Positions 1 through 64,000 of a DNA stretch of 64,000 nucleotides are shown here, piece after piece. Below the pieces are notes generated by a model. That model did no database searches and was not told the origin of the DNA. It was given only the letters and a program-made list of their open reading frames with translations. Source of the stretch: Flavobacterium okayamense (GTDB lineage: Bacteria > Bacteroidota > Bacteroidia > Flavobacteriales > Flavobacteriaceae); contig NZ_AP024749.1 in NCBI RefSeq assembly GCF_019702945.1, positions 930,001-994,000 of the forward strand, read 5' to 3'. Position numbers and translations under genes: made by a program. Each line of letters opens with the position of its first letter. Position 1 is the stretch's first letter.

Positions 1-76
1 TTGTTTCTTCCGGGTTTTTACTTTTAAAGAAAAAACCACCAATGCCTGTCACTCTTTTTGGATTGTTTGAACTCAT
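1..76 (-). CDS. VOC (glyoxalase/bleomycin-resistance) family protein, N-terminal fragment
   Basis: Only the first 25 codons lie in the window; the gene runs off the left edge. Read on the minus strand from the ATG at 76-74 it gives MSSNNPKRVTGIGGFFFKSK and continues NPEET. The VTGIGGxFF beginning followed by a basic stretch and NPEE is how many flavobacterial VOC-superfamily (glyoxalase-like metal-dependent) proteins start. The ATG overlaps the TGA of the upstream dehydrogenase gene (ATGA), so the two are probably translationally coupled. Substrate cannot be inferred. The fragment is short, so the family call rests on remembered N-terminal similarity only. Confidence 0.55.
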   Translation of the reverse strand, partial: MSSNNPKRVTGIGGFFFKSKNPEET

Positions 77-1023
77 AAATTATATAAGACTTTAATTTTG
101 TCAACTATAGTTTGTGCTAATTTTTTATGACTTTCAAATGTCCAACCACCAATGTGCGGTGTTAAAATTACATGATCACAATTACGAAGATATTCAAAAT
201 CTTCATTCTTTGAATGTTCGTCAAATAAATTTTCAAAAGAAAGTTTTTCATATTCTAAAACATCTAATCCGGCGCCTACTATTTTTTTATTTTTCAATGC
301 TGAGACTAAATCTTTTGTTACCACACATTTTCCGCGAGCTAAGTTTAATAACCAAAAGGGTTTTTCAAACTGATTGATAAATTCTGAATTTATCATTTTA
401 TCGGTTTCAGTTGTCCATGGAACATGAAGACTTAAAACATCTGCCTTTAGTTGAAGTTCTGAAAGTGAAACTTGTTTAGCATTTTCATCACCCACATTTG
501 GTAAAATATCATAACATAAAACTTCGACATCAAAACCACGAAGTTTTTTTGCAAATGCTTTACCCATATTTCCATAACCAATAATTCCAACGGTTTTTCC
601 GTCTAACTCATACCCACGATTTGCCTCACGTTGCCAAATTCCTTTTTTTACCTCTTTATCGGCTTTATTGAGGTTGTTAAAAAGCGACAATAACATGCCA
701 AGCGCATGTTCCCCAACTGCATTTCGATTGCCTTCAGGAGCAGCAATTAAATGAATGTTTTTTGAAAGAGCATAATCACAATCAATACTTTCTAAACCAG
801 CGCCAACACGCGCAATAAACTCTAAGTTTTTTGCTTTGTCAATAAAAGTTCTATCAATCTTAAATCGACTACGAATGACAATACCATTGTAGTTTTCAAT
901 TTTGGCTTCAATTTCTTCTTTAGAAGATTTAAAATCTGCTTCATTTTGAAAGCCTAGTTTGTCTAATTGATTCCAAAGAATAGGATGATTATTGTCGATA
1001 TGTAAAATTTTAATTGTTTTCAT
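73..1023 (-). CDS. D-isomer-specific 2-hydroxyacid dehydrogenase (SerA-like)
   Basis: A 316-residue NAD-dependent 2-hydroxyacid dehydrogenase. The family oxidises or reduces D-2-hydroxy acids (3-phosphoglycerate, glycerate, lactate and others) in the cytoplasm. Visible are the Rossmann motif GYGNMG (residues 149-154) and the catalytic triad in order: Arg230 in LNLARGK, Glu257 in LDVLEYE, and His290 in TPHIGGWT. It has one catalytic core and no C-terminal ACT domain, unlike long SerA. A biosynthetic serA role is possible, but I see no serC or serB next door, so the substrate is open. Its ATG overlaps the radA stop by one base (TAATG), and its stop overlaps the next start (ATGA), so radA, this gene and the VOC gene form an operon. 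Family confidence is high; exact reaction is uncertain. Confidence 0.88.
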   Translation of the reverse strand: MKTIKILHIDNNHPILWNQLDKLGFQNEADFKSSKEEIEAKIENYNGIVIRSRFKIDRTFIDKAKNLEFIARVGAGLESIDCDYALSKNIHLIAAPEGNRNAVGEHALGMLLSLFNNLNKADKEVKKGIWQREANRGYELDGKTVGIIGYGNMGKAFAKKLRGFDVEVLCYDILPNVGDENAKQVSLSELQLKADVLSLHVPWTTETDKMINSEFINQFEKPFWLLNLARGKCVVTKDLVSALKNKKIVGAGLDVLEYEKLSFENLFDEHSKNEDFEYLRNCDHVILTPHIGGWTFESHKKLAQTIVDKIKVLYNL

Positions 1024-2384
1024 TATCCAAATAATTCAGAAACTACGTCTTCAATTTTAGAAACCAAAACGACTTTAATTTTAGTGTTTTTAAGTGAAAT
1101 TTTATTGTGTTTAGAAACCAAAATTGTGGTGAAGCCTAATTTTTCAGCTTCTTGAATGCGTTGGTCAATTCTATTTACAGGACGAATTTCTCCTGATAAG
1201 CCAACCTCTCCAGCAAAACAAAAGCCTTCTTCAATGGCAATGTCTTCATTTGAAGATAAAATAGCAGCAACAACTGCTAAATCTATTGCTGTATCGTCAA
1301 CTGAAATTCCGCCGGTAACATTTAGGAAAACATCTTTTGTGCCTAAACGGAAACCAGCGCGTTTTTCTAAAACGGCTAAAATCATGTTTAATCGTTTCGC
1401 ATTATAGCCTGTTGTGCTTCGTTGAGGTGTTCCGTAAACGGCAGAACTAACTAACGCTTGAATTTCTATCATGAGAGGTCGCATACCTTCTAATGTACAA
1501 GCTATCGCAGTTCCTGAAAGTTCTTCTTCTTTATGAGAAATTAGTATTTCTGACGGATTTTCAACTTCTCGTAATCCGTTACCAAGCATCTCGTAAATTC
1601 CTAATTCGGCAGTTGAGCCGAAACGATTTTTGAGTGAACGTAAAATTCTGTATACATGATTTCTATCTCCTTCAAACTGAAGAACAGTATCGACCATGTG
1701 TTCTAGAATTTTTGGTCCTGCTATAGTTCCATCTTTTGTAATATGCCCAATTAAGATAACTGGAGTATTAGTTTCTTTCGCAAACTTGATTAATTCGGCA
1801 GTACATTCTCTAATTTGAGAGATGCTTCCGGCTGACGACTCAATGTAATCAGTATGTAACGTTTGAATCGAATCAATAATGACAATTTCAGGTTGCATTT
1901 CAGAAATTTGTCTGAAAATGTTTTGTGTTTTGGTTTCGGTTAGAATGTAGCAATTTTCACTATTTGGAATAATGCGTTCGGCACGCATTTTAATTTGCTT
2001 CATGCTTTCTTCACCCGAAACATATAATGTTTTGTAAGGTAATTTTAAAGAAATTTGAAGTAAAAGCGTACTTTTTCCAATACCAGGTTCGCCACCTAAA
2101 AGTGTTAACGAACCAGGAACCAATCCACCTCCAAGAACACGATTTAATTCATTATCGGTAGTATTAAGTCTGATTTCTTGAGAAGAATCTATTTCTTTTA
2201 TGCGCAAAGGTTTAGCTGCTTTAGAAGTTTCTTTTTCAGAATTCTTCCAAGCTACTTTTTCTTCTTTTTGAATAATTTCTTCAGCAATAGTATTCCATTC
2301 TTTGCAAGTGTAACATTGTCCTTGCCATTTAGAATAGGATGTGCCACAATTTTGACAAAAAAAGGAAGTTTTTATTTTAGACAT
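1023..2384 (-). CDS. radA: DNA repair protein RadA (Sms)
   Basis: RadA is a RecA-like ATPase and helicase that drives branch migration during recombinational repair. All family landmarks are present: an N-terminal four-cysteine zinc finger (C10, C13, C24, C27), a Walker A motif GGEPGIGKST at 97-106, a Walker B hydrophobic strand ending in IIIDSIQT, the RadA-specific KNRFG motif at 252-256, and a C-terminal Lon-protease-like P domain from about 290 (ALVSSAVYGTPQR onward). Length 453 matches the family. It starts 2 nt downstream of the stop of the esterase-like gene and overlaps the following dehydrogenase by one base, indicating co-transcription. Confidence 0.97.
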   Translation of the reverse strand: MSKIKTSFFCQNCGTSYSKWQGQCYTCKEWNTIAEEIIQKEEKVAWKNSEKETSKAAKPLRIKEIDSSQEIRLNTTDNELNRVLGGGLVPGSLTLLGGEPGIGKSTLLLQISLKLPYKTLYVSGEESMKQIKMRAERIIPNSENCYILTETKTQNIFRQISEMQPEIVIIDSIQTLHTDYIESSAGSISQIRECTAELIKFAKETNTPVILIGHITKDGTIAGPKILEHMVDTVLQFEGDRNHVYRILRSLKNRFGSTAELGIYEMLGNGLREVENPSEILISHKEEELSGTAIACTLEGMRPLMIEIQALVSSAVYGTPQRSTTGYNAKRLNMILAVLEKRAGFRLGTKDVFLNVTGGISVDDTAIDLAVVAAILSSNEDIAIEEGFCFAGEVGLSGEIRPVNRIDQRIQEAEKLGFTTILVSKHNKISLKNTKIKVVLVSKIEDVVSELFG

Positions 2385-2386
2385 TT

Positions 2387-3637
2387 TTATTCTTCATCTT
2401 CTTTTTTCTCACCTTCTTCAGAAGTAGGCTCAATTACATTTCCGTTTTCATCATATTGTACTTCAGGATCTGAATATTCTTCAGTAATAGACTCGTCTTT
2501 TTTGTTTTTAAGTCTTTCTGCACGATTTAACATATAATCTTTTGATAATTCGCGAATGGCTTCGCGTGTAAATGCACTATTATATGTTTTGATAGCTTTT
2601 TTGTATTCGCCCATTTTTTCGTAATACAATGCTTGATGATAAACACTTAAAGTAGTCTTTGGATATTGTTTTTCAGCATATTTTGATAAATCTTGTAATT
2701 CAGGATAGGCTTTATTTTTTACAATTGCAGCTTCAATTGCTTTAAAGTCTGTTAAACGTGGAGTAACTTTTAATCCCATGTTTTTCTCTAAATTCTCATA
2801 TTTATCAATTAAATATTGCGTGTAACCGCTATCTAGTTTAACGATTTTATCTTGAAATTCTACCATAGATATCGGTTGGTAACCATCAAAAATGAAATAT
2901 AAAGCATGAGGGATTGCTTGAGCAACCAATGAATAATGAGACGCTCCAGGGAAATCATCATATTGGTATCTAAAATTTTTATTTCCAATGGCTTTGATGT
3001 TTTGGTCTAAAGCAGCTGTTTTATCTCTTAACTCTGGCAAGTCACCTTGACCACTTGCTTGATAATACATTACCGGTTTTTGAATTGTTGCTAAACGCTC
3101 TGCAACTCTCTTTTCCATTTCAGGAGCCATTTCAGGAGCTAGTGATATATAGCCGTTAAATACAGGATTGTCTTTGTACAAATAGAAGTTTAAAAAACCA
3201 GCTGTTGTATCGTGACCAGCAATTACTCGAAAAGGTTGTGTGCGATATTTTCCTTCCACATAAGGCAAAAGTTCCATGCCTAAAAATTCAAAAAACGCTG
3301 CGCCAGAACCAGAAGGTAGTCCCGCTTCGTCAAATTCGCTGTCTTTAAAGCGTTGTTCGCCATAATTCTGATAAACTGAAATGACAATCATCTCAGGTAA
3401 ATCATCCCAGTAGTTACCATATTTTAATATTCCATTGAATGGAGCAGAAAGATATTCGCCATCTAAGATTAAAAGAGTAGGGTACTTTTTGTCTACATTT
3501 TGCTCATAGTATGGAGGTAGTGTAACTGAAAAATTTCTAGAACCACCAAGTTTTTTAGAATCTATGGTTTCTTCAAATGTTTGAGAAAAAACCATGTTAG
3601 TAACAAAAGTTAATAATAAAAGTAACGCTGATCTCAT
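2387..3637 (-). CDS. Secreted esterase-D-like alpha/beta-hydrolase-fold protein with altered nucleophile motif
   Basis: A 416-residue protein with a signal peptide (MRSALLLLLTFVTNMVFSQ), so periplasmic or exported. Residues about 30-260 follow the putative-esterase (EstD/IroE-like) fold: RNFSVTLPPYY, then YPTLLILDG, an oxyanion strand, a nucleophile-elbow region and a late His (SHYS, H234). The elbow reads GHDTTAG (141-147), where the family normally has GxSxGG, so the serine position carries Asp143. Either this is a non-catalytic relative or the chemistry differs. Residues about 290-375 look helical and TPR-like (YHQALYYEKMGEYKKAIKTY), and the tail is very acidic (EEGEKKEDEE). It is the first gene of the radA operon. 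A weak -7-like TATATTG lies near 3667. Substrate unknown. Confidence 0.72.
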   Translation of the reverse strand: MRSALLLLLTFVTNMVFSQTFEETIDSKKLGGSRNFSVTLPPYYEQNVDKKYPTLLILDGEYLSAPFNGILKYGNYWDDLPEMIVISVYQNYGEQRFKDSEFDEAGLPSGSGAAFFEFLGMELLPYVEGKYRTQPFRVIAGHDTTAGFLNFYLYKDNPVFNGYISLAPEMAPEMEKRVAERLATIQKPVMYYQASGQGDLPELRDKTAALDQNIKAIGNKNFRYQYDDFPGASHYSLVAQAIPHALYFIFDGYQPISMVEFQDKIVKLDSGYTQYLIDKYENLEKNMGLKVTPRLTDFKAIEAAIVKNKAYPELQDLSKYAEKQYPKTTLSVYHQALYYEKMGEYKKAIKTYNSAFTREAIRELSKDYMLNRAERLKNKKDESITEEYSDPEVQYDENGNVIEPTSEEGEKKEDEE

Positions 3638-3675
3638 AATTTTAGGTAATTAAATTTAGAACAGCAATATACTAA

Positions 3676-4641
3676 TTAATTTGATTTTTTAGTAAAGGTT
3701 GGAAGAATTAAAAAGGCTAAACCTCCAAAGAAAATTGTAACAATAAGTTGAGATGTCCAAACAATCCAGCCAAATGCATTTCCTGCTTCTTCGGGTATGT
3801 TATAAAGGAGTAATATTTTTGCAATTAAAACCGGAAAAAAACCAAAACCTCCATTAGTGAATGCGATAGTTAAGCTGCCTATTACAAATGCTACTATAAC
3901 AGCTCCAAATGAAATTATTCTAGTCTCGTCCAAGGCATAAATAACGGAATAGAACATCAAAATATATGTAAACCAAATTAAAATCGTTTGAATTAAAAAT
4001 GGAGTTTTATTTGGCATTTTAAAAACACTTAATATGCCTTGAGAAAGACCTGAAATTTTCTCTTTTATTTTCAAAATAAATGGAATTTTAGAATACAATA
4101 AGAGATAAAGACCTAAAATACCCGAAAACAAACCTAATACTGCTATAATTATTAATGTTTTTACTGGAATGTATTCTAAAAGAAAACTTTTTAGAGTAGA
4201 AAACTCTAAGATTACTGCTGTTAAAATGAAAAGAATAAGAATTATAAAATCTACAATTCTTTCGGCTATAATGGTTCCAAAACCTTTGTCAAATGGCACT
4301 TCTTTATATTGAGTGAGAATTGCGGCTCTAGAAATTTCTCCAGACCTTGGAATGGTTAAATTTAAAAAATAAGCAATGCTAATGACTGTTAGGTTAAATT
4401 TAAAATCAGAAGGGTGTCCAATATATTCAAGAGTATAACGCCAGCGGTAAGCTCTTAAAATATAGCCTAAAAAAGCTAATATTCCTGAAAGGCCAACAAA
4501 GAAATAGTTGGCGTTAACAAAATAACTCTTCATTTTATCTAGTTGCTCACCAGTGAAAGAGTTGTAAGTGTATATAATTAAAAAAACTCCCAATAAAATT
4601 GGGAGCGCTATACTTAAAGTATTTTTTAATTTTTTATTCAA
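3676..4641 (-). CDS. Lysylphosphatidylglycerol synthase TM-region / UPF0104 family membrane protein
   Basis: An integral membrane protein of 321 residues with about eight hydrophobic segments, beginning with LSIALPILLGVFLIIYTY. The pattern IPRSGEISRAAILTQY near residue 96 and the later FVIGSLTIAFTNGGFGFFPVLIA is characteristic of the LPG-synthase transmembrane (YbhN/AglD, flippase-like) family. The soluble aminoacyl-transferase domain of MprF is absent, so lipid lysylation itself is not predicted; lipid transport or an accessory role is inference. The start is TTG, at 4641, directly abutting the panD stop codon. The next Met (residue 37) would delete the first membrane segment, so the TTG is favoured. 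Likely co-transcribed with panD. Confidence 0.8.
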   Translation of the reverse strand: MNKKLKNTLSIALPILLGVFLIIYTYNSFTGEQLDKMKSYFVNANYFFVGLSGILAFLGYILRAYRWRYTLEYIGHPSDFKFNLTVISIAYFLNLTIPRSGEISRAAILTQYKEVPFDKGFGTIIAERIVDFIILILFILTAVILEFSTLKSFLLEYIPVKTLIIIAVLGLFSGILGLYLLLYSKIPFILKIKEKISGLSQGILSVFKMPNKTPFLIQTILIWFTYILMFYSVIYALDETRIISFGAVIVAFVIGSLTIAFTNGGFGFFPVLIAKILLLYNIPEEAGNAFGWIVWTSQLIVTIFFGGLAFLILPTFTKKSN

Positions 4642-4992
4642 TTAAGTTAAAGAGTTATCTTTCTCGTTTGGAAAAACTAAAGTTGGTTTAAATTTTTTAG
4701 CTTCCTCAAAATCCATTGAAGCATAAGAAATAATAATGATAATGTCGCCACGATGAACTTTTCTAGCTGCTGGACCATTTAAGGTAATTTCTCCAGTTTC
4801 TCTCGGGCCTTTAATAGCGTAAGTTTCTAAACGCTCGCCGTTATTAATGTTAACGATTTGAACTTTTTCACCTTCAATAATATTGGCTGCTTCCATTAAA
4901 GCTTCGTCAATGGTAATACTGCCAATGTAATTTAAATCAGCCCCTGTTACGGTAACTCGGTGAAGTTTTGATTTTACTACTTGAATATGCAT
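4642..4992 (-). CDS. panD: Aspartate 1-decarboxylase (pantothenate pathway)
   Basis: PanD makes beta-alanine from L-aspartate for pantothenate and CoA synthesis. At 116 residues it has normal length. The self-cleavage site is intact: YIGSITID places Gly24-Ser25, the serine that becomes the pyruvoyl cofactor. Lys9 (KSKLHR) and Tyr58-type downstream residues lie in the expected context, and [20 protein letters not shown] is the conserved C-terminal half. It follows panC by 77 nt on the same strand, pairing two steps of one pathway. A -7-like element TAACTTTG lies just 4 nt upstream of the ATG, so panD may also have its own nearly leaderless transcript. Confidence 0.97.
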
Positions 4993-4996
4993 TGTG

Positions 4997-5004
4997 CAAA
5001 GTTA
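4997..5004 (-). promoter_or_regulatory. Candidate -7 promoter element for panD
   Basis: The minus strand reads TAACTTTG, a full match to the Bacteroidota -7 consensus TAnnTTTG, ending only four bases before the panD ATG. No good -33 TTTG sits 17-21 bases upstream, so support is partial. Confidence 0.4.
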
Positions 5005-5069
5005 ATTATTTTAATAATTAAATGAAGTTAAATTTTTTCTGATTTACTTTTTACCAAAATTTATGCCGA

Positions 5070-5915
5070 TTATAAGCTTAAGTTGTCTATTAAACGAATT
5101 CCTTCAACAAAAACAGCGATAAAAGCTCTATATTTTTTCGATTTACTTTTACGCTTGCATGTAAGAAGTGTTTTTTCATCGGCAATTTCAAAATACTCTA
5201 GTTCGAAATCAGGATGTTTTGAAAATTCACGTTCTACAAATTTAATGGTCTCATTAGCTGACTTTGTTTTGAAGATTTCTTTTGATTTTTTCAAGGTTTT
5301 GTAAATCAAAGAAGCATCGTTTTTTGCTTTTTCTGAGAGTCTTTGGTTTCTTGAACTCATTGCAAGTCCGTTACTTTCTCTATGTATAGGGCAACCAATA
5401 ATTTCAACTGGAATCTTGTATTTTGAAACAAGTTTTTTTACAATTTGAAGTTGTTGAAAATCTTTTTGACCAAAATAAGCTTTGTTTGGTTTAACAATCT
5501 CGAAGAGCATCTTTACTATTGTACCTACACCATCAAAATGTCCTGGCCTATGCTTGCCTTCCATTTGATTTTCAAGGCCATCAAAATTGAAGCTTAATGA
5601 AATTGTCTTTCCTTGATAAATCTCATCTACTGAGGGGCTAAAAACGATTATTTCTTTACTTAAAGATTCTATTTTTTTAACATCGTTATCTAAAGTTCGA
5701 GGGTATTTTTTTAAGTCTTCAGAATTGTTAAACTGAGTTGGATTTACAAAAATACTAATAACAGTTATTTCGTTATCTATTAAGGACTGTTCAAGTAAAG
5801 ATAAATGACCTTCATGAAGGGCTCCCATCGTAGGAACGAATCCTACAGATTTATTTGTCTTATGAAAAGACTCTAGGTGTTTTTGTAAATTGACCTTTTC
5901 GGTAAAAACCAACAT
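5070..5915 (-). CDS. panC: Pantothenate synthetase (pantoate-beta-alanine ligase)
   Basis: PanC condenses pantoate and beta-alanine with ATP in the cytoplasm; beta-alanine is supplied by the adjacent panD product. Visible motifs: VGFVPTMGALHEGHLSL with the HxGH nucleotide-binding pair (His34, His37), SIFVNPTQFN, MEGKHRPGHFDGVGTIV, FGQKDFQQL and AMSSRNQRLS. Length 281 is typical. It is transcribed divergently from the glycogen-synthase-like gene; a -7 element TAAGTTTG on the minus strand at 5936-5943 lies about 20 nt before its ATG. panB is not in the window. Confidence 0.97.
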   Translation of the reverse strand: MLVFTEKVNLQKHLESFHKTNKSVGFVPTMGALHEGHLSLLEQSLIDNEITVISIFVNPTQFNNSEDLKKYPRTLDNDVKKIESLSKEIIVFSPSVDEIYQGKTISLSFNFDGLENQMEGKHRPGHFDGVGTIVKMLFEIVKPNKAYFGQKDFQQLQIVKKLVSKYKIPVEIIGCPIHRESNGLAMSSRNQRLSEKAKNDASLIYKTLKKSKEIFKTKSANETIKFVEREFSKHPDFELEYFEIADEKTLLTCKRKSKSKKYRAFIAVFVEGIRLIDNLSL

Positions 5916-5935
5916 TTAGAAAATTGTTTAGTTGG

Positions 5936-5943
5936 CAAACTTA
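5936..5943 (-). promoter_or_regulatory. Candidate -7 element for panC
   Basis: The minus strand reads TAAGTTTG, matching TAnnTTTG exactly, 20 nt upstream of the panC ATG in the divergent spacer. The -33 box is not clear. Confidence 0.5.
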
Positions 5944-5975
5944 CCACTTTAGTAGAAAAATCCATAAAAATTTTG

Positions 5976-5983
5976 TATTTTTG
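5976..5983 (+). promoter_or_regulatory. Candidate -7 element for the glycogen-synthase-like gene
   Basis: TATTTTTG matches TAnnTTTG exactly and is followed by GC, as often seen in flavobacterial promoters. It lies 36 nt before the ATG at 6020. A degenerate -33 (TTTAG, 5948-5952) is 23 nt upstream. Confidence 0.5.
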
Positions 5984-6019
5984 CATGTTTTTTAGATATA
6001 AACCGATAAACAAAATAGT

Positions 6020-6826
6020 ATGGAAGATAAGAGGATATTGTATGTATCATCTGAAGTTGTACCTTATTTAGCTGAAAACGAAGTTTCAATTCAATCGTAT
6101 GAATTCCCAAAAATGATAAATGATATGGGCGGGCAAATTAGAATTTTTATGCCTCGCTATGGGAATATTAATGAAAGAAGACATCAGTTGCACGAGGTAA
6201 TTCGCTTATCGGGAATGAATTTGGTTGTAAATGATATGGATATGCCACTTATCATTAAGGTAGCGTCTATTCCTAAAGAAAGAATACAAGTTTATTTTAT
6301 TGATAATGATGAATACTTTAAAAGAAAGGCTACTTTTTCTGATGAAGACGGAAATTTGTTTACAGATAATGATGAGAGAGCAATTTTCTTTGCAAAAGGT
6401 GTTGTAGAAACAGTTAAGAAATTAAATTGGGTGCCAGATGTAATTCATGTACATGGATGGATGGCTGCTTTATTGCCGGTTTACTTAAAGCATTATTATA
6501 AAGATGAAGGTATTTTTGCTGATACAAAAATTATAACTTCAGTTTATAATCTAGGTTTCGAAGGTAACTTAGATGAAAAATTACAATCAAAATTGAATTT
6601 TGATAATATTGGTGATGAAGTTGCTTCGAAAGTTTCTGAACCAACATTTGAAAATTTAATGAAGCTAACAATAGATCATTCTGATGCGGTTGTAATTGGT
6701 TCTGAAAACCTAAATCCAACTTTAACAAAATATATAGAATCTTCAGAAAAACCTTTCTTACCTTTCGCCTCAAAAGATAGTGTTCAAGAGTTATACACAA
6801 ACTTTATTAAAGAAGAAGTTTTATAA
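6020..6826 (+). CDS. Single-domain glycogen/starch-synthase-like protein (GT5 N-terminal domain)
   Basis: At 268 residues this is about half of a normal GlgA (near 470-480). It matches only the N-terminal Rossmann domain: RILYVSSEVVPY, an IRIFMPRYG strand, then VPDVIHVHGWMAALLPVYLK and a final SDAVVIGSE. The ADP-glucose-binding KxGGL motif that normally follows SSEVxP is replaced by AENEV (18-22), and the entire C-terminal sugar-nucleotide-binding domain is absent. Glucan synthesis on its own therefore looks unlikely, although annotation pipelines usually name it glycogen synthase. It is 3 nt from the DUF4270 lipoprotein gene and upstream of glmS, suggesting an operon linked to envelope or amino-sugar metabolism (inference). 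The ORF ends naturally; no frameshifted C-terminal half is visible downstream. Confidence 0.78.
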   Translation: MEDKRILYVSSEVVPYLAENEVSIQSYEFPKMINDMGGQIRIFMPRYGNINERRHQLHEVIRLSGMNLVVNDMDMPLIIKVASIPKERIQVYFIDNDEYFKRKATFSDEDGNLFTDNDERAIFFAKGVVETVKKLNWVPDVIHVHGWMAALLPVYLKHYYKDEGIFADTKIITSVYNLGFEGNLDEKLQSKLNFDNIGDEVASKVSEPTFENLMKLTIDHSDAVVIGSENLNPTLTKYIESSEKPFLPFASKDSVQELYTNFIKEEVL

Positions 6827-6829
6827 AAT

Positions 6830-8629
6830 ATGAAAAAGAGTTTATTTCTTGTTTTTGCAATTTTTGCATTAATAGTGTCATGTGATAAAGATTACAATAC
6901 GGTTGGATCTGATTTGGTAAATGGAGGAAACTATAATTTTCAAAAATATTTGGTTGAAGATTTAAAAGCATATTCTAAAAGTACTGGTTCAGTTCAATCT
7001 AATAATTTACCTGTTAATGCTATAGGTATTTATAATGATCCTTTTTTTGGTGTTACAAAGGCTAGTTTTGTTTCTCAAATAGAATTAACAAATGAAGGCG
7101 CAGCTATTGGATACAATCCTGAAATTGATTCTGTTTATCTTTATGTTCCTTATTTTGTTGATGCAGCTGAAACGATAACAGATGCTGATGGAAATAGAAC
7201 ATTTGTTTTAGATTCGGTTTACAATTTTGACGAGAATGTAAATTTTAATTTGGAGGTTTATGAAAACGGATTTACTTTAATTGATTACGACCCAACGGAG
7301 AATTACGAAGAGAGTCAAAAGTATTTTAATGACCAAACAGAAGTGGAAACTTACAAAGGTTCAGAGCTGTTAAATAACAGTGTAAACACATCTCAAAACT
7401 CTCAATTTTTTATTAGTGATGATGAGATAAGAATTTATAAAACTGATGGTAATGGTCTTTTTGTTGATGAAGATGGTAATGTATTAGCAAACCAAACAGA
7501 TGAATCGTTACGAGTAGTTGAAGTTAGAAAGCAACCCGGATTATGGTTAGATTTGAAAAATAGTTTTTTTCAAACAAAAATTTTGGACCCAGCTAATCAG
7601 TTAAATTTAGGAAGTAATTCTACAAGTATTTTATTTAATAATAATACCTTCAAGAATCATTTTAAAGGACTATATTTTAAAATTACTGAAAACTCTCCAG
7701 GTGTTGGATCAATGGCAATGCTAGATTTTTCAAAAGCTGAAATTAAAATAATTTTTAAATCATCTTTTGTAGAGCCAACGACAGAAGAACCAAATCCTGA
7801 AAAATCAAGAAGAGAGTTAACTTTAAGAATGGGTTACACAGCATCAGGTCCAAATAAGTGTAATTCAATAAACTTGTTTGAATATAACCCATCGCCAGCA
7901 TATGCAACTGAATTGGTTAATATGGAAACAAATAATTCTGAAACATCTGTAAATGGTGATTCTAAATTATATTTAAAAGGAGGTCAAGGTTCCATAGTAT
8001 ACATAGATTTATTTGGTGATTTGGATGTTGAGTCTGTTGATGAAAATGGTGATTTAGTTTCTGGCAGTAATGGAGTGCCAGATAAATTAGATCAGTTAAG
8101 AATCAAAAAATGGTTAATAAACGATGCTAAATTAACTTTTTACATAGATCAAACGGCAATGAGTGGTTCTGGTCAGGTTGAACCTGAACGCATATATTTG
8201 TTTGATGCTACTAATAATGCTCCTATTGTTGATTATTATGCTGATCCAACAACATCATCAAACCCTAAAAATAATAAAAGTGCCTTTGGAGGATTTATTG
8301 TTAGAGAAGATTCTGGTGATAAAAAGGGAATTAAGTACACAATTCGTCTTACAGAATATATCAACAGAATTATTAATAATGAAGATGAAGATTTAAATCA
8401 AAACGTTAGATTAGGTGTTTGTGTTACAGAATCAATAAATTTATCTACAAATGCTTATTTGTTAAATTCAATTGAGTTATTTCCTGGACCTAATTCAGTT
8501 TTTAATGAATTTGTTCCCGTGGCAAATGTAATGAATCCTACCGGGACTGTGCTTTTTGGAAGTAATCCAGTGCCAGGTGATGAAGATAAAAAAATGAAAT
8601 TAGAAATTTATTATACTGAAAGCTATTAA
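6830..8629 (+). CDS. DUF4270 family lipoprotein
   Basis: A 599-residue exported lipoprotein: MKKSLFLVFAIFALIVSCDKD has a lipobox with Cys18, and the acidic residue after Cys fits the Bacteroidota signal associated with surface or outer-membrane lipoproteins. The mature N-terminus DYNTVGSDLVNGGNYNF, the paired strands (YLYVPYF, KAEIKIIF, KLTFYID) and the ending KMKLEIYYTESY fit the DUF4270 family, whose function is not established. Asp- and Asn-rich loops such as VDEDGNV hint at calcium-type turns. It is tightly spaced after the glycogen-synthase-like gene (3 nt) and before glmS (12 nt), so the three are probably co-transcribed. Confidence 0.8.
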   Translation: MKKSLFLVFAIFALIVSCDKDYNTVGSDLVNGGNYNFQKYLVEDLKAYSKSTGSVQSNNLPVNAIGIYNDPFFGVTKASFVSQIELTNEGAAIGYNPEIDSVYLYVPYFVDAAETITDADGNRTFVLDSVYNFDENVNFNLEVYENGFTLIDYDPTENYEESQKYFNDQTEVETYKGSELLNNSVNTSQNSQFFISDDEIRIYKTDGNGLFVDEDGNVLANQTDESLRVVEVRKQPGLWLDLKNSFFQTKILDPANQLNLGSNSTSILFNNNTFKNHFKGLYFKITENSPGVGSMAMLDFSKAEIKIIFKSSFVEPTTEEPNPEKSRRELTLRMGYTASGPNKCNSINLFEYNPSPAYATELVNMETNNSETSVNGDSKLYLKGGQGSIVYIDLFGDLDVESVDENGDLVSGSNGVPDKLDQLRIKKWLINDAKLTFYIDQTAMSGSGQVEPERIYLFDATNNAPIVDYYADPTTSSNPKNNKSAFGGFIVREDSGDKKGIKYTIRLTEYINRIINNEDEDLNQNVRLGVCVTESINLSTNAYLLNSIELFPGPNSVFNEFVPVANVMNPTGTVLFGSNPVPGDEDKKMKLEIYYTESY

Positions 8630-8641
8630 TTTTCTTTTATT

Positions 8642-10489
8642 ATGTGTGGCATTGTTGGATATATTGGACATAGAGAAGCTTATCCTTTAATTATTAAAGG
8701 TCTTAAGCGTTTAGAATATAGAGGGTATGATAGTGCAGGAATTGTGCTATATGATGGTTCTGATTTGAAACTTTCTAAGACTAAAGGAAAGGTTTCTGAT
8801 TTAGAAGCTAAGGCTGATGTTGAAAACACAAAGAACGGTAATATAGGTATGGGTCATACACGTTGGGCTACACATGGAGTACCAAATGATGTTAACTCTC
8901 ACCCTCATTATTCAAATTCTGGTAATTTGGTTATTATTCATAATGGAATTATTGAGAATTATGAGCCAATTAAGAAAGAATTAATAAATAGAGGTTATAC
9001 TTTTAAGTCAGATACAGATACTGAAGTTTTAATTAATCTAATTGAAGACGTTAAGAAGAAAGAAAATGTTGGGTTAGGAAAAGCTGTTCAAATTGCATTA
9101 AACCAAGTGGTTGGAGCTTATGCAATAGCTGTTTTTGACAAAGAGAAACCAAATGAAATAATTGTAGCTCGTTTAGGTTCGCCATTAGCTATAGGAATCG
9201 GAGAGGATGAGTTTTTTATTGCGTCTGACGCTTCACCATTTATAGAATATACTTCCAACGCTATTTATTTGGAAGATGAAGAAATGGCTATTGTTCGATT
9301 ACATAAGCCAATGAAGGTTCGTAAAATTAAAGATGATACACTTGTTGACCCTTATGTTCAAGAGTTGCAAATGAATTTAGAGCAAATTGAAAAAGGGGGT
9401 TACGAGCATTTCATGTTAAAGGAAATTTTCGAACAACCTAACGCAATTAAAGATACCTATAGAGGTCGTTTGTTAGCAAATAAAGGTATTATCCAAATGG
9501 CAGGTATTGAGGATAATATTGAGAAGTTTACAAATGCAAAAAGAATTTTAATTGTTGCTTGTGGAACTTCATGGCATGCAGGATTAGTTGCAGAATATAT
9601 AATTGAAGAATTTTCAAGAATTCCTGTTGAGGTTGAGTATGCCTCAGAATTTAGATATAGAAATCCAATTATCAATAAAGATGATGTAGTTATTGCAATT
9701 TCTCAGTCTGGCGAAACTGCTGATACATTAGCGGCAATCAAACTTGCAAAGGAAAATGGTGCCTTTGTATTTGGAGTATGTAATGTAGTTGGTTCCTCGA
9801 TTTCTCGTGAAACTCATGCTGGAGCTTATACACATGCTGGTCCTGAAATTGGTGTGGCTTCAACAAAAGCATTTACAACTCAAATTACAATTTTAACTTT
9901 ATTAGCACTTCGATTGGCAAAAGCAAAAGGGACAATGAACCACTCGGAATATCAGCGTTACCTTTTAGAGTTAGAAATGATTCCTGAAAAGGTAGAAGAA
10001 GCCTTAAAAACAGACCAGATTGCAAAAGAAATTGCTTCAATTTACAAAGGAGCAACAAATTGTTTGTACTTAGGAAGAGGTTATAATTTTCCAGTTGCTC
10101 TAGAAGGAGCTTTAAAGCTTAAAGAGATTTCGTATATACACGCAGAAGGTTATCCGGCAGCAGAAATGAAACACGGGCCAATTGCTTTAATCGATGAGCA
10201 AATGCCAGTTATAGTTATTGCTCCTAATAAAGGGCATTACGATAAAGTGGTTTCAAATATTCAAGAGATCAAATCTAGAAGTGGAAAAATAATAGCAGTT
10301 GTAACCAAAGGCGATGTGCAGGTAAAAGAGTTAGCAGACCACGTTATTGAAATACCTGAAGCTAATGAAGCACTTACTCCATTATTAACAACAATACCTT
10401 TGCAGTTGCTGTCATATCATATTGCAGTTATGCGTAGTTGTAATGTAGATCAACCAAGAAATCTAGCAAAATCTGTTACAGTTGAATAA
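8642..10489 (+). CDS. glmS: Glutamine-fructose-6-phosphate aminotransferase (isomerizing)
   Basis: GlmS makes glucosamine-6-phosphate from fructose-6-phosphate and glutamine, feeding peptidoglycan and LPS precursors. Length 615 is standard. The N-terminal class II glutamine amidotransferase domain starts MCGIVGYIG with Cys2 as nucleophile, followed by LEYRGYDSAG, HTRWATHG and the SDTDTEVL region. Two SIS domains follow (VACGTSWHAGL near 304, AISQSGETADTLAA near 351, LGRGYNFPVALEGALKLKEISYIHAEGYPAAEMKHGP near 475-510), and the C-terminus ends PRNLAKSVTVE. It is the last gene of the unit before the terminator at 10498-10526. I saw no glmS ribozyme or other structured leader in the 12-nt gap. 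Confidence 0.98.
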   Translation: MCGIVGYIGHREAYPLIIKGLKRLEYRGYDSAGIVLYDGSDLKLSKTKGKVSDLEAKADVENTKNGNIGMGHTRWATHGVPNDVNSHPHYSNSGNLVIIHNGIIENYEPIKKELINRGYTFKSDTDTEVLINLIEDVKKKENVGLGKAVQIALNQVVGAYAIAVFDKEKPNEIIVARLGSPLAIGIGEDEFFIASDASPFIEYTSNAIYLEDEEMAIVRLHKPMKVRKIKDDTLVDPYVQELQMNLEQIEKGGYEHFMLKEIFEQPNAIKDTYRGRLLANKGIIQMAGIEDNIEKFTNAKRILIVACGTSWHAGLVAEYIIEEFSRIPVEVEYASEFRYRNPIINKDDVVIAISQSGETADTLAAIKLAKENGAFVFGVCNVVGSSISRETHAGAYTHAGPEIGVASTKAFTTQITILTLLALRLAKAKGTMNHSEYQRYLLELEMIPEKVEEALKTDQIAKEIASIYKGATNCLYLGRGYNFPVALEGALKLKEISYIHAEGYPAAEMKHGPIALIDEQMPVIVIAPNKGHYDKVVSNIQEIKSRSGKIIAVVTKGDVQVKELADHVIEIPEANEALTPLLTTIPLQLLSYHIAVMRSCNVDQPRNLAKSVTVE

Positions 10490-10497
10490 GAAATATA

Positions 10498-10526
10498 AAG
10501 CGAAATTTTAAAATTTCGCTTTTTTA
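10498..10526 (+). terminator. Terminator after glmS
   Basis: An uninterrupted palindrome GCGAAATTTTAAAATTTCGC (10500-10519), extended by flanking AA/TT pairs and followed by a T run, lies 9 nt after the glmS stop. Confidence 0.85.
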
Positions 10527-10549
10527 TTATAAAAAATTCAAAAAATATA

Positions 10550-10581
10550 TTGCAAAATTGTTTTTAAAAAAACTATCTTTG
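10550..10581 (+). promoter_or_regulatory. Promoter of atpDC
   Basis: TTG at 10550-10552 and TATCTTTG at 10574-10581 are separated by 21 nt, matching the Bacteroidota -33/-7 pattern. A leader of about 55 nt precedes atpD. No other promoter-like match is apparent in this spacer. Confidence 0.6.
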
Positions 10582-10639
10582 CACTCTGAAAAACCGAGAT
10601 GTTTTTCATCACGTAAATAGCTATTAAATAAATACATAA

Positions 10640-12154
<1,515 letters not shown>

Positions 12155-12187
12155 TATAGTTTTAGCCTAAAGCTTAAATAAAAAAAA

Positions 12188-12469
12188 ATGATTTTAGAAA
12201 TAGTATCACCCGAAGCAACATTATTTAAAGGAGAAGTTACTTCTGTAGCAGTTCCCGGAGTTAATGGTGAATTCCAGATGTTAAATAATCACGCGCCAAT
12301 CGTTTCTTTATTAACTAAAGGGAATGTGAAAATTAATGCCCAAAATATTAAAATTCAGAAGGAATTTGCTTCTAAATTTAATAAAGTTAATGAGCAAAAT
12401 TATTGGTTGCCAATTACTTCTGGTACTATAGAAATGCAAGACAACAAAGTTATTGTTTTAGCTGATTAA
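12188..12469 (+). CDS. atpC: F1Fo ATP synthase subunit epsilon (short form)
   Basis: Epsilon subunit, 93 residues. The N-terminal beta-sandwich is clear: MILEIVSPEATLFKGEV, VPGVNGEFQMLNNHAPIVSLL and a final strand ENKVIVLAD-like ending (DNKVIVLAD). The C-terminal two-helix domain of long epsilon subunits (about 130-140 residues in E. coli), which can inhibit ATP hydrolysis, is absent; such short forms are common in this phylum. It lies 33 nt after atpD and just before a strong terminator. Confidence 0.95.
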   Translation: MILEIVSPEATLFKGEVTSVAVPGVNGEFQMLNNHAPIVSLLTKGNVKINAQNIKIQKEFASKFNKVNEQNYWLPITSGTIEMQDNKVIVLAD

Positions 12470-12492
12470 ATTAAAATTTACACATTTATATT

Positions 12493-12525
12493 AAAAAGTC
12501 CTGTTTTATTAACAGGACTTTTTTA
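12493..12525 (+). terminator. Terminator after atpDC
   Basis: A perfect 13-bp stem (12493-12505 with 12511-12523; core AGTCCTGTT / AACAGGACT), 5-nt loop and T run. Its arms are nearly the same as those of the terminator at 17262-17290. Confidence 0.9.
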
Positions 12526-12560
12526 TTTTTGAAATACAATTAACTTTATTTCAGTTAGGT

Positions 12561-15500
12561 ATGAAAAAAATTCTACATTTTACTTTAATTTTCATTTTTG
12601 CATTTTTAGGTAATGCTCAAAATATTTGGCAAAAAAAGATGTCTGATAGAAATGAAAATTTCTTTACAATTGAAAACGATTTTGAAAACTATAAAAATTC
12701 AAAACTTTTAAATTCTAAAACAATACCTAAGGGTTTAGGTATCAAACAATTTGAAAGATGGCGTTACTATTGGCAAGGCAGAGTTGATGTAAATGGTAAT
12801 TTCCCACCTGAAGGACATGTTTTAAACGAAATGGAAAATTACATAAATTCACATTCCAATTTTAGATATGCTTCTGGAACAGGTAACTGGGAACAATTAG
12901 GACCAATACCTCTTCCTACTAATGGTACTGGACAACCAAATGGAAATGGTAGATTAAATTGTATTGCATTTCATCCAACTGATTCTAATGTAATTTATGT
13001 AGGAGCTCCGTCTGGAGGTCTTTGGAAATCTAATAATAATGGATTGACTTGGACAGAATATTCAAATGGACTAACAAGGTTAGGTGTTTCTAGTATTGTA
13101 ATTAATCCCTCAAATCCTGATATCATCTATATTGGTACTGGAGATAGAGATGCTGGAGATGCACCTGGTTATGGTGTCTGGAGAAGTGTTGATGGAGGAT
13201 TGACTTGGTCTCCGCAGAATTCAGGTATGGGTAATAGAACGGTATATGAAATATTGATGAATCCATCTGACCCAAATATTTTGATTGCTTCAACAAGTGG
13301 GAGTAGAATATATCGAAGTACAGATGGAGGTTTAAATTGGGCATTTACTGCAACAAGTTCATCAATGAAAGATATAGCATTTAAACCAGGAGATCCTAAT
13401 ACAATATACGCATCTGGTACTAGTTTTGATGTCTCTACAAATGGGGGCTTAACTTTTACACAAGTAACAACAGGGGTGCCTACTGGTTCTCAGCGAATTG
13501 CAATAGCAGTAACACCAAATCAGCCTAGTTATGTGTATATGATTGCTGGAAACGGTTCTGGTTTAATGGGTATTTATCGTTCTACAAATAGTGGACTAAG
13601 TTTTACAACAAGAACTTCAACTCCAAATGTTTTAGGATATGATGTTACTGGAGGTGCAGGAAGTCAAGCTTGGTATGATTTAGTAATTGCTGCTGATCCA
13701 ACAAATGCTAATGTTATTTATACAGGAGGTGTAAATATTTGGAAATCAGTCGATGGAGGAACTACTATGACTTGTGTCGCACACTGGGTAGGAAGTGGAG
13801 GTGTTGCTCCTGTTCATGCTGATCAACATGCCTTAGAATTTTCTCCTCATACAAATGAAATTTTTAGTGGTAATGATGGTGGAATTCATGTTTCTTCTAA
13901 TGAAGGCTCAACTTGGGATGAGTTAAGTAGCGGTTTAGCAATTGCTCAAACTTATAAAATAGGAGTTTCGCAAACAGTCACTGACTTGGTTATAAATGGT
14001 CATCAAGACAATGGAACAACTATTAGTAGGGGTTCTGAGTTTATAACTGAGATTGGAGGTGATGGAATGGAATGTATTATTGATCCAACCGATGAAAATT
14101 ATATGTATGGTGCATTATATTACGGTGATATAAGAAGATCTACAAACGGCGGAACAACTTTTGCTGCTATTGCTGGAGGAATTACAGAAAATGGCCCGTG
14201 GGTTACACCCTATAAATTAGACCCTAATAATGCAAATACAATGTTCGCTGGATTTGCTAACATTTGGAAAAATACAGCAGTAAGAACGGGATCAACTTGG
14301 ACTTCAATTTCAAGTTTTGGAGGCACTAGTACTATTGTAGATTTAGCCATTGCACCATCAAATAGTAATGTAATGTATGTGTCTAGAAATGGAACAAATA
14401 AATTTTATAGTACTACAAATGCTTTAGCGGCTTCTCCAACATGGACAAATTTAAATGCTAATTTACCAGTTGCATCTACTCCAAAGGATATTGAAATAGA
14501 CCCAACGGATCCAACACATTTATTTATTGCACTAGGGAATGATATTTATGAATCGACAAATAGTGGAGTGAGTTGGACAAATATTGCAGGAACACTTCCT
14601 AATATTTCTTTAAATACTATTGTTATAGATAAAGATAGTTCTATTGATGCGATGTATGTTGGTATGGACGTTGGCGTTTACTATAGAGATAACACTATGT
14701 CTGATTGGTCACTTTATAGTACAGGTCTTCCTAATGTTGAAATAACAGAATTAGAAATTCATTATAATAATTTAGAATGTAGAAGTACTATTTATGCAAG
14801 TACATACGGTCAAGGTTTATGGAAAGGAGATTTAAAAGATCCAGGAAACCTAGCGCCAAATGCATGTTTTTATGCAAATACAACAAGCGGTTGTGTTGGT
14901 AATACATTCACTTTGTATGACAATTCTGATTTTTCACCTACGTCTTGGTCTTGGTCAATTACACCAGCAACATTTGTTTATGTAAATAGTACAAATTCAA
15001 CTTCTCAAAACCCTCAAGTTCAATTTACTTCACCTGGAAGTTATACTATAGCATTAACAGCTACGAATAGTTTTGGAAATGATATTAAAACAAACCCTTC
15101 TTACATTCAAGTAAGTGGAGGAAGTATAGCAACTGCGTTTAATGATAATTTAGAATCATATGCTTTATGTGGTACAGGTTCTGATTGTGGGACGACAGTT
15201 TGTGGGTTAGGAGGTTTATGGTCAAACTTAACAAATGGTTCAGAAGACAATATTGATTGGAGGGTAGACGAAAATGGAACACCTTCTGCTAATACAGGAC
15301 CTTCGTTAGATTACAATCCAGGAGTTTCTGGCGGAAATTATTTATACTTGGAAACTTCAGCTTGTAATGGACAAATAGCTATTTTAGAAAGCCAATGTAT
15401 ATTGTTAGACCAACAATATGATTTTGAGTTTGCTTATCATATGTTTGGAGCAGCAATGGGAAGCCTACATGTAGATGTTTTTGTAAACGGTATATGGAAT

Positions 15501-17243
15501 GAAGATTTTATCCCAGCAATATCTGGAGACCAAGGAAACCAGTGGTTTGTTTCTTCAACTTCACTTTATGCATATCAAGGCGAAACAATTAAAATACGAA
15601 TTAGAGGGATAACAGGAACAAGTTTCACTTCTGATATTGCAATAGATGACTTGAAATTTGTACCAAAATGTTCAACTACAACGACATGGAATGGTTCTTC
15701 TTGGTCAAATGGGGTAGCTTCGGCAACTAAAGGGGCAATTTTTACTGGTAATTATAATTCAGCTTCTAATTTAGAAGCATGTTCAGTTACCATAACCAAT
15801 AACGCTCAAGTAACATTCAATTCAGGACATACTTTAATTGTAGATGGAGATATTACTATTGATAATGGATCTTTATTAACCATTGAAAACAATGCTGCAT
15901 TACGTCAAATAAATGATGCGGGTATTAATACTGGAAATATAATAGTAAAAAGAGATGCTTCAGTGATGAATAGATTGGATTATACAGCTTGGTCATCGCC
16001 AGTTTCGGGTCAACAATTGCAAGCATTTTCTCCTAATACTGTAGCTACACGTTTTTATGAGTATTTATATACTGGTACAACTACACCTACAGCTTATCAG
16101 TCAGTAGACCCAACTACTAATTTTGTTAGTGGAAAAGGTTATATGATTCGTGCCGATAACACTTATACAGGTCCAACTGTATTTAATGGCCAATTTAGTG
16201 GTGTTCCTTATAATGGAATTATAAATCAAAATATTGGTACAGGGATAAATGTCTTAGGAAATCCTTATGCTTCTCCAATTGATGCAAATACATTTTTAGA
16301 GGATAATACTAGTATTGGAACCTTATATTTTTGGACGAACACAACTCCTGCTAGTGGTGGTTCTTATCCGCAAAACAACTTTGCTTCTTATACAGCAGGA
16401 GCAGGTGGTGTTGCGGCTTTTGCAAGCGCAAAGGTTCCTAATGGAACAATTCAAACAGGCCAAGGGTTTTATATTCAAACAAATGCAACAACAGTTGCCG
16501 AGTTTAATAACACGCAAAGAAGAAATGCATCAGTAAGTACACAATTCTTTAAAAATGCTAATACAACTTTAGAAAAAGACAGATTGTGGTTGAATTTAAG
16601 CAAAGACAATACACCATATAATCAAATCCTAATTGCTTATGTAGATAATGCTACTGTTGGATTTGATCACGGAATTGATGGAAAAATGTTAGATCAATCA
16701 AAAACTACATTATACAACATAGTTGAAGATAGTGAACATGTAATCCAAGGAAGACCACTACCATTTACTGATGATGATACCGTTCCTCTAGGATTAAAAG
16801 CTGTTACAGCAGGAACTTATAGTATTTCGATCGATAATCAAGAAGGTTTGTTTGATAATCAAGATATATTTATCAATGATAAGTTAATAAATATGATTCA
16901 TGATTTAAAGGTAAGCCCTTATGTATTTACATCTCAAGATGGTGTTTTTAATGAGCGATTTGAAATAGTTTACAAGAATTCTTTATTAGCTAATGATGAC
17001 TTTGTTGATGAAAATTCGGTTTTAGTTTTTGTTAATAATGAAGTTGTAACTATAAATTCACCTAAAGAATTTATCAAAGAAGTTTTAGTATTTGATTTAT
17101 TAGGAAGAAAAATTTATCAAAGTAACAATGTAAATCAGAAAGAAATGCAAATTTCAGGTTTACATTCAAATAACCAAGCATTAATAGTCAAGATTAAACT
17201 TGTAAATGAACAAGAATTAACTAAAAAATTACTTTTTAGATAA
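12561..17243 (+). CDS. Very large secreted BNR-repeat/PKD protein with T9SS C-terminal sorting domain
   Basis: A 1560-residue exported protein with signal peptide MKKILHFTLIFIFAFLGNAQ. Residues about 110-740 form sialidase/Vps10-like beta-propeller repeats, with many copies of S-x-D-G-G-x-x-W/F (YRSTDGGLNW, WKSVDGGTTM, RRSTNGGTTF) alternating with DPTNANVIYTGG-type strands. A PKD-like domain follows near 775-850 (SWSWSITPATF, PGSYTIALTATNSFGN), then a MAM/jelly-roll-like domain near 860-1040 ending IAIDDLKFVPKC, and a region resembling flavobacterial adhesins. The last 80 or so residues (VLVFVNNEVV, VFDLLGRKIYQS, QALIVKIKLV, TKKLLFR) resemble the T9SS type C sorting domain, predicting export through the type IX system. 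Substrate is unknown; adhesion or polymer binding or degradation are options. No catalytic motif is obvious. It is flanked by two similar terminators. Confidence 0.85.
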   Translation: MKKILHFTLIFIFAFLGNAQNIWQKKMSDRNENFFTIENDFENYKNSKLLNSKTIPKGLGIKQFERWRYYWQGRVDVNGNFPPEGHVLNEMENYINSHSNFRYASGTGNWEQLGPIPLPTNGTGQPNGNGRLNCIAFHPTDSNVIYVGAPSGGLWKSNNNGLTWTEYSNGLTRLGVSSIVINPSNPDIIYIGTGDRDAGDAPGYGVWRSVDGGLTWSPQNSGMGNRTVYEILMNPSDPNILIASTSGSRIYRSTDGGLNWAFTATSSSMKDIAFKPGDPNTIYASGTSFDVSTNGGLTFTQVTTGVPTGSQRIAIAVTPNQPSYVYMIAGNGSGLMGIYRSTNSGLSFTTRTSTPNVLGYDVTGGAGSQAWYDLVIAADPTNANVIYTGGVNIWKSVDGGTTMTCVAHWVGSGGVAPVHADQHALEFSPHTNEIFSGNDGGIHVSSNEGSTWDELSSGLAIAQTYKIGVSQTVTDLVINGHQDNGTTISRGSEFITEIGGDGMECIIDPTDENYMYGALYYGDIRRSTNGGTTFAAIAGGITENGPWVTPYKLDPNNANTMFAGFANIWKNTAVRTGSTWTSISSFGGTSTIVDLAIAPSNSNVMYVSRNGTNKFYSTTNALAASPTWTNLNANLPVASTPKDIEIDPTDPTHLFIALGNDIYESTNSGVSWTNIAGTLPNISLNTIVIDKDSSIDAMYVGMDVGVYYRDNTMSDWSLYSTGLPNVEITELEIHYNNLECRSTIYASTYGQGLWKGDLKDPGNLAPNACFYANTTSGCVGNTFTLYDNSDFSPTSWSWSITPATFVYVNSTNSTSQNPQVQFTSPGSYTIALTATNSFGNDIKTNPSYIQVSGGSIATAFNDNLESYALCGTGSDCGTTVCGLGGLWSNLTNGSEDNIDWRVDENGTPSANTGPSLDYNPGVSGGNYLYLETSACNGQIAILESQCILLDQQYDFEFAYHMFGAAMGSLHVDVFVNGIWNEDFIPAISGDQGNQWFVSSTSLYAYQGETIKIRIRGITGTSFTSDIAIDDLKFVPKCSTTTTWNGSSWSNGVASATKGAIFTGNYNSASNLEACSVTITNNAQVTFNSGHTLIVDGDITIDNGSLLTIENNAALRQINDAGINTGNIIVKRDASVMNRLDYTAWSSPVSGQQLQAFSPNTVATRFYEYLYTGTTTPTAYQSVDPTTNFVSGKGYMIRADNTYTGPTVFNGQFSGVPYNGIINQNIGTGINVLGNPYASPIDANTFLEDNTSIGTLYFWTNTTPASGGSYPQNNFASYTAGAGGVAAFASAKVPNGTIQTGQGFYIQTNATTVAEFNNTQRRNASVSTQFFKNANTTLEKDRLWLNLSKDNTPYNQILIAYVDNATVGFDHGIDGKMLDQSKTTLYNIVEDSEHVIQGRPLPFTDDDTVPLGLKAVTAGTYSISIDNQEGLFDNQDIFINDKLINMIHDLKVSPYVFTSQDGVFNERFEIVYKNSLLANDDFVDENSVLVFVNNEVVTINSPKEFIKEVLVFDLLGRKIYQSNNVNQKEMQISGLHSNNQALIVKIKLVNEQELTKKLLFR

Positions 17244-17261
17244 TATTTAAAAGTTAAAACT

Positions 17262-17290
17262 AAAAGTCCTGTAAATTGCAGGACTTTTTT
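17262..17290. terminator. Bidirectional terminator between the BNR protein gene and the MocR-type gene
   Basis: A 10-bp stem AAAAGTCCTG / CAGGACTTTT (17262-17271, 17279-17288) with a 7-nt loop and flanking A and T runs, between two convergent genes. The stop codon of the minus-strand gene (17289) falls in the T tract. Confidence 0.85.
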
Positions 17291-18785
17291 ATTTTAAAGC
17301 TTTAGCGTAAGCTTCCTTCAATTTTTGAATTGCAACTTCTAACTCTTCTTCGTTTAGTTGTCCATAACCAAATCGAATTGCGCAAACATTTTTATCTTGG
17401 TACAAGATCTTTTTTGGTAAATGTAAATCGAGTTTTAAAGCTTCTTCAGCAAGTTTTATTAAAGAGATTTTTTGAGTAAATTCTAACCAAATAGCAAGTC
17501 CACCATTCGGTTTTTTATAAGTGATAGTGTCTTTAAAATGTAGATTTAAAAGTTGGCATAAAAATTTCAAGCGTTTTTCGTAAATCAGAATATTCTTTTT
17601 AATCAATCGATGAATTTCGCCTTCATAAATTAATTCCGATAACATTTGTTCTTGAATTAAGTCTCCTTGTTTGTCTAGAATTTGTAAATAGTTTTTAGCT
17701 TCAAGAATTAAATTTTCTGGCGCTACTACGAAACCTGTTTGAAAACTTGGAAAAAGTGATTGTCCTAATTTTCCTAAATAAATAACTTGGCCGTTAATAT
17801 CAGAACATGCTAAAGGAAGTTTAGCCGTTCCTTCAAATTGAAAGTCATAATCGAAATCGTCTTCAATAATTGCAAATTTGTATTGGTTAGCCAATTCTAA
17901 CAATTGTAATCTTCTTTCAGGGCTTAAGGAATTTGTTGTTGGATAATGTCTGTTAGAACAAACATAAATACTTCGTATTTTTTCTTTTTTACAAAGGTTT
18001 TTAATTTGTTCTATGTTCAAGCCAAAATCATCTGTTTTAATGGTTTTAATTTTTGCCCCAACTTCCTGAAAAATCATGTTGGAGGCATAATTACTCAAAT
18101 CACCCACCAAAACGAGATCATCTTTTTTTAATAATAATTGTGAAATAATATACAGACTCATTTCGGTACTACGTGTGTTCATAATATTGTTCGGATTTAT
18201 TTTAAACCCACGAGTAGCGTTAAGATAATTGGCTAATTGTACTTCAAAGTTTGAATATGAAGTTGTTTTGTTCCATTTAGTAATTAAATTTTTCCTTTTC
18301 ATGGAAGCACTATACCATTTTGAAAACTGATGTATAGGATGCAATCTTAAATCGGGTTGACCATCATTAATACTTAAACTTGCATTGTTGTGTTCATCTG
18401 TTGAAGCTAAGTGAAAAGAAGTTTGAAAGGTAAATCCAGTTGTTTTTGCATATTCATTATCTGTATTTTTACTTTCATGAATTGCTTTAATTGATGCAGT
18501 TTTAAGTTCTGGAATTAAAACATAAGTGCCTTTATTTGGAATAATTTCAACCCAACCTTGCGAGGCTAATTCTTCATAAACTGCGACTACAGTATTGCGA
18601 TGAATATGTAAAGCCTGACTTAAAATTCGTGTTCCAGGTAATGCAGCTCCTTTTAATAAAATTCCGCGTTGAATTGCATTTATAATTTGTTGGGAAATCT
18701 GAATAAATACAGGATTCTCAGCTGTCTTTTCAAACTGAATGATTTTTTTTAAAACAGCAACAACCGGACTATCTATATTTTTCAA
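17289..18785 (-). CDS. MocR/PdxR-type GntR regulator with aminotransferase-like domain lacking the PLP lysine
   Basis: A 498-residue transcriptional regulator: a GntR winged helix-turn-helix at about 25-90 (PGTRILSQALHIHRNTVVAVYEELASQGW) fused to a class I aminotransferase fold at about 135-495 (SNRHYPTT, ERRLQLLELA, IIEDDFDYDF, AIRFGYG with Arg471). MocR proteins usually bind PLP through a lysine in a motif like GTFSKTLFP; here the aligned stretch is GKLGQSLFP, so the lysine position is Gln342 (codon CAA). The Schiff base should therefore be impossible unless Lys339 substitutes. The start is TTG at 18785: an in-frame stop lies three codons upstream and no ATG precedes the HTH. It is divergent from a TonB-dependent receptor, and repeated CCGGACTA-type half-sites sit in the shared promoter, so it probably controls that receptor and itself (inference). 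Confidence 0.88.
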   Translation of the reverse strand: MKNIDSPVVAVLKKIIQFEKTAENPVFIQISQQIINAIQRGILLKGAALPGTRILSQALHIHRNTVVAVYEELASQGWVEIIPNKGTYVLIPELKTASIKAIHESKNTDNEYAKTTGFTFQTSFHLASTDEHNNASLSINDGQPDLRLHPIHQFSKWYSASMKRKNLITKWNKTTSYSNFEVQLANYLNATRGFKINPNNIMNTRSTEMSLYIISQLLLKKDDLVLVGDLSNYASNMIFQEVGAKIKTIKTDDFGLNIEQIKNLCKKEKIRSIYVCSNRHYPTTNSLSPERRLQLLELANQYKFAIIEDDFDYDFQFEGTAKLPLACSDINGQVIYLGKLGQSLFPSFQTGFVVAPENLILEAKNYLQILDKQGDLIQEQMLSELIYEGEIHRLIKKNILIYEKRLKFLCQLLNLHFKDTITYKKPNGGLAIWLEFTQKISLIKLAEEALKLDLHLPKKILYQDKNVCAIRFGYGQLNEEELEVAIQKLKEAYAKALK

Positions 18786-18808
18786 ACTGGACTATTTTAG
18801 TAGTCCGG
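18764..18808. promoter_or_regulatory. Candidate MocR-type operator: three CYGGACTA half-sites
   Basis: CCGGACTA at 18764-18771, CTGGACTA at 18787-18794 (a direct repeat 23 bp away) and the inverted copy TAGTCCGG at 18801-18808. The last two form a palindrome GGACTA-N6-TAGTCC. The array covers the start codon of the regulator gene and the -33 area of the receptor promoter (GACTTTTG at 18817-18824). Mixed direct and inverted half-sites are known for MocR/PdxR-type operators. Confidence 0.6.
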
Positions 18809-18816
18809 AAAGTTAC

Positions 18817-18824
18817 GACTTTTG
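18817..18824 (+). promoter_or_regulatory. Candidate -7 element for the TonB-dependent receptor gene
   Basis: GACTTTTG followed by CAC differs from TAnnTTTG only at the first base. It lies 29 nt before the receptor ATG and directly downstream of the repeated operator half-sites. Confidence 0.35.
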
Positions 18825-18853
18825 CACCGTTTTAAAGAAATAATTTTATACAA

Positions 18854-20671
18854 ATGAGAAAAATTGGTGTTTTATTACCGCTTGTTTTCGCGGTTTTAAA
18901 AGGAAATGCACAGGAAGATATTCAAAAAATGGATACTTTGAAAGAAGTTGTAGTGACATCTTCTCGAATTGATTTACCATTTAAAGAAAATTCAAGAACC
19001 ATTCAAATTGTTACTGCTGAAGATATAAAAAAATTAGGAGTGACAAATGTAGCCGACGCTTTACAACAAATTGCTGGAATTGATGTGCGTCGTCAAGGTG
19101 TTAACGGAATGCAATCGGATTTATACATAAGAGGTGGAAGTTTTGATCAAACCTTATTATTAATAGATGGGATTAAGGTAGATGATGCGCAAACGGGACA
19201 TCATACCATGAATTTACAATTACCTATTGAAGTTATCAAAAGAATTGAAGTTATTAAAGGTCCAGCTGCTCGTATTTTTGGTCAAAATGCATATAGTGGA
19301 GCCATCAATATTGTTACTAAAGACGCACCAGATAATTCATTAGTTGCTAAGGTACAAGGAGGTTCTTTTCATCAATTTTTAGGCGAAGCAACTGGAACAA
19401 TCAACATGGGGAAATCAAGCCATTTAGTTCATGTGGGCAAAAATTTCTCTGAAGGATATCGTCACAATACAGATTTTGATAATACGAATGTATTTGTAAA
19501 AAGTCAGTTTAATAAAGATAAGTTGCCAATCGATTTCATTGCTACACTTAGTGAAAGAAAATTTGGAGCAAATGGATTTTATGGAATTGCTTCGGCAACA
19601 GAACAATATGAAGAAACTCAGGCAAGTTTAATTGGTTTTTCGACTACTATCAAAAAAGGCAATTTTACTTGGAAACCAAAAGTGTATTGGAGAAGAAACC
19701 AAGATTTATATTTATATATTAGAAGCAATCCATCGGCTTACAGAAATATGCACATCACAAATAAAGTTGCTGCCGAATTAAACGGATCGTATCAATCAAA
19801 AATAGGAATTACAGGTTTTGGTGTAGAGTTTTCTAAATATTACATTGGTAGTAACCGATTAGGTGATAATCAAAGAGAAATTGCAAGTTTGTTTTTAGAA
19901 CATCGTTTTCAGTTTTTCAACAATATTTTAGATGTTACACCAGGAGTTTCAGCATCATATTTTTCAGATTTCGATAACCAAGTTTTTCCAGGTTTAGATT
20001 TAGGTGTTAAAATTTCTGATAAATTTAGAGCTTACGGAAACATTGGAACGTCTTATAGAGTACCAACCTATACAAATTTATACTATACTTCGCCAACGAC
20101 AATTAGTAATACCGATTTGAATACTGAAGAAGCTTTTTCGCAAGAGGTTGGATTAAAATATTTGAGTAAGAAGTTCAACATGTCGGTTGCAGTTTTTAAT
20201 CGAGATGCAGACAACCTAATTGATTATGTTCGTGAAAATACTACTGATGCTTGGCAAGCACAAAATATTCAAAGTGTAAACACAAAAGGATACGAAACGC
20301 AAATGGATTATTTATTTTCATTAAATAATTTACAGCAAAAAATTCAGTTGGGTTACGCGTATTTAGATAATGATGTAAAAGAGAGTGATGCAAATTTTTC
20401 ACAATATTCAATTAACTCAATGAAGCATCAGTTTACGAGTAGTTTACAATTTAATTTCTTTAAAGGGTTTAACACAACTTTTGCTTATCGCTATGTAGAA
20501 CGTACTTCGGGAATTAGCTACAATGTTTATGATACCAATATTAGTTACAGAATAAAAGCAATTGAACTTTCTATGTATGCGAATAATATTTTTGATGAAG
20601 AATATGTAGAAGCAGGAATGATACCGATGCCAAAAGGAAATGTACTATTTGGGTTAAAATACTTTTTTTAG
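18854..20671 (+). CDS. TonB-dependent outer-membrane receptor (BtuB-like size)
   Basis: A 605-residue TonB-dependent receptor with signal peptide MRKIGVLLPLVFAVLKGNAQ. A TonB-box-like stretch TLKEVVVTSSR is followed by the plug domain (VADALQQIAGIDVRRQGVNG, DLYIRGGSFDQTLLLIDGIKV, IEVIKGPAARIFGQNAYSGAINIVTK, residues about 50-160). The rest is a 22-strand-type barrel ending in the aromatic GNVLFGLKYFF. It has no N-terminal carboxypeptidase-like domain and no SusD partner, which argues against a polysaccharide system; size and plug resemble cobalamin or siderophore receptors. Divergence from a MocR-type regulator suggests the ligand could be a B6-related or amino-type compound, but this is only inference. 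Confidence 0.92.
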   Translation: MRKIGVLLPLVFAVLKGNAQEDIQKMDTLKEVVVTSSRIDLPFKENSRTIQIVTAEDIKKLGVTNVADALQQIAGIDVRRQGVNGMQSDLYIRGGSFDQTLLLIDGIKVDDAQTGHHTMNLQLPIEVIKRIEVIKGPAARIFGQNAYSGAINIVTKDAPDNSLVAKVQGGSFHQFLGEATGTINMGKSSHLVHVGKNFSEGYRHNTDFDNTNVFVKSQFNKDKLPIDFIATLSERKFGANGFYGIASATEQYEETQASLIGFSTTIKKGNFTWKPKVYWRRNQDLYLYIRSNPSAYRNMHITNKVAAELNGSYQSKIGITGFGVEFSKYYIGSNRLGDNQREIASLFLEHRFQFFNNILDVTPGVSASYFSDFDNQVFPGLDLGVKISDKFRAYGNIGTSYRVPTYTNLYYTSPTTISNTDLNTEEAFSQEVGLKYLSKKFNMSVAVFNRDADNLIDYVRENTTDAWQAQNIQSVNTKGYETQMDYLFSLNNLQQKIQLGYAYLDNDVKESDANFSQYSINSMKHQFTSSLQFNFFKGFNTTFAYRYVERTSGISYNVYDTNISYRIKAIELSMYANNIFDEEYVEAGMIPMPKGNVLFGLKYFF

Positions 20672-20694
20672 TAAGTTTTAAAAGTTTAAATTTG

Positions 20695-20728
20695 AAAAGA
20701 GATTGCAATTTTGTAATCTCTTTTTTTA
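20695..20728 (+). terminator. Terminator after the TonB-dependent receptor gene
   Basis: A 14-bp stem with one G-U pair (AAAAGAGATTGCAA with TTGTAATCTCTTTT), a 2-nt loop and a T tract, about 20 nt after the stop. Confidence 0.85.
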
Positions 20729-20746
20729 TTAATATAAATCAAGGAA

Positions 20747-21226
20747 ATGAATATTATTAATTATCAAAAACCAATCTCATTAGTAAAAAGATTTTTTGGT
20801 TTTAGCTTTGCTTTTTTAGGAATCGTTATGTTAGTACTTACAGGAAGCTTAATGGCTTTAATATTTGTAGTTATTGGACTTGGACTTAACGTTGCTGAAG
20901 GTTCTGAAATTGATCTGTCTAGTAAGACTTATAGAACTATTCATTCATTGTTTGGAATTAAGATAGGTAAATGGAATCCAATACCGGATTTCGAATATGT
21001 TTCTGTTTTTAAAACAAAAGAAAGCCAAACGGTTAGAGTGGTTACTGCCGAAACTACTCAGTCGTATGATATCATTCATGTAAATTTATTTTACAATAAA
21101 AATAAGCATATCACTTTTTACAAAACAGATACTAAAAAAGATGCTTTTGAAGTAGCAAACCATTTTAAACTAGCACTTGGAGTTGATATCCTAGATGCTA
21201 CGGAAAGAGAAAAGAAATGGTTATAA
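20747..21226 (+). CDS. Small membrane protein of unknown function
   Basis: A 159-residue protein I do not recognise by family. Residues about 16-48 are hydrophobic (FFGFSFAFLGIVMLVLTGSL and LIFVVIGLGL), giving a probable helical hairpin in the inner membrane. The remainder (DLSSKTYRTIHSLFGIKIGKW and following strands) is soluble and looks like a small beta-rich domain, reminiscent of PH-like domains that follow two membrane helices; that resemblance is weak. It is monocistronic, with terminators on both sides. Confidence 0.6.
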   Translation: MNIINYQKPISLVKRFFGFSFAFLGIVMLVLTGSLMALIFVVIGLGLNVAEGSEIDLSSKTYRTIHSLFGIKIGKWNPIPDFEYVSVFKTKESQTVRVVTAETTQSYDIIHVNLFYNKNKHITFYKTDTKKDAFEVANHFKLALGVDILDATEREKKWL

Positions 21227-21230
21227 AACA

Positions 21231-21260
21231 AAAATCCCGAGCACTGCTCGGGATTTTTTT
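21231..21260. terminator. Bidirectional terminator
   Basis: A GC-rich stem AAATCCCGAGC / GCTCGGGATTT (21232-21242, 21246-21256) with a 3-nt loop and T run, between the small membrane protein gene and the convergent cspA. Confidence 0.92.
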
Positions 21261-21297
21261 ACTCTAGGTAATCAAAAAATAATAATCGTAATCTATA

Positions 21298-21498
21298 TTA
21301 GTCTTCGATAACTACTACTTGAGCAGCTACTTTACCTTTTTTTCCGTCTTCTTCTTCGTAACTTACAGCTTCTCCTTGCTCTAATTTCTCAACTCTTAAA
21401 CCTGTAACGTGTACGAAAATGTCTTTTCCAGTTTCATCATCAGTAATAAAACCGTAACCTTTTTCTTCATTGAAGAATTTAACTTTGCCTGTTCGCAT
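21298..21498 (-). CDS. Cold-shock-domain protein
   Basis: A 66-residue single cold-shock domain, binding single-stranded RNA or DNA in the cytoplasm. MRTGKVKFFNEEKGYGFITDD contains RNP1 (KGYGFI), and DIFVHVTGL is the RNP2 region. Length is normal for CspA-type proteins. Its promoter is well formed (TTG-N19-TATCTTTG on the minus strand, 21527-21556) with a leader of about 25 nt, much shorter than the thermosensor leader of E. coli cspA. Confidence 0.95.
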   Translation of the reverse strand: MRTGKVKFFNEEKGYGFITDDETGKDIFVHVTGLRVEKLEQGEAVSYEEEDGKKGKVAAQVVVIED

Positions 21499-21526
21499 TT
21501 TGTAATAAAAAAATATTAATAATGTT

Positions 21527-21556
21527 CAAAGATAGTCTTATTAATGATGTAACCAA
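21527..21556 (-). promoter_or_regulatory. Promoter of the cold-shock gene
   Basis: On the minus strand, TTG (21556-21554), a 19-nt spacer and TATCTTTG (21534-21527) match the Bacteroidota promoter consensus with ideal spacing. Confidence 0.65.
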
Positions 21557-21573
21557 CTTTTAAAGCAAAAAAA

Positions 21574-21807
21574 TTACTGATTTTCAGAATTTTCTGTTGA
21601 TTTATTACCTTGATTTTTAAGAAATTCACCCATTTTACTCTTCTTATAGCGGCTTGCAATAAAAAGGGGCATAATTCCAAAAGCAATTAATAAAACACTA
21701 AAACCTATCCATTTATCACCAGATTTTGGAATTTGACTATTTAAATAAAAGCCATAACCGGCTAATATTAAAAAGATAATTAGTAATAGTTGTAATACGT
21801 ATTTCAT
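21574..21807 (-). CDS. Small membrane protein of unknown function
   Basis: A 77-residue protein with two predicted membrane helices (MKYVLQLLLIIFLILAGYGFYL and WIGFSVLLIAFGIMPLFIA) and a charged tail (RYKKSKMGEFLKNQGNKS). I do not recognise a family. It lies between aspS and cspA on the same strand, 41 nt after aspS and directly behind the aspS terminator, so it may depend on read-through. Codon use and a plausible membrane topology support it as a real gene. Confidence 0.6.
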   Translation of the reverse strand: MKYVLQLLLIIFLILAGYGFYLNSQIPKSGDKWIGFSVLLIAFGIMPLFIASRYKKSKMGEFLKNQGNKSTENSENQ

Positions 21808-21819
21808 TTTTTTAAGAAA

Positions 21820-21844
21820 TAAAAAGGGTTCTAAATGAACCCTT
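21820..21844 (-). terminator. Terminator after aspS
   Basis: An 8-bp stem AAGGGTTC / GAACCCTT (21824-21831, 21837-21844) with a 5-nt loop, followed on the minus strand by TTTATTTC. Confidence 0.7.
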
Positions 21845-21848
21845 AAAA

Positions 21849-23603
21849 TTATGCTTTTATATTTAATTGAATATGTAATTCTTCTAATTGTTTGTTGTCA
21901 ATAACAGAAGGAGCGTCAATCATAACATCTCTACCGCTATTGTTTTTAGGGAAAGCAATAAAATCACGAATGGTTTCTTGTCCGCCTAAAATTGCAACTA
22001 ATCTATCTAAACCAAAAGCTAAACCTCCGTGAGGTGGCGCACCATATTGGAAAGCATTCATTAAGAATCCAAATTGATTTTCTGCTTCTTCTTTTGTAAA
22101 GCCTAATAAGTCGAACATTTTAGCTTGTAATCCTTTATCGTGAATACGAATTGAACCTCCACCAATTTCATTTCCATTTAAAACCATATCATAAGCATTG
22201 GCTCTAATTGCTCCAGGTTTTGTATCTATTAAATGAATATCTTCCGGTTTTGGCGATGTAAATGGATGATGCATTGCATGATAACGTCCGCTTTCTTCAT
22301 CCCATTCTAAAAGAGGGAAATCTACAACCCATAATGGCGCAAATTCGTCTGACTTACGTAAACCTAAACGATTTCCTAATTCCATACGTAATGCTGATAA
22401 TTGCGTTCTCGTTTTATCTGCATTTCCAGATAATACTAAGATTAAATCACCTGGTTGTGCACCCGTAACTTCAGCCCATTTTTTCAAATCTTCTTGGTCG
22501 TAGAATTTATCTACTGAAGATTTTAAGCTTCCGTCTAATTCATATTTACAATAAACCATTCCGCTTGCACCAACTTGTGGACGTTTTACCCAGTCAATTA
22601 AAGCATCGATTTCTTTTCTGGTAAATGAAGCACATCCCGGAACGGCAATACCAACAACTAATTCAGCAGAATTGAAAACGCCAAAATCTTTATGTTGGGC
22701 AACTTCGTTTAATTCGCCAAACTTCATTCCAAAACGAATGTCTGGTTTGTCGTTTCCGTAAGTTTTCATTGCGTAGTCGTAAGTAATTCTTGGGAATTTT
22801 TCTACGTCTACACCTTTTATTTCTTTTAGTAAATGACGCGTTAAACCTTCAAACATATTTAAAATGTCTTCTTGTTCCACAAATGCCATTTCACAGTCAA
22901 TTTGCGTAAATTCTGGTTGACGGTCAGCACGTAAATCTTCATCACGGAAACATTTCACAATTTGGAAATATTTATCCATTCCACCTACCATCAACAATTG
23001 TTTGAAAGTTTGTGGCGATTGTGGTAACGCATAAAACTGACCTTCATTCATTCTACTTGGTACGACGAAATCACGAGCACCTTCTGGAGTAGATTTAATT
23101 AAATAAGGCGTTTCAATATCGCAAAAACCTTGATCAGAAAGGTATTTACGAACTTCCATGCTTACTTTATGACGGAATAATAATTTTTCTTTTACTGGAT
23201 TTCTACGAATATCTAAGTAGCGATATTTCATGCGTAAATCTTCACCACCATCCGTTTCATCTTCAATGGTAAAAGGAGGAAGCATTGCTTCGTTTAAGAT
23301 TGTTAATTCAGAAACTAAAATTTCAATATCACCTGTAGGAATGTTTTTGTTTTTCGACTCACGTTCAATAACGGTTCCTTTTACTTGAATAACAAATTCG
23401 CGACCTAGCGTTTTTGCTTTTTCAAATACTTCTTTTGCAGTTCTTTGTTCGTCAAAAATTAATTGTGTAATACCATAACGATCTCTAAGATCAACCCAAA
23501 TCATAAATCCTTTATCTCTTGATTTTTGGACCCAACCTGCTAAAGTAACTTCTTTATTAATATGTGAGGCTTTTAATTCACCACATGAATGACTTCTATA
23601 CAT
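21849..23603 (-). CDS. aspS: Aspartyl-tRNA synthetase
   Basis: A class IIb aminoacyl-tRNA synthetase. It has an N-terminal OB fold ([33 protein letters not shown]), motif 2 [18 protein letters not shown], a bacterial insertion (GAD) domain, and motif 3 [17 protein letters not shown] place the start at the ATG at 23603 ([11 protein letters not shown]): this is where the family begins, and the ten extra residues encoded upstream overlap a perfect -7 element at 23619-23626. The mature length is 584. It is the bacterial insertion-containing type. asnS is also present in this window, so asparagine charging through a non-discriminating AspRS is not needed. Confidence 0.97.
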
Positions 23604-23618
23604 CAGAATATTTTTTTG

Positions 23619-23626
23619 CAAAAATA
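23619..23626 (-). promoter_or_regulatory. -7 element for aspS
   Basis: The minus strand reads TATTTTTG followed by CA, 15 nt before the chosen aspS ATG. Its position helps decide the start codon. Confidence 0.55.
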
Positions 23627-23725
23627 ACAACAAAAATCAAATTTTAACGTTTTATATCACTATAATCCTGAATTATTTTATTGTGGTTTTATTAAAAAAA
23701 GTATCTTTACCCAAACACTAAACTT

Positions 23726-24721
23726 ATGAAAAAAATAACATTACTATTTGCTGCGCTAATTGCATTGTCGTTTACTTATTTTGATAATGATAAAGTAGTT
23801 TTTACAGCTAAAATTGAAAACAGAAACAGCGATTCTTTAACTATTAGATCTAGAGGGTTTTCTAAAATTATTGTTGCCGACAAAAACGGAAACTTTAAAG
23901 ATGAGTTTTCTGTAACTGAAGGTTTTTATCAATTATTTGATGGTGCTGAGTATGCTCAGGTTTACTTAAAGAATGGTTATAGCTTAAGTATGACAATGGA
24001 TGCCAAAGAGTTTGATGAAACTATTCAATTTTCTGGAAAGGGCTCTAACGAAAATAATTTTTTAGCTGATATGGCTAGAGACGATGAAAAATTTGATTAT
24101 AGCACTTTATTACAAGCATCTGAAGAAGACTTTCCTGATCTTTTAGCTAAAAGAAAAGAATCAGTTCTAGCAAAACTTAATGGGAAAGATTTAGAAACTA
24201 GTTTTGTTGATTCTTATAAAATGCAGTTTGAACAAAGCATGACGGGATTACAAGCCTATTATAACGAATCTCTTAAAGTTAGAAAATTAAACGGTCAAAA
24301 GTCTCCTACATTTGATTATGAAAATCATAAAGGTGGAAAAACTAAATTAGAAGATTTTAGTGGTAAATATGTTTACGTTGATGTATGGGCTACATGGTGT
24401 GGACCATGTAGAGCGGAAATCCCTCATTTAAAGAAATTAGAAGAACATTATCATGGTAAGAAAAATATTGTTTTTGTAAGTATTTCAGTTGATAAAGCCA
24501 AAGACCATGAGAAATGGAAAAAGTTTGTAGATGAGAAAGAATTAGGTGGAGTTCAGCTTTTTGCTGATAATGATTGGAATTCTGATTTTGTAAAAGGATA
24601 TCAAATAAATGGAATCCCAAGATTTATTATTATTGGACCAAAAGGTGAAATCGTTAATGCTGATGCACCAAGACCTTCGTCTGCTGATATTTATGAAACA
24701 TTTGATAAATTACTAAAATAA
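23726..24721 (+). CDS. TlpA-like thiol:disulfide oxidoreductase with N-terminal DUF4369-like domain
   Basis: A 331-residue exported protein. Residues 1-18 act as a signal or anchor (MKKITLLFAALIALSFTYF). About 24-105 form a small beta domain typical of Bacteroidota redoxins (KIENRNSDSLTIRSRGFSK), about 110-190 are helical, and 193-331 are a thioredoxin fold with WCGPC (224-228), YVDVWATW and the cis-proline GIPRFIIIG. The family keeps periplasmic cysteines reduced, for example during cytochrome maturation. It is monocistronic with a terminator behind it. The precise client is unknown. Confidence 0.9.
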   Translation: MKKITLLFAALIALSFTYFDNDKVVFTAKIENRNSDSLTIRSRGFSKIIVADKNGNFKDEFSVTEGFYQLFDGAEYAQVYLKNGYSLSMTMDAKEFDETIQFSGKGSNENNFLADMARDDEKFDYSTLLQASEEDFPDLLAKRKESVLAKLNGKDLETSFVDSYKMQFEQSMTGLQAYYNESLKVRKLNGQKSPTFDYENHKGGKTKLEDFSGKYVYVDVWATWCGPCRAEIPHLKKLEEHYHGKKNIVFVSISVDKAKDHEKWKKFVDEKELGGVQLFADNDWNSDFVKGYQINGIPRFIIIGPKGEIVNADAPRPSSADIYETFDKLLK

Positions 24722-24741
24722 ATTAAGGTTATTATTCATTG

Positions 24742-24770
24742 AAACCGTTGGGTAATCCAACGGTTTTTTT
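24742..24770 (+). terminator. Terminator after the TlpA-like gene
   Basis: A 10-bp stem AAACCGTTGG / CCAACGGTTT with a 5-nt loop and T run. Confidence 0.9.
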
Positions 24771-24810
24771 ATGTTAATTTTTTCAATGTTACCAAATTGT
24801 TAAGAAATAG

Positions 24811-24841
24811 TTTGTTTAGTGTAAAATAATTTTTATATTTG
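24811..24841 (+). promoter_or_regulatory. Consensus promoter of the MORN-repeat gene
   Basis: TTTG (24811-24814), 19 nt, then TATATTTG (24834-24841): a perfect match to both Bacteroidota promoter boxes with ideal spacing, 34 nt before the ATG. Confidence 0.75.
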
Positions 24842-24875
24842 TTATACAATTGTTAACCAATTAAAAGGAAAGAAT

Positions 24876-25220
24876 ATGAAAAAATTAGTAATTATGTCGG
24901 TTTTATTGGCTTCGGGAATGATGTTTGCACAAGAAGTTGAGCCAAAGTTTGAAGTGGTTGACCAAATGGTAAAAGCAACATATTATCATGATAATGGACA
25001 AATAAAAGAACAAGGATTCTACTTAGATGGAAAACTTCATGGTAAATGGGTTTCATATAATGAAAACGGAACTAGACAAACAACAGGTGAATATCAAAAC
25101 GGGAAAAAAGTTGGAAAATGGTTTTTCTGGAATGAAAATTCATTAAATGAAGTAGATTTTAATGACAGCCGTGTGGCAGATGTTAAAAAATGGTCTAGAG
25201 AAGCTTTAGCTAAAAACTAA
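24876..25220 (+). CDS. Exported MORN-like (YwqK-type) repeat protein
   Basis: A 114-residue protein with signal peptide MKKLVIMSVLLASGMMFAQ. The mature part holds about three MORN-like repeats: YHDNGQIKEQGFYLDGKLHG, YNENGTRQTTGEYQNGKKVG and FWNENSLNEVDF, each with Y/F-x-x-N/D-G-x-x-x-x-x-G. Many such proteins are labelled YwqK-family antitoxin in databases, but no toxin gene lies beside this one and it is secreted, so I do not assign that role. It has the best promoter in the window, which suggests strong expression. Terminator immediately downstream. Confidence 0.8.
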   Translation: MKKLVIMSVLLASGMMFAQEVEPKFEVVDQMVKATYYHDNGQIKEQGFYLDGKLHGKWVSYNENGTRQTTGEYQNGKKVGKWFFWNENSLNEVDFNDSRVADVKKWSREALAKN

Positions 25221-25236
25221 ACCAAATATATTTATT

Positions 25237-25268
25237 AAAAAAGGCTGTGAATTTTCACAGCCTTTTTT
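25237..25268. terminator. Bidirectional terminator between the MORN gene and the efflux operon
   Basis: The stem AAAAAAGGCTGTGA / TCACAGCCTTTTTT (25237-25250, 25255-25268), 4-nt loop, symmetrical A and T runs. It serves both convergent units. Confidence 0.92.
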
Positions 25269-25276
25269 AATTGTAT

Positions 25277-28200
25277 TTATTTATTCTTTCTGTTCTTAAT
25301 CCAAATCTTTAATAGACTAACCAAGTAAAATAATACGGGTACAACTATTAAAGTAAGGAAGGTTGCAAACGTTAAACCGAATATAACAGTCCATGCTAAA
25401 GGTCCCCAGAATATAACGTTATCTCCACCTTGATAATAGTGAGGATTAAATTCTGAGAATAAACCAAAGAAATCGATGTTTAAACCTATAGCTAAAGGTA
25501 TTAAACCTAAAACAGTTGTAATAGCGGTTAATAGTACTGGTCTTAAACGAGCTTTTCCTCCTTTAACAATTGCATTAAACACTTCTTCTTTCGGTAAAGT
25601 TTCGCCATCTACAAGTTGTAATTCTTTCGCTCTTCTATCTAATAATAATTGCGTATAATCTAGAAGTACAACACCATTGTTAACTACGATTCCTGCGAGT
25701 GAGATAATTCCCATCATGGTCATCATAATAACAAAAGGCCAACCTGTTACCATTAATCCTAAGAATACACCAATGAAACTTAAGAACACAGCAATCATAA
25801 TGATTGAAGGTTTAGATATAGAGTTGAATTGGAAGATTAAGATGAGCATAATTAAACCTAAACCTGAAATTAAAGCCCCCATTAAGAAGCCCATTTGTTT
25901 GTTTTGTTCTTCGATTTGACCAGTGTAATCAATTTTAATATTTTTAGGAACATCAAAACCTGCCATTTCAGCTTGAATTTGTGCCACAACTGAACCAGCA
26001 TCAGTATATCCAGGTGCTAATGCAGAATATAAAACAACAACTCTTTCAGTGTCGCGGTGTTTAATTGCACTAAATGAAGAGGTATTCTTTTGAGATGCAA
26101 CAGTAGAAACTGGAATTTCTTTCAGTTGCCCTGATGCCATGTCTCTAAAGATAATGTTTTGGTTAAATAAAGCACTTTGATTATATCTTATATCTTCATT
26201 AAAGCGAACATAAATATCATAATCATCCCCATCTTTTTTATAGATTCCAGCTTTTTCACCAAAAATTGAACGTCTTAATTGGTTGCCAACTTGTCCTGCA
26301 GAAACGCCCATTTCGCCAGCTTTAGCTCGATCAACCACCACTTTCATTGCAGGTTTAGATTTGTTAACATCTACTTTTAATTCATCAACTCCCGGAACAT
26401 TTTTATCGTTTAAGAAGTCTTTCATCTTTTCGGCAGTTACGATTAATTCATCATAATCATTACCTTTAATTTCAATGTTAACAGGATAACCAGCAGGAGG
26501 ACCAACAGCATCTTTTTCTACAGATACAATTACACCTGGATAAACATCCTTTAAAGTTTCTTGAACTTTTCTACGAAGGTCTTCAGAGTCTAAACTATTT
26601 CTAAATTTATACTCTCGCATAGATATCGTAATCTTACCTTTATGTGGCATTTCAGCAGAAGAACCACCATCAGTTTGTGGATTACCGGCACCTTCGCCAA
26701 CTTGGGAAACAGCACTTTCTACCAGATAGTTTGTATTGTCTTCAGGATTTATAATATCTTCTCCTTCTAATTTTTGATTTAGAACAGCATAAACTCTTTT
26801 TTCAATTGAAGATGTTATTTCGTTTGTCTTTGCAATATCAGTTCCTTGAGGATATTCAATATAAACTATAATTTGATTTGGAGTATTATCTGGAAAAAAC
26901 TCCACTTTCGTTCTTCCACTTCCTACGCTCCATCCAAAGTATAATCCTAAAACCAATAGGAAAAGTATTCCCATTAATCCTGTAATAAAATATGGTTTTC
27001 TACCAGAAAGTGCAAATCGTAAACTCTTTTCGTACCAATTTTCCCATTTTGTAAGTATTCTTTTTTGGAACGATAAGGTTAAATCTTTAATGAAATATTT
27101 GTACAACCAAAACATAATTGCTGTAAAAATCATCAACGAACCAAGAGCACTCATCGAACCACCTACTAATAGAATGAAAGCACCAAAGGGAACTAATATA
27201 AGTGATAAACGTATTAATTGTTTTCTCGATAATATTTTCTCATTTACATCCATAAATTGAGAAACCATTAATGAATTAAAGAATACTGCAACGAATAGAG
27301 AGGACCCTAATACGATGGACAAAGTAATTGGGAAGAACTTCATAAATTCACCCATTACACCCGGCCATAATCCTAGAGGAACGAATGCGGCAACTGTAGT
27401 AGCAGTAGATATAATAATAGGTAATGCAATTTCACCAATACCTTTTTTAGCTGCTTCTAATCTTGACATTCCTTCTTCATCCATTAACCTGTAGACGTTT
27501 TCAACAACAACAATTCCGTTATCTACTAGCATTCCTAAGCCCATGATTAAACCAAATAAAATCATGGTATTTAATGTGTAGCCAAAAAGATTAATAATCA
27601 TAAATGACATGAACATCGACATAGGAATCGCAAAACCTACGAATAATGCATTTCTAAATCCTAAAAAGAACATTAATACCCCAACCACTAATATGATACC
27701 GAAGATGATATTGTTTACTAAATCGTCAACTTGGTTTAATGTTCTTGAAGATTGATCGTTTGCAATTGTAATTTTTAGGTCACTTGGTAATACATTTTCT
27801 TTAGCGTCTTCAACAATTTTTTTGATTTTCTCAGCAGCTTCAATCATGTTTTTACCAGCACGTTTTTTAACGTCTAGCATTACAACTTCATTACCAAATT
27901 CTCTTGCATAGGTTGTTTTATCAACATCTTTAAAAGTAACCGTAGAGATATCTTTAAGATAAACAGCTCCATTTTGTGTTTTTACAACAAAATTTTCTAA
28001 TTCAGAAGGTTTGTCAATTTCACCTTTAATACTTATCGTACGTCTTTGTCCATTTGCAATTAAATTCCCAGCCGACATGGTAACATTTCCATTACGAATT
28101 GCATTTATTACATCATCAAAACTTACCTTCGATGCCATCATTTTATAGATGTCTACAGCAACTTCAACTTCTTGATCTTGTGCACCACGAATATCTACTT

Positions 28201-28756
28201 GTTTGATTTCATTTAAACCTTCAATTTCGTCTTCTAAATATTCACCAAATTCTTTTAATTTATTTACAGGATAATCTCCAGAAATATTTATGTTAAGAAT
28301 GGGCATTTCTTCCGAAAGGTTTAAATCGAAAACATTAGGTTCAACTTTTGCACCATTAAAAGTAGGCCAATCTTCTCCAGCTTTTTTCGAATCTACTTCG
28401 TCTTTAATTTTTTGTTTAGCTGCTTCAACCGAAATTTTTTCATCAAATTCTACGGTAATAATTCCATAATCTTCCTGTGAAGTTGAAACAATTTCAACAA
28501 CATTGCTTACATTTTTAAGTTCGTCTTCCAGCGGGTCAATGATTAAACGCTCAATATCTTCAGCTGTGTTTCCTGGATAAACTGTACTTATATATATTTT
28601 AGTTTCTTTAACTTCTGGAAAATCTTCACGAGGCATATTATAATATGCTGACAATCCTAAAATGAAAAACAAGGCCATCATTACATATATAGTCATCTTG
28701 TTTTCTATTGCCCATGAGGATAGTCTAAATTCTTTATCTGATGTGTTATTGTTCAT
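25277..28756 (-). CDS. RND efflux transporter permease (AcrB/CusA superfamily)
   Basis: An inner-membrane proton-driven RND pump of 1159 residues. It begins with a TM1 MTIYVMMALFFILGL, followed by NMPREDFPEV and TVYPGNTAEDIERLI as in HAE1/HME pumps. TM4 has the DNGIVVVENVYRL motif, and the second half shows the mirrored pattern (LAGIVVNNGVVLLDY). It is about 100 residues longer than AcrB; extra hydrophobic segments at about 512-560 (LILVPFGAFILLVGGSMSAL, LMIFTAIMFWLYKYF) follow TM6. It is third after tolC and the MFP gene in a TetR-headed operon, forming a tripartite exporter. Substrate class (drug, bile-like or metal) cannot be decided; the sequence looks more HAE-like than metal-specific. 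Confidence 0.95.
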   Translation of the reverse strand: MNNNTSDKEFRLSSWAIENKMTIYVMMALFFILGLSAYYNMPREDFPEVKETKIYISTVYPGNTAEDIERLIIDPLEDELKNVSNVVEIVSTSQEDYGIITVEFDEKISVEAAKQKIKDEVDSKKAGEDWPTFNGAKVEPNVFDLNLSEEMPILNINISGDYPVNKLKEFGEYLEDEIEGLNEIKQVDIRGAQDQEVEVAVDIYKMMASKVSFDDVINAIRNGNVTMSAGNLIANGQRRTISIKGEIDKPSELENFVVKTQNGAVYLKDISTVTFKDVDKTTYAREFGNEVVMLDVKKRAGKNMIEAAEKIKKIVEDAKENVLPSDLKITIANDQSSRTLNQVDDLVNNIIFGIILVVGVLMFFLGFRNALFVGFAIPMSMFMSFMIINLFGYTLNTMILFGLIMGLGMLVDNGIVVVENVYRLMDEEGMSRLEAAKKGIGEIALPIIISTATTVAAFVPLGLWPGVMGEFMKFFPITLSIVLGSSLFVAVFFNSLMVSQFMDVNEKILSRKQLIRLSLILVPFGAFILLVGGSMSALGSLMIFTAIMFWLYKYFIKDLTLSFQKRILTKWENWYEKSLRFALSGRKPYFITGLMGILFLLVLGLYFGWSVGSGRTKVEFFPDNTPNQIIVYIEYPQGTDIAKTNEITSSIEKRVYAVLNQKLEGEDIINPEDNTNYLVESAVSQVGEGAGNPQTDGGSSAEMPHKGKITISMREYKFRNSLDSEDLRRKVQETLKDVYPGVIVSVEKDAVGPPAGYPVNIEIKGNDYDELIVTAEKMKDFLNDKNVPGVDELKVDVNKSKPAMKVVVDRAKAGEMGVSAGQVGNQLRRSIFGEKAGIYKKDGDDYDIYVRFNEDIRYNQSALFNQNIIFRDMASGQLKEIPVSTVASQKNTSSFSAIKHRDTERVVVLYSALAPGYTDAGSVVAQIQAEMAGFDVPKNIKIDYTGQIEEQNKQMGFLMGALISGLGLIMLILIFQFNSISKPSIIMIAVFLSFIGVFLGLMVTGWPFVIMMTMMGIISLAGIVVNNGVVLLDYTQLLLDRRAKELQLVDGETLPKEEVFNAIVKGGKARLRPVLLTAITTVLGLIPLAIGLNIDFFGLFSEFNPHYYQGGDNVIFWGPLAWTVIFGLTFATFLTLIVVPVLFYLVSLLKIWIKNRKNK

Positions 28757-28764
28757 GTTTTTAT

Positions 28765-29928
28765 TTATTTAATGATAGAAACTTTTTGACCATCTTTAAC
28801 ACTTCTTGCTCCTTCTTTTACAATTTGGTCTCCATCTTTAATTCCTTCTAAAATTTCAACAAAATTTCCTTGAGATTTTCCTGTTTTAACGATTACTTTT
28901 TTAGCTGTTGCAAGATTGTCTTTAGAAATATTTTCTACAACATATAAGTATTGCTCTCCTTCAGCATTTTCTGAAATAATACTAAGAGGAACAGTTGTTA
29001 CCTTTGGATTTGTGTAATCTTTAATTTTAATTTTAGCCGTTAAATTAGGCTTAATTTGTCCGTTTTTATTTGGCACTTGAATTTGAATATTAAATGAACG
29101 GTTTCCTGGATTAATGTAGCTGCTTGCTTGTGTAATTTTGCTTTCAAGACTTTCACCAAGAATAGGAAACTCAACAATTACATCAGAGCCTTTTGTAATC
29201 GATTTTGTATATTTTTCAGGTACTTCTGCTTCTAAATACATATTTCCTAAGTTCACAATTCGAACTATTGGAGTTCCAGGAGCAACCGTTGATCCTTTTT
29301 CAGTAATTACATTGTCAATTGTTCCCGAAAATGGAGCTCTAACAATAGTTTTAGCTAATTGACTTTTCATTTGGGAAACTGCTTTAGTCTGTGCTTCATA
29401 GTTAGATTTAGCTTGCAAATATTGAATTTCAGAACCAATTTTTTGATTCCATAAATTTTGTTGACGCTCAAATGTAGTTTTTGCCAAATTAGCTTGAATT
29501 TCTAATTGCGCTAATTGTTGACTTAATCCACCATCATCAATTTTAGCTAATGTTTGACCTTTAGCAACTTTTTGTCCCTCGGTTACATATACTTGTTGTA
29601 ATGTTCCACCAAACTCTGCATTTAATACTATGTTTTCTTTTGTTTGAACATCTGCTTGAAGTTCTAAATAGTGATTAAATATTGTGTCTTTAGCAGTAAA
29701 CGTACTAATTAGAGCTAATTTATGATTGTCGTCTAATTTCCCTATCGCATTGTCAATTAATTCAATTTCTTTTGATAAAGCATCCGCTTGTGTAACTAAT
29801 TCTGCCCTTTTTTCACGAAGTTGTTTCAAATCGCCTTTTTCAATTACAGAAGTTGTTGAATTCTTTTTGTCTCCTCCACACGAAACAATAACGAATCCTA
29901 TAAGTAAACTGGTAAATATATTTTTCAT
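28765..29928 (-). CDS. RND efflux periplasmic adaptor (membrane fusion protein), lipoprotein
   Basis: An AcrA/HlyD-type adaptor, 387 residues, linking the pump to the outer-membrane channel. MKNIFTSLLIGFVIVSCGGDKK is a lipoprotein signal with Cys17. Residues about 28-70 and 125-180 are coiled-coil helices (LREKRAELVTQADALSKEIEL; TTFERQQNLWNQKIGSEIQ), flanking a lipoyl half-motif (VYVTEGQKVAKGQTLAKID; ITEKGSTVAPGTPIVRI). Beta-barrel and membrane-proximal domains follow. It lies 8 nt before the permease gene and 9 nt after the tolC-like gene. Confidence 0.93.
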   Translation of the reverse strand: MKNIFTSLLIGFVIVSCGGDKKNSTTSVIEKGDLKQLREKRAELVTQADALSKEIELIDNAIGKLDDNHKLALISTFTAKDTIFNHYLELQADVQTKENIVLNAEFGGTLQQVYVTEGQKVAKGQTLAKIDDGGLSQQLAQLEIQANLAKTTFERQQNLWNQKIGSEIQYLQAKSNYEAQTKAVSQMKSQLAKTIVRAPFSGTIDNVITEKGSTVAPGTPIVRIVNLGNMYLEAEVPEKYTKSITKGSDVIVEFPILGESLESKITQASSYINPGNRSFNIQIQVPNKNGQIKPNLTAKIKIKDYTNPKVTTVPLSIISENAEGEQYLYVVENISKDNLATAKKVIVKTGKSQGNFVEILEGIKDGDQIVKEGARSVKDGQKVSIIK

Positions 29929-29937
29929 TTGTATTGG

Positions 29938-31278
29938 TTATTTTTTGTTTATAATTTTATCTAAAGCTGTTTTTTTGTTAATCACATCAATCATAGATTG
30001 TAAATAAGTTTGTTGAGTAGCATACAACTGGCGTTGTGCTTCTGTATATTCAAAACTACTTGAAATACCTTCTTTAAATTTTACACCTTGCTTGCGTTCA
30101 ATTCTTTCTGCAAGTAATAGATTGTCTTTAGAAACTTGGTACTGTTCAATACTAAATTCATAATCGTTTCTTGCTGTTTGGTATTCAAGTAAAAGTTGTT
30201 GCTCAGTTTCTTTTAATTGTGTCTTAGATTGTTCATAAGCAATTTTAGCTTGTTGAGTTCTTGCACTTCTGCCTAAACTGCTAAAAACAGGGATGTTTAA
30301 CGCAACCCCTAAATTAGAGTAGTTGAACCATTTTTGATCATTTTCTAAAAAACTAAATTCATTACTAAAAGAGTTGTAACCAAAGTTTAAATTAGCTGCT
30401 AGATTTGGTAAAGCCTTACTTTTTTCTAATTTTAACAACAGTCTATTTGATTCTTGTGTGTTAAGACTTATTTTATAATCAATATTCTCTTGTACATTAA
30501 ATTCTGAACTTAGGGTAGCTAAGTCTATATTTTTATTAGCTAATTCATCTAAGTTATCTTTCAAAGTTAATTCGTATTCGATATCAATTCCTAATACCAA
30601 TTTTAGCATATTTAGAGCAATTTCTGAACGTCTTTTAGCATTAGAAAGCGAACTATTAATTTGACTTAATGTAATTTGAAGTTGTTCAACATTTTCCTCT
30701 TCAATAAGTCCGTTTTTGAATGTTTCCTGAGTTTCAAACAATGTTTGATCTAATATTTTTTTGTTACTTTCTAATACCTTAACGCTTTCGTTTGCTAATA
30801 AAACATTTCCATAGGCATTGGTTACTACTTCACGAATTTCAATATCTGTTTTTTCTTTAGCATTTTCAGAAATTTGTAAATAAACTTTTGCTGATTGTAA
30901 GCCAACTAAATAAGAACCATCAAAAATTAACTGACTTAAAGTGGCATTCGCCGTCATATTATGCTTAGTTCCAAATTCAACTTCTTGAAATTCTCCAGGA
31001 TTACCACCAAAAAATTCCGCAGGAACAACAGATTTTTGTAAAACAAAATTGTTTTGATAATTTACATTAGCATTTATTTGTGGCAAACCAATTGTAGTTG
31101 TTTCCCATTTTCTTTTTTTAGCGGCATCAACTCCGCGTGAAGCATTTATAGCTTGATAGTTGTTTTCTAGCGCATGTGTAATCGCTTCTTCTAAAGTGAA
31201 TGCATATTTACCTTCATTTTCTTGAGCATACAATAAACTTGAGAGTAAAAATGCAACTATTAATTTGATTGATTTCAT
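29938..31278 (-). CDS. TolC-family outer-membrane efflux protein
   Basis: A 446-residue outer-membrane factor with signal peptide MKSIKLIVAFLLSSLLYAQ. It has the two-fold repeat of TolC: FTLEEAITHALENNYQAINASRGVDAAKKRK at the N-terminus and the second copy around SLGRSARTQQAKIAYEQSKTQLKETEQQL, with NVNYQNNF-like strands for the barrel. C-terminal KTALDKIINKK. It completes the tripartite system with the two downstream genes. It is 72 nt downstream of tetR with no clear promoter in the gap, so expression is likely driven from the tetR promoter. Confidence 0.93.
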   Translation of the reverse strand: MKSIKLIVAFLLSSLLYAQENEGKYAFTLEEAITHALENNYQAINASRGVDAAKKRKWETTTIGLPQINANVNYQNNFVLQKSVVPAEFFGGNPGEFQEVEFGTKHNMTANATLSQLIFDGSYLVGLQSAKVYLQISENAKEKTDIEIREVVTNAYGNVLLANESVKVLESNKKILDQTLFETQETFKNGLIEEENVEQLQITLSQINSSLSNAKRRSEIALNMLKLVLGIDIEYELTLKDNLDELANKNIDLATLSSEFNVQENIDYKISLNTQESNRLLLKLEKSKALPNLAANLNFGYNSFSNEFSFLENDQKWFNYSNLGVALNIPVFSSLGRSARTQQAKIAYEQSKTQLKETEQQLLLEYQTARNDYEFSIEQYQVSKDNLLLAERIERKQGVKFKEGISSSFEYTEAQRQLYATQQTYLQSMIDVINKKTALDKIINKK

Positions 31279-31350
31279 CTGTAATTATTTGTTTGTTTTA
31301 AAGGTCAGATGTTATGCCTATTATTATCTAATTGGCATTTCATTTATTGA

Positions 31351-31950
31351 TTAGTTATTGTTTATTAAATTTTCTACTATTTTTATTCCTTTAGAGGTGC
31401 AAATTCCTCTTAAATGATACTCTAAATAATGTTCTTGTGTTTCAATTGTGTTGAATTGATTTCTTGGAAAAAGTTCTTCGTCTTTTAAACTATTCATCCC
31501 AGCAAAGTAAAATCTGCCAACAATCTCAGGGTTTATTTCTTTTCGAAATAATCCATCTTCAATTCCTCTTTTTAGGTTTTCTAAAACACATTCACTCATT
31601 TTGCCAAATTGCTTCTTTTTTAGCGTTAAGTAAATTTTTGGGTAGTACTTATTCAACTGATAAAAAGGGGAAGCGGCTTCGTTTTTTAAATGTTCTAAAA
31701 CAAAATTTTTAATCGTAAAAAGCTCTTCAATTGGATTTTTACCAACTGCACAAATTTGATCGATTCCACATGAAATAGTATCAAAAAGATGTAAGGTTAC
31801 ACTTTTAACCAATTCTGGTTTTGTAGCATAATGTTGATAGATAGTTTTCTTCGAAATTCCTAATTCAGCCGCAATGTCATCCATAGTTACACTTTTAAAA
31901 CCAAGTGTAAGGAACATTTCGGTAGCCTTCTCTAAAATTTGCTCTTTCAT
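31351..31950 (-). CDS. TetR-family transcriptional repressor of the efflux operon
   Basis: A one-component TetR-type regulator of about 199 residues. The N-terminal HTH is textbook: EKATEMFLTLGFKSVTMDDIAAELGISKKTIYQHYATKPELV. The C-terminal part is helical and would bind an effector, perhaps a pump substrate. I start at the ATG at 31950 (MKEQILEKATEMF); a longer reading from 32010 would translate through a perfect -7 element (31969-31976) and the operator palindrome (31981-32008), so it is unlikely. First gene of tetR-tolC-MFP-RND, so the repressor controls itself and the pump together. Confidence 0.92.
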   Translation of the reverse strand: MKEQILEKATEMFLTLGFKSVTMDDIAAELGISKKTIYQHYATKPELVKSVTLHLFDTISCGIDQICAVGKNPIEELFTIKNFVLEHLKNEAASPFYQLNKYYPKIYLTLKKKQFGKMSECVLENLKRGIEDGLFRKEINPEIVGRFYFAGMNSLKDEELFPRNQFNTIETQEHYLEYHLRGICTSKGIKIVENLINNN

Positions 31951-31968
31951 ATAATCTGAATTTGACCA

Positions 31969-31998
31969 CAAAAATATAACGGAAACTTTTAATACAAA
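31969..31998 (-). promoter_or_regulatory. Promoter of the tetR-efflux operon
   Basis: On the minus strand, TTTG (31998-31995), an 18-nt spacer and TATTTTTG (31976-31969) match both Bacteroidota boxes; 18 nt separate the -7 box from the tetR ATG. Confidence 0.7.
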
Positions 31999-32008
31999 AA
32001 AAGTTTCC
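31981..32008. promoter_or_regulatory. TetR operator palindrome
   Basis: A perfect 10-bp inverted repeat GGAAACTTTT-N8-AAAAGTTTCC covering the -33 box and the spacer of the tetR promoter, exactly where a repressor would block RNA polymerase. Confidence 0.8.
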
Positions 32009-32050
32009 AAAGTTTTTACAATTTTTTAACATTAGAGAGATTTTCATAGT

Positions 32051-32077
32051 AAAAAGCTATCATTTGATAGTTTTTTT
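32051..32077. other. Symmetrical hairpin in the tetR / prenyl-synthase divergent spacer
   Basis: CTATCA-TT-TGATAG flanked by an A run and a T run, so it resembles a short intrinsic terminator on both strands. No gene ends here. It may insulate the two divergent units or act in the leader of the prenyl-synthase mRNA (inference). Confidence 0.4.
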
Positions 32078-32108
32078 AGCGTAATTTGTCTTTTTAAAAT
32101 TTCAAAAA

Positions 32109-33083
32109 ATGCATTCCTTATCAGAATATCAAGAAATAGTAGCCCAACATTTTAGTAAGATTGAAATCAATAAAGAACCTAAAGGTTTATACCAGCCAAT
32201 AGAATATATATTGAGTTTAGGAGGTAAAAGGATGCGACCTGTTTTAACTTTAATGGCTGCTGAAATTTTTAATTCTGATTATTCAAAAGCTTTAAACGCG
32301 GCAACAGCTGTTGAGGTTTTTCATAATTTTTCTTTGATTCATGATGATATAATGGACGAGGCACCTTTGAGAAGAGGTAAAGAAACCGTTCATGAAAAAT
32401 GGGATTTAAACACCGGAATTCTATCTGGGGACGCTATGTTAATTTTAGCGTATCAATATTTTGAGAATTACGAGCCACAAATTTTTCAAAAATTAGCAAA
32501 ATTATTTAGTAAAACTGCTCTTGAAGTTTGCGAAGGCCAACAGTATGATGTCGATTTTGAGACACGTGACGATGTTACGATTCCTGAATATTTGAAAATG
32601 ATTGAATATAAAACGGCAGTTTTAGTTGGAGCTGCAATGAAAATGGGAGCATTTGTTGCTGAAACTTCAGAAAACAATGCGGATTTAATTTATGATTTCG
32701 GATTAAATTTAGGAGTGGCTTTTCAATTACAAGATGATTATTTAGATGCTTTTGGAGACCCAAAAACATTTGGAAAACAGGTTGGTGGCGACATTATTGA
32801 AAATAAAAAAACATATTTATATTTAAAAGCTCTTGAATTTGGAAACAATGAACAAAAAGAACAATTGTTGCATTTGTTTTCAATTCAACCTACAGATAAT
32901 ACTGATAAAATAGAATCGGTAAAACAAATTTTTGTTGAAACAAAATCTGCACAAGAAACTCAAAATGCAATTAAGGAATTTACTCAAAAGGCATTCGAAA
33001 CATTAAATAAACTTGATGTAGAAGATTCTAAAAAAGAAGTATTAAGAATTTTTGGAGAAAAATTAATGAATCGTAATGTATAA
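32109..33083 (+). CDS. trans-Isoprenyl diphosphate synthase, probably short-chain
   Basis: A 324-residue prenyltransferase that elongates allylic diphosphates with IPP. Both aspartate-rich motifs are intact: first DDIMD at 79-83 followed by EAPLRRG, second DDYLD at 209-213. GGKRMRP (38-44) binds diphosphate. The first motif is DDxxD without the two-residue insert of bacterial IspA. The fifth residue before it is Phe74, a bulky residue that in known enzymes limits the product to about C15-C20, while long-chain quinone-tail synthases have a small residue there. Database names such as polyprenyl synthetase would be generic; GGPP or FPP is my inference. The next gene overlaps its end by 8 nt. Confidence 0.93.
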   Translation: MHSLSEYQEIVAQHFSKIEINKEPKGLYQPIEYILSLGGKRMRPVLTLMAAEIFNSDYSKALNAATAVEVFHNFSLIHDDIMDEAPLRRGKETVHEKWDLNTGILSGDAMLILAYQYFENYEPQIFQKLAKLFSKTALEVCEGQQYDVDFETRDDVTIPEYLKMIEYKTAVLVGAAMKMGAFVAETSENNADLIYDFGLNLGVAFQLQDDYLDAFGDPKTFGKQVGGDIIENKKTYLYLKALEFGNNEQKEQLLHLFSIQPTDNTDKIESVKQIFVETKSAQETQNAIKEFTQKAFETLNKLDVEDSKKEVLRIFGEKLMNRNV

Positions 33084-33426
33084 TCCACCTGCTAATATTG
33101 ATGTTTTAATTTCGCAAGCGGAAGAAGAAAATTTATATTTTAAATTAATTGAACAAACGAATAAAGATTTTGGATTAGCAAATGAAATTTTAGATGTTCC
33201 CACGAGTATTTTTCCTTTTGATTTTAAAAATCGCGTTCAAGAAAAAATCTATTTTTTAATTCAACACAAGTTTGCTGAATATTTGAATTTATTATACATA
33301 ATAGATGTTCCCGAAAATGAAGTAAAAAGCTTAAAAGGAGATGATTTAGTAGAATTATCTGAGCAAGTTACTTTTTTAATTTTAAAAAGAGAATGGCAAA
33401 AGGTATGGTTTAGAAATAAATTCTAA
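33076..33426 (+). CDS. Small cytoplasmic protein of unknown function, coupled to the prenyl synthase gene
   Basis: A 116-residue protein with no signal peptide or membrane helix; I do not recognise a family. It appears mostly helical with aromatic and acidic residues (EEENLYFKLIEQTNKDFG, EKIYFLIQHKFAEYLNLLYIID). The start codon lies inside the last codons of the prenyl synthase gene (8-nt overlap, different frame), implying translational coupling. Its 3' end overlaps the convergent gene at 33410 by 17 nt. Confidence 0.7.
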   Translation: MYNPPANIDVLISQAEEENLYFKLIEQTNKDFGLANEILDVPTSIFPFDFKNRVQEKIYFLIQHKFAEYLNLLYIIDVPENEVKSLKGDDLVELSEQVTFLILKREWQKVWFRNKF

Positions 33427-33955
33427 CAAAGGGCATTAGTGCATCAACGTAAACGCCTCTGTTGTCTTTGTGTAAAACATTGTATCTTAGGCCTAAGGTA
33501 ATATTATTTGTTCTATATCCAGCACCTAAGAATAGTGCAGTATTCCAAAAATTATCAGTTATAGTTCCGTTTGTAGTTTCAAAATCTGTATTCACACGAA
33601 GTTGTTCTAATTCAGCTGATAATTGAATTTCTCTGATTGGATTAAATAAACCAATAATACTCCCTCCATAAATATTTGATTGATAATATTCTTTATCTTC
33701 AACAAAAGAGTATTGTAAGCCTAATCCAGCAGATACATATTCATTAAAATTGTAAATTCCACTAGGTGCAACCATAATATTTGTGTAACCACTTCCAAAT
33801 CCTAAACCAACTCCACCACCAAATTGAACATTATTCCAAAAATTAGATTTTGTGTTATGTTCATTTAGATTTTGAGAAAAAACTGAATTATTTGTGCTAA
33901 TAAAAAATACAAAAACTAGGAAGAATGTTAAATTGATTGCGAAATTCTTTTGCAT
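33410..33955 (-). CDS. Outer-membrane beta-barrel-like protein
   Basis: A 181-residue exported protein: the signal MQKNFAINLTFFLVFVFFISTNNSVFSQ is followed by alternating amphipathic strands (NVQFGGGVGLGFGSGYTNIMV, VSAGLGLQYSFVEDKEYY, TALFLGAGYRTNNITLGLRYNVL) and the ending DALMPFVRIYF with a C-terminal phenylalanine, typical of small outer-membrane barrels. No specific family is recognised; similar proteins recur in flavobacteria. It is convergent with the preceding gene, sharing 17 nt of coding sequence at the 3' ends. Confidence 0.72.
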   Translation of the reverse strand: MQKNFAINLTFFLVFVFFISTNNSVFSQNLNEHNTKSNFWNNVQFGGGVGLGFGSGYTNIMVAPSGIYNFNEYVSAGLGLQYSFVEDKEYYQSNIYGGSIIGLFNPIREIQLSAELEQLRVNTDFETTNGTITDNFWNTALFLGAGYRTNNITLGLRYNVLHKDNRGVYVDALMPFVRIYF

Positions 33956-34022
33956 GAAACCCTTTATGAAAAATTAATAGCATAAAAATACAAATTTCTT
34001 TAGAAGATTATTACAAATGTTT

Positions 34023-34030
34023 TACTTTTG
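34023..34030 (+). promoter_or_regulatory. -7 element for sucAB
   Basis: TACTTTTG followed by CAT matches TAnnTTTG, 41 nt before the sucA ATG. A degenerate -33 (TTTAG, 33999-34003) lies 19 nt upstream. Confidence 0.5.
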
Positions 34031-34071
34031 CATAATATTTTTTTAACCAAATTTGTCATTTAGACACAACT

Positions 34072-36843
34072 ATGGATAGGTTTTCCTTTTTAAACGCTGC
34101 ACATACGGCTTTTTTTGCCGATTTATACGAACAATATCTACAAAATCCAGACAGTGTTGAACCAAGCTGGAGAAGTTTTTTTCAAGGATTTGACTTTGCA
34201 CAAACACATTACAATGGCGATGAAGTTGGCCAAATGATTGTTGATGGTAATGTATCTCATTCAGGAGCAACAGAAAAGCTTCAAAAAGAGTTTAATGTTC
34301 TTAAATTAATTGAAGGTTATAGAACTAGAGGACACTTGTTTACAAAAACAAATCCAGTTCGTGATAGAAGAACATATACTCCAACATTAGCCTTAGAAAA
34401 TTTTGGTTTATCACAATCTGATTTAGATACGGTTTTTGATGCTGCTAAAATGGTAAATATGAAGCCAAGTACATTGGCAGAAATTATTAAACATTTAGAA
34501 AGTGTTTATTGTCAATCAATTGGTGTTGAGTTCATGTATATTCGCGATCCTAAAGTTCAAGACTGGATTAAGAATAGATTAGATATCAATGATAATCAGC
34601 CAAAATTTAATGCTGATGAAAAGAAACACATTTTAAGAAAATTAAATGAAGCCGTTTCTTTTGAAACATTCTTGCATACAAAATATGTTGGACAAAAACG
34701 ATTTTCTTTAGAAGGGTGTGAGTCTGCAATTCCTGCTTTAGATGCTTTAATTGAAAAAGCTGCAGAAAAAGGTGTAGAACAATTTGTAATGGGAATGGCT
34801 CACCGTGGACGTTTAAATGTTTTAGCAAATATTTTTGGTAAAAACACTCAAAATATATTCTCAGAGTTCGATGGAAAAGATTATGACGAAGACATGAATT
34901 TTGATGGGGATGTTAAGTATCACTTAGGATTAACATCTGATAGATTAACTGATTCAGGCAGAAAAATTAATTTAAATTTAGCGCCTAATCCATCACACTT
35001 AGAAACTGTAGGTGCAGTAATTGAAGGTATTGCTAGAGCAAAACAGGATAGAAATCATCCTGATGATTTTTCAAAAGTTTTACCAATTGCCGTTCATGGA
35101 GATGCTGCAGTGGCTGGTCAAGGAATTGTATATGAAATCATACAAATGGCTAAGCTTGATGCTTATAAAACGGGAGGAACAATTCACTTGGTAATTAACA
35201 ATCAAGTTGGTTTTACAACTAATTATTTAGATGCTCGTTCATCTACATATTGTACAGATATTGCTAAAGTAACTTTATCACCAGTTTTACACGTTAATGC
35301 TGATGATGCAGAAGCAGTAGTACATGCCATGTTATTTGCTTTGGATTACAGAATGGAATTTGGTGGTGATGTATTTATTGATTTATTAGGATACAGAAAG
35401 TACGGTCACAACGAAGGTGATGAACCTCGTTTTACGCAACCAAAACTATATAAAGCAATTTCAAAACATAAAAACCCTAGAGATATTTATGTAGCTAAGT
35501 TAGTTGCTGAGAATATTATCGATGCAGGTTATGTAAAAGGTTTAGAAGATGCTTACAAAGCTAAGCTTGATGAAAACTTAGAAAAATCTCGAGAGAAAGA
35601 TTTAACTGTAATTACACCATTTATGCAAAATGAATGGGAAGGCTTTGAACAAGTTTCTGATGATGTAATGTTACAAAGATTTGACACGACTTTTGATCAG
35701 AAAAAATTAGATAATATAGCTTCAGTAATAACTGAACTACCTTCGGATAAAAAATTCATCAATAAAATTTCACGTCTTATTGCTGACAGAAAAGATATGT
35801 ATTTCGAAAGAAATCAATTAGACTGGGCAATGGGTGAATTATTAGCATACGGTTCATTATTAACAGAAGGTTACGATGTACGTATGTCAGGTCAAGATGT
35901 TGAACGTGGAACGTTTTCACACCGTCATGCAGTAGTTAAGGTTGAAGATTCTGAAGAAGAAGTAATTCGTTTAAACGACATAAAAGATAAAAAAGGAAAC
36001 TTTTATATTTATAATTCTCACTTATCAGAATATGGTGTAGTAGGTTTTGAATATGGTTATGCTTTAGCATCGCCTAAAACATTAACTATTTGGGAAGCAC
36101 AATTTGGAGATTTTTCAAACGGAGCTCAAATCATGATTGATCAATACATTTCTGCGGGTGAAGACAAATGGAATAACCAAAATGGTTTAGTAATGTTGTT
36201 GCCTCATGGTTATGAAAACCAAGGAGCAGAGCATTCTTCAGCGCGTATGGAACGTTATTTACAATTATGTGCAAAACACAATATGTATGTGGCTGATTGT
36301 ACTACTCCAGCAAATTTCTTCCACTTGATGAGAAGACAAATGAAAACGAAGTTTAGAAAACCATTAATTGTGTTTTCTCCTAAGAGTTTGTTACGTCATC
36401 CATTAGCGGTTTCAACAAAAGAAGAATTTGCAAATGGCCATTTCCAAGAAGTAATTGACGATCCAAATGTAAAAGACAAAAAGAAAATCAAAACATTAGT
36501 TTTCTGTACAGGAAAATTCTATTACGATATTATTGCGAAGCGAGAAGAACTAGGAAGAAACGATGTGGCTGTTGTGCGTTTAGAACAATTGTTTCCATTG
36601 GCTACCGAACAAATTCAGACAATTATTGAGAGTTACCCTAATGCAAATGATTATGTGTGGGCTCAAGAAGAACCAAAGAATATGGGAGCATATAGCTTTA
36701 TGTTAATGAATTTCGATTTAGTGAAATTACGTTTAGCTTCACCTAAAGCATATAGTGCACCAGCAGCAGGAAGTTATGAGCGTTCTAAAAAACGTCATGC
36801 AAATGCTATCGCAATGGTTTTTGATAAAGATTTATTTAATTAA
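34072..36843 (+). CDS. sucA: 2-oxoglutarate dehydrogenase E1 component
   Basis: The thiamine-diphosphate-dependent E1 of the TCA-cycle 2-oxoglutarate dehydrogenase complex. Length 923 is typical. Signatures: the N-terminal FLNAAHTAFFADLYEQYLQNPDSVEPSW helix that docks E2, EGYRTRGHLFTKTNP, VMGMAHRGRLNVLANI, the thiamine-site region HGDAAVAGQGIVYE and NNQVGFTTN, RKYGHNEGDEPRFTQP, and in the C-terminal half RGTFSHRHAVV, FEYGYALASP and LPHGYENQGAEHSSAR. sucB follows 59 nt later. E3 (lpd) is not in the window. Confidence 0.98.
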   Translation: MDRFSFLNAAHTAFFADLYEQYLQNPDSVEPSWRSFFQGFDFAQTHYNGDEVGQMIVDGNVSHSGATEKLQKEFNVLKLIEGYRTRGHLFTKTNPVRDRRTYTPTLALENFGLSQSDLDTVFDAAKMVNMKPSTLAEIIKHLESVYCQSIGVEFMYIRDPKVQDWIKNRLDINDNQPKFNADEKKHILRKLNEAVSFETFLHTKYVGQKRFSLEGCESAIPALDALIEKAAEKGVEQFVMGMAHRGRLNVLANIFGKNTQNIFSEFDGKDYDEDMNFDGDVKYHLGLTSDRLTDSGRKINLNLAPNPSHLETVGAVIEGIARAKQDRNHPDDFSKVLPIAVHGDAAVAGQGIVYEIIQMAKLDAYKTGGTIHLVINNQVGFTTNYLDARSSTYCTDIAKVTLSPVLHVNADDAEAVVHAMLFALDYRMEFGGDVFIDLLGYRKYGHNEGDEPRFTQPKLYKAISKHKNPRDIYVAKLVAENIIDAGYVKGLEDAYKAKLDENLEKSREKDLTVITPFMQNEWEGFEQVSDDVMLQRFDTTFDQKKLDNIASVITELPSDKKFINKISRLIADRKDMYFERNQLDWAMGELLAYGSLLTEGYDVRMSGQDVERGTFSHRHAVVKVEDSEEEVIRLNDIKDKKGNFYIYNSHLSEYGVVGFEYGYALASPKTLTIWEAQFGDFSNGAQIMIDQYISAGEDKWNNQNGLVMLLPHGYENQGAEHSSARMERYLQLCAKHNMYVADCTTPANFFHLMRRQMKTKFRKPLIVFSPKSLLRHPLAVSTKEEFANGHFQEVIDDPNVKDKKKIKTLVFCTGKFYYDIIAKREELGRNDVAVVRLEQLFPLATEQIQTIIESYPNANDYVWAQEEPKNMGAYSFMLMNFDLVKLRLASPKAYSAPAAGSYERSKKRHANAIAMVFDKDLFN

Positions 36844-36902
36844 TTTAGTATAAAAAATACGTTTTCTCATAATAGAGACAAAAATTTAAACAACTCAGAG
36901 TT

Positions 36903-38117
36903 ATGATATTAGAAATGAAAGTCCCTTCACCGGGAGAGTCAATTACCGAAGTTGAAATTGCAACTTGGTTAGTTCAAGATGGAGATTATGTTGAAAAAGA
37001 TCAAGCAATTGCTGAAGTAGATTCTGATAAAGCTACTTTAGAATTACCAGCAGAAGCAAGTGGGATTATAACACTAAAAGCAGAAGAAGGTGATGCTGTA
37101 GCAGTGGGACAAGTAGTTTGTTTAATCGATACAAGTGCAGCTAAACCAGAAGATGGGGCAGCTCCAGCAAAAGAAGTAAAGAAAGAAGAGGCACCTAAAA
37201 AAGAAGAACCAAAAGCAGCACCAGCAGCAACACAAACATACGCAAGTGGTTCAGCTTCTCCAGCAGCTAAGAAAATTTTAGCGGAGAAAAATATCCAACC
37301 TTCAGATATCGTTGGAACAGGTAAAGACGGAAGAGTAACTAAAGAAGATGCTGTTAATGCGGTACCTTCTATGGGGACACCAACAGGAGGACCTCGTGGA
37401 TCAGAAAGAACAAAATTATCTATGTTGCGTCGTAAAGTAGCAGAGCGTTTAGTAGCAGCTAAAAACGAAACGGCAATGTTAACTACGTTCAACGAAGTTG
37501 ATATGAGTGCAATCTATGCTTTACGTGAAGAGTACAAAGAAGATTTCAAAAACAAACATGGTGTTGGCTTAGGATTCATGTCATTTTTTACAAAAGCAGT
37601 AACAAGAGCATTACAATTATACCCAGATGTTAACTCAATGATCGATGGTCAAGAGAAAATATCTTATGATTTCTGTGATATTTCAGTAGCGGTTTCTGGT
37701 CCTAAAGGATTAATGGTGCCTGTAATGAGAAATGCAGAATTATTATCATTCCGTGGTGTAGAAGCTGAAATCAAACGTTTAGCTTTACGTGCTCGTGACG
37801 GACAAATTACTGTTGATGAAATGACTGGTGGTACATTCACAATTTCTAATGGTGGTGTTTTCGGAAGTATGTTATCAACACCAATTATTAATCCTCCACA
37901 ATCAGGAATTTTAGGGATGCACAATGTAGTTGAGAGAGCTATTGTTAAAAACGGACAAATTGTAATTGCTCCGGTTATGTATGTAGCTTTATCTTATGAT
38001 CACAGAATTATTGACGGTCGTGAGTCTGTTGGATTCTTAGTGGCAGTTAAAGAAGCATTAGAAAATCCAGTTGAAATTTTAATGGACAACAATCCTAAAA
38101 AAGCTTTAGAATTATAA
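36903..38117 (+). CDS. sucB: 2-oxoglutarate dehydrogenase E2 (dihydrolipoyl succinyltransferase)
   Basis: The core acyltransferase of the complex, 404 residues. An N-terminal lipoyl domain contains the attachment Lys43 in EVDSDKATLELPA. An Ala/Pro/Lys-rich linker (about 85-115: EAPKKEEPKAAPAA) leads to the E3-binding peripheral subunit domain (ASPAAKKILAEKNIQPSDIVGTGKDGRVTKEDA, about 120-150) and the catalytic domain with DHRIIDGRE and ISNGGVFGSMLSTPIINPPQSGILGMH. Single lipoyl domain and the SPGESITEVEIATW beginning point to OGDH rather than PDH. Operon partner of sucA, with a terminator downstream. Confidence 0.97.
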   Translation: MILEMKVPSPGESITEVEIATWLVQDGDYVEKDQAIAEVDSDKATLELPAEASGIITLKAEEGDAVAVGQVVCLIDTSAAKPEDGAAPAKEVKKEEAPKKEEPKAAPAATQTYASGSASPAAKKILAEKNIQPSDIVGTGKDGRVTKEDAVNAVPSMGTPTGGPRGSERTKLSMLRRKVAERLVAAKNETAMLTTFNEVDMSAIYALREEYKEDFKNKHGVGLGFMSFFTKAVTRALQLYPDVNSMIDGQEKISYDFCDISVAVSGPKGLMVPVMRNAELLSFRGVEAEIKRLALRARDGQITVDEMTGGTFTISNGGVFGSMLSTPIINPPQSGILGMHNVVERAIVKNGQIVIAPVMYVALSYDHRIIDGRESVGFLVAVKEALENPVEILMDNNPKKALEL

Positions 38118-38129
38118 TCTAAAAATGCA

Positions 38130-38154
38130 GTCACTTCTAGTGGAGTCGAGAAGT
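38130..38154. repeat. Remnant of a dispersed palindromic intergenic repeat (GTCA..TTCGAG..GGAGTCGAGAA type)
   Basis: The stretch from GTCACTTCTAG to GAGTCGAGAAGT resembles the short palindromic repeat with core TTCGAGCGGAGTCGAGAA that I know from intergenic regions of many Bacteroidota genomes. Here ACTTCT pairs with AGAAGT (38133-38138, 38149-38154). It sits between sucB and its terminator. Only one copy is visible in the window, so the assignment is by recall. Confidence 0.45.
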
Positions 38155-38170
38155 TAAGCATCTAAATATA

Positions 38171-38205
38171 AAAAATCCCAAATTCATTGAATTTGGGATT
38201 TTTTG
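38171..38205. terminator. Bidirectional terminator after sucB
   Basis: A 15-bp perfect stem (38171-38185 with 38189-38203; core ATCCCAAATTC / GAATTTGGGAT), 3-nt loop and T run, between sucB and the convergent protease gene. Confidence 0.92.
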
Positions 38206-38206
38206 T

Positions 38207-38644
38207 TTACTTCAAATACAAATAATGATTGTAATAATCAATAATTCCTTTTCCTTGTAATAAAACATCAGCACCAATAATTCCATCAACAGGTTTCATT
38301 TTATATTGTTCTAAAGCTAAATTCACATGGAACATGTCAAAAATTATGAGGTTGAGGTTGTTAAATTTCCATCGACTTAATTGTAGTAAATTATCTTTCG
38401 AAAGTTGCGTTTCCATTCCAGTTGCTCCTGCACCAGCCGCTTTAGTTTCAGATATCTCAGAAAAAAGTTGAAATTTTTCAATACCTTCTAATCCAACACA
38501 ACTATTACTTGCGCCAGTATCTAAAATAAATTTCCCTTTAACACCATTAATTTTTGCAGTAATTAAAAGATGTTGGGTTTTTAAAACTTTAAATTTTACT
38601 TTTTTATATTTTTTCTTTTGTAAAAAGTCCTGTAAATCTTCCAT
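38207..38644 (-). CDS. Retropepsin-like aspartic protease (clan AA), cytoplasmic
   Basis: A 145-residue single-domain aspartic protease relative. The active-site motif LDTGASNSCV (Asp42-Thr-Gly-Ala) and the later hydrophobic-hydrophobic-Gly motif GIIGADVL match the retropepsin fold, which works as a homodimer. There is no signal peptide or membrane segment, unlike many bacterial relatives. Function and substrate are unknown. It is divergent from tatD with a short spacer of 63 nt, and its stop is at the base of the shared terminator. Confidence 0.82.
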   Translation of the reverse strand: MEDLQDFLQKKKYKKVKFKVLKTQHLLITAKINGVKGKFILDTGASNSCVGLEGIEKFQLFSEISETKAAGAGATGMETQLSKDNLLQLSRWKFNNLNLIIFDMFHVNLALEQYKMKPVDGIIGADVLLQGKGIIDYYNHYLYLK

Positions 38645-38707
38645 GTTTCAAATGTAAATTAAATTTCTTAATCAAACTTTGTAACTTTGCGACTTTAAAA
38701 TAAACTA

Positions 38708-39478
38708 ATGATACTTACCGATACACATACCCATTTGTATTCTGAAGAATTTAGTGAAGATAGAAACGAAATGATACAACGAGCGATTAATGCTGGAGTT
38801 TCTCGTTTTTTTATTCCGTCCATTGATTCTTCGTATACTGAAAAAATGTTCGATTTAGAAAAGCAATATACAGAAAATGTTTTTTTGATGATGGGTTTGC
38901 ATCCTTGTTATGTAAAACTAGAAACATTTGAAGCTGAATTAGCGCATGTGGAAAAAGAATTATTTTCAAGAAAATATTATGCTGTTGGTGAAATCGGAAT
39001 AGATTTATATTGGGACAAAACCACTTTAGAAATTCAGAAATTAGCTTTTAAAAAACAAATTCAATGGGCCAAACAATTGGGGTTGGCAATTAATATTCAT
39101 TGTCGAGATGCTTTTGATGAAGTTTTTGAAGTTTTAGAAAGTGAATACGATGAAAAACTATATGGAATTTTCCATTGTTTTACCGGTGATTTTGAACAAG
39201 CAAAAAAAGCCATTTCTTTAGGTATGAAATTAGGAATAGGCGGAGTTGCAACTTTTAAAAATGGGAAAATAGACCAGTTTTTAAATCAAATCGATTTAAA
39301 GCATATTGTTTTAGAAACCGATTCACCTTATTTAGCACCTGTTCCATATCGTGGAAAACGAAATGAAAGTAGTTATACATTATTGGTTGCTCAAAAATTA
39401 GCCGAGATTTATCAGATTTCAGTGGAAGAAATAGCCAAAGTAACTACGGGAAACTCTAAAGCCATTTTCGGAATTTAA
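38708..39478 (+). CDS. TatD-family metal-dependent deoxyribonuclease
   Basis: A 256-residue TIM-barrel hydrolase. The metal-binding motifs are in order: DTHTHLYS (His7, His9), VGEIGIDLYWD (Glu), NIHCRDAF, IFHCFTGDF and ETDSPYLAP (Asp). The family has 3'-5' exonuclease or DNase activity linked to DNA repair or turnover. Length is normal. It is followed 58 nt later by an acyltransferase gene, apparently with its own -7-like element. Confidence 0.93.
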   Translation: MILTDTHTHLYSEEFSEDRNEMIQRAINAGVSRFFIPSIDSSYTEKMFDLEKQYTENVFLMMGLHPCYVKLETFEAELAHVEKELFSRKYYAVGEIGIDLYWDKTTLEIQKLAFKKQIQWAKQLGLAINIHCRDAFDEVFEVLESEYDEKLYGIFHCFTGDFEQAKKAISLGMKLGIGGVATFKNGKIDQFLNQIDLKHIVLETDSPYLAPVPYRGKRNESSYTLLVAQKLAEIYQISVEEIAKVTTGNSKAIFGI

Positions 39479-39536
39479 CGAAGATTTTACGACAGATTGT
39501 TAATTTTTTTGTTCTTTTGTGAAATCAATTATAGGT

Positions 39537-40673
39537 ATGTCAAAGTTTGATGCAATTCGCCCGTTTTATGATTCAGAAGTGAATGAAGCCATTGTTTCTT
39601 CACTCAATCATCCTATGATGAAAGCTATGATGCATTTCACTTTTCCTGATTTGCCAGAAGATGAATGGCAAAAGCAATTAAAGCATACCCATTCTATTCG
39701 CGATTTTCAAATCAATTTTGTATATCAATCAATACAAAGAGTTTTAGAAAAAAGTTCGGAAGGATTAACAACTTCTGGGTTTGAAAAATTGGAACCAAAT
39801 ACTTCATATTTATTTATTTCAAATCACCGAGATATTATTTTAGATACATCCTTGTTAAATGTGTCACTTCATGATAATGGTTTAGTGATGACAGCTTCTG
39901 CGATTGGTGATAATTTGGTACAAAAAGACTTTTTGCTGAAATTATCAAAGTTGAATCGTAATTTTTTAATTCAACGCGGACTTTCTCCAAGAGAATTATT
40001 GCAAAGTTCTAAGTTAGTTTCAGAATATATATACCGATTACTTTCTAAAGAAAACCGTTCGGTTTGGGTAGCTCAAAAAGAAGGAAGAACAAAAGACGGT
40101 AATGATGCTACGCATCAAGGTGTTTTGAAAATGATTGCAATGGCTTCTGATGAGAATAATTGTATGGATTATTTCAAGAAGTTGCGAGTTGTTCCAGTTT
40201 CAATTTCGTATGAATACGATCCAACAGATGCATTAAAGATGCCTCAATTACTAGCACAAGCTAAAGATGAAGTTTACAAAAAAGAGAAAAATGAAGATTT
40301 TGTAAATTTAATTAGCGGAATTATTGGCCAAAAAAAACGAATTCATATTCATGTTGGCGATATTTTAGAAAATGAAATTGAAGACATCAAAAATGAAACT
40401 AATATTACTAACAAGCAAATTCAATCCCTAGCTCAAGTTATTGATAATTCAATTTTACATTCCTATAAATTGTGGCCAACAAACTATATTGCTTTTGATA
40501 TTTTGAATAATTCTAATGAATTTTCAAATGAATATTCTGAAAAAGAAAAACAATTATTTGAACGTAGATTAGAATTGAGGATTGACGCTGATAACGAAAC
40601 TATGCGACAAGGTTTTTTAGCAATGTATGCAAATCCGGTAGTAAATAAACTTAAATATGCTAATGCAAAATAG
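39537..40673 (+). CDS. Glycerophospholipid acyltransferase-like protein (PlsC/PlsB superfamily)
   Basis: About 378 residues. ISNHRDIILDTSLLN (near residues 92-106) is the NHxxxxD-type active site of glycerolipid acyltransferases, though spacing from His to the last Asp is five rather than four residues; RDI could supply an alternative Asp. Further blocks FLIQRGLSPRELLQSSKLVSEYI and VWVAQKEGRTKDG fit the family (FxxR and the G-R-T-K-D motif). No membrane helix is obvious, so it would act peripherally on the inner membrane. A GTG start at 39519 is possible, but a -7-like TTCTTTTG just upstream and the better context favour the ATG at 39537. Overlaps the asparaginase gene by 17 nt. The exact acyl acceptor is not known. 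Confidence 0.8.
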   Translation: MSKFDAIRPFYDSEVNEAIVSSLNHPMMKAMMHFTFPDLPEDEWQKQLKHTHSIRDFQINFVYQSIQRVLEKSSEGLTTSGFEKLEPNTSYLFISNHRDIILDTSLLNVSLHDNGLVMTASAIGDNLVQKDFLLKLSKLNRNFLIQRGLSPRELLQSSKLVSEYIYRLLSKENRSVWVAQKEGRTKDGNDATHQGVLKMIAMASDENNCMDYFKKLRVVPVSISYEYDPTDALKMPQLLAQAKDEVYKKEKNEDFVNLISGIIGQKKRIHIHVGDILENEIEDIKNETNITNKQIQSLAQVIDNSILHSYKLWPTNYIAFDILNNSNEFSNEYSEKEKQLFERRLELRIDADNETMRQGFLAMYANPVVNKLKYANAK

Positions 40674-41694
40674 TAAACCAAAAATACTACTCATTTATAC
40701 AGGCGGAACCATAGGAATGGTTAAGGATAGTGAGTCTGGTGCGCTAAAAGCTTTCGATTTTAAAAAATTGCTTAAAAATATCCCTGAATTAAAACTTTTG
40801 GATTGTGAAATCGATACCGTTTCATTTAAAAGTCCGATAGATTCTTCAAATATGAATGTAGAACATTGGCAAGCAATGGCGCATTTAATTGAAGAAAATT
40901 ACAATTCGTTTGATGGTTTTGTTGTTCTTCACGGTTCCGATACGATGTCATATAGTGCATCTGCATTAAGTTTTATGTTAGAAAATCTTTCAAAACCTGT
41001 AATTTTTACAGGTTCTCAATTACCAATTGGAGATTTACGAACCGATGCTAAGGAGAATTTAATAACAGCTATTCAAATTGCATCACTTCGCGAAAGAGGA
41101 AAACCTGTAATTCAAGAAGTAGGTTTGTATTTCGAGTATAAATTATATAGAGGAAACAGAACGACAAAAATTAGTGCTGAACATTTTAATGCGTTTACAT
41201 CACCTAATTTTTCTGAATTAGCTGAATCGGGAGTGCATTTAAAGGTGAATAAAGATATTTTATTTCGAAAAAAAGGTAATAAAGGACTGAAAGTTAATAC
41301 AGCTTTTAACGAGAATGTAGTGATTTTGAAATTGTTTCCCGGGATTACCCAGCAAACTTTAGAGGCTATAGTTAATATCCCAAATTTAAAAGGAATTGTT
41401 TTAGAGACTTATGGATCAGGAAACGCACCTTCTGAAGATTGGTTTATAAATGAATTAAGAAAGGCAATAAAACAAAATATTCACGTTATTAATGTAACGC
41501 AATGTAGTGGAGGTGAAGTAGCAATGGGAAAATATGAAACCAGTACATTGTTAAAGAAAATAGGTGTTATTTCTGGTTATGATATTACTACTGAGGCAGC
41601 TATAACAAAATTAATGTACTTATTAGGTCAAAAAGTTGCTCCAAATGTTTTTAAAACCATATTTGAAACCTCTTTACGTGGCGAAATGCATTAA
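40657..41694 (+). CDS. ansA: Type I (cytoplasmic) L-asparaginase
   Basis: A 345-residue L-asparaginase that hydrolyses asparagine to aspartate and ammonia. The catalytic threonines are in IYTGGTIGMV (near residue 16) and in the VLHGSDTMSYSASALSFML block with the Asp. Absence of a signal peptide places it in the cytoplasm. The gene begins inside the end of the acyltransferase gene (17-nt overlap); Met1 and Met3 are both possible starts (40657 or 40663). The overlap suggests translational coupling. Confidence 0.93.
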   Translation: MLMQNSKPKILLIYTGGTIGMVKDSESGALKAFDFKKLLKNIPELKLLDCEIDTVSFKSPIDSSNMNVEHWQAMAHLIEENYNSFDGFVVLHGSDTMSYSASALSFMLENLSKPVIFTGSQLPIGDLRTDAKENLITAIQIASLRERGKPVIQEVGLYFEYKLYRGNRTTKISAEHFNAFTSPNFSELAESGVHLKVNKDILFRKKGNKGLKVNTAFNENVVILKLFPGITQQTLEAIVNIPNLKGIVLETYGSGNAPSEDWFINELRKAIKQNIHVINVTQCSGGEVAMGKYETSTLLKKIGVISGYDITTEAAITKLMYLLGQKVAPNVFKTIFETSLRGEMH

Positions 41695-41746
41695 AAAAAC
41701 TGTTTAAAATTTTCATAGGTGAGAAATTTTACGTTATTTAGCGTCC

Positions 41747-41776
41747 TTGAAATAATATATTAATTTTATATTTTTA
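41747..41776 (+). promoter_or_regulatory. Candidate promoter of the exbB/exbD operon
   Basis: TTG (41747-41749), 19 nt, then TATTTTTA (41769-41776), one base off TAnnTTTG at the end, 37 nt before the exbB ATG. Confidence 0.45.
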
Positions 41777-41812
41777 ACCCAATTAACTAATTAAATTTTA
41801 AGAACAAAAGCG

Positions 41813-42622
41813 ATGAAAAGATTATTTTCTATTTTAGCAATTACAGGGCTTATGACTTTCGGAAACGTTCAAGCTCAAGAAGAAACTGTAGATTCTACTG
41901 CAGCTGCAACTGAGCAAGTTGTTGAAGAAACTGTAGCAGAAGAAACTCCTGCTGCTGTTGAGGCAACTGATGATGCAGTAACTGAAGAAGCTTCATTTAC
42001 TCAAAAAATGAAACAACGTTTTATTGAAGGTGGTCCTGCTTTCATGGGAATTGTATTAATCTGTTTAATTTTAGGTTTAGCAATTGCTATCGAAAGAATT
42101 ATTTATTTAAACCTTTCTACAACTAATTCTAAAAAATTAATCGGAGATGTAGAAGATGCATTAAACTCTGGTGGAGTTGAGGCAGCTAAAGAAGTAGCTC
42201 GTAATACAGCTGGTCCAGTAGCTTCTATTTTCTATCAAGGTTTAGATCGTTATTCACACGGTTTAGATTCTGCTGAAAAATCTATCGTTGCTTACGGTGG
42301 TGTTCAAATGGGACAATTAGAGAAAAACGTTTCTTGGATTTCATTATTTATCGCTCTTGCTCCGATGTTAGGATTCATGGGTACGGTAATTGGTATGATT
42401 GAAGCGTTTGACCAAATCCAGTCTGCTGGTTCAATGGAGCCTTCATTAGTGGCGGGTGGTATTAAAGTAGCGTTATTAACAACGGTATTTGGTCTTATTG
42501 TTGCTATTATTTTACAGATTTTCTACAACTATATCATTGCAAAAATCGATTCAATCGTAAATGATATGGAAGATGCGTCAATCAGCTTGGTTGATATGTT
42601 ATCTGATTATAGCAAAAAATAA
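41813..42622 (+). CDS. exbB: MotA/TolQ/ExbB proton-channel protein
   Basis: A 269-residue inner-membrane channel subunit that, with ExbD and TonB, energises outer-membrane receptors. The N-terminus has a cleavable-type signal (MKRLFSILAITGLMTFGNVQAQ) followed by an unusual 40-residue Glu/Ala/Thr-rich segment (EETVDSTAAATEQVVEETVA) before TM1 (FMGIVLICLILGLAIAIERI). TM2 and TM3 carry the conserved LAPMLGFMGTVIGMIEAF and KVALLTTVFGLIVAIILQIFYN. Codon use looks highly biased, as expected for an abundant protein. It heads a four-gene operon with one unknown membrane protein and two ExbD proteins. Confidence 0.93.
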   Translation: MKRLFSILAITGLMTFGNVQAQEETVDSTAAATEQVVEETVAEETPAAVEATDDAVTEEASFTQKMKQRFIEGGPAFMGIVLICLILGLAIAIERIIYLNLSTTNSKKLIGDVEDALNSGGVEAAKEVARNTAGPVASIFYQGLDRYSHGLDSAEKSIVAYGGVQMGQLEKNVSWISLFIALAPMLGFMGTVIGMIEAFDQIQSAGSMEPSLVAGGIKVALLTTVFGLIVAIILQIFYNYIIAKIDSIVNDMEDASISLVDMLSDYSKK

Positions 42623-42644
42623 TAAACCAAAAAGATAAACTGTT

Positions 42645-43064
42645 ATGCACAAATTAGTAAAAATAGCAGCTATTATCGTTTCTGTTTTAAGTGTTGTTTT
42701 TTTAGGACTTTTAATGGGAAGTAGCGATGAGCCAAAAGATAATAGTTGGATTTCACCACTAATCTACATTTCGTACTTTATTTTGGCGGCTTGTGTAGTA
42801 TTAGTATTAGCATTTGTATTGAAAAATTTATTTTCAAATACAGAAAATTTAAAAAGAACATTAATTTCAATTGGATTGTTCCTTGGAGTTGTGTTAATCT
42901 CTTACATCTTAGCAGATGGTTCTGATGTTAAAGCAAACGGAGAAGTTGTATCTGGTTCTACATCAAAATGGGTTAGTGCAGGTCTTAATGTATTTTACAT
43001 TTTAGCTTTAGCAGCTATCGGAGCAATGGTTTGGACTGGATTTAATAAATTAATTAAACGATAA
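42645..43064 (+). CDS. Unknown membrane protein embedded in the exb operon
   Basis: A 139-residue integral membrane protein with four hydrophobic segments (KIAAIIVSVLSVVFLGLLMG, WISPLIYISYFILAACVVLVLAF, ISIGLFLGVVLISYIL, WVSAGLNVFYILALAAIGAMVW). I do not recognise a domain with known function. It lies 22 nt after exbB and 2 nt before the first exbD, so it is surely co-transcribed. An accessory role in the ExbBD energising complex is inferred from location. Confidence 0.8.
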   Translation: MHKLVKIAAIIVSVLSVVFLGLLMGSSDEPKDNSWISPLIYISYFILAACVVLVLAFVLKNLFSNTENLKRTLISIGLFLGVVLISYILADGSDVKANGEVVSGSTSKWVSAGLNVFYILALAAIGAMVWTGFNKLIKR

Positions 43065-43066
43065 TT

Positions 43067-43678
43067 ATGGCTAAAAGAGAAGCACCTGAGGTAAATGCCG
43101 GTTCAATGGCAGATATTGCTTTCTTGCTATTGATTTTCTTCTTGGTTACTACTACTATTGGAGTAGATCAAGGGATAAATCGTCTTTTGCCTCGTTACGA
43201 AGAGAATCCACCAGCGCCGCCAATTAATGAGCGTAATATATTACGTGTATTAGTAAATAAAGACAATCAATTACTTGTGAATGAACAATTAGTTGACATG
43301 AAAGATTTACGTCAAACGGCGATGGATTTCTTAGAAAATAATGGTGACGGTACTTGTACATATTGCCAAGGTAAGAAAAACCCAAATGCTTCTGATAATC
43401 CAGATGAGGCAGTTATTTCACTAATGAATGATGGTCAAACGAGTTATGAAACATACATAGCTGTTCAAAATGAATTAGTAGCTGCTTACTACATCTTGAG
43501 AGATAGAGAAAGTAAAAAAAGATATGGGGTGTCTTACAGAGAAATGGAATATGTTTTCAATGATCCAGCATCTAAAGCAACGGAAGGTTTAGTTGAAGAA
43601 CTTGAACCTAAGGTTAAAAAAATTCAAGAGATGTTTCCTATGCGTCTTTCTGAAGCTGAACCGAAAAAGAACTTTTAA
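43067..43678 (+). CDS. exbD: ExbD/TolR-family protein with extended periplasmic domain
   Basis: A 203-residue ExbD. The single TM has the essential Asp in SMADIAFLLLIFFLVTTTI (residues 13-31). The periplasmic part is longer than classical ExbD (about 140 residues) and carries an insertion with a CTYCQGKKNP cysteine pair and a region resembling a vitellin-fold strand set (NILRVLVNKDNQLLVNEQLV). The cysteine pair could form a disulfide or bind metal (inference). The second ExbD gene follows 17 nt later. Confidence 0.92.
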   Translation: MAKREAPEVNAGSMADIAFLLLIFFLVTTTIGVDQGINRLLPRYEENPPAPPINERNILRVLVNKDNQLLVNEQLVDMKDLRQTAMDFLENNGDGTCTYCQGKKNPNASDNPDEAVISLMNDGQTSYETYIAVQNELVAAYYILRDRESKKRYGVSYREMEYVFNDPASKATEGLVEELEPKVKKIQEMFPMRLSEAEPKKNF

Positions 43679-43695
43679 TATTAAATTTTAGAAAC

Positions 43696-44169
43696 ATGTC
43701 TAAGTTTAAAAAGAAAAAAACAGCCGGTACTCCGGGTATTTCAACAGCATCATTACCTGATATTGTATTCATGCTTTTGTTCTTTTTCATGACCGCTACA
43801 ACAATGAAAGATAGCGATTTGATGATTGAAAATAAATTACCAAAAGCAGATCAAACAGCAAAATTACATAAGAAGCAATATGTAATGTATATTTATGCTG
43901 GGAAACCAAGTGAGCGTTACCGTTCAACATTGGGTCAAACTGATAGACTTCAGTTGGCTGATAAAATTGCTAGTGTCTCTGAAATTAGAAGCTTTGTTAT
44001 TAATGAAAGAGCAACACGCAATTCTGAAGATGAGAAATATTTAACAGCTTCGTTAAAAATTGACAAAGATGTTAAAATGGGTCTTGTTCAAGATATAAAA
44101 CAAGAGTTACGTAAAGTTGACCAATTGAAAGTTAACTATACAACAACTCAGGGTAATCCTATAGATTAA
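43696..44169 (+). CDS. exbD: ExbD/TolR-family protein (second copy)
   Basis: A 157-residue ExbD paralogue: SLPDIVFMLLFFFMTATTM (residues 17-35) has the TM Asp, and the periplasmic domain follows (KKQYVMYIYAGKP, ENEKYLTASLKIDKDVKMGLVQDIKQELRK-like pattern). Paired ExbD genes behind one exbB are common in Bacteroidota, giving hetero-oligomeric stators. The last gene before the terminator at 44188. Confidence 0.92.
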   Translation: MSKFKKKKTAGTPGISTASLPDIVFMLLFFFMTATTMKDSDLMIENKLPKADQTAKLHKKQYVMYIYAGKPSERYRSTLGQTDRLQLADKIASVSEIRSFVINERATRNSEDEKYLTASLKIDKDVKMGLVQDIKQELRKVDQLKVNYTTTQGNPID

Positions 44170-44187
44170 TCTTTTTGTCTTAAATAT

Positions 44188-44220
44188 AAAGGGGTACGTA
44201 AAAACGTACCCCTTTTTTTA
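44188..44220 (+). terminator. Terminator after the exb operon
   Basis: A 12-bp stem AAAGGGGTACGT / ACGTACCCCTTT with loop AAAA and T run. Confidence 0.95.
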
Positions 44221-44243
44221 TTACTTTTATAAAAAATATTAAG

Positions 44244-44909
44244 TTGAATAAGTTACTTTTCTTTCTATTTATTATTAATTGTTTCTGTCAATATCTATTC
44301 GCTCAAGAAACAAAAGAAACTACTGAATATAAAGTTGTTGATTCTCTTTTTAGAGAAGATCAATTTTATGTTTCTGTTAGCTATAATTTAGTGCAAAATA
44401 GGCCGAGTGGTTTCAAGCAATTTGGATTTTCTCAAGGATTTACAGCTGGGTTTTTAAGAGATTTTCCTATTTCAAAAGATAGAAATTGGGCAATTGCTCC
44501 TGGCGTTGGTTATTCGTATAATAATATAAAGCAATTTGTGAATTCAGATGCACTTTTTGATGGTTTGAATGTTTCGGAAAATATTCAAACAAGAATTGTT
44601 TCACATGGAGTTGATTTTCCTTTAGAATTGCGATGGCGTAACGCAACACCTACAAGTCATAAGTTTTGGCGAATATATGCAGGCTTTAAAGCTACGTATG
44701 TTTTTGATGCAACTATTAAAGTGGAGACAAGTGCTGGTAGTGAAAAGAGTAAAATTTTAGATGATATTAACAGATGGCAATATGGAGCCTATTTGTCATT
44801 TGGATTTAACACTTGGAATCCATATGTATATTACGGATTAAATCCAATATTTAAAGATGGATCAGAAATGAGAAATTTTAATCTAGGTTTTATGTTTTAC
44901 ATATTATAA
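44244..44909 (+). CDS. PorT-like outer-membrane beta-barrel protein
   Basis: A 221-residue exported protein with signal peptide MNKLLFFLFIINCFCQYLFAQ. The mature part alternates barrel strands (QFYVSVSYNLVQNRPSGFKQFGFSQGFTAGFLRDFP, WAIAPGVGYSYNNIKQF, FWRIYAGFKATYVFDATI, NTWNPYVYYGLNPIF) and ends in the aromatic NFNLGFMFYIL. It resembles the PorT-family barrels of Bacteroidota, one member of which (PorT/SprT) belongs to T9SS; I cannot say that this is the T9SS member. The start is TTG at 44244, as no in-frame ATG precedes the signal peptide. Its 3' end overlaps the convergent PAP2-like gene by 13 nt. Confidence 0.7.
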   Translation: MNKLLFFLFIINCFCQYLFAQETKETTEYKVVDSLFREDQFYVSVSYNLVQNRPSGFKQFGFSQGFTAGFLRDFPISKDRNWAIAPGVGYSYNNIKQFVNSDALFDGLNVSENIQTRIVSHGVDFPLELRWRNATPTSHKFWRIYAGFKATYVFDATIKVETSAGSEKSKILDDINRWQYGAYLSFGFNTWNPYVYYGLNPIFKDGSEMRNFNLGFMFYIL

Positions 44910-45511
44910 AAGTAATAAAACAATCCATATTGTGATATAAATCCTATAATTGATCCAATTAATAATTCATTTACAGTATGCGACTTCATATACAATCTAG
45001 AAGAAGCAACTAGTCCTACACAAACAAAACTAAACGCAACGATATTTATAAAAGGTAATTCATACTTTAGCGACATAAGGTAAATAAAAGTTGCTAAAGA
45101 ACTTATTCCAATCATGTGTAAGCTCGATTTGTATTTGAATAAAATTGAAACAAATGCCAAAACAGCACTAATAAATCCTCCTACAAAAAAAGAAAGTAAA
45201 TCAGGTGTGAATTGAAATTTATTTATCGAAATCAAACTGAATAATAATACAGCCTGAATGAAAACTGGAAATCTTCTTTCTTTAATTGAAGCTTCGGTAA
45301 AAGAAGATATTTGTCCTATCGAAACCAATAAGAAGTATAAAGCTAAAGGTAAAAACAAGGTTAAAATGCTAACTTGAATTAGCGTTAAATAAACCATGTT
45401 TTCAGAATTGTAATGCGGAATCATTAAAAAATAAAATAATGTTCCGTATAATGATATAAATATAGGATGAAATATATAGGAGAATATTGGTAAGAATTGT
45501 TTTATCTTCAT
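44897..45511 (-). CDS. PAP2-like membrane protein with degenerate active site
   Basis: A 204-residue membrane protein with about six hydrophobic segments. It follows PAP2 topology, but the phosphatase signature is eroded: KERRFP in place of KxxxxxxRP, SSLHM in place of PSGH, and SSRLYMKSHTVNELLIG in place of SRxxxxxHxxxD, with Glu at the last position. Histidines are partly retained. Lipid phosphatase activity is therefore doubtful. It lies 5 nt downstream of rpoN on the same strand, so probably co-transcribed, and its 3' end overlaps the convergent beta-barrel gene. Confidence 0.65.
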   Translation of the reverse strand: MKIKQFLPIFSYIFHPIFISLYGTLFYFLMIPHYNSENMVYLTLIQVSILTLFLPLALYFLLVSIGQISSFTEASIKERRFPVFIQAVLLFSLISINKFQFTPDLLSFFVGGFISAVLAFVSILFKYKSSLHMIGISSLATFIYLMSLKYELPFINIVAFSFVCVGLVASSRLYMKSHTVNELLIGSIIGFISQYGLFYYFYNM

Positions 45512-45516
45512 TTCGA

Positions 45517-46980
45517 TTAAATTTTCTTACGTAATCTCGCTACTGGAATATCTAATTGTTCGCGATATTTTGCAACTGTTCTTCTGGCAATTGGATAGCC
45601 TTTATCTTTTAATATTTCAGCTAATTTATCATCAGGTAAAGGTTTTCTTTTGTCTTCCTCTTCAATTACATTTTGAAGTATTTTTTTAATCTCTATTGTA
45701 GAAACATCTTCTCCTTCAGTGTTTTTCATGGCTTCACTAAAGAAATCCTTAATTAATTTTGTGCCATAAGGTGTGTCAACATATTTGCTATTAGCAACAC
45801 GCGAAACCGTTGAAATATCAAGGCCTACCATATCAGCAATATCTTTCAAAATCATTGGTTTTAACTTTGTTTCATCACCATCTAAGAAATATTCTTCTTG
45901 ATAATGCATAATGGCATTCATTGTAACAAAAAGAGTCTCCTGGCGTTGCTTAATAGCATCGATGAACCATTTTGCAGAATCTAACTTTTGTTTGATGAAT
46001 TGCACAGCATCTTTTTGAGCCGATTTGTCAGAAGAATCTTTATAGCTCTGAAGCATTTCTTGATAATCTTTAGAAACATGTAATTCTGGAGCATTTCTTC
46101 CATTCAATATCAAATCTAATTCCCCTTCAACAATTCGGATTGTAAAGTCAGGAACTACATGTTCGATTGGCTTTTGATTACCACTAAAACTACTTCCAGG
46201 CTTCGGATTTAATTTTTCAATTTCCTCTATTGCTTTTCGTAATTGTTCTTTCGTGATGTCAAATTTTTGCAATAATTTTTCGTAATGTTTTTTAGTAAAA
46301 GCATCAAACTGATCGTCTATGATAGAAATGGCCAATTCAATAGAATCAGTTGGAGTTTTATGCTTCAATTGTAAAAGCAAACATTCTTGTAAATCTCTAG
46401 CAGCTACTCCAGCAGGTTCTAATTCTTGAACAACATGTTTTAGAATTCGTTCAACCGTATTTTCATCAGTATAAATACCTTGAGTAAATGCCATGTCGTC
46501 TACCATATCTTGTATCGTTCTACGGATATAACCAGTGTCATCTATACTACCAACGATAAATTCAGCTACGTCTCTTTCTGTATCGTCTAAAACAAAAGTG
46601 TTAAGTTGATTTAGTAAGTCTTGATGAAAGGTAACGCCAGCAACAAATGGCATACTTTTGTCATCATCATCATCACTGTAATTATTTGTTTGGTATTTGT
46701 AATCGGGAGTTTCGTCGTTACTTAAATATTCATCAATATTGATGTCATCAGTGTCTATATGTTCGTTATCGTAATCGTCGAAATCATCATTTGAGTTGTC
46801 AGCATACTCATCGAAGTCTACATTATCTTCTTTACCGCTTTCTAGAGCTGGATTTTCAACCATTTCTTCTTGTAAACGTTGTTCAAATGCTTGTGTGGGC
46901 AATTGAATTAACTTCATCAACTGTATTTGTTGAGGCGATAATTTTTGAGAAAGTTTTAATTGTAGATTTTGTTTTAACAT
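45517..46980 (-). CDS. rpoN: RNA polymerase sigma-54 factor
   Basis: Sigma-54, 487 residues. Region I is Gln/Leu-rich (LKQNLQLKLSQKLSPQQIQLMKLIQLP), region II is a long acidic linker (about 50-110, DEYADNSNDDFDDYDNEHIDTDD), region III follows, and the C-terminal RpoN box is present as ARRTVAKYREQL. It requires AAA+ activators, none of which are in this window. A terminator-like hairpin occupies the 81-nt gap between asnS and rpoN, leaving little room for a separate promoter, so read-through from asnS may set its level (inference). Confidence 0.97.
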   Translation of the reverse strand: MLKQNLQLKLSQKLSPQQIQLMKLIQLPTQAFEQRLQEEMVENPALESGKEDNVDFDEYADNSNDDFDDYDNEHIDTDDINIDEYLSNDETPDYKYQTNNYSDDDDDKSMPFVAGVTFHQDLLNQLNTFVLDDTERDVAEFIVGSIDDTGYIRRTIQDMVDDMAFTQGIYTDENTVERILKHVVQELEPAGVAARDLQECLLLQLKHKTPTDSIELAISIIDDQFDAFTKKHYEKLLQKFDITKEQLRKAIEEIEKLNPKPGSSFSGNQKPIEHVVPDFTIRIVEGELDLILNGRNAPELHVSKDYQEMLQSYKDSSDKSAQKDAVQFIKQKLDSAKWFIDAIKQRQETLFVTMNAIMHYQEEYFLDGDETKLKPMILKDIADMVGLDISTVSRVANSKYVDTPYGTKLIKDFFSEAMKNTEGEDVSTIEIKKILQNVIEEEDKRKPLPDDKLAEILKDKGYPIARRTVAKYREQLDIPVARLRKKI

Positions 46981-46995
46981 AAACTGATTATAATT

Positions 46996-47042
46996 AAAAA
47001 AAGTTTAGCTGTTTTACTACATAAAGTTAAACAACTAAACTT
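46996..47042 (-). terminator. Terminator or attenuator between asnS and rpoN
   Basis: On the minus strand AAGTTTAG-U-TGTTT pairs with AAACA-G-CTAAACTT (14 bp with one G-U), loop of 14 nt, then seven T, ending 16 nt before the rpoN ATG. Confidence 0.65.
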
Positions 47043-47061
47043 AATTATGCTAAATTTTTGA

Positions 47062-48507
47062 TTAAAATTCTGCGTTTTGTGGTGTTCTTGGGAAAGGAAT
47101 TACGTCACGAATATTAGTCATTCCAGTTACGAAAAGAACTAAACGTTCAAATCCTAAACCAAATCCTGAATGAACTGCTGAACCGAAACGACGCGTATCT
47201 AAATACCACCACATTTCTTCTTCAGGAATATTTAATGCTTTCATTTTTTCAACTAAAACATCTAAACGTTCTTCTCTTTGTGATCCCCCAACAATTTCTC
47301 CAATTCCAGGAAATAAAATGTCCATTGCACGTACAGTTTCTTTTCCAGGTTCTGTGTTTTCATTTAAACGCATGTAGAATGCTTTAATGTTTGCAGGATA
47401 ATCAAATAAAATTACCGGACATTTAAAGTGTTTTTCAACTAAGAAACGTTCATGCTCACTTTGTAAATCGGCACCCCATTCTTCAATTAAATAATTAAAT
47501 TTCTTTTTCTTATTAGGTGTTGAATTTCTTAAAATATCGATGGCTTCCGTATAAGAAACACGTTTGAAATTATTATCTAAAACAAAGTTTAATTTCTCTA
47601 AAAGTGACATTTCACTTCTTTCGGCTTGAGGCTTTTGTTTTTCCTCTTCTAATAAGCGCTGTTCCAAGAATTTTAAATCGTCACCACATTTATCAACTGT
47701 ATATTTGATTACGTATTTAATGAAATCCTCTGCTAAATCCATATTGGCATCTAAGTCATTAAAAGCAACTTCTGGTTCAATCATCCAAAACTCAGCTAAG
47801 TGACGTGATGTATTTGAATTCTCCGCTCTAAATGTTGGTCCGAAAGTATAAACCTGACCCAAAGCCATAGCATAGGTTTCCGCTTCTAATTGACCGGAAA
47901 CTGTAAGGTTAGTTTCTTTTCCAAAGAAATCTTCTTTGTAATTTACTTTTCCTTCTTCTGTTCTTGGCGTTCCGTCGAAAGGTAAAGCAGTTACCTTAAA
48001 CATTTCCCCAGCGCCTTCAGCATCAGATCCTGTAATAATAGGTGTGTTTACGTAATAAAAGCCTCTTTCTTGGAAGTATTGATGAACGGCAAAAGAAAGT
48101 GTTGAACGAACACGCATAATTGCACCAAAAGCATTTGTTCTAATTCTTAAATGTGCATTTTCTCGTAAAAATTCTAAGGAATGTTTTTTAGGTTGTATTG
48201 GATATTTTTCAGCATCACTATCACCTAAAATTTCAATTTTTTTAACTTGAATCTCAACAGATTGTCCTTTTCCTTGACTTTCCATTAAAGTTCCAGAAAC
48301 GCAAACAGCAGCACCAGTTGTAATTCTTTTTAAAGTATCTTCAGGTGTATTTTCAAAATCAACAACACATTGAATGTTATGGATGGTAGAACCATCGTTT
48401 AGAGCAATAAATTGGTTGTTTCTAAAAGTCCTAACCCAACCTTTTGCTGTAACTTCTTGTAATGTTTTTGTATTGTTTAAAAGATCAATTATTTTGATAT
48501 GTTTCAT
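47062..48507 (-). CDS. asnS: Asparaginyl-tRNA synthetase
   Basis: A class IIb synthetase of 481 residues. It has an N-terminal OB fold ([21 protein letters not shown]), motif 2 [21 protein letters not shown], and motif 3 [16 protein letters not shown]. The FRAENSNT sequence is characteristic of AsnRS rather than AspRS. A consensus -7 element (TATATTTG, minus strand, 48527-48534) lies about 20 nt upstream, in the spacer behind the MMPL gene. Located directly upstream of rpoN. Confidence 0.97.
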
Positions 48508-48526
48508 TTTAAATTAAAATTTAATG

Positions 48527-48534
48527 CAAATATA
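48527..48534 (-). promoter_or_regulatory. -7 element for asnS
   Basis: The minus strand reads TATATTTG then CAT, 19 nt before the asnS ATG. Confidence 0.55.
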
Positions 48535-48538
48535 AAAT

Positions 48539-50950
48539 TTATTGTATTTCAGAAATATCTTCTTCGTTATCTTCTGCTAAAATATCGAAACTTGGTTCTG
48601 GGAATTCTTCTGCTGTTGCTACTGATTTTTCAAGCGATAACAATAATGCAGGTAGTAATATTAAATTAGAAAGCATGGCAAATAATAACGTCGTTGCTAC
48701 TAAACTTCCTAAGGCTACGGTTCCACCAAAACTAGATAAGGTAAATACCGAAAATCCAAAAAATAATACAACTGATGTATAAAACATACTAATTCCTGCT
48801 TCTTTTACCGTTGCATAAACCGAACGTTTAATTCTCCAATTGTTAGCTTTTAATTCTTGTCGATATTTAGCTAAAAAGTGAATTGTGTCATCTACAGAAA
48901 TACCAAAGGCAATACTAAACACTAATATTGTTGAAGGTTTAATAGGAACGCCTAAAAAGCCCATTAATCCAGCTGTCATAATTAGTGGAAGAATATTTGG
49001 TAAAAGTGAAATTATTATCATTTTGAATGAACGAAACAAATAGGCCATTAATAATGAAATTAATAGGATGGCAAATAATAATGATAAAACTAAATTGTGA
49101 ACCAAATAATGTGTTCCTTTTTCAAAAACATAAGCTTTTCCGGTCATAGTTACTGTGTAACGTTCTTCAGGGAAAAGTTTATTTATTTTTTCTTGAAGTC
49201 GCTCTTCAATTTTAGCCATTTTATCGGTGCCAATATCACGCATAAATGTTGTAATTCTAGCATATTGGCCAGTGCTATCAACATAACTTTTCATCATATT
49301 TTCGTTTCCTTTTTGTGTCGAATTTTTGATGTAGGGCAAAATGAATGCTTCTTCTTGCTTGGTTGGTAATTCGTAGTATTCTGGATTTCCGTTATAGAAA
49401 GATTGCTTTGCGTATTTAACTAAATTAACAATAGAAACTGGTTTTGAAAGTTCAGGAATTTCTTCAATAGTTTCTTGTAGTTCATTTATTCTTTTAAGAG
49501 TTGCAGATTTTAAAGCGCCTTTTGGTCGCTTTGTGTCTATCATAATTTCAAGTGGCATTACACCATCGAATTCATTTTCATAAAATAAAATATCTTGATA
49601 GAAGCCTGTGCTTTTTGGCATGTCTTCTATTATACTCCCTGAAACTTTGATTTGATAAATGCCAATAATTCCTGAAACTAATAATCCAACTGCTACTGCA
49701 AAAACAGCTACTGAATGCTTACGAATGGTGTTTTCTATCCAAGTAATAAAAGTTTTAGTGTAATTTTTACCTAAATGGGCTAAATGTTTGTCTTTAGGTA
49801 ATGGCATATAACTATAGAGAATTGGAATAACTAATAGACATAGCAAAAACAAGAAGATGATATTTAGAAAAGCTACAATACCAAATTCTTTAAGCAGTTC
49901 GCTTTTGGTAAAAATAAAAGTTCCAAAACCAGCAGCCGTAGTTAAATTTGTCATTAAAGTAGCATTTCCTACTTTGGAAATTACTCTTTGAAGTGATTTT
50001 GCTTTATTACCATGTTTTTTAAACTCTTGTTGGTATTTATTAATTAAGAAAATACAATTTGGAATACCAATAACAATAATTAGTGGCGGAATAATTGCTG
50101 TTAAAACAGTTATTTCATATCCTAAAAATCCAAGTGTACCAAATGACCACATTACACCAATTACAACAACTAGCATTGAAATTAGTGTTGCTCTGAAGCT
50201 TCTAAAAAAGAAGAAAAATAATAATGAAGTTATTGCTAAGGCTGCTCCAACAAATAATCCAATTTCATCAACTATACTTTGAGAATTTAATGTTCTAATA
50301 TATGGCATACCAGAAACTTTTAAATCTACTCCTAATTCTTTTTCTAGTTTTGAAATTTTTTCTTGACTTAAATATTTTAAAACAAAATCTTTACGAGCAG
50401 CTGTATTTACAATTTCTTTATTCATGTAAATTGCAAATCGGACAGCACCAGATTCTTTATTGAATAAAACTCCTTCATAAAAAGGTAGCTCGTTAAAAAG
50501 TTCGTTTTCTTTAGTTTTTAAATAGGTTTCAGAAATTTTATCATTGTTGATAAAAGGGACTAATTTGAATTTTTGATGAGTAGTATCTTTTTCTAAAACT
50601 CTTAAATCTTCTATTGAAATTGTAAAATCAACAGCTTTGTCTTTTTTTATTTCTGAAATAAAATTTTCCCAAAGCGTTAAATTTTTTGGATTGAAAAAAG
50701 TACTGTCTTTAAATCCAACAACAATTAGATTTCCTTCTTCACCAAATTTGTCGAGAAAAGATTTGTATTGTTGGTTAACTTCATGGTTGTCTGGTAAAAG
50801 ATTTGCTTCAGTATAAGTAAAACGCATGTTTTTCCACTGTGAACCCATAAAAATTGTGAACAGCGAAATAAGAATTAACAGTGAAATTCTATTGCGTAAA
50901 ATTTTACTTGCAATATAGTCCCAAAAACTGGTGCTTAACCATTTTAACAT
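48539..50950 (-). CDS. MMPL/RND-superfamily (HAE3-type) exporter
   Basis: An 803-residue inner-membrane protein with 12 hydrophobic segments in two repeats, each with one TM, a large periplasmic loop, then five TMs. The sterol-sensing-type core appears as ALAITSLLFFFFFRSFRATLISMLVVVIGVMWSFGTLG and later FSIAFGISVDDTIHFLAKYRQEL, with the TM4 GIPNCIFLINKYQ and FGISVDDTIHF motifs of MMPL and hopanoid-export proteins. No periplasmic adaptor or TolC lies beside it, so it probably moves lipids or related compounds on its own (inference). A -7 element TACCTTTG is at 50970-50977. Confidence 0.92.
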   Translation of the reverse strand: MLKWLSTSFWDYIASKILRNRISLLILISLFTIFMGSQWKNMRFTYTEANLLPDNHEVNQQYKSFLDKFGEEGNLIVVGFKDSTFFNPKNLTLWENFISEIKKDKAVDFTISIEDLRVLEKDTTHQKFKLVPFINNDKISETYLKTKENELFNELPFYEGVLFNKESGAVRFAIYMNKEIVNTAARKDFVLKYLSQEKISKLEKELGVDLKVSGMPYIRTLNSQSIVDEIGLFVGAALAITSLLFFFFFRSFRATLISMLVVVIGVMWSFGTLGFLGYEITVLTAIIPPLIIVIGIPNCIFLINKYQQEFKKHGNKAKSLQRVISKVGNATLMTNLTTAAGFGTFIFTKSELLKEFGIVAFLNIIFLFLLCLLVIPILYSYMPLPKDKHLAHLGKNYTKTFITWIENTIRKHSVAVFAVAVGLLVSGIIGIYQIKVSGSIIEDMPKSTGFYQDILFYENEFDGVMPLEIMIDTKRPKGALKSATLKRINELQETIEEIPELSKPVSIVNLVKYAKQSFYNGNPEYYELPTKQEEAFILPYIKNSTQKGNENMMKSYVDSTGQYARITTFMRDIGTDKMAKIEERLQEKINKLFPEERYTVTMTGKAYVFEKGTHYLVHNLVLSLLFAILLISLLMAYLFRSFKMIIISLLPNILPLIMTAGLMGFLGVPIKPSTILVFSIAFGISVDDTIHFLAKYRQELKANNWRIKRSVYATVKEAGISMFYTSVVLFFGFSVFTLSSFGGTVALGSLVATTLLFAMLSNLILLPALLLSLEKSVATAEEFPEPSFDILAEDNEEDISEIQ

Positions 50951-50969
50951 CGTCCAAAAAATTGAACGG

Positions 50970-50977
50970 CAAAGGTA
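50970..50977 (-). promoter_or_regulatory. -7 element for the MMPL-type gene
   Basis: The minus strand reads TACCTTTG then CCG, 19 nt upstream of the ATG; no clear -33 box. Confidence 0.45.
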
Positions 50978-51027
50978 CGTATTATTCGTTAAATACCTAG
51001 GTTACAAGCAAAAGAATTAAGATAAAT

Positions 51028-53511
51028 TTAAAATCCTAAATCAAGATGATACGAGATTTTTATTGATATATTATCATCAAATCTTAGAAGTTGATTTGGA
51101 CCATATCTATAATATGCAGTTAACCCAATTCCTTTAAAAATTTTATTTGCTTCGATACCACTTTCAATAAAGCCTTTTTCAAGAGATTTAAAAGGTAAGC
51201 CAATGTGATTTTCAGGGTTGTCAATCGCTCCAATTGCAAATCTAGTTGCAATAGAAAATTCTGGATCAATATGATACCCTAAATTTATTCGATTAAAGGT
51301 GTGTTTTAAATGCAACGAGATAAATCTATCTGAGAAGAATTCGTTGTAATACATCGTTTCGAAACTATTTTTACCTGCAAAAGTCACCCTTTTTAGTATG
51401 GCGTCTCTATTGATGCTATTTGGAGCAATACTGTATAGATGAGTTAGAGGACTATCACCAACGACTATACCTGCTTGAAATAAAACAGAACTTTTTTGTC
51501 CGGATAAATAAGGTAATTCGTAATAAGTTTTAAAATCAACTTTTGTAAATGTAAAATCATTATCAACTGCGCCTGGGATGCTTTGGGATATTTGGAATGA
51601 AAATTTAGGATGTCTTTTTTTATATTCTAATAGCCCTTTTGGCGTTTGCATAAAACTACTAAAAGGGTTCCATTGCAAGGCTAATTGTGCAGTTGTGATT
51701 GTGTATTTCGTAAAACTTTCACCTTCTAATAAATAGGTATAATCGAAAAGTGGTTGGATTTGATTATGATGAAGTCCAAAATAAGCATCTGTTTTTGGAA
51801 GAATTTTGCTTTCTAAAAATACCGAACTTGATCTTGAATTATAAAATGTAGTAATATTAATTGGTCTCGGATCGTATATTTTAAACCGTTTAGGATCTGT
51901 CACAAAATAAGTTTCTGCAATTTCATGAACATCATCAGAATAGGAACCGCTTATCCAAGTTTCGGTTTTTTTGTTTAATAGATAGGATGGAGTTATCCCA
52001 TATTTAAATTCACCATCTTTAAAACCATAGGCTCCATAAGCTCCTATTTTATAATTTTCAGATAGCTTTTCATTAGTAACAAAGCCTAAACCTAATCGAA
52101 AACCTTCATATCCATTGTACTTAATTAAGCTCCTTAAATCTAAGTCGAAATATGAAATAGGAATATATCCGTTGATTATTTTTCTCCCTAAAATTAAACG
52201 GCTTTCTATTTTTTCTGCAACTGATAAACTATCAATAGAAACATAAGTGTTTAGTTTTCTTTTATCAATAGTGTCTTTAGTATAGGTTTTCCAGAAGCTT
52301 TCTTTTTTATTTAAACTCGTTTCTGGAATATCAATTTTTACAAATCGATTATCAATAACAAAATCTTTATTTATAGAAACATCATGTACTTTAGATTCTA
52401 TTATTAATTCAGTATGGTCGCTCGCATTATTGCCTATTTTTTGTTCGGCTGAAGCATTAAATTTAATAGTTCCTCCTAAAAGCTTTAAATCTTCAGTATT
52501 CGTTCCTTTACGAACTTTGAATACTCTTTTTTTAGGAAACCAAATCGTATGTTCTGGAAGATAATCAAAAGTATAGGTTGCATTAATATTTACCACACCA
52601 TATATTCTGTAATAAGCTTTTGCAACAGCAAAAGATTCAGCATCAATATAAAGTAATCCTCGTAATCTATTGGCACGAAGTTTTTTTGGTTGAAAATAGA
52701 TACGATATGTTTTCCTACCTTCAATTGAAACGGTATCAATTATGTTGTAATTGTAAAGTAACCTACCATAATTTGAAATTGGATTTTGAAGAGGGTTTTC
52801 TAAAATTTCAAAAGGATTTTCATAAACAGAATAAGAAACCAACTTTAATCCTAAATATTCATAGATTGGTTTTTCGAAGCCTGCCATTCTTGTCCCTAGA
52901 ATGGTTTCTTTGTTTCCTTTTTTATTAAACTGAATTTGGTTTACTTTTTCAGTTTGATAGATATGTTGTTTTGAGACTAATTTTTTGAATTTGTAATTTG
53001 AAGAATCTAGTTTGGTTTTTATACCACCAAATAATTTTCTTTTTTGAATTGTATCTATTTTTGAAGAAATGCTATCGGGATTAGCAGTTACATATAAATA
53101 CTCGTAATTTTTATATTCAAAACTTTTTAAAGCTTCTTCTGGATTGTTTTTTTCGCGATTATCAATAACTTGCTTTACAATTTTATTTACTTTATTATCT
53201 GTGTAAAGAATACTTTTAGTGTCATTGATATTAGTTGTAGCTTTTATAAGTAGAAAACTTCCATCTTTTTTTGCATAAGCAAACTTATCATAATACCCTT
53301 TGTGTTTAATTATAATTGGCTTTTCAAATTCAGTTATGGCTAACTCAAATTTTCCTTCCCAGTCAGTTTTATGTATTTTTCCTTGGTATAAAACATCGGC
53401 AAAAGCTAATGGTATTGTCGTGTCAAAATCGATAACTTGACCTTTAATTTTGGTTTGACCAAAACTAAAAAGGCTTACAAGAAGTAATAAACTTATAAAA
53501 AGCTTTTGCAT
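51028..53511 (-). CDS. DUF5686 outer-membrane protein with carboxypeptidase-like regulatory domain
   Basis: An 827-residue exported protein. After the signal peptide (MQKLFISLLLLVSLFSFGQ) comes a CarboxypepD_reg-like beta sandwich (KIKGQVIDFDTTIPLAFADVLYQG, about 20-100). The middle (YRIYFQPKKLRANRLRGLLYIDAESFAVAKAYYRI) and a C-terminal barrel of about 350 residues with many aromatic girdle strands fit the DUF5686 family, ending in ISIKISYHLDLGF. No TonB plug is present. The function of the family is unknown; resemblance to outer-membrane assembly or surface proteins is noted. Tandem -7-like boxes are at 53532-53547. Confidence 0.85.
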   Translation of the reverse strand: MQKLFISLLLLVSLFSFGQTKIKGQVIDFDTTIPLAFADVLYQGKIHKTDWEGKFELAITEFEKPIIIKHKGYYDKFAYAKKDGSFLLIKATTNINDTKSILYTDNKVNKIVKQVIDNREKNNPEEALKSFEYKNYEYLYVTANPDSISSKIDTIQKRKLFGGIKTKLDSSNYKFKKLVSKQHIYQTEKVNQIQFNKKGNKETILGTRMAGFEKPIYEYLGLKLVSYSVYENPFEILENPLQNPISNYGRLLYNYNIIDTVSIEGRKTYRIYFQPKKLRANRLRGLLYIDAESFAVAKAYYRIYGVVNINATYTFDYLPEHTIWFPKKRVFKVRKGTNTEDLKLLGGTIKFNASAEQKIGNNASDHTELIIESKVHDVSINKDFVIDNRFVKIDIPETSLNKKESFWKTYTKDTIDKRKLNTYVSIDSLSVAEKIESRLILGRKIINGYIPISYFDLDLRSLIKYNGYEGFRLGLGFVTNEKLSENYKIGAYGAYGFKDGEFKYGITPSYLLNKKTETWISGSYSDDVHEIAETYFVTDPKRFKIYDPRPINITTFYNSRSSSVFLESKILPKTDAYFGLHHNQIQPLFDYTYLLEGESFTKYTITTAQLALQWNPFSSFMQTPKGLLEYKKRHPKFSFQISQSIPGAVDNDFTFTKVDFKTYYELPYLSGQKSSVLFQAGIVVGDSPLTHLYSIAPNSINRDAILKRVTFAGKNSFETMYYNEFFSDRFISLHLKHTFNRINLGYHIDPEFSIATRFAIGAIDNPENHIGLPFKSLEKGFIESGIEANKIFKGIGLTAYYRYGPNQLLRFDDNISIKISYHLDLGF

Positions 53512-53531
53512 GAAAAACGATTGATGTTGTG

Positions 53532-53547
53532 CAAACTTACAAAAATA
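53532..53547 (-). promoter_or_regulatory. Tandem -7 elements for the DUF5686 gene
   Basis: The minus strand carries TATTTTTG (53547-53540) immediately followed by TAAGTTTG (53539-53532), both matching TAnnTTTG, about 20 nt before the ATG. Confidence 0.5.
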
Positions 53548-53600
53548 ACAGTATGTTATAATAACTAAAGTAAAGTTTGTTTTATTGTGTTTTTAGTTTC

Positions 53601-53654
53601 AATAAAAAATCCCGATAAATCGGGATTCTTATTAAACTTTCATAATCTCAGCTT
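53601..53654. repeat. 54-bp direct repeat, copy A (fragment of frr 3' end plus terminator)
   Basis: Identical base for base to 56080-56133. On the minus strand it contains the last 23 nt of frr (encoding part of EAEIMKV and the stop) and the frr terminator (stem AATCCCGAT / ATCGGGATT at 53608-53616 and 53619-53627). Here it is detached from any frr reading frame and acts as terminator for the DUF6705-like gene. It occupies about a third of the 185-nt spacer 53512-53696; the rest holds the DUF5686 promoter and A/T-rich sequence in which I see nothing else. Confidence 0.95.
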
Positions 53655-53696
53655 ATTAAATAATAAAACCTGTAATTTGAATTGTATTATTATGAT

Positions 53697-54299
53697 TTAT
53701 TGTTTAATCATTAAGTATTCTCCTAAAGGAACTCTTGGTTCAGTGGGAGAATTTTCATCTGGAATAATTACTCCGTGGGTTGAAACAATTTTTGCAATAA
53801 TTTTCTCAGGTTCACCTAAAGTTGGTTGTATATATCTTAATAAAAGAATTGTAGACGTCAAATATTTTCGTTGTGGGTCACTAAAATATAGCATAAGTCT
53901 TTTTTCGTTTGGATCACAAGAAACACAAGGTACAACTTCTTCACTCGTAATAAACCTTCTTCCTCCTATATTTCTTTCATCAATATTATCCCAATCGAGC
54001 AGATTTGTAGGAAGTGTATTAACAATTTCTTGGTTATTTTGAATTAACCTATATTCACCTACTATAATATCTTCATAATATTCTCCATCATATACATGTA
54101 TTTTCTTTTTTAATATAATTGTTAAAGAAATATTTGAATTAGAATATACCCATGTCCCATCGAATTTATCCAACTCTCCTAATGTATCTTTAAAATAAGC
54201 TCCACTTGAAACATTATGGTAATATGTATTCAATGGCACTGTCTGAGCTTTACAAGATACAACTAAAACTATTAAGACTATTTTAAATAAATTTTTCAT
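53697..54299 (-). CDS. DUF6705-like small lipoprotein
   Basis: A 200-residue exported protein; MKNLFKIVLIVLVVSCKAQ is a lipoprotein signal with Cys16. The mature sequence (YYHNVSSGAYFKDTLGELDKFDGTWVY, LTIILKKKI, YYEDIIVGEYRLIQNNQEI) has the order of small flavobacterial lipoproteins grouped as DUF6705, a beta-sandwich-like family of unknown function. A CVSC pair lies near residue 124. It begins 15 nt after the stop of the JAMM-like lipoprotein gene, so the two are surely one operon. Inside the 54-bp-repeat module; the copy-A terminator follows its stop by 70 nt. A binding or protective partner for the upstream protein is plausible but untested. Confidence 0.72.
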   Translation of the reverse strand: MKNLFKIVLIVLVVSCKAQTVPLNTYYHNVSSGAYFKDTLGELDKFDGTWVYSNSNISLTIILKKKIHVYDGEYYEDIIVGEYRLIQNNQEIVNTLPTNLLDWDNIDERNIGGRRFITSEEVVPCVSCDPNEKRLMLYFSDPQRKYLTSTILLLRYIQPTLGEPEKIIAKIVSTHGVIIPDENSPTEPRVPLGEYLMIKQ

Positions 54300-54314
54300 A
54301 ATATATATATTTTA

Positions 54315-55916
54315 TTATTCACATGGCGTAGAAACCACATTGCTGTTATCACTGTTTAATTCAAGTTTACTCCAAGTTTCTGTGACCGATGGGGTTCCAA
54401 AACCTGTTTGATTCATCTCGTATAAAGAAACACCTAAATCTTTGTTTTTTAAAAAAGTTAAAAATGTTTTCTCATAATCAAGTTTTGATCCATTATAACC
54501 ATTTGCATACTCTTCATAATAATAAGATAAACTATTTGCAAATTTTGACCATTTACGTGGACTTCCATTATTATTAGGATGTACATCCCTTAACTTACCT
54601 AATTTATTTATATCATCAATCTTAATTGCATATGTATAAATAACACCATCAATATTTACAACTAAAACAGAAACAAATAAATTATTACCGCTTGTATTAT
54701 AACTTGAATAAAAACCAGAATTATAAGTATCAGCTATACTAAGCAATGTATAAATATCATCATGAGAAAACATTGGGAAGTAACCAGATGTCGGATGTGT
54801 ATGTATAGTCCCAAATTGATATGCAAAACCCGGAAAATGAACATGATTATCCCCTGAAGGATTAGTATATTTAGCAAAAGGCCCATATTCAAGATAATTT
54901 CCCATATTAAAAAAAGCATATCCTTTCTCAGTTGAAGCAGAAAACTCAGAACCCATATTTATAATTGCATTTCTAATTCTTTTATCGTTTGAATCCATAT
55001 ATGGATGAGTTGGATAATTCTTTTTTTCAGTTAACTTATTTAACTCATCACATGGCGTAGGAGGATCCTGCATACTATTATCCTCATTAAGAGTTGGGGC
55101 AGTATCTACTCCTCCATTTCCGTGAATACTTGTGTCTGAACCATCATATGTGGAATCATTAGAATCTGAAGAACCACCTCCACCTCCATTTGAACCACCA
55201 GTGTCTCCAGTTCCAATAACTTCTCCATCATCTGTTGCACAAAGTCCATATTCAACATTTATTACATATTCAAAAGTATCAGCAATACAATTTGGATATC
55301 CAGGAACTCCAGGTCTATGACCTGAAACATTATTGCTACATTTCCAATACTCGGTAGTTCCTGTAATACAAGGACTATATACAATTTTATTTGATAGTTG
55401 AGATAAAAAATTATCGTCGTTAAAAATTTCAATACTCATTTTATTATCCATATCAACAAACAGACCATTTTTTAAATTTTCAAATTCAGGTTGAGTAATA
55501 TTATATGTTACTATAAAACTTTTGTATGTTCCATCTTCTTGTAAAGAAATTACCAAATTTTCTAATAATACATTTTCTAAATTACGATTTATATAAAAAG
55601 TATATGAGTGTAAACCATTTTCATTTTCAATGTAAGTAGCTGAATTCGTATTTATAAAAAAACTATTATCTGAAGCCGAAACTATTTTGTTGGCAGATTT
55701 TGCTGTCAAAGTTTCTTTATCTGTGTTTAACTTTGAAAATAAGTTTTTGTTTTTAGAAAAGATTTCAAAAGATACTTTTTCTTTTTTAAAATGGGCTTTA
55801 TTCCCATCTTCATCATGATATTCTCTAGAAGAATCATCATAATTACATGCTACAAAAAATGCCCCAACAAAAAAAGAAAATAAAGCAAAGAGCAGCTTAA
55901 ATTTGTGTTTGTTCAT
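54315..55916 (-). CDS. Large lipoprotein with JAMM/MPN-like metalloprotease motif
   Basis: A 533-residue lipoprotein (MNKHKFKLLFALFSFFVGAFFVAC, Cys24, followed by Asn-Tyr-Asp-Asp). Residues 30-180 are a beta-rich domain of unknown type. About 183-226 form a cysteine-containing motif (CITGT, YWKCSNNVSGHRPGVPGYPNC). Residues 231-275 are a Gly/Ser/Asp linker. About 300-500 form the C-terminal domain, with GTIHTHPTSGYFPMFSHDDI giving His372, His374, Ser384 and Asp387 spaced as HxH-x9-SxxD, the JAMM zinc-hydrolase signature; a Glu such as E330 may be the general base. JAMM enzymes are usually cytoplasmic isopeptidases; here the domain is envelope-attached. Substrate unknown. Whether the fold is true JAMM needs structure prediction. 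Confidence 0.7.
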   Translation of the reverse strand: MNKHKFKLLFALFSFFVGAFFVACNYDDSSREYHDEDGNKAHFKKEKVSFEIFSKNKNLFSKLNTDKETLTAKSANKIVSASDNSFFINTNSATYIENENGLHSYTFYINRNLENVLLENLVISLQEDGTYKSFIVTYNITQPEFENLKNGLFVDMDNKMSIEIFNDDNFLSQLSNKIVYSPCITGTTEYWKCSNNVSGHRPGVPGYPNCIADTFEYVINVEYGLCATDDGEVIGTGDTGGSNGGGGGSSDSNDSTYDGSDTSIHGNGGVDTAPTLNEDNSMQDPPTPCDELNKLTEKKNYPTHPYMDSNDKRIRNAIINMGSEFSASTEKGYAFFNMGNYLEYGPFAKYTNPSGDNHVHFPGFAYQFGTIHTHPTSGYFPMFSHDDIYTLLSIADTYNSGFYSSYNTSGNNLFVSVLVVNIDGVIYTYAIKIDDINKLGKLRDVHPNNNGSPRKWSKFANSLSYYYEEYANGYNGSKLDYEKTFLTFLKNKDLGVSLYEMNQTGFGTPSVTETWSKLELNSDNSNVVSTPCE

Positions 55917-55992
55917 ATATTAAAATTTAAAAATTAGTGTTCTTTCTTAAATATATAAGAGTATGTTTTACAGTAAAAGGTTGGGGACTTGG

Positions 55993-56000
55993 CAAAAATA
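55993..56000 (-). promoter_or_regulatory. -7 element for the two-gene lipoprotein module
   Basis: The minus strand reads TATTTTTG then CC, about 77 nt before the ATG of the JAMM-like lipoprotein gene. It lies within the module, so the inserted genes bring their own promoter. The rest of the 55917-56079 spacer is A/T-rich with nothing else recognised. Confidence 0.5.
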
Positions 56001-56079
56001 AATTAAAAAACATTTAACTTGGATAAAGTTTTTCTGTACATTTTGTTAAAATTTAGAATAGTACATCTAAAGTTTTAAA

Positions 56080-56133
56080 AATAAAAAATCCCGATAAATC
56101 GGGATTCTTATTAAACTTTCATAATCTCAGCTT
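56080..56133. repeat. 54-bp direct repeat, copy B (functional frr 3' end plus terminator)
   Basis: Identical to 53601-53654. Positions 56111-56133 are the final frr codons and stop; the terminator stem is 56087-56095 / 56098-56106 with a 2-nt loop and T run on the minus strand. This copy is the in-place frr end. Confidence 0.95.
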
Positions 56134-56674
56134 CTTTAACTGCTAAGACATCATCAATTTTTTTGATATATGCATCAGTAAGTTTTTGTACATCTTCTTC
56201 TGCTTTTTTACATATGTCTTCTGAAGTTCCGTCTTTTTCTTCTTTTTTAATGTCGTTGTTAGCGTCTTTACGAGCATTACGAACACTAATTTTGGCATCT
56301 TCAGCTTCAGCTTTAGCTTGTTTGGCTAAATCTTTACGTCTTTCTTCTGTTAGAGCAGGAATGTTGATAATGATGCTTTCTCCGTTGTTCATTGGATTTA
56401 GACCTAAATTAGCAATCATAATCGCTTTTTCAATAGGACCAATCATACTTTTTTCCCAAGGAGTTACCGTTAAAGTTCTTGCATCGGGTGCAGCAATATT
56501 TGCAACCTGCGAAAGTGGTGTTTGTGAACCATAATAATCTACAAATACACTTCCTAACATGGCAGGTGACGCTTTACCTGCTCTAATGTTTACAAATTCT
56601 TTTTCTAAATGCAAAACAGAATGCTCCATCGATTCTTTTGCAGTTTCTATAATTAAATTAATTTCTTCTGTCAT
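56111..56674 (-). CDS. frr: Ribosome recycling factor
   Basis: RRF splits post-termination ribosomes with EF-G. Length 187. The three-helix domain is clear: MEHSVLHLEKEFVNIRAGKASPAML, then the beta-domain segment VDYYGSQTPLSQVANIAAPDARTLTVTPWEKSMIGPIEKAIMIANLGLNP, then LTEERRKDLAKQAKAEAEDAKISVRNARKDANNDIKK. Follows pyrH by 40 nt in the usual pyrH-frr order. Its last 23 nt are duplicated at 53632-53654, marking this 3' end as a junction. Confidence 0.97.
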   Translation of the reverse strand: MTEEINLIIETAKESMEHSVLHLEKEFVNIRAGKASPAMLGSVFVDYYGSQTPLSQVANIAAPDARTLTVTPWEKSMIGPIEKAIMIANLGLNPMNNGESIIINIPALTEERRKDLAKQAKAEAEDAKISVRNARKDANNDIKKEEKDGTSEDICKKAEEDVQKLTDAYIKKIDDVLAVKEAEIMKV

Positions 56675-56714
56675 GATTAAATTTTTTAAAATAGTATCAA
56701 AATTTGAACCAAAA

Positions 56715-57422
56715 TTATATGGTAACAGTAGTTCCTACCGTTTGGCCTTCACAAACTTTTAATAAATTACCTTCCTTATTCATGTCAAAAACAATAATTG
56801 GTAATTTGTTTTCTTGACTTAAAGTAAATGCAGTTGTATCCATTACATTTAAACCTTTTGCTAAAACATCTTCAAATGAAATAAAATCGAATTTTACAGC
56901 ATTTGCATCTTTTTCTGGGTCGGCGGTGTAAACACCATCTACACGAGTTCCTTTCAAGATAACATCTGCATTAATTTCAATTCCTCTTAAAACTGCGGCA
57001 GTGTCAGTTGTAAAATATGGATTTCCAGTTCCTGCACCAAAAATTACAATACGACCTTTTTCTAAATGACGAGTAGCTTTTCTTTTTATGTATGGTTCTG
57101 CAATGGCTTCAATTTTTAAAGCGGTTTGTAAACGTGTTGGCATACCTGCTTCTTCAAGCGCTCCTTGAAGTGCCATTCCGTTAATTACTGTAGCAAGCAT
57201 GCCCATATAATCACCTTGAACACGATCCATTCCATTACTCGCACCAGCAACACCTCTAAAGATATTTCCTCCTCCAATTACAATGGCAATTTCAACACCT
57301 TTGTTGTGAATTTGTTTAATTTCATCAGCGTATTCAGCTAAGCGTTTTGGGTCAATTCCATATTGTCGTTCACCCATTAGAGCTTCACCACTTAATTTTA
57401 AAAGGATTCTTTTATATTTCAT
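56715..57422 (-). CDS. pyrH: UMP kinase
   Basis: Bacterial UMP kinase (amino-acid-kinase fold), 235 residues, converting UMP to [65 protein letters not shown] and [19 protein letters not shown] are family signatures. Upstream of frr as in most bacteria. Confidence 0.98.
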
Positions 57423-57492
57423 TAGAACTTTATTTGCGTGTTGTTTTGCGTTGCAAACTTACATAATTTTAACATATTCGCAAAGCGTAGTC

Positions 57493-58275
57493 TTATTTTG
57501 CCAACATTTCGTTATATGTTTTTTCAGCTTCTTCATATCCAATTTTAAAAATTGCTTTCATTTTTGTTTTACTTGTTTCAAACGTACTAAAGTTGGCAAG
57601 CTCTTTCGGTTCGATTACCCAATCGCATAATCCAAATTTCTGATAATTTCCTCTTGCGGTGAGCAATTCAAATGACCGGGTAGTAACTGACTTTATAGAA
57701 TTAAGGTCTTTAGGCTCTACATTATGGATAGGACTTACATAAACACCAATTATGGAATCACAATCTTCTTGCAATAAATCTGTTGGGAAGTGATTTAAAA
57801 TTCCACCATCACTATACATTTTATTATTTAAAATATATGGTGTAAGCATTCCCGGAAAGGCAGCAGAAGCCAAAACAGCGTCTGTTATCAAAGTATCTTC
57901 TCGGAATACTTTCAATTTACCTGTAACTAGATTAGTAGCGGTAATTTTAACAGGAATAGGCAAGTCTCCAATTTTAGTCTCTCCAAAAACTTTTTTAAAA
58001 TATTTTTTAAAAGCTACAGAATCAATAATTCCAGGTTTTTTTATTGTAAAATGTTTCCAGTTGAAGAAATAAATAGATTGAAAAAAATCTAAAATTTCTG
58101 AAGGAGATTTACCATGTGCGTACATCGCAGCAATTATTGCTCCAGCACTGCTTCCAGACATTTTACTGGGTTTAACATTGTTTTCTTCTAAAAATTGCAA
58201 TACCCCTGCATGTGCAATTCCTTTTGAGCCACCACCTGAGAGAGCAATCCCAATATTTTTTGAAGTTAAATCCAT
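57493..58275 (-). CDS. Patatin-like phospholipase (RssA-type)
   Basis: A 260-residue cytoplasmic patatin-fold acyl hydrolase with the Ser-Asp dyad intact: the oxyanion loop SGGGSKGIAHAGVL (13-26), nucleophile elbow GSSAG with Ser43, and SDGGILNHFP supplying the Asp. Length matches short RssA-like proteins. Substrate is probably a phospholipid or acyl ester; exact activity is not known. Divergent from the thioredoxin-like gene with a 65-nt spacer. Confidence 0.92.
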   Translation of the reverse strand: MDLTSKNIGIALSGGGSKGIAHAGVLQFLEENNVKPSKMSGSSAGAIIAAMYAHGKSPSEILDFFQSIYFFNWKHFTIKKPGIIDSVAFKKYFKKVFGETKIGDLPIPVKITATNLVTGKLKVFREDTLITDAVLASAAFPGMLTPYILNNKMYSDGGILNHFPTDLLQEDCDSIIGVYVSPIHNVEPKDLNSIKSVTTRSFELLTARGNYQKFGLCDWVIEPKELANFSTFETSKTKMKAIFKIGYEEAEKTYNEMLAK

Positions 58276-58340
58276 TTGTAACCTAGCTTACATTTTGAAA
58301 CCAAAAATAAGATTAAATTTGCCAACCTAATGTTAGTAAA

Positions 58341-58931
58341 ATGCAAAATATAATAGAAAACGCTTTAGATAATAGTTTTTCCTACTTAGAATATCGTCAA
58401 TTGGTTTCAAAATTAATTTCAGAAGGTAAATCAACTGGTCATAATCAAACTGAAGCTTTATTACAATATTCAGAATTAAACGAAACTCGAATGAATCGTT
58501 TAGAGAAAACACTAAAAGTTCCACAAGAATTAACCGAAAAACTTAATAATTTGACTAAAGATTATATTTGGCTAACAATATCTGAAGGTTGGTGTGGCGA
58601 TGCTGCTCAAATTATTCCTATTTTACATAAATTAGAAGAAGTATCCAATAAAGTTGAATTGAAATTGGTTTTACGAGATGATAATGATGAATTGATGCAA
58701 TTGTATTTAACCAATGGTAGTAAGTCGATTCCAAAAGTTATTATTTTGGAAAAAGAAACAAAAGAAGTAATTACATCTTGGGGGCCAAGACCAGAACCTG
58801 CAAGAAAATTAATAGCGGATTACAAAGCGCAACACGGAGTTGTAGATGAACCCGTTAAAATTGAATTACAAAAATGGTATTTACACGATAAAGGTTTGAC
58901 TACGATGAAAGAGTTAGTAGAACTTTTATAA
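58341..58931 (+). CDS. Thioredoxin-like protein with monothiol WCGDA motif
   Basis: A 196-residue cytoplasmic protein. The helical N-terminal region (1-70) precedes a thioredoxin fold in which the active site reads WCGDA (84-88): the first Cys is present, the second is Ala. SIPKVIIL supplies the cis-proline. This fits the Thioredoxin_9-type family, often annotated as thioredoxin family protein. With one cysteine it cannot do dithiol exchange in the standard way; a monothiol or binding role is likely (inference). Its 3' end overlaps the convergent YiiX-like gene by 6 nt. Confidence 0.85.
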   Translation: MQNIIENALDNSFSYLEYRQLVSKLISEGKSTGHNQTEALLQYSELNETRMNRLEKTLKVPQELTEKLNNLTKDYIWLTISEGWCGDAAQIIPILHKLEEVSNKVELKLVLRDDNDELMQLYLTNGSKSIPKVIILEKETKEVITSWGPRPEPARKLIADYKAQHGVVDEPVKIELQKWYLHDKGLTTMKELVELL

Positions 58932-59543
58932 AACTCCCAAAATTTTAATCTTTTTTGAAGTTGAAATCCCGCCAGGATTACAACCCGGTTTTCCCTCTGG
59001 AATTTCAATATTAAGCTTTTGATAATATTCTGCCCAAGCTTTAAAATAATCATTTGAACCTGGCGCTTTAAAAGTCATAGGATACAATTTAAAAAATGGT
59101 TTTTCATTGGCTTGAAGAAAACAATCGTAAATTAATTCGGAACAATAATAACTGTCGTTATCATATAAATAGGCATTGTCGTAAGGAGTTCCTAATTGTT
59201 TTTTTCCAAATTCAATCGCTTTTGGAATTAATTTCTGAAAACGTTTTTTCAATCGCCCAACATACATGGTTTGATTGGTATACGATTTAAAAGTTTCAAG
59301 TGAGGTTAATTTAACTTCACTTCCAGATGCTTCTAAAACAAGAATACTATCATTTTGAATTACAATCATTCCCATATGATTGAAATCAATTCCTTTATAG
59401 CCTTCGGTTACTTGATTTATAGCGTCACACAATTCACCACAATTCATCGATTGAAAGATTAAATCGCCATCCTTTAATTCGATTTTTTGAGCATAATTCA
59501 AACAAGTAAATAAAAGTAAATAAAAAAGAATTTTATGTTTCAT
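58926..59543 (-). CDS. YiiX/YebB-like NlpC/P60 cysteine hydrolase, exported
   Basis: About 205 residues. A signal peptide MKHKILFYLLLFTCLNYAQ is followed by LKDGDLIFQSM, FNHMGMIVIQNDSILVLEA, GTPYDNAYLYDNDSYYCSELIYDCF and a C-terminal Gly-rich tail. These are the landmarks of the YiiX subgroup of permuted papain-like NlpC/P60 enzymes, with catalytic His in NHMGM and Cys in YYCSEL. Substrate is probably peptidoglycan- or lipid-related and not known. Two adjacent ATGs (59546, 59543) overlap the truB stop by 11-14 nt; a still longer reading from 59561 is less likely because it only adds hydrophilic residues before the signal peptide. Confidence 0.85.
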   Translation of the reverse strand: MKHKILFYLLLFTCLNYAQKIELKDGDLIFQSMNCGELCDAINQVTEGYKGIDFNHMGMIVIQNDSILVLEASGSEVKLTSLETFKSYTNQTMYVGRLKKRFQKLIPKAIEFGKKQLGTPYDNAYLYDNDSYYCSELIYDCFLQANEKPFFKLYPMTFKAPGSNDYFKAWAEYYQKLNIEIPEGKPGCNPGGISTSKKIKILGVL

Positions 59544-60231
59544 CATTAATTTGTTTTTCAAAGTCTATAGGAGAAACCGCATCGTCAACCGAATAATTTC
59601 CAATTTTAGTTCTTCTAAGAGCGGTTAAATGTCCACCCGAATGTAACGCTTTTCCAAAATCGTATGCAAGCGAACGGATGTACGTTCCTTTACTACATTT
59701 TACTCTAAAATCGACTTCAGGAAGTTCAATTCTAGTTAACTCAAACTCGTAAATAGTAGTTTTTCTTGCTTCAATTTCTACTTCTTCACCTGCACGAGCA
59801 TGTTCATATAAACGCTTTCCGTCTTTTTTTATGGCCGAAAAAACAGGTGGTTTTTGCATAATCTCACCTGTAAATTGTTCTAAAGTTTCTTGAAGTAATT
59901 CTTTTGTAATATGTTCCGTTGGAAAAGTTTTGTCTACTTCGGTTTCTAAATCGTATGAAGGTGTTGTTTCTCCTAATTTAATTGTTCCAGTGTATTCTTT
60001 TTCCTGCGCTTGGATCTCGTTTATACTTTTGGTGAATTTTCCTGTACAAATGATTAGTAAACCAGTTGCTAATGGGTCTAAAGTTCCAGCATGGCCTATT
60101 TTAAAACGTTTCGATAAATTAAATTTACGCTTTAAAACAAACTTCAACTTATTCACTGCTTGAAACGAACTCCAAGTAAGTGGTTTATCAATTAGGATAA
60201 CTTTTCCATTTGTGAAATCTTCGGCTTGCAT
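59533..60231 (-). CDS. truB: tRNA pseudouridine-55 synthase
   Basis: TruB converts U55 of tRNAs to pseudouridine. Length 232 (no long C-terminal PUA extension). Signatures: VILIDKPLTWSSFQAVNKLK, KIGHAGTLDPLATGLLI with catalytic Asp52, QKPPVFSAIKKDGKRLYEHAR and CSKGTYIRSLAYDFG. It starts 1 nt after the uppP stop and overlaps the YiiX-like gene, so uppP-truB-yiiX-like form one operon. Confidence 0.97.
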   Translation of the reverse strand: MQAEDFTNGKVILIDKPLTWSSFQAVNKLKFVLKRKFNLSKRFKIGHAGTLDPLATGLLIICTGKFTKSINEIQAQEKEYTGTIKLGETTPSYDLETEVDKTFPTEHITKELLQETLEQFTGEIMQKPPVFSAIKKDGKRLYEHARAGEEVEIEARKTTIYEFELTRIELPEVDFRVKCSKGTYIRSLAYDFGKALHSGGHLTALRRTKIGNYSVDDAVSPIDFEKQINDET

Positions 60232-60232
60232 A

Positions 60233-61018
60233 TTAGATTACCGTTAATTTTTGAATAAAGAAATGAATTAAAAGAATTGCAATTCCTGCAACAATTCGGT
60301 AATAACCAAATAATTTAAAACCGTGTTTCTGTAGAAAACCAATGAAAGATTTAATCGCAATCATGGCAACTACAAACCCAACTACATTTCCTATTATTAA
60401 TAAGTTTACTTGATCGTTTGTTAATTCAAATCCGGCTTTGTAATAATCGTAAGATTTTTTAACTGTTGCGCCAAGCATTGTTGGTATGGCTAAAAAAAAT
60501 GAAAATTCGGCAGCAGTTGTTCGCGATAATTTTTGTGACATTCCACCCGCAATACTTGCACCACTTCTTGAAACTCCAGGAATCATGGCCAAACATTGAA
60601 ATAGTCCAATTTTAAAAGCGGTTGCGTATGAAATTTGTGTTCCTTCGGCATTGCCAAACCAATCGTCGATTTTTAAAAGTATAAATCCACCAATTATTAA
60701 AGAAATGGCAACTGTTATTGGGTTTTCTAATAAACTATCAATGAAATCACTTAATAATAATCCGAAAATAACTGCAGGAATAAAAGCAACAAATAGTTTA
60801 TAATAGAAATCTAAACTTTGAAAGAATCTTTTAAAGTATAAAACAACTACAGAAAGAATAGTCCCCAATTGAATTACTATTGTAAATAATTTAGTAAAAT
60901 CGTCTTGAGCAATTCCAAAAAAAGAAGATGCAATAATCATATGCCCTGTAGAAGAAACGGGAAGAAATTCAGTAATTCCTTCAATTATGGCAAGAATAAT
61001 AGCTTGAAGTGTATCCAT
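60233..61018 (-). CDS. uppP: Undecaprenyl-diphosphate phosphatase
   Basis: The BacA/UppP family, 261 residues, an integral membrane enzyme recycling undecaprenyl diphosphate for peptidoglycan and polysaccharide export. Motif 1 [20 protein letters not shown] and motif 2 [17 protein letters not shown], with the Glu, His and Arg of the active site, are intact. Overproduction of this family gives bacitracin tolerance in other bacteria. First gene of the truB operon. Confidence 0.97.
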
Positions 61019-61118
61019 TTGGCAAAAATAATTTATTTATTAAACTAATAGTAAAATAGAGGTTATTTTTAAATTAAATTTATAATTTTAGCAACCTAAA
61101 TCTTTGAATTCCATAAGG

Positions 61119-62999
61119 ATGAAATACTGTTATTTGCTATTTACACTTCATTTTTTTCTATTTGTCAATGCACAAAATGAAAAGGAATTAACTTTTGATG
61201 AGGTTAAAAGTAAGGTTTCAGCAACTTTTTTTAGAGATCCCTCTGGAACAAGAGATAATGCATTGCTTTTAAAAAAAATAGCTAAATCAAACACAGAAAT
61301 AATTATCTCGTATCAATACTTAGGATACATTTATGATTTGACAGGAAATGCAGATTCCGCAAAATACTATTTTAAAAACCGATTAGATTTAGTAAAAAAA
61401 CACTTTCCAAATGAAGAACATTATTATCAAGCTGTAATAGATTTTGCCAATTGGGGATTAAATTATTTAGATGGTGAGATTATAATTGATGAGTTAACAA
61501 ATGCATTAAATAATATCGATGAGGTTAAATTCAAAAAGCAAAAAGGCTTAATGCTTTTGTTATTAGGAGATGTTTTTTTAAAAGATAAAGATATTGATAA
61601 AGCCGAGTTTTACCTTGATAAATCTAAAGAGTTAATTGATGGTAAATATGTTGATGCGGATTATTACTCAAGAAAGAGCGACATTGAAATTTTGAGAAAA
61701 AACTACGCTAAAGCAAAAGAATACATGTTTTTAGCGATAAACTCATTTGATGATAAAGAAATATTTACCTATCCATTATTTTTAAGATCGCTAGGCTATA
61801 TTTTTCTCAAAGAAAACGATTATAAAAATGCTAAGCAATATTTGTTTGAATCGCTTCACTACCAGAAGAAAAATAGTTTTTTTGAACTTTCTTCAAGAAC
61901 CTATTTATACTTGTATTATCTGGAAAAAAGAAATGAAAAAAATGTTTCTACCGAAAAATTTTACTTAGATAATGCGCTTGAATATAATGATGGAGATATT
62001 GAACTATTACAAGAAATTTATTTAGCCTTTAAAGATTTTTATTCAAGACATGATAATGTAGTAAAAGAAAAAGAGTTTGAAGAAAAGTATAATGAAATTA
62101 ATGACAGTATTTTTAATAAAGAAAAATTAAAGATTAAAAATGATTTAGAGAGCAAATATCAATTTAAAGAAAGCCAAAAAGAACTCGAGCTTAAAGAAGA
62201 AATTATCCAAAAAGAGAAGAATATTAAGGCTAGCTATTTAATAGGTTTAGTGTTATTAGTAATCTTAATTGTTGTGATTTTAGTTTTTTATGTAATGCGT
62301 TTAAAAACACAAAAAAAATTAAGATTTAATCAAAAATTACTTCACGAAGAGCAATTAAAATTGATGCTTGAAAATCAAAGAACAGAGATAATTAAAGAAA
62401 AAATTAAGGCTAAAGTTGAAGAAAGAGGAAAATTATCATTAGAACTTCACGATGGAATTGCAAGTGAAATTAGTGCCTTAAAATTATCGTTGGCAACAGA
62501 ATCTAATTTAAGCAAATTTGAGATTGATGAATTAGTACAAAAGATAGATAAATTCTACACAGAAATACGAAATCTATCGCATGATTTAGATCCAGATAAC
62601 ATCGATTTTGTTGAATTTTCTCAATTTGTAGCTAACTTGTGTAAACAAATTGAAAAAAATGGTTTAAAGACTGCAAAAAACTTATACATAACTAAAAAAG
62701 TTGATGATTTAGAAGTTGAAACTTTAGTAAATATTTACAGAATTATTCAGGAAATTATTACAAATATTTTAAAACACGCAAATGCTACTGAAGTTATTTT
62801 TGATGTAATTGAAACAGAAGACACATTATATATTCATGTGAAAGACAATGGTGTCGGATTCGATGTAAACGAAACACAAAAAGGAATTGGGTTGAAAAAT
62901 ATTCAAAAAAGAGTAGATTCTTTTAAAGGGAAATTTGAAATAGTAGCTAAGAAAGGAGAAGGAACAGAGTTTAAAATTAACTTACCTATTAATAATTAA
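61119..62999 (+). CDS. Sensor histidine kinase with TPR sensor and HisKA_3 domain
   Basis: About 626 residues. A signal peptide MKYCYLLFTLHFFLFVNAQ is followed by a TPR-rich periplasmic or extracytoplasmic part (about 60-330, for example YLGYIYDLTGNADSAKYYFKN), a coiled coil, one TM (SYLIGLVLLVILIVVILVFYVM, about 372-394), a second coiled coil and the kinase. The phospho-accepting His444 lies in LSLELHDGIASEISALKLS (HisKA_3, NarL-type); IIQEIITNILKHANAT is the N box; DNGVGFD and KGIGLKNIQKRV are the ATP-lid motifs. I use the ATG at 61119; an upstream TTG (61104) is less likely. No response-regulator gene is adjacent in the window, so its partner is elsewhere. Signal unknown. Confidence 0.93.
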   Translation: MKYCYLLFTLHFFLFVNAQNEKELTFDEVKSKVSATFFRDPSGTRDNALLLKKIAKSNTEIIISYQYLGYIYDLTGNADSAKYYFKNRLDLVKKHFPNEEHYYQAVIDFANWGLNYLDGEIIIDELTNALNNIDEVKFKKQKGLMLLLLGDVFLKDKDIDKAEFYLDKSKELIDGKYVDADYYSRKSDIEILRKNYAKAKEYMFLAINSFDDKEIFTYPLFLRSLGYIFLKENDYKNAKQYLFESLHYQKKNSFFELSSRTYLYLYYLEKRNEKNVSTEKFYLDNALEYNDGDIELLQEIYLAFKDFYSRHDNVVKEKEFEEKYNEINDSIFNKEKLKIKNDLESKYQFKESQKELELKEEIIQKEKNIKASYLIGLVLLVILIVVILVFYVMRLKTQKKLRFNQKLLHEEQLKLMLENQRTEIIKEKIKAKVEERGKLSLELHDGIASEISALKLSLATESNLSKFEIDELVQKIDKFYTEIRNLSHDLDPDNIDFVEFSQFVANLCKQIEKNGLKTAKNLYITKKVDDLEVETLVNIYRIIQEIITNILKHANATEVIFDVIETEDTLYIHVKDNGVGFDVNETQKGIGLKNIQKRVDSFKGKFEIVAKKGEGTEFKINLPINN

Positions 63000-63076
63000 T
63001 CATACTACCCCTGAAAACAGTTAGATGATTTATTTAAGTTGTTGTGATTTTTGTTTTGAATTTAAAAATAGAAATC

Positions 63077-64000
63077 ATGCAACAAAAATTACTAACCTAT
63101 TTAATCGTTTTTTTATCATTTGCGGTTCAAAAATCTTTAGCGCAAAGCAATCAAAATATTGATAATTTAATTACATCTAGTAATTGGAATTCTCTTTTTC
63201 CCCAAAGAGCAGGAACTCAATCAGGACATCCGCAAGGATACACGAGTGACTTTTATTCTTTTAACAATTTTAAACAAGCGGTTGATGAAATGGCAGATTA
63301 TCTCGTTAAAATTAGAAAGAAGCAAGGTGTTTGGGGTGAATTGATTACAGTTACTAAAAAGTCTACTAATACTACTTATGTGTATTCTGATGTGGAATCG
63401 TGGTGGTATTCAAATCCAACGGCAGAAACTGTAATCGATGTAGATTTTCAGGATTTTGCAAATACATCTTCAAACGTTAATAACAAAAGAGAATTAGCTG
63501 CTTTTTTAGCAAATATTTCCAAAGAAACAACGGGCGGTTGGCAATTGCCAGTTGGAGGAGGCTCTTCAGGAGATTATGCGATTTGGGGGTTGTATTTTGT
63601 ACATGAAGTTGGGTATAATAGTTCAAATGGAGCGGGAACGTATTCTCAAGCTCATGCAGATTATCCACCAAATCCAGCGGTGGGATATTATGGAAGAGGG
63701 CCGATACAGTTGTCATGGAATTACAATTATGGAGCCTTTAGTAAATTTTTATATAACGATATAAATGTTTTGTTGAATAATCCAGATTTAGTGCAGCAAG
63801 ATGGTGTTTTGGCTTTTAAATCGGCTATTTGGTTTTGGATGATGCCACAATGTCCTAAACCTTCATGTCATCAAGTTATGCAAGAACTATGGGAAGCGGA
63901 AACAGGAGATTATTCTATGAATAAAATGTATAAAAAGGGATTTGCACATACAAACAATATAATAAATGGCGGATTAGAATGTAGAAATACTTCGTCCTCA
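63077..64000 (+). CDS. Secreted GH19 chitinase, 3' end cut by the window
   Basis: Open from the ATG at 63077 to the window end (308 codons, no stop). Signal peptide MQQKLLTYLIVFLSFAVQKSLAQ. The GH19 core is unmistakable: AFLANISKETTGGW (catalytic Glu150), HEVGYNS (Glu177, probable second acid), YYGRGPIQLSWNYNYG, AIWFWMMPQCPKPSCH and INGGLECRN, all matching plant and bacterial class 19 chitinases. GH19 enzymes cleave chitin with inversion. Sequence continues beyond the window, where a carbohydrate-binding or T9SS domain may follow. The 77-nt spacer 63000-63076 holds a weak -7-like GATTTTTG near 63046. Confidence 0.94.
   Translation, partial: MQQKLLTYLIVFLSFAVQKSLAQSNQNIDNLITSSNWNSLFPQRAGTQSGHPQGYTSDFYSFNNFKQAVDEMADYLVKIRKKQGVWGELITVTKKSTNTTYVYSDVESWWYSNPTAETVIDVDFQDFANTSSNVNNKRELAAFLANISKETTGGWQLPVGGGSSGDYAIWGLYFVHEVGYNSSNGAGTYSQAHADYPPNPAVGYYGRGPIQLSWNYNYGAFSKFLYNDINVLLNNPDLVQQDGVLAFKSAIWFWMMPQCPKPSCHQVMQELWEAETGDYSMNKMYKKGFAHTNNIINGGLECRNTSSS

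What the first reader, a model, noticed from the sequence alone, without database searches (positions are those of the whole stretch)
53601..56133. A 54-bp direct repeat copies the frr 3' end and terminator around a two-gene lipoprotein module
Positions 53601-53654 and 56080-56133 are identical over 54 bp. The copy beside frr is its true 3' end (23 coding nt plus stop and hairpin); the other copy is detached, 2479 bp away, just past the end of the DUF6705-like gene. Two similar terminators alone would not explain identity continuing into frr codons. This is the footprint of integration at a gene 3' end with regeneration of the target, as integrative elements do at tRNA and other conserved 3' ends, but here with a tiny cargo and no recombinase. 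frr could be a reusable landing site for lipoprotein cassettes in this genus.
Basis: partly seen in the sequence, partly recalled or inferred. Interest (0 to 1): 0.82.

Follow-up and report, generated by a model that had tools for sequence, protein, structure and literature searches.

The report
Toxin cassette docked behind frr gene
A small pair of genes that looks like an antibacterial toxin and its antidote sits behind an essential gene and is flanked by a copy of that gene's tail; related bacteria carry different such pairs at the same spot, so the spot appears to be a reusable docking point.

Summary
The 54-bp repeat is real: 53601-53654 and 56080-56133 are identical, 2479 bp apart, covering frr's last 20 coding nt, stop and terminator. 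Between them lie a 533-aa lipoprotein and a DUF6705 lipoprotein. The insertion reading holds. In 68 of 112 unique frr loci DUF5686 follows frr within 400 nt (empty site); the sequence behind the detached copy, not that behind frr, matches the gap of an empty relative (77 nt, 86%, E 4e-18). Ten of 398 genomes, this one included, carry partial frr 3' copies: nine hold cassettes of varying content, one only a remnant. The cargo resembles a polymorphic toxin-immunity module: C-terminal type goes with partner type, and relatives at frr carry Tae4 and Imm11. Some cassette segments (10 of 41) are more alike between species than frr is. The same family behind sucB, gldD and a small gene also duplicates those 3' ends. 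Repeat edges vary and 40 cassette proteins show no recombinase, so I favour recombinase-free capture (single crossover or one-sided illegitimate recombination) over an integrase. Toxicity and excision are untested; structure prediction never ran.

The parts
56111..56674 (-). frr, ribosome recycling factor, intact (187 aa); landing gene
   Evidence: PF01765 227 bits; ORF list
56080..56133 (-). proximal repeat copy: last 20 coding nt of frr, stop, terminator (hairpin about 56084-56109)
54315..55916 (-). 533-aa lipoprotein: conserved N-terminal part with Cys24 (invariant in 12 aligned members), Gly-rich linker, variable C-terminal part with a JAMM/JAB-like HxHP...PMFSxxD motif; proposed toxin
   Evidence: no Pfam family; the motif name and the lipobox are my recognition, no call names them
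53697..54299 (-). DUF6705 lipoprotein (200 aa); proposed immunity partner
   Evidence: PF20448 131 bits, cut-off 24.4; pairing with C-terminal type
53601..53654 (-). distal (detached) repeat copy; by position the native end of frr before insertion
51028..53511 (-). DUF5686 gene, the native downstream neighbour of frr in empty relatives
   Evidence: PF18939 82 bits; synteny
56715..57422 (-). pyrH-like gene upstream of frr (flank; name recalled)
   Evidence: ORF; the corresponding side of relatives was used as a core comparison

Best explanation
The window holds a polymorphic toxin-immunity-like lipoprotein cassette (54315-55916 toxin-like, 53697-54299 DUF6705 partner) inserted directly behind frr. 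Shown: the native frr end stayed next to DUF5686 as the detached copy, frr has a second, intact 3' end, empty sites exist, and the same site in other Flavobacterium species holds other cassettes of the same build, sometimes several in a row. Inferred: cassettes move between cells as ordinary DNA that already contains the end of the donor's frr followed by the cassette. Either the fragment is circularised and integrates by one crossover in frr's 3' end, or one end recombines in frr and the other joins illegitimately inside frr (homology-facilitated illegitimate recombination). Either gives an intact frr, the cassette, then a leftover frr 3' end whose length depends on where the fragment happened to end. 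Recombination between the two copies would delete the cassette cleanly. No dedicated recombinase is needed, and the same process can use the 3' end of any core gene that a cassette sits behind.
For: Empty sites: 68 of 112 unique frr loci; distance frr-DUF5686 57-249 nt there, 2600 nt in the window. The 89 nt between the detached terminator and DUF5686 match the frr-DUF5686 gap of the empty relative G302 (85.7% over 77 nt, E 4e-18), while the 89 nt behind the proximal copy match nothing beyond 23 nt. Recurrence: partial frr 3' copies in 10 of 398 genomes, nine by pattern (375 had a match) plus the window; cargo. Arrays: G200 and G393 have three copies of the frr end; in G105 two cassettes with different C-termini and partners are separated by an frr end. 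C-terminal swapping: G393's two toxin-like proteins share 333 aa (95%) and then differ; the second C-terminus is 86.5% identical over 282 aa to that of G332. Transfer: cassette DNA 91.2% over 1253 nt between G007 and G393 against frr 83.5% (p 2e-6) and 87.3% on the pyrH side; G007/G200 97.0% over 562 nt against 88.5%. Cargo: DUF6705 follows 10 of 10 JAMM-like, 0 of 11 HExxH and 8 of 16 other C-termini; Tae4 45.8 bits and Imm11 34.9 bits, both over cut-off, in frr cassettes of G393 and G200. Generality: 10 of 36 non-frr cargo ORFs flanked by direct repeats against 3 of 577 control genes; sucB, gldD and small-gene 3' ends duplicated. No common edge: left edges -197, -108, -99, -94, -89, -71, -56, -41, -41, -40, -29, -23 (two terminator-only copies, G208 from -2 and G105 from +22, left out).
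Against: Left edges of three decayed copies coincide at -40/-41 and four lie between -89 and -108, so a preferred region is not excluded. 26 of 36 cargo ORFs outside frr show no flanking repeat. Of the 10 that do, only 3 are gene-3'-end copies and 1 a terminator region; 4 are intergenic or unassigned (one a palindromic element), and 2 (L150, L254) were not inspected. At a looser threshold of 30 bits the sensitive test gives 8 of 35 against 3 of 35 in the control; at 35 bits, 7 against 0. 31 of 41 cassette segments shared between species are less alike than frr, and one of four tested comparisons was not significant (G007/G200, 1118 nt, p 0.057). In three of four arrays the more diverged copy lies further from frr, but G208 shows the reverse. 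The mosaic test for foreign frr 3' ends was weak: best p 0.005 among 55 pairs, uncorrected. Distal copies are nearest to their own genome's frr in 5 of 8 tests, tie with a sister in 1 and are nearer a sister in 2, so origin by transfer is not visible in them. The window's N-terminal profile is not detected in the frr cassettes of G036, G105, G129, G208 or G332. In G129 and G208 the toxin-like gene is a fragment or split. No toxicity, uptake or excision was measured.
Confidence: 0.68

Rival explanations
1. Integrase-made element: a cis-mobilizable element (CIME-like) whose attL/attR are the two frr 3' ends, integrated by a site-specific recombinase acting in trans and now without its own.
For: Gene-3'-end duplication with target regeneration and tandem accretion is the textbook look (passages of PMC5704250); tandem frr ends in G105, G200, G393; 7 PF00589 hits over cut-off elsewhere in this genome; three left edges coincide at -40/-41.
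Against: Left edges spread from -23 to -197; no recombinase Pfam hit among 40 cassette proteins; other genes' 3' ends used by the same cargo family; the toxin-like protein has no match in the plasmid or phage collections.
Confidence: 0.13
2. Local tandem duplication: frr-toxin-immunity was an old neighbourhood and an unequal crossover duplicated frr's end with it; no transfer.
For: Distal copies are nearest to their own genome's frr in 5 of 8 tests; G105's two toxin-like proteins are related along 396 aa (49%).
Against: 68 of 112 unique loci empty and the native gap lies behind the detached copy; no long copy in 80 near named loci; cassettes of different type in sister species; some cassette DNA more alike than core genes between species.
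Confidence: 0.12
3. Transposition with an unusually long target duplication.
For: Direct repeats flank the cargo.
Against: Repeat length is not constant (54 nt in the window to 276 nt in G200); none of the five inverted-repeat pairs lies at the cassette edges; no transposase among the Pfam hits of 40 cassette proteins.
Confidence: 0.03

Closest known systems
Vibrio cholerae T6SS effector-immunity module displacement (Kirchberger et al., PMC5361080, passages seen)
   Same: Effector-immunity modules added one after another without specific integration sites, shifting back old 3' ends; homology-facilitated illegitimate recombination proposed
   Different: There the anchor is the secretion cluster and effector gene itself; here it is the 3' end of an unrelated core gene, which stays intact
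Cis-mobilizable elements / tandem accretion at gene 3' ends (PMC5704250, passages seen)
   Same: Direct repeats made of a gene 3' end, target gene kept intact, tandem arrays, no own integrase
   Different: No fixed crossover edge, no related integrase-bearing element found here, several unrelated target genes, 2-gene cargo
SitA/SitI lipoprotein toxin cassettes of myxobacteria (PMC5562445, passages seen)
   Same: Polymorphic lipoprotein toxins with lipobox and C-terminal toxin domain, adjacent immunity gene, several cassettes per genome
   Different: Mostly carried on prophage-like Mx-alpha units or beside other mobile elements; homology to the window protein was not tested
TANFOR polymorphic toxins of Bacteroidetes (PMC7073777, abstract and outline only)
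   Same: Bacteroidetes polymorphic toxins with C-terminal toxin and downstream immunity gene
   Different: Large proteins with an N-terminal TANFOR domain; the window protein has no Pfam match
Homologous recombination of tandem T7SS immunity genes (PMC9484751, search listing and start of abstract only)
   Same: Strings of non-identical immunity genes, like the DUF6705 arrays
   Different: Firmicute T7SS; no core-gene 3' end mentioned in what I saw

Membership tests
Polymorphic toxin-immunity systems | Conserved N-terminal part joined to interchangeable C-terminal domains | tested here: met
   Alignment A1 of 12 members; G393 pair sharing 333 aa then diverging
Polymorphic toxin-immunity systems | Downstream partner specific to the C-terminal type | tested here: met
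   DUF6705 with 10 of 10 JAMM-like, 0 of 11 HExxH, 8 of 16 others; p 1.3e-4 for JAMM-like against all others (37 proteins)
Polymorphic toxin-immunity systems | Known toxin or immunity domain | tested here: inconclusive
   Tae4 and Imm11 in frr cassettes of relatives; none in the window's own proteins
Polymorphic toxin-immunity systems | Toxic to sensitive cells, neutralised by partner | not testable with these tools
   no experiment
Cis-mobilizable / integrative elements | Flanking repeats made of target gene 3' end, target intact | tested here: met
Cis-mobilizable / integrative elements | Fixed crossover core shared by independent insertions | tested here: not met
   left edges from -23 to -197; edges of decayed copies are approximate and three coincide at -40/-41
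Cis-mobilizable / integrative elements | Recombinase with that specificity, in cis or in trans | tested here: inconclusive
   none in 40 cassette proteins; 8 PF00589 hits elsewhere in the genome, 7 over cut-off, none near; specificity unknown, serine recombinases not searched genome-wide
Transposons | Constant-length target duplication and terminal inverted repeats | tested here: not met
   repeat length varies; no edge inverted repeats in the list
Cassette on plasmid or phage | Relatives on plasmids or phages | tested here: not met
   no match for the toxin-like protein in either collection, nor for DUF6705 in plasmids (DUF6705 not searched in phages)

The most novel reading that the evidence does not exclude
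Flavobacteria run a recombinase-free mobile cassette system: lipoprotein toxin-immunity pairs travel together with a copied 3' end of whatever core gene they sit behind (frr, sucB, gldD and others), dock by homology to that gene's end in the next cell, stack into arrays, and can be lost cleanly by recombination between the copies. Core-gene 3' ends act as address labels for weapon exchange.
Probability: 0.45. Interest if true: 0.82.

Novelty: new variant of a known kind. Interest (0 to 1): 0.63.

Why it matters
It would explain how small toxin-immunity pairs spread and stack in bacteria without carrying mobility genes, and it makes a prediction anyone can scan for: duplicated 3' ends of core genes mark recent cassette arrivals. 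It also gives a function to test for DUF6705, a name that no paper of the held library contains.

Tried and rejected
Chance or shared terminator: rejected. Assembly artefact: unlikely, because the genome is one contig and other species show the same structure. Foreign origin of the proximal frr 3' end by mosaic identity: tested, only weak. Plasmid or phage carriage: none. PADLOC, NCBIfam and the PDB sequence search gave nothing useful for the window's two cassette proteins (PDB: only the 533-aa one was searched). Of the 10 non-frr loci with flanking repeats I inspected 8: L156 is a palindromic element, L146, L251 and L257 are intergenic or unassigned, L141 is a terminator region behind a csp gene, and only L152 (sucB), L153 (small gene) and L154 (gldD) are gene-3'-end copies; L150 and L254 were not inspected. 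Literature: the listings showed no description of this frr site; the library holds only open-licence papers.

Rows dropped: 36 loci of cargo relatives outside frr were examined; L144 gave no ORF (its frame holds a stop) and L156 gave two, hence 36 ORFs; one search used 35 ORFs (loci at contig ends without an upstream ORF fell out). Of 44 cassette ORFs listed, 40 were scanned (the four of G195 were not). G183 and G347 (two separate full frr genes) and G147 (split frr) were not counted as 3' copies.

Errors of mine: some proteins of frr cassettes (L130, L131, L132, L134) were cut in the wrong frame; one search replaces them and only one search is used for those. The outputs were cut; searches covered part of what was lost.
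Full report
Observation. The window's positions 53601-53654 and 56080-56133 are identical over 54 bp and lie 2479 bp apart. frr occupies 56111-56674 on the minus strand (PF01765), so the copy next to it is its own last 20 coding nucleotides, the stop and a strong terminator hairpin (-13.1 kcal/mol). The other copy starts 42 nt past the end of the DUF6705 gene. In the whole genome (2.78 Mb, one contig) the remaining matches cover the hairpin and at most 39 of 60 query positions. As background, 5 of 875 gene 3' ends in related loci have a same-strand copy within 10 kb.

Which copy is original. In 68 of 112 unique frr loci of the genus and near relatives the DUF5686 gene starts within 400 nt of frr (57-249 nt); 11 have it further away and 33 have none downstream, so their state was not judged. 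In the window DUF5686 starts 2600 nt behind frr but 121 nt behind the detached copy's stop. The 89 nt between the detached terminator and DUF5686 match the frr-DUF5686 gap of the empty relative G302 (85.7% over 77 nt, E 4e-18), whereas the 89 nt behind the proximal copy match no relative beyond 23 nt. So the detached copy sits in the native place, and the cassette plus a fresh frr end were put in front of it. None of the 80 nearest named frr loci has a downstream frr 3' copy longer than 29 nt (76 of them have 3 kb or more downstream).

Recurrence at frr. A pattern for the conserved frr C-terminal codons was run over 398 genomes of the genus (375 had a match). Eleven genomes had more than one same-strand match: nine with partial 3' copies (G007, G029, G036, G105, G129, G200, G208, G332, G393), G195 with a decayed whole-gene copy and G132 with two whole genes 35 kb apart. 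The window itself is missed by the pattern because its copy is shorter, so partial copies are known in 10 of 398; shorter or older copies elsewhere would also be missed. Between the copies lie genes of the same kind: a lipoprotein-like polymorphic protein (a fragment in G129, split in G208) and small downstream genes. G200 and G393 carry three copies; in G105 two cassettes are separated by an frr end; G029 keeps only a remnant of about 460 nt between copies.

What the cargo is. The 533-aa protein has relatives in 54 of 398 genomes, its own included. Twelve aligned members share an N-terminal part with an invariant cysteine (Cys24) in a lipobox-like place, a Gly-rich linker and a variable C-terminus. 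Across 37 proteins (the window and 36 from other loci) C-terminal type goes with the partner: DUF6705 follows 10 of 10 with the JAMM-like HxH...PMFSxxD motif, 0 of 11 with HExxH, and 8 of 16 others. DUF6705 occurs in 117 of 398 genomes (108 over the cut-off), often in tandem. In frr cassettes of relatives one C-terminus matches Tae4, an antibacterial amidase effector family (G393, 45.8 bits, cut-off 27), and one downstream protein matches the immunity family Imm11 (G200, 34.9 bits, cut-off 22.1). I therefore read the window's pair as toxin and immunity protein; that is inference, no activity was tested. G393's two toxin-like proteins share 333 aa and differ afterwards; the second one's C-terminus is 86.5% identical over 282 aa to that of G332. 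The N-terminal profile of the window family is detected in the frr cassettes of G393, G200 and G007, not in those of G036, G105, G129, G208 or G332.

Transfer. Cassette DNA is 91.2% identical over 1253 nt between G007 and G393 and 90.8% over 1343 nt between G332 and G393, while their frr genes are 83.5% and 84.8% identical; G007/G200 share 97.0% over 562 nt against frr 88.5% (one-sided p 2e-6, 1e-4, 2e-8). A fourth comparison, G007/G200 over 1118 nt (91.1%), was not significant (p 0.057). These were picked from 41 shared segments, of which 10 are more alike than frr and 31 are not. The pyrH side of the four species pairs tested is 85.8-87.4% identical. Accessory genes more alike than core genes point to exchange between species for at least those segments. 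The window toxin-like protein's nearest relative (49% identity, G302) sits behind ilvE in a genome whose frr site is empty.

Other landing genes. Of 36 cargo ORFs outside frr, 10 are flanked by a direct repeat, against 3 of 577 control genes. With a more sensitive alignment at 35 bits it is 7 of 35 against 0 of 35 with swapped loci, at 30 bits 8 against 3. Inspection of 8 of the 10 shows gene-3'-end copies at sucB (G246, three copies), gldD (G255) and a 60-aa gene in this same genome (C1:1366279-1369039; the repeat has no further copy in the genome), plus a terminator region behind a csp gene (G170). The remaining repeats are palindromic, intergenic or unassigned and are not claimed.

Mechanism. 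Repeat left edges, counted from the frr stop, are -197, -108, -99, -94, -89, -71, -56, -41, -41, -40, -29 and -23 (edges of decayed copies are approximate, and two terminator-only copies are left out). The spread, the absence of a recombinase family among 40 cassette proteins and the use of several unrelated genes speak against one site-specific integrase. Eight PF00589 matches exist elsewhere in the genome, none within about 390 kb of frr. The structure is what single-crossover integration of a circularised fragment, or homology-facilitated illegitimate recombination, would leave. The latter was proposed for V. cholerae effector-immunity modules (PMC5361080, passages), and circularisation followed by single crossover of linear DNA is described for E. 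coli (PMC3240628, abstract). A dprA-family gene is present, which is compatible with DNA uptake but does not show it. Three of four multi-copy arrays have the more diverged copy further from frr, as stepwise insertion at frr predicts; G208 does not. The copies themselves do not reveal a foreign origin.

Place among known things. The cargo meets the sequence features of polymorphic toxin-immunity systems. The site looks like a cis-mobilizable element at a gene 3' end but does not show a fixed crossover, so I do not file it there. The listings of my searches showed no description of this frr site or of DUF6705. Verdict: a new variant of a known kind, interesting because core-gene ends appear to serve as docking points without dedicated mobility genes.

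Noticed in passing
L138 (G195), frr and +4741: A whole decayed frr copy 4.7 kb downstream of the intact one, with an MFS-like transporter, a response-regulator-like and an acetyltransferase-like gene between (names recalled); a different cargo from the toxin cassettes.
   Followed up: partly
L135, L136 (G132:C192): Two frr neighbourhoods with the same gene order about 35 kb apart on one contig; segmental duplication or assembly redundancy.
   Followed up: no
L144 (G000:C1:614577-615410): A third toxin-like paralogue of this genome with one internal stop; it gave no ORF and so was not tested for flanking repeats there.
   Followed up: no
L156 (G186:C12:213000-230000): A palindromic repeat of about 150 bp in four copies interspersed with two toxin-like cassettes.
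   Followed up: partly
frr-DUF5686 interval in L045, L070, L051/L212, L223, L233: DUF5686 lies 0.8-2.0 kb behind frr with other genes between; no long frr 3' copy was found in these loci, so the interval is variable in other ways too.
   Followed up: no
L145 (G152:C5): Four closely similar DUF6705-like genes in tandem behind one toxin-like gene, an immunity-array look.
   Followed up: no
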